Under the pieces are notes generated by a model. It made no database searches, was not told the origin of the DNA, and was given only the letters and a program-made list of their open reading frames with translations. A DNA stretch of 47,231 nucleotides from assembly GCF_030433855.1 (NCBI RefSeq), contig NZ_JARUXC010000020.1:1-47231 (forward strand), in the 5' to 3' direction. This document shows positions 1 through 47,231 of the stretch, piece by piece. The position numbers and the translations under genes are program-made. Each line of letters opens with the position of its first letter. Within the stretch, counting starts at the first letter, position 1. Source of the DNA: Agreia sp. PsM10 (GTDB lineage: Bacteria > Actinomycetota > Actinomycetes > Actinomycetales > Microbacteriaceae).

Positions 1-80
1 TCAGGGAACGGCTCGCTCAGGGAACGGCTCGCTCAGGGAACGGCTCGCTCAGGGAACGGCTCGCTCAGGGAACGGCTGGC
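1..80. repeat. Tandem 16-bp repeat, five copies
   Basis: The window opens with five head-to-tail copies of the 16-bp unit tcagggaacggctcgc. The last copy differs by one base (ggc for cgc). The array probably continues to the left. The unit contains the 'tcagggaacgg' core of the dispersed palindrome at 175, 14758 and 33241, so it looks like a local expansion of half of that element. It is non-coding in appearance. Confidence 0.9.
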
Positions 81-198
81 CTCGATACGCGCTGCTCGTT
101 CCTCACGAGCGCTACTCGACCGGCGCAGCCCGCAGCGCTCCTCGACCGGCGCATGGGGCGTGGTGGGCCGGGGGCCCTTCGACAGGCTCAGGGAACGG
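81..198. repeat. Dispersed palindromic repeats (two families)
   Basis: Bases 81-155 hold copies of the 'ctcgatacgc...gctcgttcctc...gctactcgaccggcgc' family, which recurs at 32995 and as a full inverted pair at 33338-33426. Bases 175-197 hold cccttcgacaggctcaggga followed by acg, which recurs at 14758 and in variant form at 33241. Both are intergenic and partly self-complementary, like REP elements. No gene is visible between position 1 and the VOC stop at 237. Confidence 0.75.
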
Positions 199-236
199 AC
201 CACGTCACGACAAGCTCTAAGAACGAGGTGACGCGG

Positions 237-1112
237 CTACACCGCGGGCGCCGGCACGATCCTGATCTGGTTGTCCCACGGATCGGCGACCATGAGCGAC
301 CGTCCGTCATCGCGGGTCTGCAGTCCGTAGTGCCCGAGCCGCTCGCCGACCTGCCCGACCTCGTCAGGCGTCGGAACCACGATCTCCACGAGCCCCAGCC
401 CGAGCGCGAGCGGTCGCCGGCCGGCCCCCTTCGACTCCCACACGTTCATCGCCATGTGGTGGTGGTAGCCGCCCGCCGAGACGAACAGCGCCGAGTCGCC
501 GAAGGCCGTCGTCGTCTCGAAACCGAGCTTGTCGACGTAGAACTCCTTGGCCGAGGCGACATCGCCCACCGACAGGTGCACATGCCCCACGAGAGCGCCC
601 CCGACGCGAGGATCCTCGACCAGCGCGGGGGTCACGTGCTGCTGCAGATAAGCGTTCGGGTCGAGATACACGGTGCCCATCTCGATCTGCCCATGCGCCC
701 AGCTCCACTCGGTGCGCGCGCGGTCCCAGTAGAGCTCCACGCCGTTGCCCTCCGGGTCGGTGAAGTAGAAGGCCTTCGACACGAGGTGGTCGGCGCTTCC
801 GGTGAACGTTCCGGGTGCGTGGCGGGCCACCGAATACAGGGCGGCAGCCAGCGCCGCCTCCGTCTCGAACAGGATGGCCGTGTGGTACAGCCCCGCCGAC
901 CGGGGCGCGGCATGCTTCAGCTCGGGCGCGTGCTGCAGGATGACGGCGGGAACGCCGCCCCGCCCGAGCACGGCCACGTCGCCCTCCTGGCTCTGCAGAT
1001 CGAGCGTGACCGCGTCACGGTAGTACGCGATCATCCCGTCGAGGTCGCCGACGCGAAGGGTGACGGCTCCCATTCCGGTCTGGGCCGACAAGAGATCGCT
1101 GCGTGTGCTCAT
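237..1112 (-). CDS. VOC family protein, catechol 2,3-dioxygenase-like (CatE type)
   Basis: A two-module vicinal oxygen chelate protein of 291 aa, probably cytosolic. The N-terminal module has GLYHTAIL and PEGNGVELYWD, typical metal-ligand segments. The C-terminal module has GHVHLSVGD and AGGYHHHMAMNVWESKGA, the hallmark of the CatE/YfiE group of catechol or quinone-degrading dioxygenases. CatE homologues in Bacillus remove catechol or hydroquinone during thiol stress; the substrate here is inferred. The ATG at 1112 was chosen because a GTG nine codons upstream only adds a non-conserved tail. A GAGG-like site sits very close to the ATG. A perfect 14-bp palindrome lies about 35 bp upstream, so a MarR- or DUF24-type repressor is plausible, but no regulator gene is adjacent. 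Confidence 0.85.
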   Translation of the reverse strand: MSTRSDLLSAQTGMGAVTLRVGDLDGMIAYYRDAVTLDLQSQEGDVAVLGRGGVPAVILQHAPELKHAAPRSAGLYHTAILFETEAALAAALYSVARHAPGTFTGSADHLVSKAFYFTDPEGNGVELYWDRARTEWSWAHGQIEMGTVYLDPNAYLQQHVTPALVEDPRVGGALVGHVHLSVGDVASAKEFYVDKLGFETTTAFGDSALFVSAGGYHHHMAMNVWESKGAGRRPLALGLGLVEIVVPTPDEVGQVGERLGHYGLQTRDDGRSLMVADPWDNQIRIVPAPAV

Positions 1113-1146
1113 GCCCTCTACAACTACACCATCGGGCACGATATTC

Positions 1147-1160
1147 CTTGTAGCTACAAG
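1147..1160. promoter_or_regulatory. Perfect 14-bp palindrome, likely operator of the VOC gene
   Basis: The sequence cttgtagctacaag is a perfect inverted repeat in the 66-bp gap between the VOC start (1112) and the htaA-like stop (1179). A partial echo, 'ctctacaactaca', lies at 1114-1126. Size and placement suit a homodimeric winged-helix repressor. The identity of the regulator is not visible in this window. Confidence 0.5.
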
Positions 1161-1178
1161 TAATGTGCCACGCAGAGA

Positions 1179-3911
1179 CTATCGAGAGCGCAGCAGATGA
1201 CCGGATGCGATCAGGCCGCCCGCAGGAACCGTCACGACGAGCAGCACCCCGGCGGCGGCGAGCAGGATGACCAGCAGCAGGACGAGGGGCCCGGGATCCG
1301 AGGTGCTCCCGGCCTGCTGCTGCACGACGACGACCTGGGAGGAACCGGCCGCCTGCGCCATCGAGGCGGGAACGGCCTCGGCCACGGGCGGCAGCGACGG
1401 CGCACGCAGGGCGCGCGGAGCCGTCAGCGCCGTCTGGGCGACCGACGCGGCCGTCGACTCGGGCTGGATCGCCGATGCGGGAGGCGAGCACTCGGGGCTG
1501 TCGAAGCACACGGTCATCGGCAGCGCGGTCTTGTTCGCGTCGACGCTTCCGCCCGAGCTGTACCAGTAGGCGGCCTGGCCGGTGAGGGCCTGGAAGTCGA
1601 CGAAGTCCTGGGGGAACGATCCCCATCCGGCCTCGTCGGTCTTCTGCGCCACACCGCCGGCGGGAATGCTCACCCGCACCCCGTCGTATGCCGGCGTCAC
1701 CACGAAACCGGCGGCTTTCACATCCACCGAGGGCAGCGTCGCCAGCGTCACCACCGTGTCGTCGAGCGGAACCCACTTCGACATGTCGTCCATGTCCGTG
1801 CCGTAACCGCCGAGGGTGGCCGTGAGCGTGCCGACGCCGTTCGCCACGACCAGTCGCGGGTCGCTCACATAGAAGAAGGTCATGCCGCTGTAGTACGCCA
1901 CGGTGAAGTCGCCATCCCACTGGATATCGGCGTTGTCGGAGCCGGGATCGACCCGCCCCACGCCCTGGCTCAGCACGACCTGATGGTTGCTGAACGTCTT
2001 CGTGGTGGGGGAGCCCAGGGGAGCCCCGGAGGGCGAGGTCTTGAGCCCGGCCCAGGTCGCGGGAGCGAACGACCCGTCGGCCTGCTGCTTCTCTATGGCG
2101 ACGTTGCCCTCCGACTGCTTCCACGACGACTCGGGGAGCGTCGTGCCGTGCCCGCCGGTGTCGGCGACCTTGCCGGCCGAGAAGAAGTTGACGGTTCCGG
2201 GCGCGAAGGCGGAGTTGTTGCTCTCGTTGTTGACGCCCCAGCGGAAGGTGGCGTAGCTGACGTCGTGCAGGCCCTGCTGGTCGGGCGTGATCGAGAAGAA
2301 CACCGCGGCGGGCTTCGACGCACCGTCGTCGCCGACGAACAGAAGGGAGTAATCGCCCGGCCCGAGTGCCGGAAGCGTCACCTCGGACGATGCGGTTCCA
2401 CCGGCCGCGCTGAACGAGCCCAGGTAGACGGCGCCCGGGAAGAGCCAGACCTCCCCGGTGCGCGAGGGGCCGGCCCAGGGCAGCCCGAGATCGATCGTCT
2501 CGTTCGAGGCGACGGATGCCGGCAGGCCGGTCGCCGACGACGTTTCGTCGCTCGCATGGCCGGCTTTCACCGCGGCGCGGATGGCGGCGACTCCGTCGAA
2601 GGCCGGTGCCACCGACCCGAGTACGTAGGGATCGACCGTGAGTCGCGCCGCGTCGGAGACCGCGGAGCCGGCCGGGTTGGTCACCGTGGCCCGGAAGAGC
2701 GCTCCACTGTCGGAGAGGGAGACGGATGCGAGCGACAGCGTCGCGGCGCCGTCTCCGACCGGAGTCCAGGTCGCGCCCTCGTCGTCGCTGCGCTCCCACT
2801 GGTACGTGAGGGGAGCGCTGCCGCGGGCCTCGATCGCGAAGGAGGTGCCGAGGCGCGCGCTTGTTCGCGCATCCACCGGCTGGGTCTGCACTGTCGGGGC
2901 CGTGACCACGGGCACGACGGAGTCGAACGTCACCTCGATGGGCAGCGGCTTCTTGAAGCCGTCGGTGCTCAGGCCGCTCGAGTACCAGTACGACGACTGA
3001 CCCGTGAGCAGCTGGTAGTCGACGTAGCTCTGCGGAAACGACCCCCAGGCCGAGCCGGAGCGCACCTGCGGCGATGCCGACTCGGGCAGCTCGACCGCCA
3101 CGCCGTCATAGTCCGGAGTCGCAATCAGTCCGCTCTCGGTGACGTCGACGCCGGTGAGGGTCGCGATCGTCACCTCGCGGGTGGGCAGCTGTTCGAAGAC
3201 GTCGGGGTCGTCCATGCTGGTGCCGTAGCCGCTGAGCGTTGCGGTGACGGCGCCGACACCCGCCGTGACCGAGAGGTGCGGATCGGATACGGAGAACTGG
3301 GTCATGCCGCTGTAGAACGCGACCGTGAAGGTGCCGCTCCAGGCGATGTCCGCGTCGTCCGATGCGGCGTCGAGGGTTCCGCCGCCGTTCGAGATCGCCA
3401 CGCGGTGGTCGCTGAAACGGCCGCTCGTGGGGCTCGGGATCGGCTCGCCCGACGGCGTGGTCGTGAGCCCAGCCCACGCCGCCGTGGCGTAGGTGCCGTC
3501 GGCGCTCTTCTTCTGTATCGTGACGTCGCCGGAGTTCGCGGCCCACTCGGACTCGGAGATCGTGTCGGCGCCGCTCGTCTTGGGGGTCACGCCCGCAGAC
3601 ATGAGGTTGTAGGTTCCCGGAGCGAAGGCGCGGTTGTTCGCCTCGTTGCTGATGCCCCAGGCGAACACGGCGTCGTCGACCGTGAACGACGTGGATGCCG
3701 CGGCCGGCTCGCCGGGGATCGTGTCGGCAGCGCCGGTGTCGTCGGCGCTCGCGGGCAGTGCCCCGAACGCGAGCATCGTGCCGGCGGCGAGGCTCGCGAT
3801 GGCGCCCCCCGCGACCGCACGCGCCGCGCGTCGCCGGTCATCCGCGCCCGCCGGGCGCATCCGCTGCCGGTCGTCGGGGCGCGCATCGCCCGAACGGGCG
3901 CGGATGCCCAT
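1179..3911 (-). CDS. htaA: Double HtaA-like haem-binding surface protein, membrane anchored
   Basis: A 910-aa secreted protein. A basic N-terminus is followed by a hydrophobic signal segment (about residues 31-54). Then come an HtaA-like domain (about 76-330), an Ig-like domain (about 338-430, TYQWERSDDEG), a linker domain (about 430-545), a second HtaA-like domain (about 549-798) and a C-terminal membrane helix (about 873-900) ending in Arg. Both HtaA-like units keep SDPHL/SDPRL, GTLTATL-type strands and the closing YWYSSG segment. They lack the usual GHxG, reading FYSGM instead, so they are divergent. HtaA proteins of Corynebacterium pass haem from haemoproteins to HmuT. The ATG overlaps the upstream gene's stop (TGATG). 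It is the last gene of the hmuTUV operon. Confidence 0.82.
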   Translation of the reverse strand: MGIRARSGDARPDDRQRMRPAGADDRRRAARAVAGGAIASLAAGTMLAFGALPASADDTGAADTIPGEPAAASTSFTVDDAVFAWGISNEANNRAFAPGTYNLMSAGVTPKTSGADTISESEWAANSGDVTIQKKSADGTYATAAWAGLTTTPSGEPIPSPTSGRFSDHRVAISNGGGTLDAASDDADIAWSGTFTVAFYSGMTQFSVSDPHLSVTAGVGAVTATLSGYGTSMDDPDVFEQLPTREVTIATLTGVDVTESGLIATPDYDGVAVELPESASPQVRSGSAWGSFPQSYVDYQLLTGQSSYWYSSGLSTDGFKKPLPIEVTFDSVVPVVTAPTVQTQPVDARTSARLGTSFAIEARGSAPLTYQWERSDDEGATWTPVGDGAATLSLASVSLSDSGALFRATVTNPAGSAVSDAARLTVDPYVLGSVAPAFDGVAAIRAAVKAGHASDETSSATGLPASVASNETIDLGLPWAGPSRTGEVWLFPGAVYLGSFSAAGGTASSEVTLPALGPGDYSLLFVGDDGASKPAAVFFSITPDQQGLHDVSYATFRWGVNNESNNSAFAPGTVNFFSAGKVADTGGHGTTLPESSWKQSEGNVAIEKQQADGSFAPATWAGLKTSPSGAPLGSPTTKTFSNHQVVLSQGVGRVDPGSDNADIQWDGDFTVAYYSGMTFFYVSDPRLVVANGVGTLTATLGGYGTDMDDMSKWVPLDDTVVTLATLPSVDVKAAGFVVTPAYDGVRVSIPAGGVAQKTDEAGWGSFPQDFVDFQALTGQAAYWYSSGGSVDANKTALPMTVCFDSPECSPPASAIQPESTAASVAQTALTAPRALRAPSLPPVAEAVPASMAQAAGSSQVVVVQQQAGSTSDPGPLVLLLVILLAAAGVLLVVTVPAGGLIASGHLLRSR

Positions 3912-4804
3912 CACTTCGCCTCCGGAGAGGCGCCGGCGCCAGCCGCCAGCAGTGCGCGCTGGCGCCTGCGTCCCGAGAGCACCGCCCACACCAGGAACGC
4001 GATCGACAGCACGACGAGCACTCCCACGCCGATGATGACACCGGTGATCAGCGGGATGAGCTGCGCGGTCGAGTCCGCGGCCGCCACCACAGCGGGCTGG
4101 GTCACGTAGCTCGTGGTGGTGGGTGCCGGGGTCGCCGCCTCGGCCGCTGCGGGCGCCTCGGCAACGGGGGCTTCCACCGCGGCCGCCGGATCCGATCCGT
4201 AGAGATCGGTGAACGTGATCGGCGTGAAGGTCTCGTTGTTCGCGTTCGGCACGCCGTGGGCGCCGATCGTGATGATGCCGCACTGCACCTGCGTGCAGTC
4301 CACCTCGGATGCCGCCCCCGAGCGGTCGAGCGAGGTGAACGTGGCCCCGGGGACCTGAAGTGTCGCCGAGAACGTGCCGTCGGCCGCCAGGATGCCTCCG
4401 TTCGCCGCGTATTCGGTCGAGCTTCCGGGGAACGACACGAACGAGGCGTAGCCCACGGGGTTCGACTCGTCGTCGGGAACGTAGCGGTAGTCGGTTCCCG
4501 TCGAGCCGCCCCGGCTGGGCTGCCAGCCGTCGCCATCCACCCAGCCGAACAACACGTAGACCCCGCCGAAGCCGTTGACGATCGACTGGAAGCCCGACCC
4601 GGTCAGCTGCAGCTCGGTGAGATATGTCGGATCGGCGACCCCCGTGAGGTCGGGTCGACCCACGACGCTGACAGACACGGATGCGCCCGCCGCCCGCGCG
4701 GGTTCGGCCGGCGCGAGCGAGGCCAGCGGCGCCGCGACGAGACCTGCCGCGATGACCGCGGTCGCGATCAGTCCGGTCGCTCGAATTCGGGAACGGAGGG
4801 TCAT
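3911..4804 (-). CDS. Membrane-anchored surface protein in the haem operon
   Basis: A 297-aa protein with a signal peptide (about residues 1-39, ending ARA-AG), one beta-rich domain (about 42-205), an Ala/Pro/Thr-rich linker and a C-terminal membrane helix (about 245-270) followed by RRRQR. The domain shares LTGSGF, GVYVLFG...W.P and TFTPITF with two domains of the 1414-aa LPNTG protein at 8071-12315, so it is a family-specific module of this haem system. It may be neocarzinostatin- or Ig-like, but I cannot assign it firmly. Its start overlaps the end of hmuV by 4 nt and its stop overlaps the htaA start, so it is translationally coupled to both. A role in haem binding or relay is inferred from context only. 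Confidence 0.8.
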   Translation of the reverse strand: MTLRSRIRATGLIATAVIAAGLVAAPLASLAPAEPARAAGASVSVSVVGRPDLTGVADPTYLTELQLTGSGFQSIVNGFGGVYVLFGWVDGDGWQPSRGGSTGTDYRYVPDDESNPVGYASFVSFPGSSTEYAANGGILAADGTFSATLQVPGATFTSLDRSGAASEVDCTQVQCGIITIGAHGVPNANNETFTPITFTDLYGSDPAAAVEAPVAEAPAAAEAATPAPTTTSYVTQPAVVAAADSTAQLIPLITGVIIGVGVLVVLSIAFLVWAVLSGRRRQRALLAAGAGASPEAK

Positions 4805-5661
4805 GAGGAGGCCTTTCGGGGGAGCGCGATGCGGGAGCGCGCGGTTGTGCGGGGAAGGGAGTCATCGTTCGCGCGGCCGACGGACATGGCCTCGCGCACG
4901 GGAAGGATGATGGTGGCCCCTGTCTCGGGGTGGGTGATGACCTCGACCGGCTGCGCGTAGACGTCGGAGATGCGCTCGACGGTGAGCACCTCGCGGGGCG
5001 AGCCCTGCGCCACGATGCGGCCCGAGCTGAGCAGCGCGATGCGGTCGGCGTATGCGGCGGCGAGGTTGAGGTCGTGCAGCACCACGATCACGGCATCGCC
5101 CGCGTGGGCGCGCTGCCGGGCGAGACGCAGCACGTCCTCCTGATGCCGCAGGTCGAGCGCGGCCGTCGGTTCGTCGAGCAGCAGGATGCCGGTGCGCTGC
5201 GCCAGCACGCGCGCGAACGCGCTGCGGGCCCTCTCGCCGCCTGACAGCGAGGGAACCTGGCGGTGCCGGAACCGCTCGATGTCGGTGAGTCGGATCGCCT
5301 CGTCGACGGCCTCCTCGTCGTCGTGGTCAAGGGGTGTGCGCTGCCACGGAGCACGGCCCATCTCGACGACCTGCTCGACCGTGAACGGGAAGAACACGCC
5401 GTTCTCCTGCAGCAGCACGGCGCGCTGCTGCGACAGCTCCTTCAGCTTCCAGTCCTCGAGGGGGCGGCCCGCGATCTCGATCGTTCCGCGCGTTCGCGCC
5501 TGGTCTCCTGTCAGGGCGGCGAGAAGTGTCGACTTGCCGGCTCCGTTGGGGCCGATGAGTGCCACGATCTCGCCCGAGGAGACCCGGATCGATGCGTCGG
5601 CGAGGATCTGCCTGCCGTCGATCTCGACCGACACGCCCCGGGCATCCACTGCGGCGCGCAT
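4801..5661 (-). CDS. hmuV: Haem ABC transporter ATP-binding protein HmuV
   Basis: A 286-aa ATPase that powers haem import with HmuU at the inner face of the membrane. Visible motifs are Walker A GPNGAGKS (residues 37-44), Q-loop region LLQENGVF, signature LSGGE, Walker B ILLLDEP and H-loop VLHDLN, the order of a single ABC domain of the FecE/BtuD class. The ATG at 5661 overlaps the hmuU stop as TGATG; a GTG three codons upstream is possible. The C-terminus is a little longer than usual (about 25 extra residues after GATIILPV). It overlaps the next gene by 4 nt (ATGA). Confidence 0.93.
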   Translation of the reverse strand: MRAAVDARGVSVEIDGRQILADASIRVSSGEIVALIGPNGAGKSTLLAALTGDQARTRGTIEIAGRPLEDWKLKELSQQRAVLLQENGVFFPFTVEQVVEMGRAPWQRTPLDHDDEEAVDEAIRLTDIERFRHRQVPSLSGGERARSAFARVLAQRTGILLLDEPTAALDLRHQEDVLRLARQRAHAGDAVIVVLHDLNLAAAYADRIALLSSGRIVAQGSPREVLTVERISDVYAQPVEVITHPETGATIILPVREAMSVGRANDDSLPRTTARSRIALPRKASS

Positions 5662-6767
5662 CAGCCCCACCCGCCCGCGCTGCGGCGCGCGCGTCGCAGC
5701 AGCCAGAAGAAGAAGGGGCCGCCGACCAGCGAGGTGAGCATGCCGATCGGCAGGTCGGCCATGGGAACGGCGGTGCGGGCCACGAGATCGGCCGTGAGCA
5801 GCAGCAGTGCGCCGCCGAGCACGCTGGCCACGAGCAGGGGGCGGTGCGCCGGGCCGATGATCATGCGCATGAGGTGGGGGATCACGAGACCGACGAACGC
5901 GATGATGCCCGCGAACGAGACGGCGGCGGCCACCAGCAGCGCGGTCACGACGATGGCCACGATGCGCAGCCCCTCGACATTGACCCCGAGGTGCCGGGCG
6001 CTGCGCTCACCGAGCGAGAGCAGGTCGAGCCGGCGCGAGATGACGAACGCGACGACCACTCCGACGACGATGAGCGGCAGCACGATCCAGAACTGCTGCC
6101 AGCGCGATCCGTTGAGGCTGCCGAGCTGCCAGAACACGATCTGCTCGCGAGCCGCCTGATCGCCCAGAAACGTCATGAGGGCGAGGCCCGCTCCGGTGAA
6201 CGCGTTGACCGCGATGCCCGTGAGCACGAGCGTCACGACCTCCGTCTTTCCCCCCGACCGGCTCATGAAGTAGACGACGAAGGTGGCCGCGAGGCCCGTG
6301 ATGAAGGCGGCGACGGCGATGGTCCACTCGCCGAAGAACGCCCATCCGAACACGATCGTGGCGGATGCGCCGAGCGCGGCCCCCGAGGAGACGCCGATCA
6401 CGCCGGGGTCGGCCAGCGGATTGCCGAACACGGCCTGCATCAGCAGCCCGGCGGCGGCCAGGGCTGCGCCGATCACGATGGACATGGCGACGCGGGGGAA
6501 GCGGATGGTCCAGAGCGCGCTCTCGCCGTTCGGATGCGCGGGGAGGGGCCCGAGGTCGAGCCCGATGGCGTGCATGATAGAGCCGAACACCTCGGCCGGC
6601 GACACGTAGAGCTGTCCCGTTCCCGCCGACACGAGCGCCATGGCCGTGAGGGCGATGGCGAGCCCCGCGATCAGCAGCAGCCGGCGTCGTGCGGTGACGG
6701 TGCGGGGCAGAGGATCGGCGGAGGACTCGGGGGCGTCTGTGCGCGACCGGTCGTCGACGGCGGTCAC
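5661..6767 (-). CDS. hmuU: Haem ABC transporter permease HmuU
   Basis: A 368-aa FecCD-family permease with a hydrophilic N-terminal tail and about ten membrane helices. Recognisable family segments include RFPRVAMSIVIGAALAAAGLLMQ, split here as RFPR then GAALAAAGLLMQ, NPLADPGVIGVSSGAALGA, and FVGLVIPHLMR near the C-terminus, which contacts the ATPase. It forms the membrane channel that receives haem from HmuT. The start is GTG, one nucleotide after the hmuT stop, and the end is coupled to hmuV. Length and order are normal for actinobacterial hmuTUV. Confidence 0.93.
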   Translation of the reverse strand: MTAVDDRSRTDAPESSADPLPRTVTARRRLLLIAGLAIALTAMALVSAGTGQLYVSPAEVFGSIMHAIGLDLGPLPAHPNGESALWTIRFPRVAMSIVIGAALAAAGLLMQAVFGNPLADPGVIGVSSGAALGASATIVFGWAFFGEWTIAVAAFITGLAATFVVYFMSRSGGKTEVVTLVLTGIAVNAFTGAGLALMTFLGDQAAREQIVFWQLGSLNGSRWQQFWIVLPLIVVGVVVAFVISRRLDLLSLGERSARHLGVNVEGLRIVAIVVTALLVAAAVSFAGIIAFVGLVIPHLMRMIIGPAHRPLLVASVLGGALLLLTADLVARTAVPMADLPIGMLTSLVGGPFFFWLLRRARRSAGGWG

Positions 6768-6768
6768 G

Positions 6769-7890
6769 CTACTCCGCCTCTGCCGGAGCGTAGATGGCGC
6801 GAGCGAGCGCGTCGAGAACCGCCGGGCTGCGCGGTCCGAAGCTCAGAACCTCGGTGTCGCTCATGTCGACGATGCGTCGGTGCTGGCCGGCGGGGGTCTC
6901 GGCCACGGCCGGGATGCGTTCGAGCAGGCCGTCGACGCCGTCGACGGACTCGAGGCCCTTGGTCATCATGAGGATGAGGTCGGGCGACGCGTCCACCATC
7001 GCTTCCGCCGTCATCGGTCTCATGCCCTGCCAGCCGATCTCGGCGGCCACATCGACGCCGCCGAGGCTGGTGATCAACGAATCGGTGCCCGAGCCCGTGC
7101 CGAAGATGTAGTAGATGCCCGCGTTGCCGCGCACATAGAGGAACATGATGCGCAGCTTGTCGGTCTCGTTTTTCGGGGCTATCGCTGCGATGTCGGCCAC
7201 GGTCTGAGCCGTCTCGTCCTGCAGGCGGTCCGCGAGCATCCGGCCCTGTTCGGGCACGCCGAGCGCTGCGGCGACGGCCGTGACGATCTCGCCCGTGTTC
7301 TCGAGGCTTCGGGTGGGGGTCATCACCACGACGGGGATGCCGGACTCGCGCATCTGCAGCACCACGTCCCACGGCCCGATCGACGAGTCGGTGAGGATGA
7401 CCGTGGGCTCGAGCGCGAGAATCGCCTCGCCGTTGAGCTCGTGGCCGTTCTGCGTGACGAGCGGCAGGTCCTTCGCCTCGTCGAAGCCGGTCGACGTGTC
7501 GCGCCCCACCACGTTGTCGCCGAGGCCGAGGCCGTAGACCGTGGCGGCGAGCGATCCGTACAGGTCGAGCGCGAGGATGCGCGAGGTGTCGGTGATCGTG
7601 ACAGGAGTGCCCTGGTTGTCGGTGACGGTCACGGGCAGCTGCGAGACGACGTCGTCGGCGACCGGGTCGATGCCCGTGTCGGTCAGGCAGGCCGTGGATG
7701 CGCCGACCGTCTCGCGCGGTGTGTCATCGACGGCGAGTTCTGCCAGCGGGGTGGTCGATGCCGCGCAGGATGCCTCGCCCGATTCCGACCCGGATGCGCC
7801 GGCCGAGCATCCGGTCAGCGCGACGGCGAGCACGATCACCGACCCGAGAAGGAGTCGGGGGATGCGCCGGGAGCGTTCGGTGGAGGACAT
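6769..7890 (-). CDS. hmuT: Haem-binding lipoprotein HmuT
   Basis: A 373-aa periplasmic-binding-type lipoprotein and first gene of the leftward haem operon. The lipobox ALTGC places the lipidated Cys at residue 28. The mature part follows the HmuT pattern: ALDLYGSLAATVYGLGLGD, VTQNGHELN, ILTDSSIGPWDV, FLYVRGNAG and MTKGLESVDGVDGLL. His150 (NGHEL) and Tyr252 (LYVRG) match the positions known as axial haem ligands in Corynebacterium HmuT; this alignment was made by eye. It would receive haem from the HtaA-like proteins and deliver it to HmuUV. No strong Shine-Dalgarno site precedes the ATG. Two DtxR-type boxes lie 63-96 bp upstream. Confidence 0.93.
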   Translation of the reverse strand: MSSTERSRRIPRLLLGSVIVLAVALTGCSAGASGSESGEASCAASTTPLAELAVDDTPRETVGASTACLTDTGIDPVADDVVSQLPVTVTDNQGTPVTITDTSRILALDLYGSLAATVYGLGLGDNVVGRDTSTGFDEAKDLPLVTQNGHELNGEAILALEPTVILTDSSIGPWDVVLQMRESGIPVVVMTPTRSLENTGEIVTAVAAALGVPEQGRMLADRLQDETAQTVADIAAIAPKNETDKLRIMFLYVRGNAGIYYIFGTGSGTDSLITSLGGVDVAAEIGWQGMRPMTAEAMVDASPDLILMMTKGLESVDGVDGLLERIPAVAETPAGQHRRIVDMSDTEVLSFGPRSPAVLDALARAIYAPAEAE

Positions 7891-7952
7891 GGCAGAGCGT
7901 CATTTCGAGCGAGGGCGGAGAGAGGGGCCGGTAAGCAGTCTACGAAAGTTAA

Positions 7953-7986
7953 TTAGGAATACCTAACCTAATTAAGGCTAAGCTAA
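7953..7986. promoter_or_regulatory. Two overlapping DtxR/IdeR-like iron boxes
   Basis: Bases 7953-7971 match the 19-bp DtxR/IdeR consensus TTAGGTTAGCCTAACCTAA at 15 positions. Bases 7968-7986, read on the minus strand, match at 14. They lie between hmuT (leftward) and the HtaA-like LPNTG gene (rightward), in an AT-rich patch unlike its surroundings. Overlapping boxes suit binding of two DtxR dimers and shared iron repression of both transcription units. Confidence 0.85.
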
Positions 7987-8070
7987 CTCCGCTCGAGAGC
8001 CACGCCTGATGGCGGGCCTCGTCGAACCTGCGCCTGTCCGCGCCGACCCGTCACGATCCCCGGAGTTGTC

Positions 8071-11000
8071 TTGAAAATCAGAACCTCTCGCCGCCCACTC
8101 GCGGCGATGGCCATGGCGGCTGCAGTCGCTGTCGGCCTCTCGACCTTCGCCGCGCTTCCCGCCGCGGCCGCCGACCTGACGGTGGATGACGCCGTCTTCA
8201 CATGGGGCATCAGCAACGAGGCCAACAACCGCGCGTTCGCGCCCGGCACGTTCAACTTCATGAGCGCGGGCCAGGCGCCCAAGACGAGCGCCTCCGACAC
8301 GATCTCCGAATCCGAGTGGTCGGCGACTTCGGGCGACGTCACGATTCAGAAGAAGCAGGCCGACGGTTCCTATGCCACCGCAACGTGGGCCGGGCTGAAG
8401 ACCACCGCCTCCGGTGCAACGCTCGGTCAGCCGTCGGCCGGGACCTTCACCGGACACCGCGTCGCGATCTCGCAGGGCACGGGCACGCTTGAGCCGACCA
8501 CCGACGACGCGGACATCTCGTGGAACGGATCGTTCACGGTCGCGTACTACAGCGGCATGGCCCAGTTCTACGTCTCAGACCCGCATCTCGTGGTCGATGG
8601 TGGCGTCGGAACCCTCACGGGTACCCTCAGCGGCTTCGGGACGAGCATGGACAACCCCGACCTCTTCGAGCAGCTGCCGACGCGCGAGGTCACTCTCGCG
8701 AGCCTGAGCAACGTCGATGTAACCGAGACGGGTGTTGTCGTGACCCCCGACTATGCAGGTGTCGAGGTCGCCATCGATCCGAATGCGGCGTCACCTCAGG
8801 TGCGAACCGGGGCGAACTGGGGCTCGTTCCCGCAGACCTTCGTTGACTACCAGCTGCTGACGGGCCAGTCCTCGTACTGGTACTCGTCGGGCGGCAGCAC
8901 CGACGCCTTCAAGAAGCCCCTGCCGATCGAGGTCAGCTACACGGCCGAGGAGCCCCCGGTGCTGACGCCCTCCATCACGACCCAGCCCGCGGCATCCGGT
9001 ATCGCCCTCGGTGAGACCGCGACCTTCACGGTCGCGGCGACCAGCCCGGCCGAGCTGAGCTACCAGTGGCAGAAGTCGACAGACGGTATCGGCTGGACCA
9101 GCATCGTCGGCGCCACGAACGCCACCTACAGCGTGGCCGGCACCTCGTCTGCCGTCGGCCAGTACCGCGTGATCGTCACCGCGAACGGTGAGTCCGTGAC
9201 CTCCGAGGCTGCGGCGCTCGCCGTCACCGTGCCCACACCGACCGTCGTCGTGTCGAAGACGAGCAACCTCGATCCCGCCGGCGAGACGGTCACCGTCACC
9301 GGCTCGGGCTTCCTGCTCAACGGCGCCTCGACCCTCGGCACCCGGCCGCCCCTCAGTGGCAAGTTCACCGGCGTGTACGTGACCTTCGGCAAGTACGCCG
9401 ACGTGTGGAAGCCGACCGAGAACGCCGCGACCGCGGCTCGAAGCAACTCCGACGTGAAGTGGGCCGTCTCGGCCGCCGACATCGCGACGATCGGCGGCGC
9501 ATCCTCCGGTGCGATCGAGGTCAAGCCCGACGGCACCTTCGAGACCACACTCGTTCTCGCGAAGGACTACGCGGGCGCTCCGGCGACCGGGAACTACGGC
9601 GTCTACACCTACCCGGGCGGCGGCGCGAAGTATGCCGCGTTCGAGACCTACACGCCCATCACTTTCGCGACGCCCGTGGTGAGCATCCAGACCCAGCCGA
9701 CCGCTGCATCCAGCGCCCAGGGCGCATCGGCGACCTTCACCGTCGCGGCCAGCGGAACCGGAATCCTGTCGTACCAGTGGCAGTCGTCGACCTCGGGTGC
9801 GGCGTTCGCCGACATCTCCGGCGCGACAGCGTCGTCGTATGAGGCGACGGGCACCACCGTCGGATCGGCCACGAGCTACCGCGTGGTCGTGACCGACGAC
9901 AACGGATCGGTGACCTCGAACGCTGCAGCGCACACCATCACGGCCGCCACCCCCACGGTGACCGTGTCGAAGACGAGCGGCATCGACCCAGCAGGCGAGA
10001 CCGTCACGGTGACCGGAACGGGCTTCTTCCCGAACGGCACCGCGACGAACGGCACGCGTCCCCCGCTCGCGAACGCGTTCACGGGATCGTACGTGACCTT
10101 CGGCAAGTACGCCGACGTGTGGAAGCCCACTGCGGGCGCCGCAGCTTCTGCGCGCAACAACAACGTCACCAAGTGGGCCGTGCCCGCATCGAGCATCGCC
10201 ACGATCGGCGGCGCGAACGCGGGAGCGATCGAGTTGAAGGCCGACGGAACCTTCGAGACCACGATCACCGTGAAGAAGGACTACACCGGCGCTCCGGCCA
10301 CGGGCAACTACGGCATCTACACCTACCCGGGTGGCGGCGCCACGTATGCGGCGTTCGAGACCTACACGCCGCTCTCCTTCGCCGCGGTGGTTCCTACCGC
10401 TCCGGCGGCGCCGACGGCGACCGCAGACGGCACCGGTGTGACCGTCGACTGGGCCGCGCCCGCCGACGGCGGATCGGCGATCACCGGCTACACGGTGGAG
10501 CTGACCTCGGGCTCGGGCGTCGTCACCTCGCAGACGGTCTCCGGCTCTACGCTGACCGCCTCGTTCGCGAACCTCGTTCGCGGTGAGAGCTACACGGCCA
10601 CCGTCGTCGGCACCAACGCGGTCGGCTCGTCGACCGCATCCGCCGCATCCGCATCGGCCACGATCGCGGCGCTGGCCCCGGATGCCCCGGCAACGCCGAC
10701 GGCGACCGCCGCCAGCACGACCTCTGTGTCGGTCGCCTGGGCGGCTCCAGCCGCCAACGGTTCGGCGATCACCGGCTACTCGGTCGTCGTCAGCACCGGA
10801 GGATCGGTCGTCTCCACGACCCCGATCGGTGCGGACACCACGACCGCGGTCATCACCGGACTGACCCGGGCCACGGATTACAGCGTCACGGTCACGGCCA
10901 CGAACACCGTCGGCACGTCCGACGCCTCGGAGGCCGCGACGGTTCGCACGCCCGCCGAGGCTCCGGCCGAGGTCGGCACTCCCGTCGCCACGGTCGCCGG

Positions 11001-12315
11001 CGCCACCTCGGTGAACCTCGGCTGGACGGCCCCCGCAGACGGAGGCTCCGCAGTCACCGGCTACTCGGTGGTCGTTCTGCAGGGCGGTTCGGTCGTCAAG
11101 ACCGTTCCGGCGACCGGCACCTCGGTGCTGGTCGACGGCCTGACCCCGGGCACGGAGTACACCTTCACCGTCGCCGCGACGAACGCTGAGGGAACCGGTT
11201 CGGCCTCCGCCGAATCGACCCCGGTCACGACGTTCGATGTCGCCGACGCCCCGAAGACCCCCACGGCGGTGCTTTCGGGCTCCACCGGCATCGACGTCTC
11301 GTGGGTTGCTCCCGACGAGACGGGGGGAACCCCGATCACCGGGTATACGGTCGCTCTCTCGAGCAACGGTTCTGCAGTCGGCAGCCAGACGGTCTCGGCC
11401 GACACGCTCACGGCCGCGTTCCCGGGACTCCTGCCCGGCCAGTCGTACACGGCACAGGTCACGGCGAACAACAGCGTCGGGGCGTCGGATGCATCGGCCG
11501 CATCGGCAGAGGTGACCATTCCGGCCGTCGCACCCTCGACGCCTGCCGCGCCGCAGGCATCCGTGTCGGGCACCGACGTGACCGTCACGTGGGTCGCACC
11601 CGCGACCGGCGGATCTGCGATCACCGGCTACACCGTCGCACTTTCGAGCAACGGCGAGGTGGTCGACACGATCGATGTGGCCGGAGACGCGCTCTCCACC
11701 ACGTTCTCGGGGCTCGGCTACTCCGCGTCGTACTCGGCGACGGTCCTCGCGACGAATGCCGTCGGCTCGTCTGCGCTCTCCGAGCCGTCGGGCTCGGTCG
11801 TCACCGGCGGCCCCACCGCGGCGCCCGCCACGACGGTCTCGATCGATGAGCTCACCGACGACACGCGCAACGGCCTGTCCGTCGATCCGGGAACGGTGGG
11901 GCAGGACGGCACCGTGGTCGTCAGCGGACTGAAGGCCGGCGAGTGGTACTTCGTCACCGCCTTCTCCGAGCCTGTGCAGCTCGGCTGGTTCAGGGCCGAC
12001 GCCGACGGAGAGATCACCGTGGCTCTGGCCGGCGTGGTTCCCGGCGATCACCACCTGGCGGTTCAGGATGTCGACGGCGGGCTGGTCGGGTGGGCTGCGG
12101 TCACCGTGACGGCGGCTCCGACGACGCCGGGCACCGACGGCGGTGCAATAGTGACGGACACCGCGGTGGCGGGCACGACGACCCCGAAGAACGGATCGTC
12201 GACTCTGCCGAACACCGGACTCGAGGTCGGCGGTTGGATCGCGCTCTCGGGAATGCTGCTGGCAGGAGGCCTCGTGCTGCTGCTCGCACGACGGAAGGCC
12301 GCCGCTCGCTCGTAG
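8071..12315 (+). CDS. LPNTG-anchored HtaA-like / FnIII haem-acquisition surface protein
   Basis: A 1414-aa wall protein. A signal peptide ends near ALPAAAA (residue about 34). One HtaA-like domain follows (about 36-292), close to the first HtaA-like unit of the leftward operon. Then come an Ig-like domain (about 297-385), the operon-specific beta domain (387-533), a second Ig-like domain (about 540-625) and a second beta domain (626-771). Five fibronectin type III repeats (about 774-1247) carry GGSAITGYTV-type motifs. A C-terminal domain, LPNTG (1379-1383), a hydrophobic helix and a basic tail end the protein. The start is TTG with GGAG five bases upstream. It probably displays haem capture beyond the cell wall and hands haem to the anchored HtaA/HmuT chain (inference). 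It is iron-regulated through the shared boxes. Confidence 0.88.
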   Translation: MKIRTSRRPLAAMAMAAAVAVGLSTFAALPAAAADLTVDDAVFTWGISNEANNRAFAPGTFNFMSAGQAPKTSASDTISESEWSATSGDVTIQKKQADGSYATATWAGLKTTASGATLGQPSAGTFTGHRVAISQGTGTLEPTTDDADISWNGSFTVAYYSGMAQFYVSDPHLVVDGGVGTLTGTLSGFGTSMDNPDLFEQLPTREVTLASLSNVDVTETGVVVTPDYAGVEVAIDPNAASPQVRTGANWGSFPQTFVDYQLLTGQSSYWYSSGGSTDAFKKPLPIEVSYTAEEPPVLTPSITTQPAASGIALGETATFTVAATSPAELSYQWQKSTDGIGWTSIVGATNATYSVAGTSSAVGQYRVIVTANGESVTSEAAALAVTVPTPTVVVSKTSNLDPAGETVTVTGSGFLLNGASTLGTRPPLSGKFTGVYVTFGKYADVWKPTENAATAARSNSDVKWAVSAADIATIGGASSGAIEVKPDGTFETTLVLAKDYAGAPATGNYGVYTYPGGGAKYAAFETYTPITFATPVVSIQTQPTAASSAQGASATFTVAASGTGILSYQWQSSTSGAAFADISGATASSYEATGTTVGSATSYRVVVTDDNGSVTSNAAAHTITAATPTVTVSKTSGIDPAGETVTVTGTGFFPNGTATNGTRPPLANAFTGSYVTFGKYADVWKPTAGAAASARNNNVTKWAVPASSIATIGGANAGAIELKADGTFETTITVKKDYTGAPATGNYGIYTYPGGGATYAAFETYTPLSFAAVVPTAPAAPTATADGTGVTVDWAAPADGGSAITGYTVELTSGSGVVTSQTVSGSTLTASFANLVRGESYTATVVGTNAVGSSTASAASASATIAALAPDAPATPTATAASTTSVSVAWAAPAANGSAITGYSVVVSTGGSVVSTTPIGADTTTAVITGLTRATDYSVTVTATNTVGTSDASEAATVRTPAEAPAEVGTPVATVAGATSVNLGWTAPADGGSAVTGYSVVVLQGGSVVKTVPATGTSVLVDGLTPGTEYTFTVAATNAEGTGSASAESTPVTTFDVADAPKTPTAVLSGSTGIDVSWVAPDETGGTPITGYTVALSSNGSAVGSQTVSADTLTAAFPGLLPGQSYTAQVTANNSVGASDASAASAEVTIPAVAPSTPAAPQASVSGTDVTVTWVAPATGGSAITGYTVALSSNGEVVDTIDVAGDALSTTFSGLGYSASYSATVLATNAVGSSALSEPSGSVVTGGPTAAPATTVSIDELTDDTRNGLSVDPGTVGQDGTVVVSGLKAGEWYFVTAFSEPVQLGWFRADADGEITVALAGVVPGDHHLAVQDVDGGLVGWAAVTVTAAPTTPGTDGGAIVTDTAVAGTTTPKNGSSTLPNTGLEVGGWIALSGMLLAGGLVLLLARRKAAARS

Positions 12316-12331
12316 CCTCCGCATAGCGAAC

Positions 12332-12376
12332 GCTCAGCCCGCGCACCCCCACAACTGGAGGTTGCGCGGGCTGAGC
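12332..12376 (+). terminator. Rho-independent terminator after the LPNTG gene
   Basis: A perfect 14-bp stem (12332-12345 with 12363-12376) has a 17-nt loop and is followed directly by TTTT and an AT-rich stretch. It lies 17 nt after the stop of the 1414-aa gene and separates it from the nucleotidase. Confidence 0.88.
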
Positions 12377-12487
12377 TTTTATCGTTTGTGAACAACAGAT
12401 TTCGTTTCGGGGTGTTCGTTGACTGCGTCGATCGGGTCGCGTTTGCTGGGAGTCGCCCCTGAATCAATTCCTGGAGAATCACACCCC

Positions 12488-14695
12488 ATGCAGCCATCCT
12501 CACCACGGCGGCGCCCCGTGCGCGCCGCCGCGCTTCTCGTGTCGTCCACCATCGCCCTCGTTGGGTTCGCGGCTCTTCCCGCCGCGGCCGCACCCGGAGA
12601 CGTGTCGATCGACGTCTACACGATGAACGACTTCCACGGTCACCTCGAGCAGAACCTGCCGAGCGGAGAGGCCGGCGCGGCCAGCATCGCGACCGCCTTC
12701 GACACGTTCAAGACCGCGAACCCCAACAGCACCCTCGTGTCGGCCGGCGATAACATCAGCGGCTCGCCGTTCATCTCCCAGGCACAGAACGACGAGCCCA
12801 CGATCAAAGCGCTGAACGACATCGGCCTGAGCGTCTCGGCCATCGGAAACCACGAGCTCGACCATGGCCGTGAGGACCTCGCAGTGCGAGTCGAGAATCT
12901 GGCCGATTTCGATCTCATCTCGGCGAACCTGTTCGACAAGGCCACGGGCGACCACGCCTTCGCCCCCTATGACATCCAGACCTTCGACGGCGTCAAGGTC
13001 GGCTTCATCGGTGCGGTCACCGAAGACCTGCCCTCTCTCGTGAGCCCGACGGGCATCGACACGCTCGCCGTGGGCGGAATCGTCGACAGCGTCAACGCTG
13101 TCGCGCAGGAGCTCACCGATGGCGTCGACGACGGCACGAACGCCGAGGCCGACGTGCTCGTCCTCCTCATCCACGAGGGCGCCGCGAGCCCGACCGCGAA
13201 CATGACCGACGTCAGCACCGTCTTCGGCAAGATCGTCACCGGAACCGCGCCGTACGTCGACGCCATCGCATCCGGCCATACGCACAACCTGTATTCGCAG
13301 ACCGTCACGGTCGGCGGCAAGTCGCTGCCCGTGCTGCAGACCGGAAGCTACGGGTCGAACCTGGGCCACTTCAACTTCCAGGTGAACCCCACAACGAAAG
13401 AGATCTCGTCGGCCACCGGCGAGACCATCCGGCTGGTGACGCCGGCTGTACCCGGCGGAGCTGCGGCCGCGGCGGTGTACCCGCAGGATCCGGAGGTCGC
13501 GGCGCTCGTGGCGGCGGCCAAGGTGAAGTCCAGCGAACTCGGACGCGTGTCCATCGGCACGATCGCCGCATCGTTCACGCGAGCGCTGCAGAGCGACGGC
13601 ACGACGGAGAACCGCGGTGGCGAGTCCGACCTCGGGAACGAGGTCGCCGACGGCCAGCTGTGGGCGACGAGGGATCTCGGAACCCAGCTCGCGTTCATGA
13701 ACCCGGGCGGACTCCGCACGAACATCGACTTCGCAGCCAACGCTTCCAACCCGGAGGACAGCGACGGCAACGTGACCTACGAGGAGGCCGCGACCGTGCA
13801 GCCTTTCGCGAACACGCTGATCACGCAGACCATCACGGGTGCACAGGTCAAGACGGTGCTCGAGCAGCAGTGGCAGACCGGCCAGACCCGTCCGTTCCTG
13901 AAGCTCGGCATCAACGCCGAGCTCACCTACACCTACGACCCTGCTGCGGCTGACGGCTCGCATGTGACGCAGATCTTCTACAACGGCGCACCCATCGCTG
14001 CGGAGGACACGTTCAAGATCGTCACGAACAGCTTCCTCGCCGCCGGCGGAGACGGGTTCCTCGAGCTCGCGAACGGCCAGGGCAAGGCCGACACCGGTCG
14101 CGTCGACCTCGACGCCTTCGTGAACTACATCGGCGCGAACGAGCCTCTGACGCCCGACTACTCGACGCGCTCCGTCGGCATCGCGAACCTGGCCGACCCG
14201 GCCGGCACGCCCGTCGACTTCGGCACCACGGAGCCCGGCACGTCGTACGAGTTCACTCTCAGCTCGCTGCTGCTGGGCGGCATCCCGACGCCCGCCACCG
14301 AGGTGCAGGTGTTCTTCGACGACGTGCAGATCGGGAGCGCCGACATCGATCCGGCGGTCGTCGACAAGTACGACGAGCAGGGCAAGGCAAACGTCGCGTT
14401 CACGCTGCCGGCGTCACTGCGAAACGGCGACCATACGATCTCGTTCCGCGTCGGAGGTGCAACTGTTCCAGCTCCGTTCCCTGTCGTCATCACGGGCGGT
14501 TTCGACGACCCGATCGTCGATCCCACTTCGCCGTCGACAGGCGCCGGCACCCCGGGCTCCGATACGCCTGCCTCGCCGGCGAAGCTGGCCGCCACGGGCC
14601 TGGATGCGACGGTTCCGCTTCTCGGGGCCGGCCTGCTTCTCGCCCTGGGCGCGCTGCTGGTCGTGCGCCGTCGCCGCGGAGCGCTGAACAGCTAG
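12488..14695 (+). CDS. Sortase-anchored 5'-nucleotidase / UshA-like metallophosphatase
   Basis: A 735-aa exported enzyme. A signal peptide (to about ALPAAAA, residue 36) precedes a metallophosphatase domain with the dinuclear-metal motifs NDFHGH, GDNISGS, GNHELDHG and GHTHN. A 5'-nucleotidase C-terminal domain (about 340-560, MNPGGLRTNID and NSFLAAGGDGF) binds the nucleoside. A beta domain, a Pro/Thr linker, LAATG, a hydrophobic helix and RRRRG form the anchor. Family members hydrolyse extracellular nucleotides to nucleosides and phosphate. LAATG is the class E sortase type, unlike LPNTG in the preceding gene. The ATG at 12488 was chosen, with GGAG 11 nt upstream, because it starts the signal peptide; an ORF start at 12419 would add 23 residues. 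Confidence 0.9.
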   Translation: MQPSSPRRRPVRAAALLVSSTIALVGFAALPAAAAPGDVSIDVYTMNDFHGHLEQNLPSGEAGAASIATAFDTFKTANPNSTLVSAGDNISGSPFISQAQNDEPTIKALNDIGLSVSAIGNHELDHGREDLAVRVENLADFDLISANLFDKATGDHAFAPYDIQTFDGVKVGFIGAVTEDLPSLVSPTGIDTLAVGGIVDSVNAVAQELTDGVDDGTNAEADVLVLLIHEGAASPTANMTDVSTVFGKIVTGTAPYVDAIASGHTHNLYSQTVTVGGKSLPVLQTGSYGSNLGHFNFQVNPTTKEISSATGETIRLVTPAVPGGAAAAAVYPQDPEVAALVAAAKVKSSELGRVSIGTIAASFTRALQSDGTTENRGGESDLGNEVADGQLWATRDLGTQLAFMNPGGLRTNIDFAANASNPEDSDGNVTYEEAATVQPFANTLITQTITGAQVKTVLEQQWQTGQTRPFLKLGINAELTYTYDPAAADGSHVTQIFYNGAPIAAEDTFKIVTNSFLAAGGDGFLELANGQGKADTGRVDLDAFVNYIGANEPLTPDYSTRSVGIANLADPAGTPVDFGTTEPGTSYEFTLSSLLLGGIPTPATEVQVFFDDVQIGSADIDPAVVDKYDEQGKANVAFTLPASLRNGDHTISFRVGGATVPAPFPVVITGGFDDPIVDPTSPSTGAGTPGSDTPASPAKLAATGLDATVPLLGAGLLLALGALLVVRRRRGALNS

Positions 14696-14713
14696 CGCGA
14701 TCTGAGAACAACA

Positions 14714-14751
14714 GAGATCAGGCCCGGGGCGAATGCCTCGGGCCTGATCTC
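14714..14751. terminator. Hairpin terminator between the nucleotidase and purF
   Basis: A 16-bp stem with one G-T wobble (14714-14729 with 14736-14751) and a 6-nt loop lies between convergent genes. There is no clear T run on the plus side, so it may serve both directions less efficiently. Confidence 0.7.
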
Positions 14752-14757
14752 GTAGTG

Positions 14758-14806
14758 CCCTTCGACAGGCTCAGGGAACGGGTCCTTCGACGGGCTCAGG
14801 GAGCGG
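14758..14806. repeat. Two tandem copies of the dispersed palindrome
   Basis: cccttcgacaggctcaggga plus acg (14758-14780) is followed by the variant tccttcgacgggctcaggga with gcg (14784-14806). It is the same family as at 175 and 33241. It sits in the convergent gap directly before the purF stop codon. Confidence 0.85.
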
Positions 14807-14810
14807 GGCG

Positions 14811-16283
14811 CTAGGAGCGCTGCGTGGCCTCGACCCAGGCGAGGTACTCGGGGCTCACGGTGCCGGTGACGTACTCGCCCGTGAAGCAGCTCATCTCGAG
14901 GTTCTTCACCTGGCTGCCCTCGAGGATGGCGCTCTCCATGTCGGAGATCTCCTGGTAGATGAGGTGGTCTGCGCCGAGCTCGCGGGCGATCTCGGGGAAG
15001 CTGCGGCCGTGGGCCACGAGCTCTTCACGCGACGGCATGTTGATGCCGTAGACGTGCGGGAAGCGCACCGGGGGAGCGGCCGAGGTGAAGGTGACCTTGT
15101 TGGCGCCGGCGGCGCGGGCCATCTCGACGATCTCCTTCGAGGTCGTGCCGCGCACGATCGAGTCGTCGACGATCAGGATGTTCTTGCCCTTGAACTCGGT
15201 CGACATGGCGTTGAGCTTCTGCCGCACGCTCTTCTTGCGCTCGGCCTGCCCGGGCATGATGAAGGTGCGGCCCACGTAGCGGTTCTTGTAGAAGCCCTCG
15301 CGGTACTCGACGCCGAGTTTCTGGGCGACCTGCATCGCGGCGGGCCTCGACGAGTCGGGAATGGGCATGACCACGTCGATGTCGCCCATCGGCGTGAGGT
15401 CGGCGATGGTCGTGGCCAGGCGGTTGCCGAGCCGGAGGCGGGCCTCGTAGACCGAGATGCCGTTCATCACGCTGTCGGGGCGGGCGAGGTAGACGTACTC
15501 GAACGAACAGGGCACGAGCACGGGGTTCTTCGCGCACTGGCGCGAGTACATCTCGCCGTTCTGCGTGATGAAGATCGCCTCGCCCGGAGCGACCTCGCGC
15601 ACGACCTCGTAGCCGGAGGCCTCGAGCACGAGCGACTCGCTGGCCACGATCCACTCGTCGCGCTGCACGCCGACGAGAGCGTTCGCGTCGCTGCGCTTGC
15701 CCAGAACGAGCGGGCGGATGCCGAAGGGGTCGCGGAATGCGAGGAGCCCGTGTCCGGCGATGATCGAGATCACGGCATAGGAGCCCTCGATGCGCTCGTG
15801 CACGTTGGCGACCGCGTCGAAGACCTGGTCGGGTTCGAGGTCGAGGCCCGAGACCTGGCCCTGCAGCTCGGTGGCGAGAACGTTGAGCAGCAGCTCCGTG
15901 TCGCTCGAGGTGTTGAGGTGCCGGCGGTCGATGTGGAAGAGCTCCTGGTTGAGCTCGCGCGTGTTCGTGAGGTTGCCGTTGTGGATCAGCACGATGCCGT
16001 AGGGCGCGTTCACGTAGAACGGCTGGGCCTCCTGCTCATTGCCCGCGACGCCCTTCGTGGCGTAGCGCACGTGTCCGAGTCCCACGTTTCCGAGAAGGGA
16101 GCGCATGTCTCGTGTGCGGAACGCCTCACGGACCTGCCCCTTGGCCTTCGTGATGTGGAAGGTCGAGCCGTCGGCCGTGGCGATACCGGTCGAGTCCTGC
16201 CCGCGGTGCTGAAGCAGGAGAAGGCTGTCGTACACCTGTTGATTGACCGGACCGGACGAGACGATACCGACGATGCCGCACAT
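14811..16283 (-). CDS. purF: Amidophosphoribosyltransferase PurF
   Basis: A 490-aa cytosolic enzyme that makes phosphoribosylamine from PRPP and glutamine, the first committed step of purine synthesis. The ATG at 16283 gives MCGIVG, so Cys2 becomes the N-terminal nucleophile without a propeptide. The PRPP loop is VDDSIVRGTTS. The segments CAKNPVLVPCSFEYVYLARPDS and, near the end, MSCFTGEY supply the cysteines of the Bacillus-type [4Fe-4S] form. An in-frame extension upstream to 16691 lies over the neighbouring gene and has no conserved sequence. TGGAG precedes the start by about 10 nt. It is the last gene of a leftward cluster with the Fe-S and oxygenase genes. Confidence 0.96.
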   Translation of the reverse strand: MCGIVGIVSSGPVNQQVYDSLLLLQHRGQDSTGIATADGSTFHITKAKGQVREAFRTRDMRSLLGNVGLGHVRYATKGVAGNEQEAQPFYVNAPYGIVLIHNGNLTNTRELNQELFHIDRRHLNTSSDTELLLNVLATELQGQVSGLDLEPDQVFDAVANVHERIEGSYAVISIIAGHGLLAFRDPFGIRPLVLGKRSDANALVGVQRDEWIVASESLVLEASGYEVVREVAPGEAIFITQNGEMYSRQCAKNPVLVPCSFEYVYLARPDSVMNGISVYEARLRLGNRLATTIADLTPMGDIDVVMPIPDSSRPAAMQVAQKLGVEYREGFYKNRYVGRTFIMPGQAERKKSVRQKLNAMSTEFKGKNILIVDDSIVRGTTSKEIVEMARAAGANKVTFTSAAPPVRFPHVYGINMPSREELVAHGRSFPEIARELGADHLIYQEISDMESAILEGSQVKNLEMSCFTGEYVTGTVSPEYLAWVEATQRS

Positions 16284-16329
16284 ACCGGGCGGACTCCAGA
16301 CACTGTAGAGAAATAGGCCGTGCTCCAGT

Positions 16330-17274
16330 CTACGGGAGCGTCGGCGACACCTGTCCCTCGGCCAGTGGGGCGTCTGCGATCTCGACGGAGAGCAGTCGGT
16401 ACTCGCGGCTGCGGCCCGGTCGGGTGGCCGAACAGGTCGACAGCAGCGGCTCCGACAGTGTTTCGGCGAGCATGACCTTGATCGTCGCGGCCGGGTATTC
16501 CAGCTCGATGCGCCAGACGCCGTCGGCGAACTGCGCCGAGGTCGGGCCGAGGATGTCGATGCGCTCGTCGTCGAGGGTGGCTCGCGCGTGGTGCTGGGCG
16601 GCCTGCACGGCGTTCGGCAGCGAGCTGCGGCCGCGGAAGAAGCGCTCGTCGACCCGGCCCTCGAGGTAGCGGGTGACCAGGCCGACCGCATCCGCCCCGT
16701 CTGCCCGGCCGTAGTAGAGGCCGTGCGGCAGAAGCACCAGGGTGCCCGCGAAGCGGTCGCCGCCGAGGTGCGAGCACTCCCACGTCTCCTGGGGAAAGGC
16801 CTCGGCGAGGGTCTTCACGACCTGCCGACCGCGCACGGCGCAGCACTGGTCGTGGCGCGCGTGGGCGCATACCGCGACGATCGGCTTGTGCGAGACGACG
16901 CCGGTCGACCCGTCGAGCGGAACGTCGAGCAGCTCTTCGGCCGTCTCGACCCATCCCCAGCGCACGCCCTCGGATCCGGGCCGGGAGTCGACGTAGGCCC
17001 AGCGGTAGCCGTCTTGCGGCGCCCGTCTGCCCGTCCTCCGTATCGCGAGCGGTCGCATGCCTGCGCCCTCGACCTTCTTCACGAGCGCCCGACCCACTTC
17101 GGCGGGCAGCGTCGATTCGAGAAAGGCGTGCTGGCCCCAGGCGCCCGAGATCTCCACGAGGAACCACTCGGTTCCGCGCGATCCCGTGCCCGGCAGCGGA
17201 TCGCCGCGCTCGCGGGAACGATCGCTGCAGGGCCGCCAGTCGGGCAGCACGGCCCGAGCGCTGAGGTCGGTCAC
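16330..17274 (-). CDS. Sucraseferredoxin-like (thioredoxin-fold 2Fe-2S) protein
   Basis: A 314-aa protein of the sucrase/ferredoxin-like family. The cysteine motifs CAHARHDQCC and CSHLGGDRFAG are those used in this family to hold a 2Fe-2S cluster in a thioredoxin fold. HGLYYGR and the 'RYLEGRV' region are also family-typical. The physiological role in bacteria is unknown; electron transfer is inferred. The start is GTG at 17274, overlapping the oxygenase stop as GTGA, so the two are coupled. A longer in-frame ORF reaching 17949 is only shadow sequence. It ends 46 nt before purF. Confidence 0.85.
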   Translation of the reverse strand: MTDLSARAVLPDWRPCSDRSRERGDPLPGTGSRGTEWFLVEISGAWGQHAFLESTLPAEVGRALVKKVEGAGMRPLAIRRTGRRAPQDGYRWAYVDSRPGSEGVRWGWVETAEELLDVPLDGSTGVVSHKPIVAVCAHARHDQCCAVRGRQVVKTLAEAFPQETWECSHLGGDRFAGTLVLLPHGLYYGRADGADAVGLVTRYLEGRVDERFFRGRSSLPNAVQAAQHHARATLDDERIDILGPTSAQFADGVWRIELEYPAATIKVMLAETLSEPLLSTCSATRPGRSREYRLLSVEIADAPLAEGQVSPTLP

Positions 17275-18530
17275 GCCTCGAGCACCAGAACACCCTCGCG
17301 CACCAGGCGGCGGCACACGACGATCGAATCCTCGTCGTCGAGCCCGGGCAGCGAGCCCACGGAGGTGGATTCGCCGAGCAGCAGGTGTTCGAGCGCGCCC
17401 AGGGTCGTGGCGGGCAGCGTGAGTGTTCGGGTGCCGGCGACGAGGCTCACGGTGTCGCCGCGAGACGTGACCGAGCCCGCAAGTCCGAGCCGCCAGCGGA
17501 CAACGGATGCCGTGTCGAGTCGGGCCAGACCGGCCACGGTCGCGAGCGGCCTCACCGGCTCGGGGCGGGTGATGTTCGTGAGCCGGCGGGCGAGGGATGC
17601 CGCGGCCGCGGCGGGCGTGACCGGGTCGCTCTGGATGGCGGCCACGAGGTCGGCCAGCGTCTCGGCGAGCACGTCGGCCAACGCATCCGGGTCGCCGAGG
17701 TCGAGACCGAGCGGCAGCGACGAACGAAGGGATGCGTCGGCGCGCGTCTTCGATATCACCTGGGCCACGAGGTCGGCGCGCGTGAAGGCGCTCATGCCGA
17801 TCGTGAGGTGCACGGACGTGTCGCCCAGGGCCTCGGCCGAGTGGATCCACCCCCTCGGAAGATAGAGCGCATCGCCCGGCCGAAGCACCTCGTCGATGAC
17901 GGGTGCGTTCTTCGCCTCGTCGGCGACGGCCTTCGAATGCTGCGACCACGGCTGGTCGGCGAGCGGATCGGGATGAACGGGGGAGTGGATCCTCCAGCGC
18001 TTCTCGCCGGAGATCTGCAGAACGAACACGTCGTGCACGTCGTAGTGGGGGTCGAAGCCGCGCGACGACGCCGGGGTGATGTAGGCGTTGACCTGCACGG
18101 GATGCCCCAGGTCGTCGACCAGACGCGTGGTGAAGTCGATGATCGGGGGCCAGGTGCGATGCAGGCCCTGCAGAACGATGGTGGCTCCGCCCGCGAACTC
18201 GGCGAGCACCTTGTCGGAGGAGACCTGATCGGAGATCTCGGCTCCGAAACCGCCCGATGCGGTGAACCGGTCTTTCGCGAGCACCTGGCCTTCGACGGCC
18301 ATGCGCATGAACGGAGTGCGGAGGCCGCGCTCCGAGACGAGCTCGTCGACGGCCTCGGCGGAGAAGAGGTCGGAGAAGTCGCTCACGAGGCTGTCGGTGC
18401 GGGAGAGCAGGGGGCGTCGGCCCCAGTAGTCGTCGGCGAACTCGTGGGCGTCGATGCTGATGCAGCGAGAAAGCGCGGGCCGGTTTCCCGACCCGCGCTC
18501 GGCCCTCGCTTCGTGAGGGCTAGGGTTCAT
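17271..18530 (-). CDS. JmjC/cupin domain protein, ribosomal-oxygenase-like (YcfD/RoxA type)
   Basis: A 419-aa Fe(II)/2-oxoglutarate oxygenase of the Cupin_4/JmjC class. The iron triad is visible as HYDVHDVFVLQ (the H-x-D pair) and a distal His in LPRGWIHSAEALG. ISGEKRWRIH is also typical. A winged-helix-like C-terminal half follows, as in YcfD, which hydroxylates Arg of ribosomal protein L16; MINA53 and NO66 hydroxylate His of ribosomal proteins. The substrate here is not known. The ATG at 18530 overlaps the stop of the upstream small repeat gene (TGATG). It lies in an operon with the small repeat protein upstream and the Fe-S protein downstream. Confidence 0.85.
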   Translation of the reverse strand: MNPSPHEARAERGSGNRPALSRCISIDAHEFADDYWGRRPLLSRTDSLVSDFSDLFSAEAVDELVSERGLRTPFMRMAVEGQVLAKDRFTASGGFGAEISDQVSSDKVLAEFAGGATIVLQGLHRTWPPIIDFTTRLVDDLGHPVQVNAYITPASSRGFDPHYDVHDVFVLQISGEKRWRIHSPVHPDPLADQPWSQHSKAVADEAKNAPVIDEVLRPGDALYLPRGWIHSAEALGDTSVHLTIGMSAFTRADLVAQVISKTRADASLRSSLPLGLDLGDPDALADVLAETLADLVAAIQSDPVTPAAAAASLARRLTNITRPEPVRPLATVAGLARLDTASVVRWRLGLAGSVTSRGDTVSLVAGTRTLTLPATTLGALEHLLLGESTSVGSLPGLDDEDSIVVCRRLVREGVLVLEA

Positions 18531-18787
18531 CACGCCGATCCGTCGGCTCCGCCGTCGTGGCCGTCGGGGTTGGCTCCGCCGTCAGCGGTGCCCTCTCCCT
18601 CGTCGGCCGATCCGTCGGCTCCGCCGTCGTGGCCGTCGGGGTTCGCGCCGCCGTCTGCAGGGCCTTCGCCCGCAGAAGCCGCGCCGTCCGCGCCACCATC
18701 GTGACCGCCTACGTTGGCTCCGCCATCGGCGGGGCCTTCGCCTGCGTTATCGGTTCCTGATGTGATGTCCTCGTCGTTGATACCCAT
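18530..18787 (-). CDS. Small acidic Gly/Asp/His repeat protein
   Basis: An 85-aa protein beginning MGINDEDITSGTDNAG. It then carries three near-identical repeats of about 22 residues built on EGPADGGANPDGHDGGADG. There are no Cys, Lys, Arg, Trp or aromatic residues after the start; it is strongly acidic and probably disordered. The start at 18787 has GGAGGA six bases upstream; an ORF start 15 codons earlier lacks one. I recall similar small proteins labelled 'BatC' in Microbacteriaceae, without a known function. It is translationally coupled to the JmjC oxygenase that follows, which makes its repeated His and Asp residues possible hydroxylation targets (speculative). Confidence 0.8.
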   Translation of the reverse strand: MGINDEDITSGTDNAGEGPADGGANVGGHDGGADGAASAGEGPADGGANPDGHDGGADGSADEGEGTADGGANPDGHDGGADGSA

Positions 18788-18920
18788 CGGTTCTCCTCCC
18801 ACGGTGGATGTCTGGCCACCTTCGAGCATCACGCTACTCCCGTCGACCGACAGCGGGGGAGGGGTGGACAGATGTTGCTACGACAGTTGTATGCGGCGCA
18901 AGTAGGGAAGAATGAACGGC

Positions 18921-20021
18921 ATGAGCAACAGCTATGCCCAGGCCGGCGTCGACACCCACGCCGGAGACCTCGCCGTCGAATTGATGAAGGCGGCCGTGTC
19001 GAACACTCATGGCCCCCAGGTCGTCGGCGGCTTCGGCGGTTTCGCCGGTCTGTTCGACGTGTCCGCGCTCAAGCAGTTCGAGCGCCCCCTGCTGGCGACA
19101 TCGACCGACGGCGTCGGCACGAAGGTCGCCATCGCGCAGGCGATCGACAAGCACGACACCATCGGGCAAGACCTCGTGGGCATGGTCGTCGACGACATCA
19201 TCGTCGTGGGAGCCAGGCCGCTCTTCATGACGGACTACATCGCGTGCGGAAAGGTCGTGCCCGAGCGGATCGCCGACATAGTGGCAGGGATCGCCCGGGC
19301 GTGCTCCGACACGGGAACGGCACTGGTCGGCGGCGAGACGGCCGAGCATCCGGGCCTGTTGGGCCCCGATGACTACGACGTCGCGGGTGCGGCAGTGGGC
19401 GCCGTCGAGGCCGACGCGCTCCTCGGTGCGCACCTCGTCGAAGACGGCGACGTCGTGCTCGCGCTCGAGTCGTCGGGGCTCCACTCGAACGGATTCTCGC
19501 TCGTTCGCCACATCCTCTCGTCGCGCGGCATCGACTACTCCGATACCTCTGCAGAGTTCGGCGGAGTCGTCGGCGAGGTCCTCCTCGAGCCCACTCGCCT
19601 CTACACGTCGCCGCTGCTGCGCGTGCTCGGCGAGCCTGCGCTCGCGGGCGCCGTGCACTCCCTGTCGCACGTCACCGGCGGCGGCATCGCGGCGAACCTC
19701 GCCCGCGTGCTGCCGCGAGGATCGTGGGTCGAGCTCGAACGCTCGACCTGGTCGCCGGCCCCCGTCTTCCGGGTCCTCTCCGACCTGGCCGGCTCCACTC
19801 TCGAGAGTTCCGAGGGCACGTGGAACCTCGGCATCGGAATGTTCGCCGTGGTGCGAGCGGATGCGGCTGCTGCCGTCGCTGCGGCACTGACGGCCGACGG
19901 CATCCCCACCTGGCGGGCCGGCGTCGTCGCGATCGGCACCCGGGACCTCGCCGGCTTCGAGCAGGGCGCGAAGGGCGTAGACGGCGGCGCCGTGCGTCTC
20001 ACCGGCGCGTTCGCCGACTGA
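18921..20021 (+). CDS. purM: Phosphoribosylformylglycinamidine cyclo-ligase PurM
   Basis: A 366-aa cytosolic enzyme that closes the imidazole ring to give AIR, the fifth step of purine synthesis. Family motifs are YAQAGVDTHAGDLAVELMK, STDGVGTK, DDIIVVGARPLFMTDY, VGGETAEHPG and HVTGGGIAANL. The ATG at 18921 was preferred because GGGAAG lies 10 nt upstream; an ATG three codons earlier sits almost on that site. It is divergent from the JmjC operon and 133 nt away. In many actinobacteria purM is followed by the DUF3073 gene, which here sits 8 kb away. Confidence 0.95.
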   Translation: MSNSYAQAGVDTHAGDLAVELMKAAVSNTHGPQVVGGFGGFAGLFDVSALKQFERPLLATSTDGVGTKVAIAQAIDKHDTIGQDLVGMVVDDIIVVGARPLFMTDYIACGKVVPERIADIVAGIARACSDTGTALVGGETAEHPGLLGPDDYDVAGAAVGAVEADALLGAHLVEDGDVVLALESSGLHSNGFSLVRHILSSRGIDYSDTSAEFGGVVGEVLLEPTRLYTSPLLRVLGEPALAGAVHSLSHVTGGGIAANLARVLPRGSWVELERSTWSPAPVFRVLSDLAGSTLESSEGTWNLGIGMFAVVRADAAAAVAAALTADGIPTWRAGVVAIGTRDLAGFEQGAKGVDGGAVRLTGAFAD

Positions 20022-20036
20022 TCGACCGCCCTCCTA

Positions 20037-20069
20037 CAGTACGGACCTCGCAGTGCGAGGTCCGTACTG
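20037..20069. terminator. Bidirectional hairpin terminator after purM
   Basis: A perfect 15-bp stem (20037-20051 with 20055-20069) has a 3-nt loop between the convergent purM and the 236-aa secreted-protein gene. The flanks are only weakly T/A-rich. Confidence 0.8.
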
Positions 20070-20084
20070 GTTAGATCACGCTCG

Positions 20085-20795
20085 TCAGGCGGGGCTGCCG
20101 AAGTAGGTGATCGTCTCGCTGTCGGAGTCGTTCGACGCGTCGATATCGCCTGCCGTCCCCTGGTCGAGGGTCACGATGAACTGGTAGTTCCCGTTGGAGT
20201 TGGATACCCAGGTGGTGTCGAACTCGCCCTCGATCGAGCCGCTGGCCGCAGCAACGCTCCCCGTGTAGGTGAAGACGTAGTTGGCGGGGTCTGACGTTGT
20301 GTCCACCGACCAGTTCGCGGTCGTCGCGACAATGGGGGTGATGAACGGCGACTTGGGGATTCGGGCGACGATGGGGCCGACCGCCTCCTGGTCGTCCGAC
20401 AGGTTGTAGACCTGCAGCGCCAAGGTCGTGGTATCGCCGGACTGGAGGATACTCGGGCTGACGGTGATCCTGGGCGTCAGGTCGATCGTCGAGGGGATCG
20501 CGGGCGGCGCGGTCGTCGGAGGAGTCGTAGGAGGGGCCGAGGGAATCGCCGGATCCGTTACGGGCGGCGGAGTCGCCGAGGCGGGGCACGGAGTCGCGGC
20601 TTGTGCCGACGTCGTTCCGCTCGTGGCGAGGAGTCCGCCTCCCAGCACGAGCGCGACGACGAGGCCCAGGGCTGCTCCTGCCGATCGGCCTCGACGCCGG
20701 AAGGCGAGAAGAGCAATGGTTCCGATCGCGATCACCGCGGCGGCACCGCCGAGCGGACCCCAGATTTCGAGTCCTGTTTGGGCGAGACAGTTCAT
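20085..20795 (-). CDS. Membrane-tethered extracellular protein, unknown function
   Basis: About 236 aa. Two hydrophobic segments (about residues 8-31 and 38-66) are separated by RRRGR. A Thr/Pro-rich linker follows (about 68-105). A C-terminal beta-sandwich-like domain (about 108-236) carries LQVYNLSDDQE, FTYTGSV and ASNDSDSETITY, reminiscent of DUF11 or CARDB domains. The twin hydrophobic start suggests a hairpin anchor or one helix plus a signal segment. The second of two adjacent ATGs (20795) was chosen; AAAGGA lies six bases upstream. No function can be assigned. It shares a terminator with purM. Confidence 0.7.
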   Translation of the reverse strand: MNCLAQTGLEIWGPLGGAAAVIAIGTIALLAFRRRGRSAGAALGLVVALVLGGGLLATSGTTSAQAATPCPASATPPPVTDPAIPSAPPTTPPTTAPPAIPSTIDLTPRITVSPSILQSGDTTTLALQVYNLSDDQEAVGPIVARIPKSPFITPIVATTANWSVDTTSDPANYVFTYTGSVAAASGSIEGEFDTTWVSNSNGNYQFIVTLDQGTAGDIDASNDSDSETITYFGSPA

Positions 20796-21015
20796 CATCA
20801 GTCCTTTGCTGAGAGGCACACAGTGGCCATGAGGGTCGATACCGTTCCGCTCCCCACGGCGCCATAGTTGAGACTATGTCACGATATGAATCATAAAACC
20901 AGCACGTTATAGCGAGGAGTAACGGATCGGTAACGGCGTCTTGCGCCGAGTAACGGGGCGGCGCTACCTTCGAGAAGCACGCCAAACCGGGCGTGCCTGA
21001 TCAGGAAGGGAGTTG

Positions 21016-21108
21016 ATGGCAATGGACAAGAACGATGCGATCGCGACACGCGATTCCCGCACGGTATCCCTTATCCCGGCGCTCCTCCCTTCGGTTCTCA
21101 TCGACTGA
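21016..21108 (+). CDS. Possible 30-aa leader or small protein
   Basis: A short ORF starting MAMDKNDAIATRDSRT and ending LPSVLID. It has a good ribosome binding site (ggaagggag, 3 nt from the ATG) and ends 45 nt before the next start. Upstream lie a 7-bp hairpin (20977-20996), the palindrome cctgatcagg (20996-21005) and three nearby copies of 'gtaacgg' (20918-20955). It could be a leader peptide or the remnant of a lost gene. I do not recognise the sequence. The 220 nt before it hold no other gene. Confidence 0.4.
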   Translation: MAMDKNDAIATRDSRTVSLIPALLPSVLID

Positions 21109-21153
21109 TCCCGAAGACGACCAGCGCCTCCACTTCTCTCGGAGGACACTCTC

Positions 21154-21525
21154 GTGTTTCGTTCAACAACCGGTGCCGACCTCGGCGCCGTTCTCTCCTT
21201 CTCGTCGCCCGGCCCTGAGCCGTGGGTCGACGCCCTGCACTTCCTCGCAGGTCAGGACGCCGGCACCTACCGTGACGAGTGGACCTGGCTGGCTTTCCTC
21301 GATGGCCGTCCGCTCGCTCGTGCCATCTGGTGGGGTCCGGCGTCGTCCGCCTACCCGACACGGCTCGACTGCCTTCTGGTCGACCGCAGCCTGCCGCATC
21401 CGGAGGTCTGGAGCGGGGCGCTCGTGCGTTCGGCCATCAGGGCCTTCGCCGAGGCGGGGTCGCCCCTGCTGCCCGAGGCGGCTCACGTTCCGCGTTACGC
21501 CCTGGCGTCGACGAGGCGGCTGTGA
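21154..21525 (+). CDS. Truncated GNAT-type acetyltransferase, N-terminal part only
   Basis: A 123-aa ORF with a strong GGAGGA seven bases before its GTG start. MFRSTTGADLGAVLSF, RDEWTWLAFLDGRPLARAIWW and LDCLLVDRS resemble the first third of actinobacterial GNAT acetyltransferases of about 250-300 aa. The acetyl-CoA-binding half is missing: after about residue 105 the sequence loses similarity and stops 85 nt before the purC stop. I read it as a decayed gene that keeps its translation signals. It could also be a separate small protein; the comparison is from memory. Confidence 0.55.
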   Translation: MFRSTTGADLGAVLSFSSPGPEPWVDALHFLAGQDAGTYRDEWTWLAFLDGRPLARAIWWGPASSAYPTRLDCLLVDRSLPHPEVWSGALVRSAIRAFAEAGSPLLPEAAHVPRYALASTRRL

Positions 21526-21531
21526 CCCGAG

Positions 21532-21569
21532 GCGACGGATGGTGCCGGGCGACCGGCAGCATCCGTCGC
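21532..21569. terminator. Hairpin between the truncated gene and purC
   Basis: A 15-bp stem with one mismatch (21532-21546 with 21555-21569) and an 8-nt loop lies between convergent genes. It is a probable terminator for purDC and perhaps for the rightward gene. A T run is lacking. Confidence 0.6.
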
Positions 21570-21610
21570 TGCCGGGCACGCGCACGGTCGACGTGCGCGG
21601 CCGAGCCGGG

Positions 21611-22489
21611 TCAGGCCGTGAGCCGTGCCAGGAGTTCGCGGTACCGGGCCGCGGTCTGCTCGACGATGTTCTCGGGCAGGGCGGGCGGAGGGCCGGCGGA
21701 CTCATCCGTCGTGTCCCAGTTTGCCGCCAGCCAGTTGCGAACGATCTGCTTGTCGAAGCTGGCGAGGCGATCGCCCGACGCGTAGGCCTCGGCATCCCAG
21801 TACCGACTGGAATCGCTTGTGAGCACCTCGTCGGCGAGGGTGATCTCGCCGGAGACGCGATCGGCGCCGAACTCGAACTTGGTGTCGGCGAGGATGACGC
21901 CGCGTGCCTCGGCGATGGCGGATGCCCGTGAATAGATCTCGAGCGAGAGGTCGCGCAGGCGCTCGGCCACCTGGGCGCCGACCAGCTCGATCGTTCGCTC
22001 GAACGTGATGTTCTCGTCGTGCTCGCCCAGCTCGGCCTTGAACGCCGGGGTGTAGATGGGCTCGGGCAGTCTGTCGCCGTTCTCGAGTCCGGCCGGCAGC
22101 GCGACGCCGCAGACCGACTGCGACTGCTGATACTCCTTCCAGCCGGAGCCGGAGAGATAGCCGCGCACGACGCACTCGATGGGGAACATGTCGAGGGGCT
22201 TCACCAGCATGGCGCGCCCCGCGACCTCGACCGGCACGTCGGCCTGGTCGCCGACCAGGTGGTTCGCTATTCCCGACAGCTGGTCGAACCACCAGAGGCT
22301 CAGGCTCGTGAGCAGCTCGCCTTTGCTCGGAATCCCCGGTTCGAGCACGTGATCGAAGGCGCTGACCCGATCGCTCGCCACGACGAGCAGCGTGTCGGCA
22401 TCGTCGACGCTCACGGCGTCGGTCGGAATGTAGAGGTCGCGCACCTTGCCGCTGTAGACGTCGGTGAAGCCCTCGATCTCGATGGTCAC
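21611..22489 (-). CDS. purC: SAICAR synthetase PurC
   Basis: A 292-aa cytosolic enzyme joining aspartate to CAIR in purine synthesis. Motifs: YSGKVRDLY, VASDRVSAFD, ECVVRGYLSGSGWKEY and ILADTKFEFG. Length and sequence fit the longer form found in actinobacteria and yeast ADE1. The start is GTG at 22489, overlapping the purD stop by 4 nt (GTGA), which indicates translational coupling. Confidence 0.96.
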   Translation of the reverse strand: MTIEIEGFTDVYSGKVRDLYIPTDAVSVDDADTLLVVASDRVSAFDHVLEPGIPSKGELLTSLSLWWFDQLSGIANHLVGDQADVPVEVAGRAMLVKPLDMFPIECVVRGYLSGSGWKEYQQSQSVCGVALPAGLENGDRLPEPIYTPAFKAELGEHDENITFERTIELVGAQVAERLRDLSLEIYSRASAIAEARGVILADTKFEFGADRVSGEITLADEVLTSDSSRYWDAEAYASGDRLASFDKQIVRNWLAANWDTTDESAGPPPALPENIVEQTAARYRELLARLTA

Positions 22490-23757
22490 GAGGTGGCCAC
22501 CTTCGCAGCGATGTCGGTTCGGTGCTGCGAGCCTTCAAGCCCGATCAGGTCGATGGCCTCGTAGGCGCGACGCCGAGCCTCGGAGAAATCGGATGCGGTG
22601 GACACGACACTCAGCACGCGGCCCCCCGTGGCGACGAGTTCGCCGTCGCGCACGGCGGTCGCCGCGTGGGCGATATGGGTGCCGGGCACGGCCTCAGCCT
22701 CGACGAGGCCCGACAGCACGCGGCCCGTGACGGGCGTGCCCGGATAGTTCTCGCTCGCCACGACCACCGTGACCGCGACGTCGCTCGAGAAGGCGGGGCG
22801 AGGCTGGTCGACGAGCGTGCCGCTCGCCGCGGCGAACAGCAGGTCGCTCAGAGGCGTCTCGAGGCGAGGAAGAACGACCTGCGTCTCGGGATCGCCGAAG
22901 CGCGCGTTGAACTCGATGACGCGGATGCCGTCGTCGGTGAGGATCAGGCCGCAGTAGAGCAGGCCGATGAACGGCTTCTCCTCGGCCGCGAGCTGCCGGA
23001 TCGTGGGAAGGGCGATCGTCTCGATGACCTCGTCGACGAAGGCCTCCTCGCTGCCGAACCGCTCGTCGAGCCAGGGGAGTGGCGAGTACGCGCCCATGCC
23101 CCCGGTGTTCGGACCCGCGTCGCCGTCGGACAGCCGCTTGTAGTCCTGCGCGGGAGACATAGGACGCACGGTGTGCCCGTCGCTGAGGAGGAACAGCGAG
23201 ACCTCCTGCCCGTCGAGGAACTCCTCGATGAGCACCTCTCCGTGACCCAGCCAGTGCCTCGAGTGCTCGATCGCCTCGTCGCGGTTCTCGGTGACGAGAA
23301 CCCCTTTGCCTGCCGCGAGACCGTCGGCCTTGACCACGTACGGCGCACCGAACTCGTCGAGGATGCGCTCGGCGTCGGCGAGAGTGCCGGCGCGCTCGGC
23401 ACGACCGGTCGGAACGCCTGCCTCGGCCATGATGTGCTTCGCGAACGTCTTGCTGCCTTCGAGCGCAGCGGCCTCGCGACCGGGGCCGAAGACGGGGATT
23501 CCCCTGCTTCTCACTGCGTCGGCCACGCCGGCCACCAGGGGAGCCTCGGGCCCGACGACGACCAGATCGATGTCTCCGTCCTGCGCGAACTCCACCACGG
23601 CATCGGGATCGTTCGCGTCGATGCCGACGACCGGGACCACGAGGGCGATGCCCGCGTTTCCCGGCGCCGCGACGACATCGTGCTGCCCGGGCTCCGAAAG
23701 AAGCGCGGTGATGATGGCATGCTCTCGCGCGCCGGATCCGAGGACAAGAATCTTCAC
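22486..23757 (-). CDS. purD: Phosphoribosylamine-glycine ligase PurD
   Basis: A 423-aa ATP-grasp enzyme that makes GAR from phosphoribosylamine, the step after PurF. Visible features: VLGSGAREHAI at the N-terminus, VGPEAPLVAG, the ATP-grasp lid region APYVVKADGLAAGKGV, TGGMGAYSPLPW and FNARFGDPETQ. The start is GTG at 23757. It is first of the purD-purC pair. Its 200-bp upstream region leads directly into the hairpin array at 23961-24220, so a transcript from that side could affect it. Nothing else gene-like was seen in 23758-23960. Confidence 0.95.
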   Translation of the reverse strand: MKILVLGSGAREHAIITALLSEPGQHDVVAAPGNAGIALVVPVVGIDANDPDAVVEFAQDGDIDLVVVGPEAPLVAGVADAVRSRGIPVFGPGREAAALEGSKTFAKHIMAEAGVPTGRAERAGTLADAERILDEFGAPYVVKADGLAAGKGVLVTENRDEAIEHSRHWLGHGEVLIEEFLDGQEVSLFLLSDGHTVRPMSPAQDYKRLSDGDAGPNTGGMGAYSPLPWLDERFGSEEAFVDEVIETIALPTIRQLAAEEKPFIGLLYCGLILTDDGIRVIEFNARFGDPETQVVLPRLETPLSDLLFAAASGTLVDQPRPAFSSDVAVTVVVASENYPGTPVTGRVLSGLVEAEAVPGTHIAHAATAVRDGELVATGGRVLSVVSTASDFSEARRRAYEAIDLIGLEGSQHRTDIAAKVATS

Positions 23758-23960
23758 AGCCCACAGCTTAGCTTTCGGCTGCGTCCGTGCCCCGATCGAC
23801 CGTGATCGTCTCGGGCCGCTCGCGCGCCCCGTCGGTCGTTTCGCGTCGCCCGCAACTCGTCGAAAACTTTTCTCCCGATCGACGTAATAGATGCAGACAG
23901 GTCGACTCTCTTATCTATGAAGGCGGTCGATGACACCGTCGGCGAGACAACTTCACAGAG

Positions 23961-24066
23961 CTTCGTACGGCGGCAGCCCATCCCCCCTCGGCCTGCCGTC
24001 GTACGAGAACACTTCGTACGGCGGCCCGATTTTCCCCCATCTCGCGCCGCCGTACGAAGCCTTTTT
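23961..24066 (+). ncRNA. Candidate small RNA: two C-loop hairpins ending in a T run (6C-like)
   Basis: Hairpins H1 and H2 of the array are followed two bases later by TTTTT (24062-24066), so H2 could end a plus-strand transcript. Two hairpins each with a C run in the loop is the layout of the actinobacterial 6C RNA motif. H2 has only five C, and no convincing promoter was found upstream, so strand and limits are uncertain. H3-H5 may belong to the same or a longer transcript. Confidence 0.35.
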
Positions 24067-24220
24067 CGCACGGAGCACCCTTCATCCCCCCCGACTCGGT
24101 GCTCCGTGCGGAAGCACTTCGTGCGGCGGCCCGACTGTCCCCCCAAGCAGCGCCGCCGCACGAACCATGTTCGTGCGGCAGACCACTCATCCCCCCCCCG
24201 AGGCCGGTCTGCCGCACGAC
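23961..24220. repeat. Array of five long hairpins with poly-C loops, about 52-nt period
   Basis: Stems, paired bases only: H1 23963-23976/23993-24006; H2 24012-24025/24046-24059; H3 24067-24079/24098-24110; H4 24118-24130/24152-24164; H5 24171-24184/24206-24219. H2-H5 are perfect over 13-14 bp; H1 has one G-T. Plus-strand loops carry runs of 6, 5, 7, 6 and 9 C. Unit starts are spaced 51, 52, 53 and 52 nt. All arms share TTCG(T/C)(A/G)CGG, but the variable bases differ among units and are matched on the other arm, so pairing is kept. The spacing is not a multiple of three, and ORFs through it look like by-products. It lies between purD and the sterol-carrier-like gene. Function unknown. Confidence 0.92.
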
Positions 24221-24253
24221 AACCCTGTGCTGCATGACAACCCTGTGCCGACC
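24218..24253. repeat. Two 18-bp direct repeats before the sterol-carrier-like gene
   Basis: gacaaccctgtgc occurs at 24218-24230 and again at 24236-24248, with an 18-nt period. It lies directly after hairpin H5 and about 25 nt before the next start codon. It could be a regulator site or slippage product. Confidence 0.6.
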
Positions 24254-24273
24254 CGGCGTCCTACGCTGGAGTC

Positions 24274-24639
24274 ATGGCAAAGACTCGCATCCGCCCCCTC
24301 GACGGCGAAGCGGCCATCGCCGCCGCCACTGCAGACGGGGTCGCCGCCTCCCGCGACGCGACGGCCACGGCCACGCGCTACCTCCTCCAGTGTCTGGCCG
24401 ACACCGCCCAGGGAAACACGGTCGAGGTTCGGGTGCCGCCATTCGGTGCGGTGCAGTGCATCGAAGGCCCCGGCCACACCCGCGGAACCCCGCCGAACGT
24501 GGTGGAGATGGATGCCGCGACCTGGCTCGAACTGGCGACCGGCCGCCTCACGTGGGCGGCGGGGATCGCCGCCGCGCGCATCCACGCCTCCGGCCAGCGG
24601 GCGGACCTCACCGGCTACGTGCCCGTCGAGCGCCCGTAG
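24274..24639 (+). CDS. Sterol carrier family (SCP-2-like) protein
   Basis: A 121-aa cytosolic protein. The segment GTPPNVVEMDAATWLELATGRLTW followed by ASGQRADL is the signature of the small actinobacterial 'sterol carrier family' proteins; the first part is quoted here in pieces as PPNVVEMDAATWLELATGR. The family is often found close to purine genes. No ligand or reaction is known for it, and lipid binding is inferred from the fold. The ATG has no clear Shine-Dalgarno site (only GGAG at 24268-24271, very close). The hairpin array and the 18-bp repeats lie directly upstream. Confidence 0.8.
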   Translation: MAKTRIRPLDGEAAIAAATADGVAASRDATATATRYLLQCLADTAQGNTVEVRVPPFGAVQCIEGPGHTRGTPPNVVEMDAATWLELATGRLTWAAGIAAARIHASGQRADLTGYVPVERP

Positions 24640-24649
24640 CGTCGAGCGC

Positions 24650-24675
24650 ACCGCGGGCGGGAAGCCCGCCGCGGT
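24650..24675. terminator. Hairpin between convergent genes
   Basis: accgcgggcggg pairs with cccgccgcggt with one bulged base and a 3-nt loop. It lies between the sterol-carrier-like stop and the ridA stop and touches the latter. It is a probable bidirectional terminator. Confidence 0.65.
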
Positions 24676-25079
24676 CAGTCGCGCACGGCCGCGATCGCCT
24701 CGACCTCGACCAGCTGGTCGGGATAGCCGAGCACCGTCACACCGACCAGGGTGCTGGGCGCGTCATGCTCGCCGAAGGCTGCGCGCACGACATCCCACGC
24801 GGTCACCAGATCGGGCTGCCGCGTCGTCGCGACCAGAACGCGCGTCGACAGCACGTCTCCGAGCGTGGCGCCTGCCGCGTCGAGGGCGGCGTGCAGGTTC
24901 TCGACGCACAGCCGCGCCTGAGCGGCGATGTCGCCAGGCGCGGCGACCTGACCGTGGGCATCGAGGGGACACGCGCCCGCCAGAAAGACGAGGCGTGCAT
25001 CGGCCGGGGCGGTCGACGCGTAGGCGTACGGAGCGGTCGGGGCCAGCGAATCGGAACGTATGAGCGAGACGACGGTCAT
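24675..25079 (-). CDS. RidA family protein (imine deaminase-like)
   Basis: A 134-aa YjgF/YER057c/UK114 protein. RidA members hydrolyse reactive enamine/imine intermediates of PLP enzymes. Family features are FLAGACPLDAHGQV, AQARLCVENLHAALDAAGATLGDV and the conserved Arg in STRVLVAT, with VEVEAIAAV at the end. Whether it keeps deaminase activity cannot be judged; the family has several subgroups. It is downstream of lysE on the same strand with a 34-nt gap. Confidence 0.88.
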   Translation of the reverse strand: MTVVSLIRSDSLAPTAPYAYASTAPADARLVFLAGACPLDAHGQVAAPGDIAAQARLCVENLHAALDAAGATLGDVLSTRVLVATTRQPDLVTAWDVVRAAFGEHDAPSTLVGVTVLGYPDQLVEVEAIAAVRD

Positions 25080-25113
25080 TCCGCCAGCCTAACGACGGTG
25101 CCGCGCGGCGAGG

Positions 25114-25743
25114 TCAGAACCCGACGGCCATGCGGATGCCGAGGGCCAGCATGACGACGGCGATCACGGCATCCAGAATGCGCCACGAATTCGGACGCGC
25201 GAAGAACGGGCGGAGGAGGCGGGCGCCGAAGCCGAGTGCGCTGAACCAGAGCAGGCTGCCGGTCATCGCCCCGGCGGCCCACCACCAGCGCTCGTCGGCG
25301 CCCTGTTGATTCGCCACGGATCCGAGGAAGATGATCGTGTCGAGGTAGACATGCGGATTGAGCCAGGTGAGGGCGAGGGTCGTGAGCGCCGCGGTCTTCA
25401 GTGAGATCGACCCGGTCTGCCCAGCGGGCTCGAGGGTCTGCGGTCGGAAGACCCGGCGCGCCGCCATGAGCCCGTAGACGATGAGGAATCCCGAGCCGAG
25501 GACGCGGATCACCACAAGGGCGATCGGCGCCTTCTCGATCACCACGCCGATTCCCAGAACCCCGGCCGCGATGAGCACCGCGTCGGACACTGCGCAGATC
25601 GTCACGATGACGGTGACGATCTTCAGGCGCGCCGCGATTCCGAGCCGCAGCACGTACGCGTTCTGCGCGCCGATGGCGATGATCAGGGCGAGACCCGTGC
25701 CGAGACCGAGGAGTGCGGGCAGAAGGGTCGAGTCGAGGGGCAT
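25114..25743 (-). CDS. lysE: LysE/ArgO family amino-acid exporter
   Basis: A 209-aa protein with six predicted membrane helices. GTGLALIIAIGAQNAYVLRLGI at the N-terminus (quoted in part: IAIGAQNAYVLR) and TWLNPHVYLDTIIFLG are hallmarks of LysE/ArgO exporters for lysine and arginine. The ATG at 25743 was preferred, matching family N-termini, although GAGGA lies directly against it; a GTG seven codons upstream is the alternative. It is divergent from lysG across a 68-bp gap, the arrangement known in Corynebacterium, where LysG with lysine activates lysE. Confidence 0.92.
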   Translation of the reverse strand: MPLDSTLLPALLGLGTGLALIIAIGAQNAYVLRLGIAARLKIVTVIVTICAVSDAVLIAAGVLGIGVVIEKAPIALVVIRVLGSGFLIVYGLMAARRVFRPQTLEPAGQTGSISLKTAALTTLALTWLNPHVYLDTIIFLGSVANQQGADERWWWAAGAMTGSLLWFSALGFGARLLRPFFARPNSWRILDAVIAVVMLALGIRMAVGF

Positions 25744-25811
25744 TCCTCGACCGTACGAGCGCACGCCGGATTCGTACAGCTAATGTTTCTAACTACGGAT
25801 AAGGAGAGCTT

Positions 25812-26726
25812 ATGACGGGGTTCCAGTACGACCACCTTGAGACTCTGCTCGCGCTGGCGGAGGAGGGCACGTTCGATGCGGCGGCCCGTCGGCTGCGTCT
25901 GACCCAATCCGCGGTCTCCCAGCGCATCAAGGCCCTCGAGCAGTCGGCGGGTCAGGTTCTGGTGCAGCGGTACAATCCCGTACTCCCCACCGACGCGGGC
26001 ACCGTGCTCCTGCGACTGGCGAGGCAGGCATCGCTGCTCGACGCCGACGCTCGCAGTGCACTGCACGTCCGTGGCGCCGAGGGCTCCGCGTTCCCGATGG
26101 CGCTCGCCGTCAACGCGGACAGCCTGGCGACCTGGTTCCTCGAGGCCGTCGCCCCGCTGGCCCGATCAGGCGACGTCGTCTTCGACATCCATCGTGAGGA
26201 TCAGGAGCACACGACGTCGTTGCTGCGATCGGGAACGGTGATGGCCGCGGTCACGTCGACCGCCGACGCCGTTCAGGGCTGCTCGGTCGAGCCCCTGGGT
26301 GCGATGCGCTACCGCGCGGTGTGCACCCCGGGATTCCAGTCTGATCATGCGATCGCGTCAGGGGACCGTGCGGCCTTGGCCAGGGTGCCGCGCATCGACT
26401 TCGACAGGCGCGACGACCTGCAGGCGACCATCGTGCGCGGGGTCGGGGACTCCGACGCGGCCGCGATGCAGGCTCGCCACTTCATTCCCACATCGAGCGA
26501 CTTCGCCCGCGCAGTGCTGCTCGGTTTCGGCTGGGGGATGCTGCCCGATCAGCAGTGCAGTGTCGAGCTCGAGACGGGACGGCTGATCGAGATCGCGCCC
26601 GGGCGGTACACCGAGGTGAGGCTGTTCTGGCAGCGGTGGAATCTCACGTCCCCGCTCCTCGACGCGGTCACCGATGCCGTGCGAGCGGGCGCGAGGGCAT
26701 CGTTGCGCGAATTCGGCGGGACCTAG
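25812..26726 (+). CDS. lysG: LysR-type regulator LysG/ArgP
   Basis: A 304-aa regulator. An N-terminal winged helix-turn-helix (about residues 5-64) carries FDAAARRLRLTQSAVSQRIKALE. The effector domain (about 90-295) is of the ArgP/LysG group (AVNADSLATWFLEAV, REDQEHTTSLLRSG). It is expected to bind basic amino acids and activate the divergent exporter. AAGGAG lies six bases before the ATG. The 68-bp gap is AT-richer than its surroundings and should hold the operator. Its 3' end overlaps the convergent methyltransferase by 4 nt. Confidence 0.92.
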   Translation: MTGFQYDHLETLLALAEEGTFDAAARRLRLTQSAVSQRIKALEQSAGQVLVQRYNPVLPTDAGTVLLRLARQASLLDADARSALHVRGAEGSAFPMALAVNADSLATWFLEAVAPLARSGDVVFDIHREDQEHTTSLLRSGTVMAAVTSTADAVQGCSVEPLGAMRYRAVCTPGFQSDHAIASGDRAALARVPRIDFDRRDDLQATIVRGVGDSDAAAMQARHFIPTSSDFARAVLLGFGWGMLPDQQCSVELETGRLIEIAPGRYTEVRLFWQRWNLTSPLLDAVTDAVRAGARASLREFGGT

Positions 26727-27514
26727 CCGGGTCCCGTCGACAGCACGATCGACGTGTCGTACTCCTCGGAGTACTCGACCCGGCTCACGAGCCCCGCGCT
26801 CTCGAAGAGCAGCGCTGACTCCGGCGCCTGGTCCTCGCTCGCCTCGACGAGAACCCGGCCGCCGGGCGCCAGCCACTCGCGCGCCTGAGCCGCGACGAGT
26901 CGCTGCACATCGAGGCCGTCCCCGCCTCCGTCGAGCGCGAGTCGAGCCTCGAAGAGCCGGGCCTCCGGAGGCATCGATCCGATCGCGTGCGTCGGAACAT
27001 AGGGGGTGTTGCACACGAGCACATCGACGCGGCTGCGGAGGTCGTCGGGCAGGGGCTCGAACAGGTCGCCGCAGACGACCAGGGCAGCTGAGGGGAGATT
27101 GCGTCGTGCGGTGGCCACGGCCGCAGAATCGATGTCGGCCGCGTAGAGCTGGGAGCCCGGCACGGCAGAACCGATCGCCAGCGCCAGAGCGCCCGACCCG
27201 CAGCACAGGTCGAGAATCACCGGATGCTCGTGCTCGCGTGCGAGGTCGATGGCGCGCGACACGAGGAACTCGGTTCGGCGTCGGGGCACGAAGACCCCAT
27301 CGTCGACGAGAACCCGGATACCGGCGAACTCGGCCCAGCCCAGCACGTGCTCCAGCGGAACCCCAGACACTCGTCTGGCCAGAAGGGCGTCGAGGGCGGT
27401 CGCATCCGGTGCCGCGTCGAGGAGCAGGCGCGCCTCGTCTTCGGCGAACACGCATCCGGCCGCGCGCAGGGCGAGCACGGTGCCGTCGAAGTCCAGCGGG
27501 CGGTCGGAGTCCAT
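26723..27514 (-). CDS. Putative protein N5-glutamine methyltransferase (HemK/PrmC-like)
   Basis: A 263-aa SAM-dependent methyltransferase. An N-terminal helical part (about 1-70, GVPLEHVLGWAEF) precedes a Rossmann domain with ILDLCCGSGALALAIG and the catalytic segment VLVCNTPYVPTHAIGSMPPEAR. PrmC uses NPPY to methylate the GGQ glutamine of release factors. Here the motif reads NTPY, a variant common in an actinobacterial paralogue group, so the substrate may differ. The ATG at 27514 was chosen over a GTG one codon upstream. Confidence 0.82.
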   Translation of the reverse strand: MDSDRPLDFDGTVLALRAAGCVFAEDEARLLLDAAPDATALDALLARRVSGVPLEHVLGWAEFAGIRVLVDDGVFVPRRRTEFLVSRAIDLAREHEHPVILDLCCGSGALALAIGSAVPGSQLYAADIDSAAVATARRNLPSAALVVCGDLFEPLPDDLRSRVDVLVCNTPYVPTHAIGSMPPEARLFEARLALDGGGDGLDVQRLVAAQAREWLAPGGRVLVEASEDQAPESALLFESAGLVSRVEYSEEYDTSIVLSTGPG

Positions 27515-27573
27515 CACACGATTATGACCGTCGGTGCACGGGGAGCACCCGGCAATGTGCGAGACAATAGGGT

Positions 27574-27966
27574 GTGGCTCTTCCCGACGACTCGACTTCT
27601 CCCGCTTCCGCCTCCTCGACCCATGACGTGGTGGTGCGGCGCTCGCCGCGGTACGTGCGTTTCATCGTGGTGGGAGCCGTCGTGGCCATCCTCGCCACTC
27701 TGGTTCTGACGTTCGTGTTCCCCGAGCAGCCCAACTACTCGCGGGCACAGGTCTTCGGCTTCGTCGGGATCATCCTCGTGACGGTGTTCGTCGGGCTCGC
27801 CGCCGCCATCGCCGTGGTCGTCGACCGCCTCTCGAGCAGGCGCGCCCGAACGATCGTCATGACCACCAGCGAACGGGTCGAGGCGCCTGTCGACCAGAAC
27901 GCTGCCGTCGACCAGAAAGCTCCTGTTGACCAGAACGCTCCTGTCGAGGAGACTCGCGAGGACTAA
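27574..27966 (+). CDS. Small two-helix membrane protein with VDQNAP tail repeats
   Basis: 130 aa. There is a Ser-rich N-terminal tail and two membrane helices (about 29-49 and 62-84). The cytosolic tail holds three copies of a six-residue unit (PVDQNA, AVDQKA, PVDQNA) encoded by 18-bp DNA repeats. The start is GTG with only a weak AGGG nearby. I do not recognise a function. It overlaps the convergent DUF3073 stop by 4 nt. The tail repeats look like recent slippage and probably vary between strains. Confidence 0.7.
   Translation: MALPDDSTSPASASSTHDVVVRRSPRYVRFIVVGAVVAILATLVLTFVFPEQPNYSRAQVFGFVGIILVTVFVGLAAAIAVVVDRLSSRRARTIVMTTSERVEAPVDQNAAVDQKAPVDQNAPVEETRED
27886..27951 (+). repeat. 18-bp in-frame tandem repeat
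   Basis: Three full copies and one partial copy of cctgtcgaccagaacgct, in frame with the 130-aa membrane protein. Copies differ by 0-3 bases. Confidence 0.85.
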
Positions 27967-28196
27967 GCGCGCTTCTGCTGCCGCTCGTCGGAGTCGAGGA
28001 GTTCGGGATTCACGATGATGACGTCGTCTGTGTCGGACTCGTCGTCGTCCTCGTCGATCCACTTGGAGTAGTCGGGCTCACCGTCGGAGGGGTGGCTCAA
28101 TTCGCGCTCGAGCGCGGAGTAGTTGGTGTCGGGACTGAAGTACTTCAGCTCGCGAGCAACCTTGGTGTGCTTAGCTTTTTGACGGCCGCGCCCCAT
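27963..28196 (-). CDS. DUF3073 family protein
   Basis: A 77-aa actinobacterial protein of unknown function. It starts MGRGRQKAKHTKVARELKY, with basic residues early and an acidic stretch later (DEDDDESDTDD), as in the family. The start at 28196 has AGGGGG about eight bases upstream; an ORF start five codons earlier is unlikely. The gene is usually next to purM in actinobacteria, but here it is separated from it by 8 kb. Confidence 0.88.
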   Translation of the reverse strand: MGRGRQKAKHTKVARELKYFSPDTNYSALERELSHPSDGEPDYSKWIDEDDDESDTDDVIIVNPELLDSDERQQKRA

Positions 28197-28281
28197 GCGA
28201 GACCCCCTCACCTTTCGGGCCGGGGGATGAGAACGCCACCCGGGAGTCGAATAACTTACAAAACTTGCGTCAGTTTAGCAC

Positions 28282-30312
28282 CTACTGCTGCTGCGCCTTC
28301 GCGTGTCGCCGTTCCTGCCGCGGCGTGCGAGCGACCGGTCGCACCGGCTCGCCGCGACGTTCCGATCCGGGCAGCGGGCGCGACCTGCGCCCGTAGATGA
28401 CCTCGGAGGAGTCGAGAAGCCAGGGAACAAGGGCGATCGTGACGCCGTGCACCAGCATCAGGCGCTTGCGGATGCGGCGCGCCTTGTGGTTGTGCAGGAG
28501 CGTCTCCCACCAGTGGCCGACGATGTAGATGGGCGTGTAGACGGTCACGACCTCGGAGCCGTGCAGGGCGCGTCGCTTCTCGATGTACTGGCAGAGCGGC
28601 TCGGCCACGTCCCGGTAGGGCGAGACGATGATCTTGAGGGGAACGGAGATGTTCATCTCCCTCCAGGCCTTTTCGAGGGCATTCGTCGACTCGTCGTCGA
28701 TCGAGAGGTGAACGGCCTCGATGCTGTCGTGCTGAGCCGCGATCGCATAGTCGAGCGCCTTGAGCACCGGCTTCTGCATGCGGCCGACGAGAACGATGGC
28801 GTGGTCGCCTTCGGAGCCGAAGGTCGTGGTCGCGTCGACCTCGATCTCCTTGTTCACGTCGCGGTAGTAGCGGTTGACGCCCAGCATCAGCGTGTAGAGC
28901 ACGGGCATGATCGCGAACACGAGCCAGGCTCCGTGGGTGAACTTCGTGATGGTCACGACGATGAGCACCACAGCGGTGAGGAACGCACCGAACGCGTTGA
29001 TGGCCAGGCCGCGCCAGACGGCGCCGCGGTTCGAGCATCCGGCCTTGAGCATGCCCCACCAGTGCTTGACCATGCCCGTCTGCCCGAGCGTGAACGAGAC
29101 GAAGACGCCGATGATGTACAGCTGGATCAACTGGGTGAGGCTGGCCTGGTAGACCACGAGGATGAGCGTCGCGAACAGGCCCAGAATGAGCACGCCGTTC
29201 GAGAAGACGAGCCGGTCGCCGCGGGTGAGCAGCGACTTCGGGGCGTAGGAGTCCTTGGCGAGCACCGACCCGAGCAGGGGAAAACCGTTGAACGCCGTGT
29301 TGGCCGCGAGCAGCAGCACCGCGGCGGTGGCGGCCTGGATGACGTAGAACAGCACCGAGTTGTTGCCGAAGACGGCCGAGGCGATCTGCGCGATCAGGCT
29401 GCGTTGCGGCTGGCCTTCGCAGTTCTCGAAGCCGATGAGATGGCACGCGTTCTCGGCGTAGTGCACGCGTGCGATCAGGGCGAGAGCGACGAGGCCCGCG
29501 AACAGCACGATCGCGATGGTGCCCATGAGCACCAGCGTGCGCTGGGCGTTCCTGACCTTGGGGGTGCGGAACGCGGGCACGCCGTTCGAGATCGCCTCGA
29601 CGCCGGTGAGGGCGCTGCAGCCGCTCGAGAACGCGCGGAGGAGAAGCAGGATGACGGCGGCCTGGGTGAGTCCCTCGGCCTTCACGCCGTAGTCGGCCGA
29701 TTCGGCGACGGGGGCGTGGCCGAGCACAGCCTGACCGAGGCCCACGATGATCATCAGCGCGACGCTGCCGACGAACAGGTAGGTGGGGATGGCGAACGCC
29801 TTGCTCGACTCGGCGACGCCACGCAGGTTGACGGCGGCCAGCACGATCACGAAGAAGACGGCGATCTCGACGCGGTAGGCGTTGAGGAACGGCAGGGCCG
29901 AGATGATGTTGTCGACTCCCGACGCCACCGACACGGCGACGGTCAGCACGTAGTCGACGAGCAGCGCCGACGCGACGACGAGCCCGGCCTTCTCTCCGAG
30001 GTTCTTGTGGGCGACCTCGTAGTCTCCGCCGCCCGAGGGGTAGGCCTTGACCAGCTGGCGATACGACGCCACGACCACCACGAGCAGCAGCACGACGGCG
30101 GCGGCGACCCAGGGCGCGAAGCTCAAGAAGGCGAGACCGCCGATGAGCAGGATCATCAGGAGTTCCTGCGGCGCGTACGCCACGGAGGAGAGCGGGTCGC
30201 TGGCGAAGATCGGAAGGGCGAGCCGCTTCGGGAGGAGCTGTCCTTCGAGTTTGTCGGTCGGGAGGGGTTCGCCGATAAACCAGCGTTTGGCCGACTTGAC
30301 TTCGTTAGTCAC
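28282..30312 (-). CDS. APC-superfamily potassium importer, KimA-like
   Basis: A protein of about 676 aa. A core of about twelve membrane helices carries FASDPLSSVAYAPQELL and YPSGGGDYEVAHKNLG. A cytosolic C-terminal domain (about 480-625) carries AIVLVGRMQKPVLKALDYA and ends in a basic tail. This layout matches KimA/YdaO-type K+/H+ symporters of the APC superfamily; potassium is inferred from the family. The ORF can start at a GTG at 30324, but a TTGACA-16-TAGTGT promoter places transcription start close to the GTG at 30312, so leaderless translation from there is preferred. There is no room for a cyclic-di-AMP (ydaO) riboswitch in the 97-nt gap upstream. Confidence 0.85.
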   Translation of the reverse strand: MTNEVKSAKRWFIGEPLPTDKLEGQLLPKRLALPIFASDPLSSVAYAPQELLMILLIGGLAFLSFAPWVAAAVVLLLVVVVASYRQLVKAYPSGGGDYEVAHKNLGEKAGLVVASALLVDYVLTVAVSVASGVDNIISALPFLNAYRVEIAVFFVIVLAAVNLRGVAESSKAFAIPTYLFVGSVALMIIVGLGQAVLGHAPVAESADYGVKAEGLTQAAVILLLLRAFSSGCSALTGVEAISNGVPAFRTPKVRNAQRTLVLMGTIAIVLFAGLVALALIARVHYAENACHLIGFENCEGQPQRSLIAQIASAVFGNNSVLFYVIQAATAAVLLLAANTAFNGFPLLGSVLAKDSYAPKSLLTRGDRLVFSNGVLILGLFATLILVVYQASLTQLIQLYIIGVFVSFTLGQTGMVKHWWGMLKAGCSNRGAVWRGLAINAFGAFLTAVVLIVVTITKFTHGAWLVFAIMPVLYTLMLGVNRYYRDVNKEIEVDATTTFGSEGDHAIVLVGRMQKPVLKALDYAIAAQHDSIEAVHLSIDDESTNALEKAWREMNISVPLKIIVSPYRDVAEPLCQYIEKRRALHGSEVVTVYTPIYIVGHWWETLLHNHKARRIRKRLMLVHGVTIALVPWLLDSSEVIYGRRSRPLPGSERRGEPVRPVARTPRQERRHAKAQQQ

Positions 30313-30320
30313 GAGTGAGA

Positions 30321-30348
30321 ACACTACTCCGCGCGATCATCATGTCAA
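30321..30348 (-). promoter_or_regulatory. Sigma-70-type promoter of the KimA-like gene
   Basis: On the minus strand, TTGACA (30348-30343), a 16-bp spacer and TAGTGT (30326-30321) are seen. The expected start of transcription falls at about 30314-30312, on or next to the GTG at 30312. Confidence 0.6.
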
Positions 30349-30421
30349 TGCGCTTGAGACGGCGCTCGGGTCACGATTCACTACGGCGAAAGGCCCTGGA
30401 TGCCGGGGCCCGGCAGCGACG

Positions 30422-31498
30422 TCATCGCTCGGCCCTGTAGGCGGCTCGCACCGCCAGGGCCGCGCGAGCCTGGTCGAGCAGCGGATCATAGAAGGACGCC
30501 CTGTACGCCGCCGCCGTCGAGACCGAGACGAGGAAGTTGAGCGAGGAGACGCAGCTCAGGAAGACCGCCCTCTTGAGCATGCCGCTGCGCACGGGAAGTT
30601 CGATGCCGAGCACCTCGGCATTGCCGGCGTTCGCGCCGAGCCAGAGATTCAGTACCTCGTCGCTGAAGGCGAGGCGGCCGAGAACGACCAGGAAGACGCA
30701 GACGAGTGCGGCGAAGATGGCGACCTGGAACGCCTGGGCCAGCACCATGACGACGGCGAGATTGAATCGCTCGAGTCGACTCAGCGCTGGTCCCTGCGCC
30801 TCGTCGCCGCCGTCGAGCGTCGATAGCTCACGCCGCATGATCGGAACGGTGAAGAGGAGCCCGAGCACGAGGAAGAACACGGCGACGCCGAGCAGCCGCG
30901 ATGCGCTCATGCTGCCGGTCACCTCCCAGAGTGCGCGGGCGAAGTAGGCGAACACCACCACGAGCATGAGGATGGGCAGGGCGCGCGTCGCGAGCTGCCC
31001 CAGGGCCCCGAACTGACGCAGGGCGGCGCGCAGGGCCCACGAGAGGAGAGCGCCGACGCCCAGCCAGGTCGCCGCGAGGGCGGCGACCACGACGGCCGTG
31101 TTCTGCGCGACCGAGACGAGAGGGTTCTCGTGTGCGACGAGACCGAACCAGAGCGGATCGACCACGAGGTAGAGGCCCAGCGCGACCAGTGCAACGGGGG
31201 TCTTCGCTCCCGTGCGCGAGCGCAGCACTCGAGCGGTCACCAGGGCGAGCAACGACGGAACGACGGGAACCGCGACGACGAGGGCCAGCGCCACGAGGGC
31301 GTATCCCCAGTCACTCGCCGACGCGGTTTCCGGGTCGATGTCGACCTCCAGCACCAGCGAGCTGAGCACGTCGACCGCCACGGCGAAGACGAGAAACGGG
31401 GCGGTGCGGGGCAGGAGATGCCGCGCCCGGGCATCCGGTCTCACGAAATACGGCAGACCGTGCAGCCGCAGCCAGTGCTCGGTGTCGCGGTCCGCCAT
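30422..31498 (-). CDS. Integral membrane protein, unknown function
   Basis: 358 aa. A short cytosolic N-terminus (HWLRLHGLPYFVRPDARARHLLPR) is followed by about eight to nine membrane helices and a basic C-terminus. The N-terminus is quoted here as HGLPYFVRPDARARHLLP to mark the conserved-looking part. The loop between helices 6 and 7 carries LSTLDGGDEAQGPALSRLERF. No transporter or enzyme motif was recognised. The ATG at 31498 follows GGGAGGGG; an ATG four codons earlier overlaps that site. It is divergent from glyQS with a 71-nt gap. Confidence 0.75.
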   Translation of the reverse strand: MADRDTEHWLRLHGLPYFVRPDARARHLLPRTAPFLVFAVAVDVLSSLVLEVDIDPETASASDWGYALVALALVVAVPVVPSLLALVTARVLRSRTGAKTPVALVALGLYLVVDPLWFGLVAHENPLVSVAQNTAVVVAALAATWLGVGALLSWALRAALRQFGALGQLATRALPILMLVVVFAYFARALWEVTGSMSASRLLGVAVFFLVLGLLFTVPIMRRELSTLDGGDEAQGPALSRLERFNLAVVMVLAQAFQVAIFAALVCVFLVVLGRLAFSDEVLNLWLGANAGNAEVLGIELPVRSGMLKRAVFLSCVSSLNFLVSVSTAAAYRASFYDPLLDQARAALAVRAAYRAER

Positions 31499-31569
31499 GG
31501 CCCCTCCCATAAGATTGTGGCTTATCCACCCGCTGGCAGCCGGCCGGTGGGCGACTTACGGAAGCCGTT

Positions 31570-32952
31570 ATGCCCACATCTCCTCTTGATTCTGTCATTG
31601 CCCTCGCCAAGCGCCGAGGATTCGTCTTTCCGACCGGAGAGATCTATGGCGGCACGCGCAGTGCCTGGGACTACGGGCCGCTGGGCGTCGAGCTCAAAGA
31701 GAACATCAAGCGGCAGTGGTGGAAGTTCATGGTGCAGAGCCGTGACAACGTCGTCGGCCTCGACTCGGCCGTGATCCTTCCGCGCCAGGTCTGGGAGGCC
31801 TCCGGCCACGTCGAGGTCTTCAACGACCCGATGGTCGAGTCGCTCGCGACCAACAAGCGCTACCGCGCCGACCACCTGCTCGAGGCCTACGAGGCCAAGC
31901 ACGGGCATCCGCCGGTCAACGGCCTCGCCGACGTGCGCGACCCCGACACCGGAAACGTCGGCCAGTGGTCGGAGGTCAAGAAGTTCTCGGGAATGCTGAA
32001 GACCACCCTCGGCGTGCTCGAGGACGAGAGCGGCATGGCGTATCTGCGGCCCGAGACGGCGCAGGGCATCTTCGTCGACTTCGCCACCGTTCTGAACACG
32101 TCGAGGCAGAAGCCGCCCTTCGGTATCGCCCAGGTCGGCAAGGCGTTCCGCAACGAGATCACCCCCGGAAACTTCATCTTCCGCACCCGCGAGTTCGAGC
32201 AGATGGAGATGGAGTACTTCGTGCAGCCCGGCACCGACGAGGAGGCGCACCAGTACTGGATCGACCAGAGCTGGGAGTGGTTCGTCGGCCTCGGAATCAA
32301 TCCCGAGAACATCCGGCAGTTCGAGCACCCGCAGGAGAAGCTGTCGCACTACTCGAAGCGCACCGTCGACATCGAGTACCGCTTCCAGTTCCCGGGCAGC
32401 CAGTGGGGTGAGCTCATGGGTGTCGCCAACCGCACCGACTTCGACCTCAAGACGCACTCCGAGGCATCCGGAACCGACCTGTCGTACTTCGACCAGACGT
32501 CGAACGAGCGGTGGATCCCCTACGTGATCGAGCCGTCGTTCGGTCTGACCCGAGCGCTCATGGCCTTCCTGGTCGACTCGTACCACGAAGACGAGGCCCC
32601 GAACTCGAAGGGCGGCGTCGACAAGCGCACGGTGCTCAAGCTCGACCCGCGCATCGCGCCCGTCAAGGCCGCCGTGCTGCCGCTGTCGCGCAACGAGGCC
32701 CTCTCGCCGCTCGCCCGCAAGGTGGCGCAGGACCTCCGCCAGAGCTGGAACGTCGACTTCGACGACGCCGGGGCCATCGGTCGTCGCTACCGTCGTCAAG
32801 ACGAGATCGGCACGCCGTTCGCGATCACGGTCGACTTCGAGTCGCTCGAGGACAACGCCGTGACCGTGCGCGAGCGCGACTCCATGGCGCAGGAGCGCGT
32901 GTCGCTCGACCGCCTGCAGGCCTACCTGGCCGAGAGGCTCATCGGCGCCTAG
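31570..32952 (+). CDS. glyQS: Glycyl-tRNA synthetase (single-chain alpha2 type)
   Basis: A 460-aa class II synthetase that charges tRNA-Gly. Class and family signatures: [22 protein letters not shown] at the start (in part [17 protein letters not shown]), [12 protein letters not shown] and [33 protein letters not shown], and motif 3 in [12 protein letters not shown]. An anticodon-binding domain forms the last about 110 residues. GGAAG lies five bases before the ATG. The gap upstream (71 nt) is too short for a T-box. Confidence 0.96.
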
Positions 32953-33091
32953 CCGGATGTGATCTCCTAGGACACGTGCCCCACCCATTGCGCTGATCGA
33001 GTAGCCGCGCGAGGAACGAGTCGGCGGATCGAAATCCGCTCACGGGTGGCCTCGATCCGGCCGCTCGCGCTGATGCGCTGGTCGCGTGGCG

Positions 33092-33155
33092 CACTGAAGT
33101 GCGGAAAGAGGCCGCTTCGTCAACGGATGACGCGGCCACTTTCCGCACTTCAGTG
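33092..33155. repeat. 24-bp inverted repeat, strong hairpin
   Basis: Arms 33092-33115 and 33132-33155 are complementary at 23 of 24 positions. The 16-nt loop can itself pair (cgtca with tgacg). There is no T run on either side. The arms contain cactgaagtgcggaaag. It is not a terminator of typical form and may be the core of a mobile palindrome. Confidence 0.85.
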
Positions 33156-33337
33156 AGGCTGTGGCCTCTCTGGGCCGGGCAGCCACGGGGGCGTCGGCAT
33201 CGTGGGCCGCGTTTCTTAGGAGATCACCCACCGCCCTCTCGTTCCCTGAGCTTGTCGAAGGGAACGGGCGGCCGTCCAGCCTGTCTGCGCTGTCGAGTAG
33301 GCCGCCTGCGGCCGCATCGGGGCCACCATCGGCGTGA

Positions 33338-33426
33338 TCTCGATACGCCGGCTCGTTCCTCGCGCGGCTACTCGATCGGCGCATTCCGCGCCGGTCGAGT
33401 AGCGAGGAACGAACCGACTATCGAGA
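33338..33426. repeat. Imperfect large palindrome of the dispersed 'ctcgatacgc' family
   Basis: The left arm tctcgatacgccggctcgtt, extended by cctcgcgcggctactcgatcggcgc, is answered by gcgccggtcgagtag with cgaggaacgaaccgactatcgaga, with a few mismatches. Single arms of the same family occur at 81-155 and about 32995. The paired form would fold into a hairpin of about 38 bp. Confidence 0.75.
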
Positions 33427-33427
33427 C

Positions 33428-35203
33428 CTAGTCTTCGTCGCCCTCGTTCGCATTGCCGTCGAGGGTGCCGAAGAGGCCCTTCCCGTGGAGCACGAGTGCG
33501 GCGAAGGCCTCCTGGTAGGTCTCGGGAGCCTGCTCGCCGTCGCCGGCGTACTTGGCCATGAGAAGACCGAGCAGCCCTTTGGCAGGACTCGAGATCTTCT
33601 TCGCGCGGTGCTCCGGTGCCTCGGGGTCGAGATTCTCGTCGGGGTTCGGCGGAACGTAGTGCGGCAGCGTCGTCGGCCAGTCCGACACCGGTCTCGGTGT
33701 CGTGCGGTTGACGGCGTTGAACATGTCCATCGACTTGGCGTCACGTTCGGTGAGCGGCTCGAGACCGTGCTGGCGAGACAAAGTGGCGATCAGCGCACTG
33801 TGCTGCATCGGGTCGTTGATGATCCTGTTCTTCGCCGTGTACGCCGAGATGGCGATCGCAGGAACGCGACCGCCGAGCCGGTCGAATCCGAAGTCCATCT
33901 CGCCGGGCCGTCCGTCTCCCGGGGGAACCGCGGACGGGGGAGTGGCATGGTCGAACGTTCCCCCGTGTTCGTCGAACGTGACGAACAACATGGTGTTCAT
34001 GGCGTTCGACCCCGTCGGACTCGTCGAATCCTTGATGGCGGTGTAGATGTAGTGCAGCAGCGCATCGCCCGCCCGCACGTCGCTGACAGCGCCATCCTCG
34101 ACCATGCCGCCGAAGCCGTCGGGCCCCTCGCGCAGTTCGCCGTAGGGCGGATGCATGTCGTTGTGGTTGAAGACCATTCGCGGCTCGATGAACGAGTAGG
34201 CGGGCAGGTTGCCGCTCTCGACGTCGAGGTAGAACTGGTCGAGGGTGCGGAAGTTGGTCTTCCAGTACTTCTCGGTGGCCGGAGCGTGCAGCACGCCGGT
34301 CATCGACACGAGCTGGGCTGCGTCGTAGTAGACGCGCCAGGGGATGCCGGCGTCTTCGAGTCGGTTGAAGATGGTGGGGGAGCCGGCCCGGTCATCGTCG
34401 AGCCACTTGTCGTAGCCCCCGTCGCCCCGGTTGGTGACATAGCCGTGCGAGGTGCCGGCATGAAAGAACGAGCGGTTGCAGAACGTCTGAGATGGCACGG
34501 CGCAGTGCCAGTGGTCGTAGACGGCGAAGCTCTTGGCGAGGGTCGAGAACACGGGCAGCATCGCGGGCGAGAAGCCGCCCATCGCCACGGAGTATTCGGC
34601 CCTGCTCGGACTCTTCTTCCCTCCGGAGAGCCGCTCGTAGTTGGCGATGTAGTCGGTGACGAACCCCTTCATCGTGGGCTTCGCGCCGAGGGGCGGGGTG
34701 TTGTGCAGCTCGGGGTCGACGGTGCCGAAGAACTGCGTGTTGACGTGGGGGTACGCTTCGCCGGGGTCGGGCTGCGGGCTCGACATGATGACGTCGGTCG
34801 ATCCGGTGTAGACGTGGGCCTTCACATCCGGATGCCCGTGGGGCGCCGGGTTCGAATAGTCGCCCTGGTGCAGCCCGTCGAACGACGAGCCGGACGGAAC
34901 CTCGTCGTCGCGGTACAGCCACCCGAGCAGATTGTCGAACGACCTGTTCTCGTACATCACCACGACGACGTGCTCGAACGCCTTCCTGGGCGTCGCCTTG
35001 TCGGCCTCGAAGTCGAGCTCAGGACGGCCGGCGCCGACCGCCGCGCCGATCGCGGCTCCGCCCGCCCCTCCGGCGACGGCACCGGCGGCGAGAATGCCGG
35101 CGCTCTGCAGGAAGGCCCGCCTCGACGGTGAGTTCGGCCCGGCGAAGGTGCCGGATGCCGCAGGCTGCGACGAGCGGGAACGTTTGCCCGGGAACGGTGG
35201 CAT
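33428..35203 (-). CDS. Tat-exported phosphoesterase (phospholipase C / acid phosphatase family)
   Basis: 591 aa. The twin-arginine signal SRRAFLQSAGILAAG (about residues 27-41) is followed by a small-residue hydrophobic stretch. The catalytic domain of the phosphoesterase family (PF04185 type) shows VVVMYENRSFDNLLGW near residue 80 and TFDEHGGTFDHA near 400. NHNDMHPPYGE lies between. The extra C-terminal domains of actinobacterial phospholipases C are absent, so an AcpA-like acid phosphatase is as likely. It acts outside the membrane after folded export. GAGAG lies next to the ATG. Confidence 0.87.
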   Translation of the reverse strand: MPPFPGKRSRSSQPAASGTFAGPNSPSRRAFLQSAGILAAGAVAGGAGGAAIGAAVGAGRPELDFEADKATPRKAFEHVVVVMYENRSFDNLLGWLYRDDEVPSGSSFDGLHQGDYSNPAPHGHPDVKAHVYTGSTDVIMSSPQPDPGEAYPHVNTQFFGTVDPELHNTPPLGAKPTMKGFVTDYIANYERLSGGKKSPSRAEYSVAMGGFSPAMLPVFSTLAKSFAVYDHWHCAVPSQTFCNRSFFHAGTSHGYVTNRGDGGYDKWLDDDRAGSPTIFNRLEDAGIPWRVYYDAAQLVSMTGVLHAPATEKYWKTNFRTLDQFYLDVESGNLPAYSFIEPRMVFNHNDMHPPYGELREGPDGFGGMVEDGAVSDVRAGDALLHYIYTAIKDSTSPTGSNAMNTMLFVTFDEHGGTFDHATPPSAVPPGDGRPGEMDFGFDRLGGRVPAIAISAYTAKNRIINDPMQHSALIATLSRQHGLEPLTERDAKSMDMFNAVNRTTPRPVSDWPTTLPHYVPPNPDENLDPEAPEHRAKKISSPAKGLLGLLMAKYAGDGEQAPETYQEAFAALVLHGKGLFGTLDGNANEGDED

Positions 35204-35297
35204 CTCTCGGCTCGATCCTCACGAGGCGGACGGGGTGCTTGTCATCGTACCCAGTGCGCACATTCGGGCAAATGCCGCCTTCGTGCGAGATCCGGCC

Positions 35298-35328
35298 TTG
35301 ACGTTGCCGCGGCGTCAACCTCTAGCCT
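35298..35328 (+). promoter_or_regulatory. MerR-type promoter-operator with 19-bp spacer
   Basis: TTGACG (35298-35303), a spacer of 19 bp and TAGCCT (35323-35328) form the promoter. The spacer starts inside a perfect dyad TTGACG-N9-CGTCAA (35298-35318) centred on ccgcgg. The over-long spacer with a dyad is the hallmark of promoters activated by MerR proteins, here most likely self-activation of the following gene. Transcription start is expected at about 35335. Confidence 0.8.
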
Positions 35329-35392
35329 CGGTCCTGTGCCGATGTTATCGGCGTACGAGACACGGAACACGAGAGCAGGAGCGGACGACGAG

Positions 35393-36178
35393 ATGTCGAG
35401 GGCACCCCGCACGGATTGGTCGATCCAGGAGATCGCACGCCTGACCGGAACGACGAGCAGGACGCTGCGCCACTACGGCGACATCGGACTGCTCGCACCG
35501 ACCCGTATCGCCTCGAACGGCTATCGCCGCTACGACCAGCCGGCCCTTGTGCGGTTGCAGCGCATCCTGCTGCTGCGTGACCTCGGGCTCGGCCTGACGG
35601 CGATCGCCAGGGTGCTCGATGAGGAGCCCGACGCGGTCGGAGCCCTGACCCGGCATCGCCATGACCTGGTGCACGAGAAGAACAGGATCGACAGGCAGAT
35701 CGCCTCGATCGACACGACCATCCGAAAGATGAGACGAGGAGAAGGACTGATGGCGGAGGAGATGCTCGACGGGTTCGCGCCCGAGCGGCACGAGACGGAG
35801 GTCTCGGAGCGGTGGGGAACGACGGCATACGCATCAGGTGCCGACTGGTGGAACGGCAAGTCTGCCGACGAGAAGCGTGAATTCCAGGCGGTGCAGGCCG
35901 AGATCGCTGCCGACTTCGTGTCGGCCGCGGCGGCCGGTCACCGGGCGGACAGTGCCGAGGTGCAGGCGATCGTCGAACGTCACGTGGCGTGGCTGAGCGA
36001 GGTGCCCGGCACCCCGGGCTATCCGAATGGCCCCGAGGCGGACTACCTCGTCGGACTCGGAGAGCTCTATGTCGCAGACCCGCGATTCGCGAAGACCTAC
36101 GAGGCCGGCGGGAATGATGCGGCGAGATTCGTTCGCGATGCGCTCGCGTTGTACGCCGAGAACGCGGCGAGGCGGTAA
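35393..36178 (+). CDS. MerR family regulator with TipAS ligand domain
   Basis: 261 aa. The N-terminal winged helix (WSIQEIARLTGTTSRTLRHYGDIGLLAP, in part TSRTLRHYGDIGLLAP; NGYRRYD) is followed by a coiled linker (about 85-115). The C-terminal TipAS domain (about 130-255: WWNGKSADEKREFQ, GTPGYPNGPEADYLVGLGELYVADPRF in part) binds thiopeptides or other hydrophobic ligands in TipA. The ATG at 35393 was chosen, with AGGAG 11 nt upstream; a GTG at 35336 lies almost exactly at the predicted transcription start and could serve as a leaderless start, adding 19 residues. Probably autoregulated. Confidence 0.88.
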   Translation: MSRAPRTDWSIQEIARLTGTTSRTLRHYGDIGLLAPTRIASNGYRRYDQPALVRLQRILLLRDLGLGLTAIARVLDEEPDAVGALTRHRHDLVHEKNRIDRQIASIDTTIRKMRRGEGLMAEEMLDGFAPERHETEVSERWGTTAYASGADWWNGKSADEKREFQAVQAEIAADFVSAAAAGHRADSAEVQAIVERHVAWLSEVPGTPGYPNGPEADYLVGLGELYVADPRFAKTYEAGGNDAARFVRDALALYAENAARR

Positions 36179-36181
36179 CGC

Positions 36182-36214
36182 GAGATCCCGGCGCCGCAAA
36201 GGCGCCGGGATCTC
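36182..36214. terminator. Bidirectional terminator after the MerR gene
   Basis: A perfect 14-bp stem (36182-36195 with 36201-36214) has a 5-nt loop and lies between convergent MerR and DUF805 genes. Confidence 0.88.
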
Positions 36215-36221
36215 TTGGGCG

Positions 36222-36695
36222 TCAGCGGTCGAAGCGCGCGCCCTCGGGCTTCGCCGGGCTGGCGAACCAGACGATGAGGATGATCGCTCCGACGAGCGGG
36301 ATGAGGATCAGCAGGTACCAGGCGCCGCTGCGGTTGGTGTCGTGAAGTCGACGCCAGGCCAGGGCGAGGCTCGGAATGATCGTGGCCAGGGCCCAGAGGC
36401 CGGCGATGATGTTGATGACCGAGGCGCCGGCCGACATCGTCATGGTACCGTTCTGGTCGACGCCGTTGCCGCCGAGGGCGAGGGACAGCATGTTCAGAAC
36501 GAAGCTGATGATGATCACGATGAGCGTCCACCACCAGTACTCGCTGCGGCTGGCCCGGCCGGAGAAGGTGGCGTACTTCTTGAAGAAGCGCTTGGCGGCG
36601 GCTCCGATGGGGGCGCCGTAGTACGGCTGGTCGAGGGGCGGCTCCCCGCCCTGCGAGTAGGGCTGGGCGGCGGCGGGCTGCGACGAATAAGACAT
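36222..36695 (-). CDS. DUF805 membrane protein
   Basis: 157 aa. There is a Gln/Ser/Pro-rich cytosolic start, then KRFFKKYATFSGRASRSEYWWW, the DUF805 hallmark (given in part: FSGRASRSEYWWW). Four membrane helices follow, with RRLHDTNRSGAWYLL before the third and a C-terminal KPEGARFDR. Function unknown. AGGAG lies six bases before the ATG at 36695. A paralogue lies at 45877-46338 with the same FFKKYATF and SKPEGARFD-type ends, so the pair arose by duplication. Confidence 0.9.
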   Translation of the reverse strand: MSYSSQPAAAQPYSQGGEPPLDQPYYGAPIGAAAKRFFKKYATFSGRASRSEYWWWTLIVIIISFVLNMLSLALGGNGVDQNGTMTMSAGASVINIIAGLWALATIIPSLALAWRRLHDTNRSGAWYLLILIPLVGAIILIVWFASPAKPEGARFDR

Positions 36696-36915
36696 GGTTT
36701 CTCCTAGACGAGGATGAACGTGATCGTCGCCGAGCATAGGGCACGGTCTGAGTCGCTCGAAAGGGGGCTTGCACGCGGCCCACACCAGCAGGTGCGGGAA
36801 TCCCCACCACAAAGACGGGCGGAGCGCTAGCCCCCACGGACGATCCGGCGCCGCGGGCCGCGCGCTTCTATCCTGCGAAGGCGACAGTTTCGCCCCTTTC
36901 CAGACAGGACCACCG

Positions 36916-38988
<2,073 letters not shown>

Positions 38989-38994
38989 GCGCGG

Positions 38995-39825
38995 CTACTC
39001 GAAGCTGACCCCGTCGATCACGGCGGGGTCGGCCGGCGGGCCGTCGCTGGCGCCACTCGTGGTGCCGGCGTCGGCTATGCCGGTGATCACATCGAGGCCG
39101 CTCGTGACGGTGCCCAGCACGGTGTAGCCGCCCGCGGCATCCGAGGGGATGGTCGACTCGTCGTAGACGATGAAGAACTGGCTGCCCATGCTCTCGCCGT
39201 CGCCGCCGATCCTGGCCATCGCGAGGGTGCCCGCGGGGTACACGTCGTCCGTGGGCGCGTTCTCGATCGGGCCGTAGGAGTAGCCGGGGCCGCCGGAACC
39301 GGTGCCCGTGGGGTCGCCGCATTGCAGCACGTAGATGCCCTGGGTGACGAGGCGATGACACGACGTTCCGTCGAAGAAACCCGCGTCGCCCAGCGCGAGG
39401 AACGAGGCGACGGCCTGGGGAGCCGCGGCACCGTCGAGCGTCACGCCGACATCCTGGCCGTTGATCTCGATCGTGCCGGTCCAGTCGCGACCCTGTGCAA
39501 GAGACGGTGATGGCACCCCGTCGACCTCGCCTGACGACGACGGCGCCTGGGTGGAACCGAGTTCGGGGGTCTGGATCTGGTCGCGGATTCCCGCGAGGTT
39601 CGTGACCAGCAGAACGAGGGTGAGCGTTCCGGCGACAAGGCCCGCGTAACCGATGATGACGCCGGCGATCGCGAGTCCGCGCCCCTTGTCACCGGTGCGT
39701 GTGATCTGGTGCAGCGCGATGTGACCGGTGATGACGGCCACCAGCGAGACGACGAACGCCGAGACGAACGACACGATCGCGAGCGGGTTCGTGCTCCTGC
39801 TGGTCGGAGAGTACGGTGCGGTCAT
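38995..39825 (-). CDS. Membrane-anchored cyclophilin-type peptidyl-prolyl isomerase
   Basis: 276 aa. The N-terminal part (about 1-85) resembles DUF4190, with two helices (NPLAIVSFVSAFVVSLVAVI and the GLAIAGVIIGYAGLVAGTLTL region, given in part as VIIGYAGLVAGTL) and the linking ITGHIALHQI. A Ser/Pro linker leads to an extracellular cyclophilin domain (about 115-276) with HRLVTQGIYVLQCGDP and GSQFFIVYDE. It should help fold secreted proteins. GAGGAG lies six bases before the ATG. Its first 137 nt overlap the 3' end of the YczE-family gene in another frame. Confidence 0.88.
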   Translation of the reverse strand: MTAPYSPTSRSTNPLAIVSFVSAFVVSLVAVITGHIALHQITRTGDKGRGLAIAGVIIGYAGLVAGTLTLVLLVTNLAGIRDQIQTPELGSTQAPSSSGEVDGVPSPSLAQGRDWTGTIEINGQDVGVTLDGAAAPQAVASFLALGDAGFFDGTSCHRLVTQGIYVLQCGDPTGTGSGGPGYSYGPIENAPTDDVYPAGTLAMARIGGDGESMGSQFFIVYDESTIPSDAAGGYTVLGTVTSGLDVITGIADAGTTSGASDGPPADPAVIDGVSFE

Positions 39826-40465
39826 CGGGGCTCCTCGGCGACGGGGCGGGGTCGGAATCGAGCGCCGCGGCCATTCTGGCAGAGCCGACACCCATCAGCG
39901 GGAGCGTGATGTTGCAGAGGGGGCCGATCAGCAGCGCGAACGCGAGCGTTCCCAGTCCCACGTTGCCGCCGAGAATCCAGCCGACGAGCAGCACGGTGGC
40001 CTCGACCCCGAATCGGCCCACCCAGATCGGCCATCCGAGACGATTGTGGATGCCGGTCATCAGCCCGTCGCGCGGGCCCGGCCCCAGCCGGGCCCCGATG
40101 TAGATGCCGCTGGCCACAGCCAGCAGAACGAGCCCGGCGGAGAACATGGCGGCCTGAGCCCAGATGTTCGGCATGGCAGGCACCACCCACAGGCTCAGCT
40201 CGATCATGGGCCCGAGCAGCAGCACGTTCAGCACCGTTCCGAGCCCGGGCCTCTGCCGCAGCGGAATCCAGAGCAGCAGCACCAGCACGCCGATGATGTT
40301 GGTCAGCACGCCGATGCCGAGTCCGGTCTGGGCCATGAGGCCCTGGGCGAAGACCGTCCATGGATCGACGCCGAGCGCCGCCTTGATCATGAGGGCGTCG
40401 GCGAACGCGTACAGCGCCAGACCGGAGATGAGGCGGGCGATGCGTCGGGCGAGCGGGAAAGTCAT
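39689..40465 (-). CDS. YczE/YyaS/YitT family membrane protein with unusual tail
   Basis: About 258 aa. Five membrane helices (about 10-195) carry the YczE pattern GVDPWTVFAQGL, GPGPRDGLMTGI and GNVGLGTLAFALLIGPL. Function unknown; such genes are typically paired with a MocR-type regulator, as here. The last about 60 residues are polar (SPRSPDDRTVLSDQQEHEP, then Arg/His-rich) and overlap the isomerase start by 137 nt, so they are probably the by-product of a lost stop codon or a frameshift. The ATG at 40465 was preferred over a TTG four codons upstream. It is divergent from the regulator gene. Confidence 0.8.
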   Translation of the reverse strand: MTFPLARRIARLISGLALYAFADALMIKAALGVDPWTVFAQGLMAQTGLGIGVLTNIIGVLVLLLWIPLRQRPGLGTVLNVLLLGPMIELSLWVVPAMPNIWAQAAMFSAGLVLLAVASGIYIGARLGPGPRDGLMTGIHNRLGWPIWVGRFGVEATVLLVGWILGGNVGLGTLAFALLIGPLCNITLPLMGVGSARMAAALDSDPAPSPRSPDDRTVLSDQQEHEPARDRVVRLGVRRLAGGRHHRSHRAAPDHTHR

Positions 40466-40473
40466 GTCTGAAT

Positions 40474-40509
40474 CCAATTGCAGAATTGGCTTTAGATCAA
40501 GAAGCCAAT
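40474..40509. promoter_or_regulatory. Likely MocR operator between the divergent genes
   Basis: ccaatt-gcag-aattgg (40474-40489) is a perfect inverted repeat. It overlaps a second one, attggctt-N9-aagccaat (40485-40509). The repeated ATTGG half-sites in a 61-bp divergent gap suit a dimeric GntR/MocR regulator acting on both genes. Confidence 0.7.
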
Positions 40510-40526
40510 CTTGCTAAAGTGGTTGC

Positions 40527-41963
40527 ATGACTGATGCGTTCCTCGGTACTCGCGCCCTGCGCTCGCTGCTCGGCGAGTGGAAGGACGGCGGCGGGCCCCT
40601 GTATCAGGCGCTGTACGACCGCATCCGCCTTCTCGTTCTCGACGGCCGCATCCCCGCGGGCACGCGGCTCCCGGCTGAACGCGAGCTCGCACAGGCGCTC
40701 GAGGTGAGCCGCACCCTCGTCACGAGCGCGTACCGCGAGCTGCGCGAGGGCGGCTACACCACGAGCGTCCGCGGGTCGGGCAGCGTGACCCGGGTGCCGG
40801 GGCGCGCCAACCTCGCGGTCGACGCCGTCGGCGGATACCTCGACTTCACCAAGGCGATCATGCCCGCGAGCCCCGGAATCGCCCTGGCCACCCAGCAGTC
40901 GATGGACGACTTCGGGCGCTACCTGCAGGGGCCGGGGTACAACTTCGAGGGAATCCCTGAGCTTCGCGAGGCCGTCGCCACGCGCTACACGGTCCGCGGT
41001 CTCCCCACGACACCCGACCAGATCCTGGTGACGACGGGCGCCCAGAGCGCCATCGCCCTCCTGTCGCGCGTGCTCCTCGCACGCGGCGACCGCGCGCTCG
41101 TCGAGCTGCCCAGCTATCCGCACGCCTACGAGGCCCTCGCACAGGCGGGAGCGCGGCTCGTGCCCGTGAGCGTGACCCCGGGCGAGGGCTGGGACGAGTC
41201 GGCGTTGGAGCAGCTGATACGCCGCACGAACCCCGCGGTCGGCTACCTGATGCCCGATTTCCACAATCCCACGGGCGAGTCCATGCCGGCCGGGCTTCGT
41301 GAGCAGACCATCGATCAGGCGACGCGGGCGGGCACGACGCTGCTCGTCGACGAGACGTCGGGCGAACTCGATATCGACCGGGTCGACAGCCTGCTGCCGT
41401 TCGCGTCGTACGCGACACCGGGTGACGAACGCACTGTCGTGACCATCGGCTCGGTCGGCAAGACCATCTGGGACGGCCTCCGAGTGGGCTGGATCCGCGC
41501 GGAGCCCGGGCTCATCCGCACCCTCGCCGCAGCGCGACCGTCGAGCGACCTGGGCACACCCGTGCTCGAGCAGCTGATCGTCACACGCATGCTGCCCGAC
41601 ATGCCGTCGATCCTCGACGGACGCCGCGAGCAGCTGCGAGAGGGCAGAGACCGCCTCGAGCAGATCGTCGATGAGCGCTTCCCGGCGTGGAGTGCGCCCC
41701 GGGTCGCCGGCGGCATCGCGAGCTGGGTGGGGCTGGGTTCCGCCGTGTCATCCCAGCTCGCTCTCGCCGCCCGCGCCGAAGGGCTGCTCATCACGGCCGG
41801 GCCGCGCTTCGGGCTCGACGGCGCACTCGAACGGTTTCTGCGCATCCCGCTCGGCTACCCGACGGCGCAGCTCGAACAGGGCATGGATGCGCTGGCCCGC
41901 GCGTGGCAGGCGATCATGCGCAACCCGATGCCCGGCGCACAGGCGTTCGGCGACGTCGCCTGA
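40527..41963 (+). CDS. MocR-subfamily regulator (GntR HTH fused to aminotransferase fold)
   Basis: 478 aa. A GntR winged helix (about 22-90: GRIPAGTRLPAERELAQAL, SRTLVTSAYRELREGGY) is joined to a fold-type I aminotransferase-like domain (about 105-465). PDFHNPTGESM and the lysine of SVGKTIWDGLRVGW, expected to hold PLP, are present. MocR proteins use PLP as effector. YczE-family proteins paired with a divergent MocR regulator are a described arrangement (YczR-YczE), so the neighbour is the likely target. No strong Shine-Dalgarno site is seen before the ATG. Confidence 0.9.
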   Translation: MTDAFLGTRALRSLLGEWKDGGGPLYQALYDRIRLLVLDGRIPAGTRLPAERELAQALEVSRTLVTSAYRELREGGYTTSVRGSGSVTRVPGRANLAVDAVGGYLDFTKAIMPASPGIALATQQSMDDFGRYLQGPGYNFEGIPELREAVATRYTVRGLPTTPDQILVTTGAQSAIALLSRVLLARGDRALVELPSYPHAYEALAQAGARLVPVSVTPGEGWDESALEQLIRRTNPAVGYLMPDFHNPTGESMPAGLREQTIDQATRAGTTLLVDETSGELDIDRVDSLLPFASYATPGDERTVVTIGSVGKTIWDGLRVGWIRAEPGLIRTLAAARPSSDLGTPVLEQLIVTRMLPDMPSILDGRREQLREGRDRLEQIVDERFPAWSAPRVAGGIASWVGLGSAVSSQLALAARAEGLLITAGPRFGLDGALERFLRIPLGYPTAQLEQGMDALARAWQAIMRNPMPGAQAFGDVA

Positions 41964-41967
41964 CGCG

Positions 41968-42330
41968 TCAGGCGTCGGCGAGGGGCGGGTCGGGCACCTC
42001 GGTCGTGTCGTCGATATCGGGGTAGTCGGTCAGGTCGGTCGATGCGACGGGCTTCGGCGCCTGCAGGTGAGCGGTCTTCTCGCGGATGCTCTCCACGAGC
42101 TCGGCGTCGGTCGGGTCGTCTGCCGAGGACTCGACCTCTTCGACGATGAACTGGCTCGCCGGGCCGAGAAGCAGTTGCGTGTGACCCGCGGTGCCGACGT
42201 CGTTCACACTCGGAATCTGCAGCGTGTCACTGGATTCCTGTCGAGCCAGTTCACTGGCGTACTCGAGCACGGCGTCGGCCACCCGGTCACCGGTCACCAC
42301 GGAACCGCCGCTGTACAGAATCCTTTTCAT
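41968..42330 (-). CDS. Small conserved-looking protein of unknown function
   Basis: 120 aa, acidic and soluble. The start is MKRILYSGGSVVTGDRVADAV, given in part as MKRILYSGGSVVTGD. A middle beta/alpha-looking part (HTQLLLGPASQFIVEEVES) is followed by a polar tail (TDLTDYPDIDDTTEVPDPP). The ATG at 42330 was chosen, with GAGGAT and GAGAG upstream; an ORF start 11 codons earlier is less likely. No family was recognised. It ends 5 nt after the convergent MocR gene and is divergent from the RND gene. Confidence 0.7.
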   Translation of the reverse strand: MKRILYSGGSVVTGDRVADAVLEYASELARQESSDTLQIPSVNDVGTAGHTQLLLGPASQFIVEEVESSADDPTDAELVESIREKTAHLQAPKPVASTDLTDYPDIDDTTEVPDPPLADA

Positions 42331-42502
42331 CTCTCGATCCTCGCGGTGATGATCCGCTGTCACAACTCCTTGCGCGTTCGGCGTGTTCGCCCTAGGCGCG
42401 AAACCGCGTGCTGTCGACCATGGCGAGACGGAGAGTTCTGGATGTCATAGTGGATACTGCTCGCGAAACGGTGCGCGGCACCGTTCGACAGAAGGCAGCC
42501 CT

Positions 42503-45500
42503 GTGCATTTTCTCGCCATCCTCAGCATGAAGAACCGCGCGCTCATCGCGCTCGTCACGATCGTGGCGGCGGTCTTCGGCGGTCTCGCGCTGACGAGCCT
42601 GAAGCAGGAGCTCATCCCCTCGATCGAGTTCCCGCAGCTCGCGGTGCTGACGAACTATCCGGGTGCGTCTCCCGAGGTCGTCAACGACGACGTCTCCGTG
42701 CCCATCGAGACGGCCATCCAGGGTGTCGCCGGCATCGAGACCACGACGGCGACATCGAGCACGAACCTCTCGATCATCAGTGCGACCTTCACCTACGGCA
42801 CGAATCTCGCCACCGCCGAGCAGAAGATCAACCAGGCGATCAACCGCATCAAGTCGACGCTCCCCGAAGACCTCGACCCGCAAGTGCTCTCGGGAGGCAT
42901 CGACGACTTCCCCGTCGTGCAGATCGCTGTCACGCCCGCCGACGGAGACACCGACACCAAGGCGCTCGCGGGCCTTCTGCGCGCCAACACGCTCCCCGAC
43001 ATCACCGACGTCGCCGGGGTGCGCGATGCGCAGCTCGTGGGCGACATCGGCCAGCGGGTCACCATCACGCCCGACACGGCGGCGCTGGCCCTGGCGGGCC
43101 TGTCGTCGCAGGCGATCCGGGATGCCGTCGGCGACAACGGGCTGCTGATTCCGGCGGGCTCGCTCACCGAAGACGACAAGACCCTCTCGGTGCAGGCCGG
43201 AACGAAGCTCACGAGCGTCGCAGACATCCAGGGTCTGCCGCTCGGGGGAGCGGTGAAACCCGGCGGCGGCGTCTACACGATCGCCGACGTGGCCACCGTC
43301 GCGCTCACCGACAACCCGGTCACGTCGATCTCGCGGGTCGACGGCAAGCCGGCGCTCACCATCGCCATCACCAAGCTGCCCGCGGCGAACACGGTCGAGG
43401 TGTCGAACGCGGTTCAAGACCTGCTGCCGAAGCTCGAATCCGCGCTCGACGGGGCCACCTTCACGGTGGTGTTCGACCAGGCCCCCTACATCCAGCAGTC
43501 GATCCAGTCGCTCACCGAGGAGGGCCTGCTCGGCCTGTTCTTCGCCGTCGTCGTGATCCTGGTGTTCCTGCTCTCGATCCGTTCGACGCTCGTGACCGCG
43601 ATCTCCATCCCGACCTCGCTGCTCATCACCTTCATCGGCCTGCAGACGGCCGGATACTCGTTGAACATCCTCACCCTCGGCGCCCTCACGATCGCGATCG
43701 GCCGGGTGGTCGACGACTCGATCGTGGTGATCGAGAACATCCGACGCCATCTCGCGTCGCCCGACGGCGTCGCCCGCATGCAGGGCGGCACCGACCGCGC
43801 CGGCGCCGCACGTGCCGCCATCATCGTCGAGGCGGTGCGAGAGGTGGCCGGTGCCATCACCGCATCGACCATCACCACCGTGGCGGTCTTCCTGCCGATC
43901 TCGTTCGTCGAGGGCACCACCGGGGAGCTCTTCCGGCCCTTCGCTCTCACGGTCACCATCGCGCTCCTCGCCTCGCTCGTGGTGGCGCTCACGATCGTGC
44001 CCGTTCTCGCCTACTGGTTCCTGCGCTCACGTGCGCCGAAGAACCACGCGCACGACATCGCATCCGCCCCTGTGGTGCCCGTCGACCCGGCCACCGGGCT
44101 CGAGTCACGGCGCGCTCGCCGACAGGAGCAGCAGGTCGCCGAGGAGGAGAAGCCCACGGCGCTGCAGAGGCGCTACCTGCCGATCCTCGAGGGCACGCTC
44201 AAGCGGCCCGTGATCACGCTCGTGTCGGCAGGGTTGCTCCTCATTCTCACCCTCGGGCTCACGCCGTTCATGAAGACCAACTTCCTGGGTTCTTCCGGCC
44301 AGAACACCCTGACCGTCACGCAGACGGTTCCCGTCGGCACGAGCCTGGATGCGCAGAACACGGCCGCGGAGTCGGTCGAGAAGGCGCTGCTCGGCATCTC
44401 GGGCATCAAGACCGTTCAGCTCAGCATCGGATCGAGCGGCTCGGCCCTGCGGGACGCGTTCGTGGGCGGCGGCGCCGGCGCGATCACCTACTCGATCACG
44501 ACCGACGAGAGCGCCGATCAAGACGCCCTCGCCGAGACGGTTCGAAAGACCCTCGAGAAGACGAGCGACGCCGGCGACATCCAGGTGGCCGCCTCGGCCG
44601 GATTCGGAACCTCGAGTGACATCGCCATCGACGTGACCGCGACCAGCGCGGCCGACCTGCAGACGGCATCCGACGCCGTTCTCGCGAAGGTGTCGAAGCT
44701 CGATGCGATCACGCAGAGCGAGAGCAACCTCAGCAACTCGAGGCCCTACATCGCCGTGACGGTCGACAGGGTCAAGGCCGCCGAGGCGGGGCTCAGCGAG
44801 ACCATCGTGGGCGGCATCGTGTCGCAGGCCATGCAGCCGCAGACGATCGGCACGATCTTCATCGACGACGCGAGCTACTCGATCTACATCCAGTCGCAGA
44901 CGTCGCCCGCCACGGTCGACGAGCTCGCCGCGCTGCAGGTGCCGACCGCGGCCGGGCCCGCCCGACTCGACTCATTGGCGACCGTCGCGACCGTCGACGG
45001 ACCGGCATCCATCACCACCGTCAAGGGTGTGCGCACGGCGACGATCACGGCGACGCCGGCCAGGGACAACCTCGGCACGGCCAGCGCCGAGGTGCAGGCC
45101 GCCGTCGACGACACCACGCTGCCGGCCGGGGCCACCGCCACGCTCGGAGGCGTGACGAGCGACCAGGGGGACGCGTTCAGCCAGTTGGGAATCGCCCTGC
45201 TCGTCGCGATCCTGATCGTCTACGTCGTGATGGTCGCGACCTTCCGCAGCCTCCTGCAGCCTGTGCTGCTCCTCGTCTCGGTGCCCTTCGCGGCCACCGG
45301 TGCGATCATCCTTCAGCTCGTCTCGGGCATCCCGCTCGGTGTGCCCTCGATCATCGGTGTGCTGATGCTCATCGGCATCGTCGTGACCAACGCGATCGTG
45401 CTCGTCGACCTGGTGAACCAGTACCGCGACAAGGGCCGCTCGGTGCGAGAGGCTCTGATCGAGGGAGCGAGCCGCAGGCTCCGCCCGATCCTCATGACGG

Positions 45501-45763
45501 CGCTGGCCACGATCTTCGCGCTGCTTCCCATGGTCGTGGGGCTCACGGGGCACGGCGGATTCATCTCGCAGCCGCTGGCCCTCGTCGTGATCGGAGGTCT
45601 GGTCTCATCGACCGTTCTGACGCTCGTCGTACTGCCCGTGCTGTACTCGGTCGTGTACGGATGGCTCGAACGGCGGAAGCTGCGCCGCATAGAGCGCGAG
45701 GAGGGCGACGGAGCCTCGACCCCCGGGCCGCGGCGCCGGAGCGACGAGCCCGCCACGTCCTGA
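42503..45763 (+). CDS. RND-family efflux transporter (AcrB-like permease)
   Basis: 1086 aa. The first helix starts at once (VHFLAILSMKNRALIALVTIV; in part MKNRALIALVTIVAAVFGG), then a porter domain with QLAVLTNYPGASPEVV. A second helix bundle carries GALTIAIGRVVDDSIVVIENI, the proton-relay region (two Asp), and EGTTGELFRPFALTV. The second half mirrors this, ending with IGIVVTNAIVLVDLVNQYRDKGRS. An insertion of about 50 residues (KNHAHDIASAPVV...QQVAEEEK) sits in the central loop. Substrate unknown; no membrane-fusion partner is adjacent. The start is GTG at 42503 with GAAGG seven bases upstream. Confidence 0.9.
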   Translation: MHFLAILSMKNRALIALVTIVAAVFGGLALTSLKQELIPSIEFPQLAVLTNYPGASPEVVNDDVSVPIETAIQGVAGIETTTATSSTNLSIISATFTYGTNLATAEQKINQAINRIKSTLPEDLDPQVLSGGIDDFPVVQIAVTPADGDTDTKALAGLLRANTLPDITDVAGVRDAQLVGDIGQRVTITPDTAALALAGLSSQAIRDAVGDNGLLIPAGSLTEDDKTLSVQAGTKLTSVADIQGLPLGGAVKPGGGVYTIADVATVALTDNPVTSISRVDGKPALTIAITKLPAANTVEVSNAVQDLLPKLESALDGATFTVVFDQAPYIQQSIQSLTEEGLLGLFFAVVVILVFLLSIRSTLVTAISIPTSLLITFIGLQTAGYSLNILTLGALTIAIGRVVDDSIVVIENIRRHLASPDGVARMQGGTDRAGAARAAIIVEAVREVAGAITASTITTVAVFLPISFVEGTTGELFRPFALTVTIALLASLVVALTIVPVLAYWFLRSRAPKNHAHDIASAPVVPVDPATGLESRRARRQEQQVAEEEKPTALQRRYLPILEGTLKRPVITLVSAGLLLILTLGLTPFMKTNFLGSSGQNTLTVTQTVPVGTSLDAQNTAAESVEKALLGISGIKTVQLSIGSSGSALRDAFVGGGAGAITYSITTDESADQDALAETVRKTLEKTSDAGDIQVAASAGFGTSSDIAIDVTATSAADLQTASDAVLAKVSKLDAITQSESNLSNSRPYIAVTVDRVKAAEAGLSETIVGGIVSQAMQPQTIGTIFIDDASYSIYIQSQTSPATVDELAALQVPTAAGPARLDSLATVATVDGPASITTVKGVRTATITATPARDNLGTASAEVQAAVDDTTLPAGATATLGGVTSDQGDAFSQLGIALLVAILIVYVVMVATFRSLLQPVLLLVSVPFAATGAIILQLVSGIPLGVPSIIGVLMLIGIVVTNAIVLVDLVNQYRDKGRSVREALIEGASRRLRPILMTALATIFALLPMVVGLTGHGGFISQPLALVVIGGLVSSTVLTLVVLPVLYSVVYGWLERRKLRRIEREEGDGASTPGPRRRSDEPATS

Positions 45764-45876
45764 ATGCGGCTCCGTCCACGGAGACGCACGGCGTAACACC
45801 TGAAAATGTGCTGGGGAAGTTCTCGCAGTTCTCCTATGATCGTGATGAATTCTCGTCAGAACCAAAGGAGCACATG

Positions 45877-46338
45877 ATGACAACGCCCCAGCCCGGATAC
45901 TCCAACGCAGTTCCTCTCTCGCAGCCGCTGTACGGAGCCTCGCTCGGCGATGCCGTGCGTCGTTTCTTCAAGAAGTACGCCACGTTCACCGGTCGTGCGA
46001 GCCGCAGCGAGTACTGGTGGTGGGCGTTGGTGTCGTTCATCGTCATCACAGTGCTGCAGTCTCTCGCCTTCATCACCGGCGGCCCGGGTGGAGTCTCGGC
46101 CGACGGCACCACCTATGAGGGCCCCGGCGCGGGCTACCTGATCTTCAACATCATTCTCTTCATCTACTCACTGGCCGTGCTTGTTCCCACGCTCGCGCTG
46201 CTCGTACGGCGGCTGCACGACGGCAACTTCTCGGGCTTCTTTGCCTTCCTGCTGCTGATACCGTTCCTCGGACCGATCATCATCTTCGTTCTCGCTCTGC
46301 TCCCCTCGAAGCCGGAGGGCGCGCGCTTCGACGCGTAA
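45877..46338 (+). CDS. DUF805 membrane protein (second copy)
   Basis: 153 aa. A short Pro/Gln-rich start precedes RRFFKKYATFTGRASRSEYW, four membrane helices, RRLHDGNFSGFF and a final KPEGARFDA. It is clearly paralogous to the product of 36222-36695. Function unknown. AAAGGAG (45864-45870) lies six bases before the ATG at 45877; an ATG one codon earlier is the alternative. A possible -10 element TATGAT lies at 45835-45840, but no good -35 was seen. Confidence 0.9.
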   Translation: MTTPQPGYSNAVPLSQPLYGASLGDAVRRFFKKYATFTGRASRSEYWWWALVSFIVITVLQSLAFITGGPGGVSADGTTYEGPGAGYLIFNIILFIYSLAVLVPTLALLVRRLHDGNFSGFFAFLLLIPFLGPIIIFVLALLPSKPEGARFDA

Positions 46339-46351
46339 CACGATCTCACTG

Positions 46352-46384
46352 CGAGATGCGAGGCCCGCCGGGCCTCGCATCTCG
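46352..46384. terminator. Hairpin terminator after the second DUF805 gene
   Basis: A perfect 15-bp stem (46352-46366 with 46370-46384) has a 3-nt loop and lies 14 nt after the stop. The T run is weak (tcgtt). Confidence 0.85.
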
Positions 46385-46390
46385 TCGTTA

Positions 46391-46695
46391 AGGGGCGGTT
46401 CGGGCGATGCGAGTGACAAAGCGCCGCGCGACGTGTAACGTTTACAGGTCGGCTCTAGACACCGCGATTTCGTCGCGGAAGGGTTTGTAAGTCTGGTGGG
46501 CCGGTTTTTCTTTGTCAGTGTATGGACGCACTGGCCAGCGGTCATTCGTGTCGTATGCGAATATCCCCGCTGCTCATAAAGAAATTGTCAACGTATGACA
46601 CGGCCCCGGACTGCAGAGATTCCGGGTTCTAGCGAGATAACAGCCAATTCGGGTTGTTCTTTCGCCATGCAATCTAATAAAACCCGGAAAGTACC
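46391..46695 (+). promoter_or_regulatory. Long leader with inverted repeat covering the ribosome binding site
   Basis: About 300 nt without a gene, AT-richer than the rest of the window. ttccgggtt (46620-46628) is perfectly complementary to aacccggaa (46681-46689), which includes the GGAAAG ribosome binding site six bases before the ATG at 46696. A second partial partner, cgggtt (46650-46655), could compete. Upstream, ccgcga-tttcg-tcgcgg forms a small hairpin near 46461. This is the layout of a leader that controls translation by folding. Long leaders are usual for cold-induced DEAD-box helicases. The promoter was not identified. Confidence 0.6.
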
Positions 46696-47231
46696 ATGCC
46701 TAAATCCAACAAATCCGGCGGCTTCAAGCCCGCCAAGAACTACGTGCCGAACGGCTCGAAGTCGGGCAGCAAGTCGCCCGGCCACCGCGGCTACCAGGCG
46801 GCACCCGCATCCGGAGCCCCCAAGAAGGCCCGCTGGAACGCCGACGAGCGCGCGGCCCGCGCGTCCGAGCGTCCCTCCTACAGCAACGAGCGCCCGTCGT
46901 ACGGCGACCGTCCGCAGCGTTCCGAGCGTCCGTCGTACGGTGACCGGCCGCAGCGCAGCAACGACCGTCCCTCATATGGTGACCGTCCGCAGCGCAGCAA
47001 CGATCGCCCGTCTTATGGTGACCGCCCGCAGCGTTCCGAGCGTCCCTCGTACGGTGACCGTCCGCAGCGCAGCAACGACCGTCCCTCGTACGGTGACCGT
47101 CCGCAGCGCAGCAACGAGCGTCCCTCGTACGGTGACCGCACCGAGCGTCCCTCCTACGGTGACCGTCCCCAGCGCAGCAACGACCGCCCTTCATACGGTG
47201 ACCGCCCGCAGCGTTCCGAGCGTCCCTCGTA
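46696..47231 (+). CDS. Probable DEAD/DEAH-box RNA helicase, N-terminal repeat region (cut by window end)
   Basis: Open to the last base, 178 codons visible. It starts MPKSNKSGGFKPAKNYVPNG, basic and disordered, then KKARWNADERAARASERPSY. From residue about 58 it runs into repeats of RPSYGDRPQRS with ND/NE/E spacers, nine copies of RPSYGDR so far. The helicase core would lie beyond the window. The call rests on my memory of Microbacteriaceae helicases with this type of N-terminus and on the cold-shock-like leader. RGG/RG-like repeats would bind RNA. GGAAAG lies five bases before the ATG. Confidence 0.6.
   Translation, partial: MPKSNKSGGFKPAKNYVPNGSKSGSKSPGHRGYQAAPASGAPKKARWNADERAARASERPSYSNERPSYGDRPQRSERPSYGDRPQRSNDRPSYGDRPQRSNDRPSYGDRPQRSERPSYGDRPQRSNDRPSYGDRPQRSNERPSYGDRTERPSYGDRPQRSNDRPSYGDRPQRSERPS
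46867..47231 (+). repeat. 36-39-bp in-frame tandem repeats
   Basis: At least nine copies of a unit encoding (E/D)RPSYGDRPQRS(N), with silent differences between copies (tcg/tca/tct for Ser, tac/tat for Tyr). The silent variation shows that the peptide, not only the DNA, is kept. It continues past the window end. Confidence 0.9.

Follow-up and report, generated by a model that had tools for sequence, protein, structure and literature searches.

The window analyzed here, a 47,231-nt stretch of the Agreia sp. PsM10 genome (contig NZ_JARUXC010000020.1), carries five tandem hairpins between purD and a gene encoding an SCP_3 domain, each displaying a run of cytosines in its loop on the same strand. 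The units have covarying stems, occupy a conserved locus in two genera, and lie downstream of a conserved promoter-like box. On sequence grounds, the array is best read as a C-rich-loop small RNA of a new family and not as a member of 6C. With moderate confidence, we propose a stand-alone plus-strand sRNA gene with an ECF-type promoter, whose C loops would pair with G-rich ribosome-binding regions. The features are as follows.

22486-23757, minus strand: flanking gene purD (GARS domains), directed away from the array
23883-23912, plus strand: promoter-like box conserved 5′ of arrays, CGTAAT (23883-23888), N17, CTCTCTT (23906-23912)
23913-23961, plus strand: leader of 49 nt from box to H1, with a possible small hairpin at 23926-23943 (predicted fold)
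23962-24219, plus strand: the whole array of five tandem hairpins, between purD and the SCP_3-domain gene
23962-24007, plus strand: hairpin H1, C6 loop (fold inspection and match to model R1)
24012-24059, plus strand: hairpin H2, C5 loop (TTTTCCCCCAT), followed by CCTTTTT (stem search and R1 match)
24063-24114, plus strand: hairpin H3, C7 loop (stem search and R1 match; missed by model R2)
24118-24164, plus strand: hairpin H4, C6 loop (stem search and R1 match)
24171-24219, plus strand: hairpin H5, C9 loop (stem search and R1 match)
24274-24639, plus strand: flanking SCP_3-domain gene, directed away from purD

A strict Watson–Crick stem search of the whole window (stem at least 11 bp, loop at most 40) recovered perfect stems in H2 (14 bp), H3 (13), H4 (13), and H5 (14); H1 forms a stem of 15 positions, provided two G–T pairs are permitted. 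This agrees with the first-pass annotation, which had described five consecutive stems, four of them perfect, with loop runs of 5–9 C on one strand: The runs are 6, 5, 7, 6, and 9, all on the plus strand. The stem exchanges it listed inside the array (TACGG/CCGTA, CACGG/CCGTG, and TGCGG/CCGCA) are also present. The window contains ten stems of at least 12 bp—H2–H5 inside 208 bases and six dispersed elsewhere—versus 0 or 1 in each of ten first-order Markov versions of the window. The dispersed stems indicate that the random model underrepresents long stems relative to real DNA, so the clustering is what stands out. The predicted fold of 23940-24262 reached −165.6 kcal/mol, versus a mean of −105.5 (SD 5.5) for 100 dinucleotide shuffles, none of which was equally low (z = −10.9). 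The opposite strand also folds strongly (z = −9.5); inverted-repeat arrays fold on both strands, and folding energy therefore cannot tell the strand of the array.

Within its own genome, the array was found at one locus only by nucleotide search. Model R2, which missed H3, gave no second locus there at E 1 or better, and a permissive R1 search returned weak matches elsewhere, the best of them at a 6C-like RNA (20.9 bits, E 0.14). A scan for tRNA and tmRNA found none. We rejected a protein-coding reading: Frames of about 100 aa lie on both strands, and by eye none is kept over 14 arrays.

The array recurs at the same site in relatives. A nucleotide search of the genus matched three of eight genomes, the window genome included, with G140 at 91% over the array. 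We compared the gap upstream of the SCP_3 gene in 30 relatives. Within the window genus (g1), the purD|SCP_3 site holds five units in the window genome (G000), five in G140, two in G150, and one in G153; the array is missing from G077, G151, G152, and G154, where about 55–60 bases separate the two genes and the box is absent together with the array. Among the other 22 relatives, like-designed hairpins occur at the site only in G007, of genus g8.

At family scale, model R1, built from 17 units, matched 22 of 398 genomes at E 0.001 or better, under stricter filters that lose weak matches. purD and SCP_3 flank the array in 14 of the 22, all from g1 and g8. The other eight, from six genera, are single hairpins with neither gene in the fetched locus, several of which directly follow a stop codon and, by eye, look like terminators; these were left out of all array and unit counts. 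Genus g8 carries four units in each of nine genomes and six in G090. The total comes to 55 units in 14 genomes (53 distinct; 1–6 per array), 54 from our own script and one G405 unit found by R1. Model R2, applied at E 1e-4 to 396 genomes from 110 genera of the order, matched the window genome alone; this sample cannot have included the other array genomes, so the result is informative for other genera only.

Two other hairpin types were seen during these surveys. Two g56 genomes (loci L051 and L053) carry a similar GGCGGCGGGACG..TCCCCCC..CGTCCCGTCGCC hairpin directly 3′ of a stop codon, probably a C-loop terminator. Another hairpin, GCGCGCCGGCGGGCATCCCCCCGCTGGCGCGC, is shared by three members of the window genus, in each case near the junction of two consecutive reading frames: L140 (G153), L141 (G150), and L142 (G152).

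Stem pairing is maintained across units despite sequence change. Over 13 stem pairs in the 55 units, pairs were standard in 95.3% of cells versus 79.3% when shuffled, a percentage biased by the gathering of units as hairpins. Double-change cells numbered 104 versus 28 shuffled, further pair types 31 versus 22, and the covariation score was 0.497 versus 0.182 (0.055–0.158 with partners slid). Taken alone, the count of pairs changed on both sides (9) was not significant, being matched in 74 of 500 shuffles. Alignments of orthologous arrays, which span eight nonindependent genome pairs and are fairer than the hairpin-collected unit set, contained 405 unchanged stem pairs and 18 that were doubly compensated; another 38 were saved by a one-sided change, 15 were broken, and 10 were gapped. 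Judged by these comparisons, the structure of the array is selected: Covariation over 55 units from 14 genomes, together with the orthologous arrays, supports the earlier suggestion of selection for the folded form. No homologous array with nonpairing stems was found among units that were themselves gathered as hairpins.

The strand of the C run is constant across all collected units. Between orthologous arrays, C-run columns carried few substitutions in the eight genome pairs (0/31, 0/24 in three pairs, 0/20, 2/24, 1/24, and 1/23), counts that leave out run-length changes. The runs were more conserved than other unpaired columns in the single genome pair so tested (P = 0.003). They did not differ significantly from stems (P = 0.37), nor, in G000/G140, from all other columns (P = 0.24).

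The upstream box is conserved. It is exact at 12 of the 14 arrays, with one mismatch in G153 and two in G150; the first half reads CGTAAT in 13 of 14 boxes (CGTCAT in G150), and the second half CTCTCT in all 14, in a search that itself required CTCTCT. Across 18 genomes, the box with at most one mismatch gave 84 matches, versus 6 for the reversed pattern, and the 24 exact matches were split between arrays (12) and other places (12). The leader from box to first hairpin measures 31–33 nt in all 10 g8 arrays, 45–49 nt in three of the four g1 arrays, and 8 nt in G153; in g8, its predicted small-hairpin folds range from −10.2 to −14.8 kcal/mol, computed with no shuffle control. We infer that the box acts as a promoter, with an RNA start near 23917.

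Nine fetched stretches containing other boxes were examined for downstream frames. Downstream of all four boxes at L115 and all five at L116 lies a frame of 158–186 aa with a signal-peptide-like start by eye, and a large frame follows a single box in each of L117, L122, and L123; no clear gene follows the first box of L117 or the boxes of L119, L120, and L121. Six small box-preceded proteins had no Pfam match. Among three large ones tested, that of L117 contains PD40, Ig-like, and cadherin-like domains, and two had no Pfam domain. L115 (G007 contig 1, about 1721100-1723000) and L116 (G405 contig 1, about 1779600-1783200) are clusters of box-preceded, secreted-looking frames, possibly a sigma-factor regulon of surface proteins.

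At three other places, a single C-loop hairpin lies directly 3′ of a one-mismatch box: twice at L118 (G150 contig 14, near 54766 and 56458) and once at L122 (G000 contig 53, near 165952). They may be additional small RNAs or leaders of like kind. At L105 (G140 contig 1, near 483932), a one-mismatch box is followed by a strong hairpin with a AACCCCCAT loop; this combination may be chance inside a gene.

The box partly resembles the BldN-type promoters of Streptomyces. The BldN site is given as CGTAAC-N16-CGTTGA in the account of PMC2375139; the array box resembles it in the first half (CGTAA, followed by T in place of C) and has a compatible spacing (N17 versus N16), but its second half, CTCTCTT, differs from CGTTGA at the −10 position. 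According to PMC4255298, BldN drives surface proteins, the chaplins, and convincing BldN orthologues were reported in morphologically complex genera only, so the array box would need another ECF factor. Searches for the region-4 sigma domain gave 27 matches in G000 and 34 in G007.

Under the proposed mechanism, an sRNA of about 300 nt would be transcribed from the plus strand by way of an ECF-type sigma promoter at 23883-23912 and would fold as rigid stems, each displaying one C run. The loops would act as interchangeable baits for G tracts in or near the ribosome-binding sites of other mRNAs, and pairing would hinder translation by analogy with 6C/B11. More loops per RNA would then give stronger or more numerous contacts.

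Among known RNAs, the closest in design is 6C/B11, an actinobacterial small RNA described as having two stem-loops, usually with six C in each (PMC4046766). As summarized in PMC10470900, B11 represses a reporter with the eccB4 5′UTR, which holds six G’s; its loops target G tracts close to ribosome-binding sites, and one loop of either kind suffices, whereas losing both abolishes repression. The earlier suggestion of a 6C relative or a new class holds in part: The C-run hairpins indicate kinship of design, but membership of 6C is not borne out, as the Rfam 6C model (RF01066) gave the array 19.3 and 19.2 bits, where its gathering score is 47. The arrays also differ from 6C in hairpin number (one to six, five here, versus two), in C runs of 5–9, and in locus, the window genome having its own 6C-like RNA elsewhere.

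That separate 6C-like RNA, with two C-loop hairpins, lies at L083 (G000 contig 31, about 182538-182615; 32.3 bits), and another lies at L084 (G153 contig 1, 720001-720077; 35.2 bits), both below the Rfam gathering score of 47. In 60 relatives, 24 matched the 6C model at E 0.01 or better and 5 reached the cut-off; the Rfam model may therefore undercall 6C in this group. The H2 loop, TTTTCCCCCAT, is nearly identical to the second-hairpin loop of the window genome’s 6C-like RNA, TTTTCCCCCCAT, a likeness that hints at shared targets.

No Rfam 15 family matched in the window at its gathering threshold. We treated weak subthreshold matches (Scr3202, CC1840, ar7, 6C, and microRNA models) as resemblance only. 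The top Rfam match to H1–H2 was Scr3202 (RF02833), a Streptomyces small RNA that likewise has two hairpins with C-containing loops; it scored 28.5 bits, below its gathering score of 52. The Rhizobiales anti-Shine-Dalgarno sRNAs SmelA075 and SmelA099 have, as presented in PMC3927594, three hairpins and four hairpins, respectively, that repeat a single C-rich loop while the stems vary, a repetition also seen in the 55 units. Their loop is CCUCCUCCC, whereas that of the array is a plain C run and none of the five window loops contains CCUCCUCCC; they belong to a different phylum, with no demonstrated sequence relation to the array. A limited literature search found no published description of such an array.

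We scanned 18 genomes for a candidate target pattern, GGGGGGA-N3-10-ATG, with a reversed control. The window genome gave 19 sites versus 4 reversed, and array-less members of the genus gave 21 versus 2, 7 versus 3, 15 versus 7, and 18 versus 2, an enrichment equal to that of the array-bearing members. Twelve of the 19 window-genome sites gave frames of at least 35 aa, most of them apparently out-of-frame readings. Given enrichment without the array and the mostly out-of-frame readings, we make no claim of these G-tract-before-ATG sites as targets.

Several lines count for the sRNA gene: covariation over the 55 units and orthologous arrays, retention of the array between purD and SCP_3 across 14 genomes from two genera, the near-constant box distance and joint loss of array and box in four genus members, C runs that change little between orthologues, the lack of a kept reading frame, the single C-loop hairpins after one-mismatch boxes at three places, and the precedent of B11 and the rhizobial multihairpin sRNAs working in a like manner. 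Counted against it are a −10 half unlike that published for BldN and the reported taxonomic restriction of BldN orthologues; scans of 23700-24400 that found no sigma-70 promoter and no terminator; a target pattern no rarer without the array; C-run conservation that is significant in one comparison only; and absence of the array from four of eight genus members.

The C loops and A/C-rich linkers could instead bind and withhold a protein—an RNA chaperone, a cold-shock protein, or Rho—a sponge that we consider unlikely. One short motif shown repeatedly on variable stems is what a multivalent protein site would be expected to look like, and the search found no mRNA target; against this, the known C-loop RNAs whose loops were tested work by pairing, going by PMC10470900, and there is no known binding protein here.

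Clearly less probable is an element acting as DNA, in which cruciforms or protein-bound repeats would serve replication, the nucleoid, or a mobile element. Compensation also preserves DNA palindromes, and both strands of the array fold, but the constant strand of the C run and the promoter-like box at near-constant upstream distance are not what such an element predicts, and one locus per searched genome is unlike a mobile repeat. Equally improbable is a cis-acting leader, with the array as the 5′UTR controlling the SCP_3 gene. The array does precede that gene and shares its strand, with the 3′ end of H5 54 bases before its ATG; a −10-like TACGCT (24262-24267, by eye), however, stands just 5′ of the ATG and, again by eye, persists in array-less genus members, making a leader role for the array improbable. 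Least probable of all is that the hairpins serve as terminators or insulate purD from SCP_3: Strong GC-rich stems, the CCTTTTT after H2, and several isolated, terminator-like R1 matches just after stop codons in other genera fit this reading, but the flanking genes diverge and so neither transcribes into the array, the terminator scan found none, and terminators need no C loop.

For the stand-alone sRNA gene, a wider interpretation is conceivable, though we think it doubtful. The array would represent a new actinobacterial family of multivalent C-loop RNAs, controlled by an ECF factor whose regulon also includes secreted surface proteins. The degree to which messages with G-rich ribosome-binding sites are repressed at a surface or developmental switch would depend on hairpin number, and the RNA would act alongside a separate 6C-like RNA with nearly the same loops. 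If this is true, a family absent from Rfam 15 would be added, and the common box would link such an RNA with a secreted-protein program. The relatives, whose arrays have from one to six like loops at a single locus, would then form a natural series in which the relation between loop number and the strength of C-loop control is directly testable.
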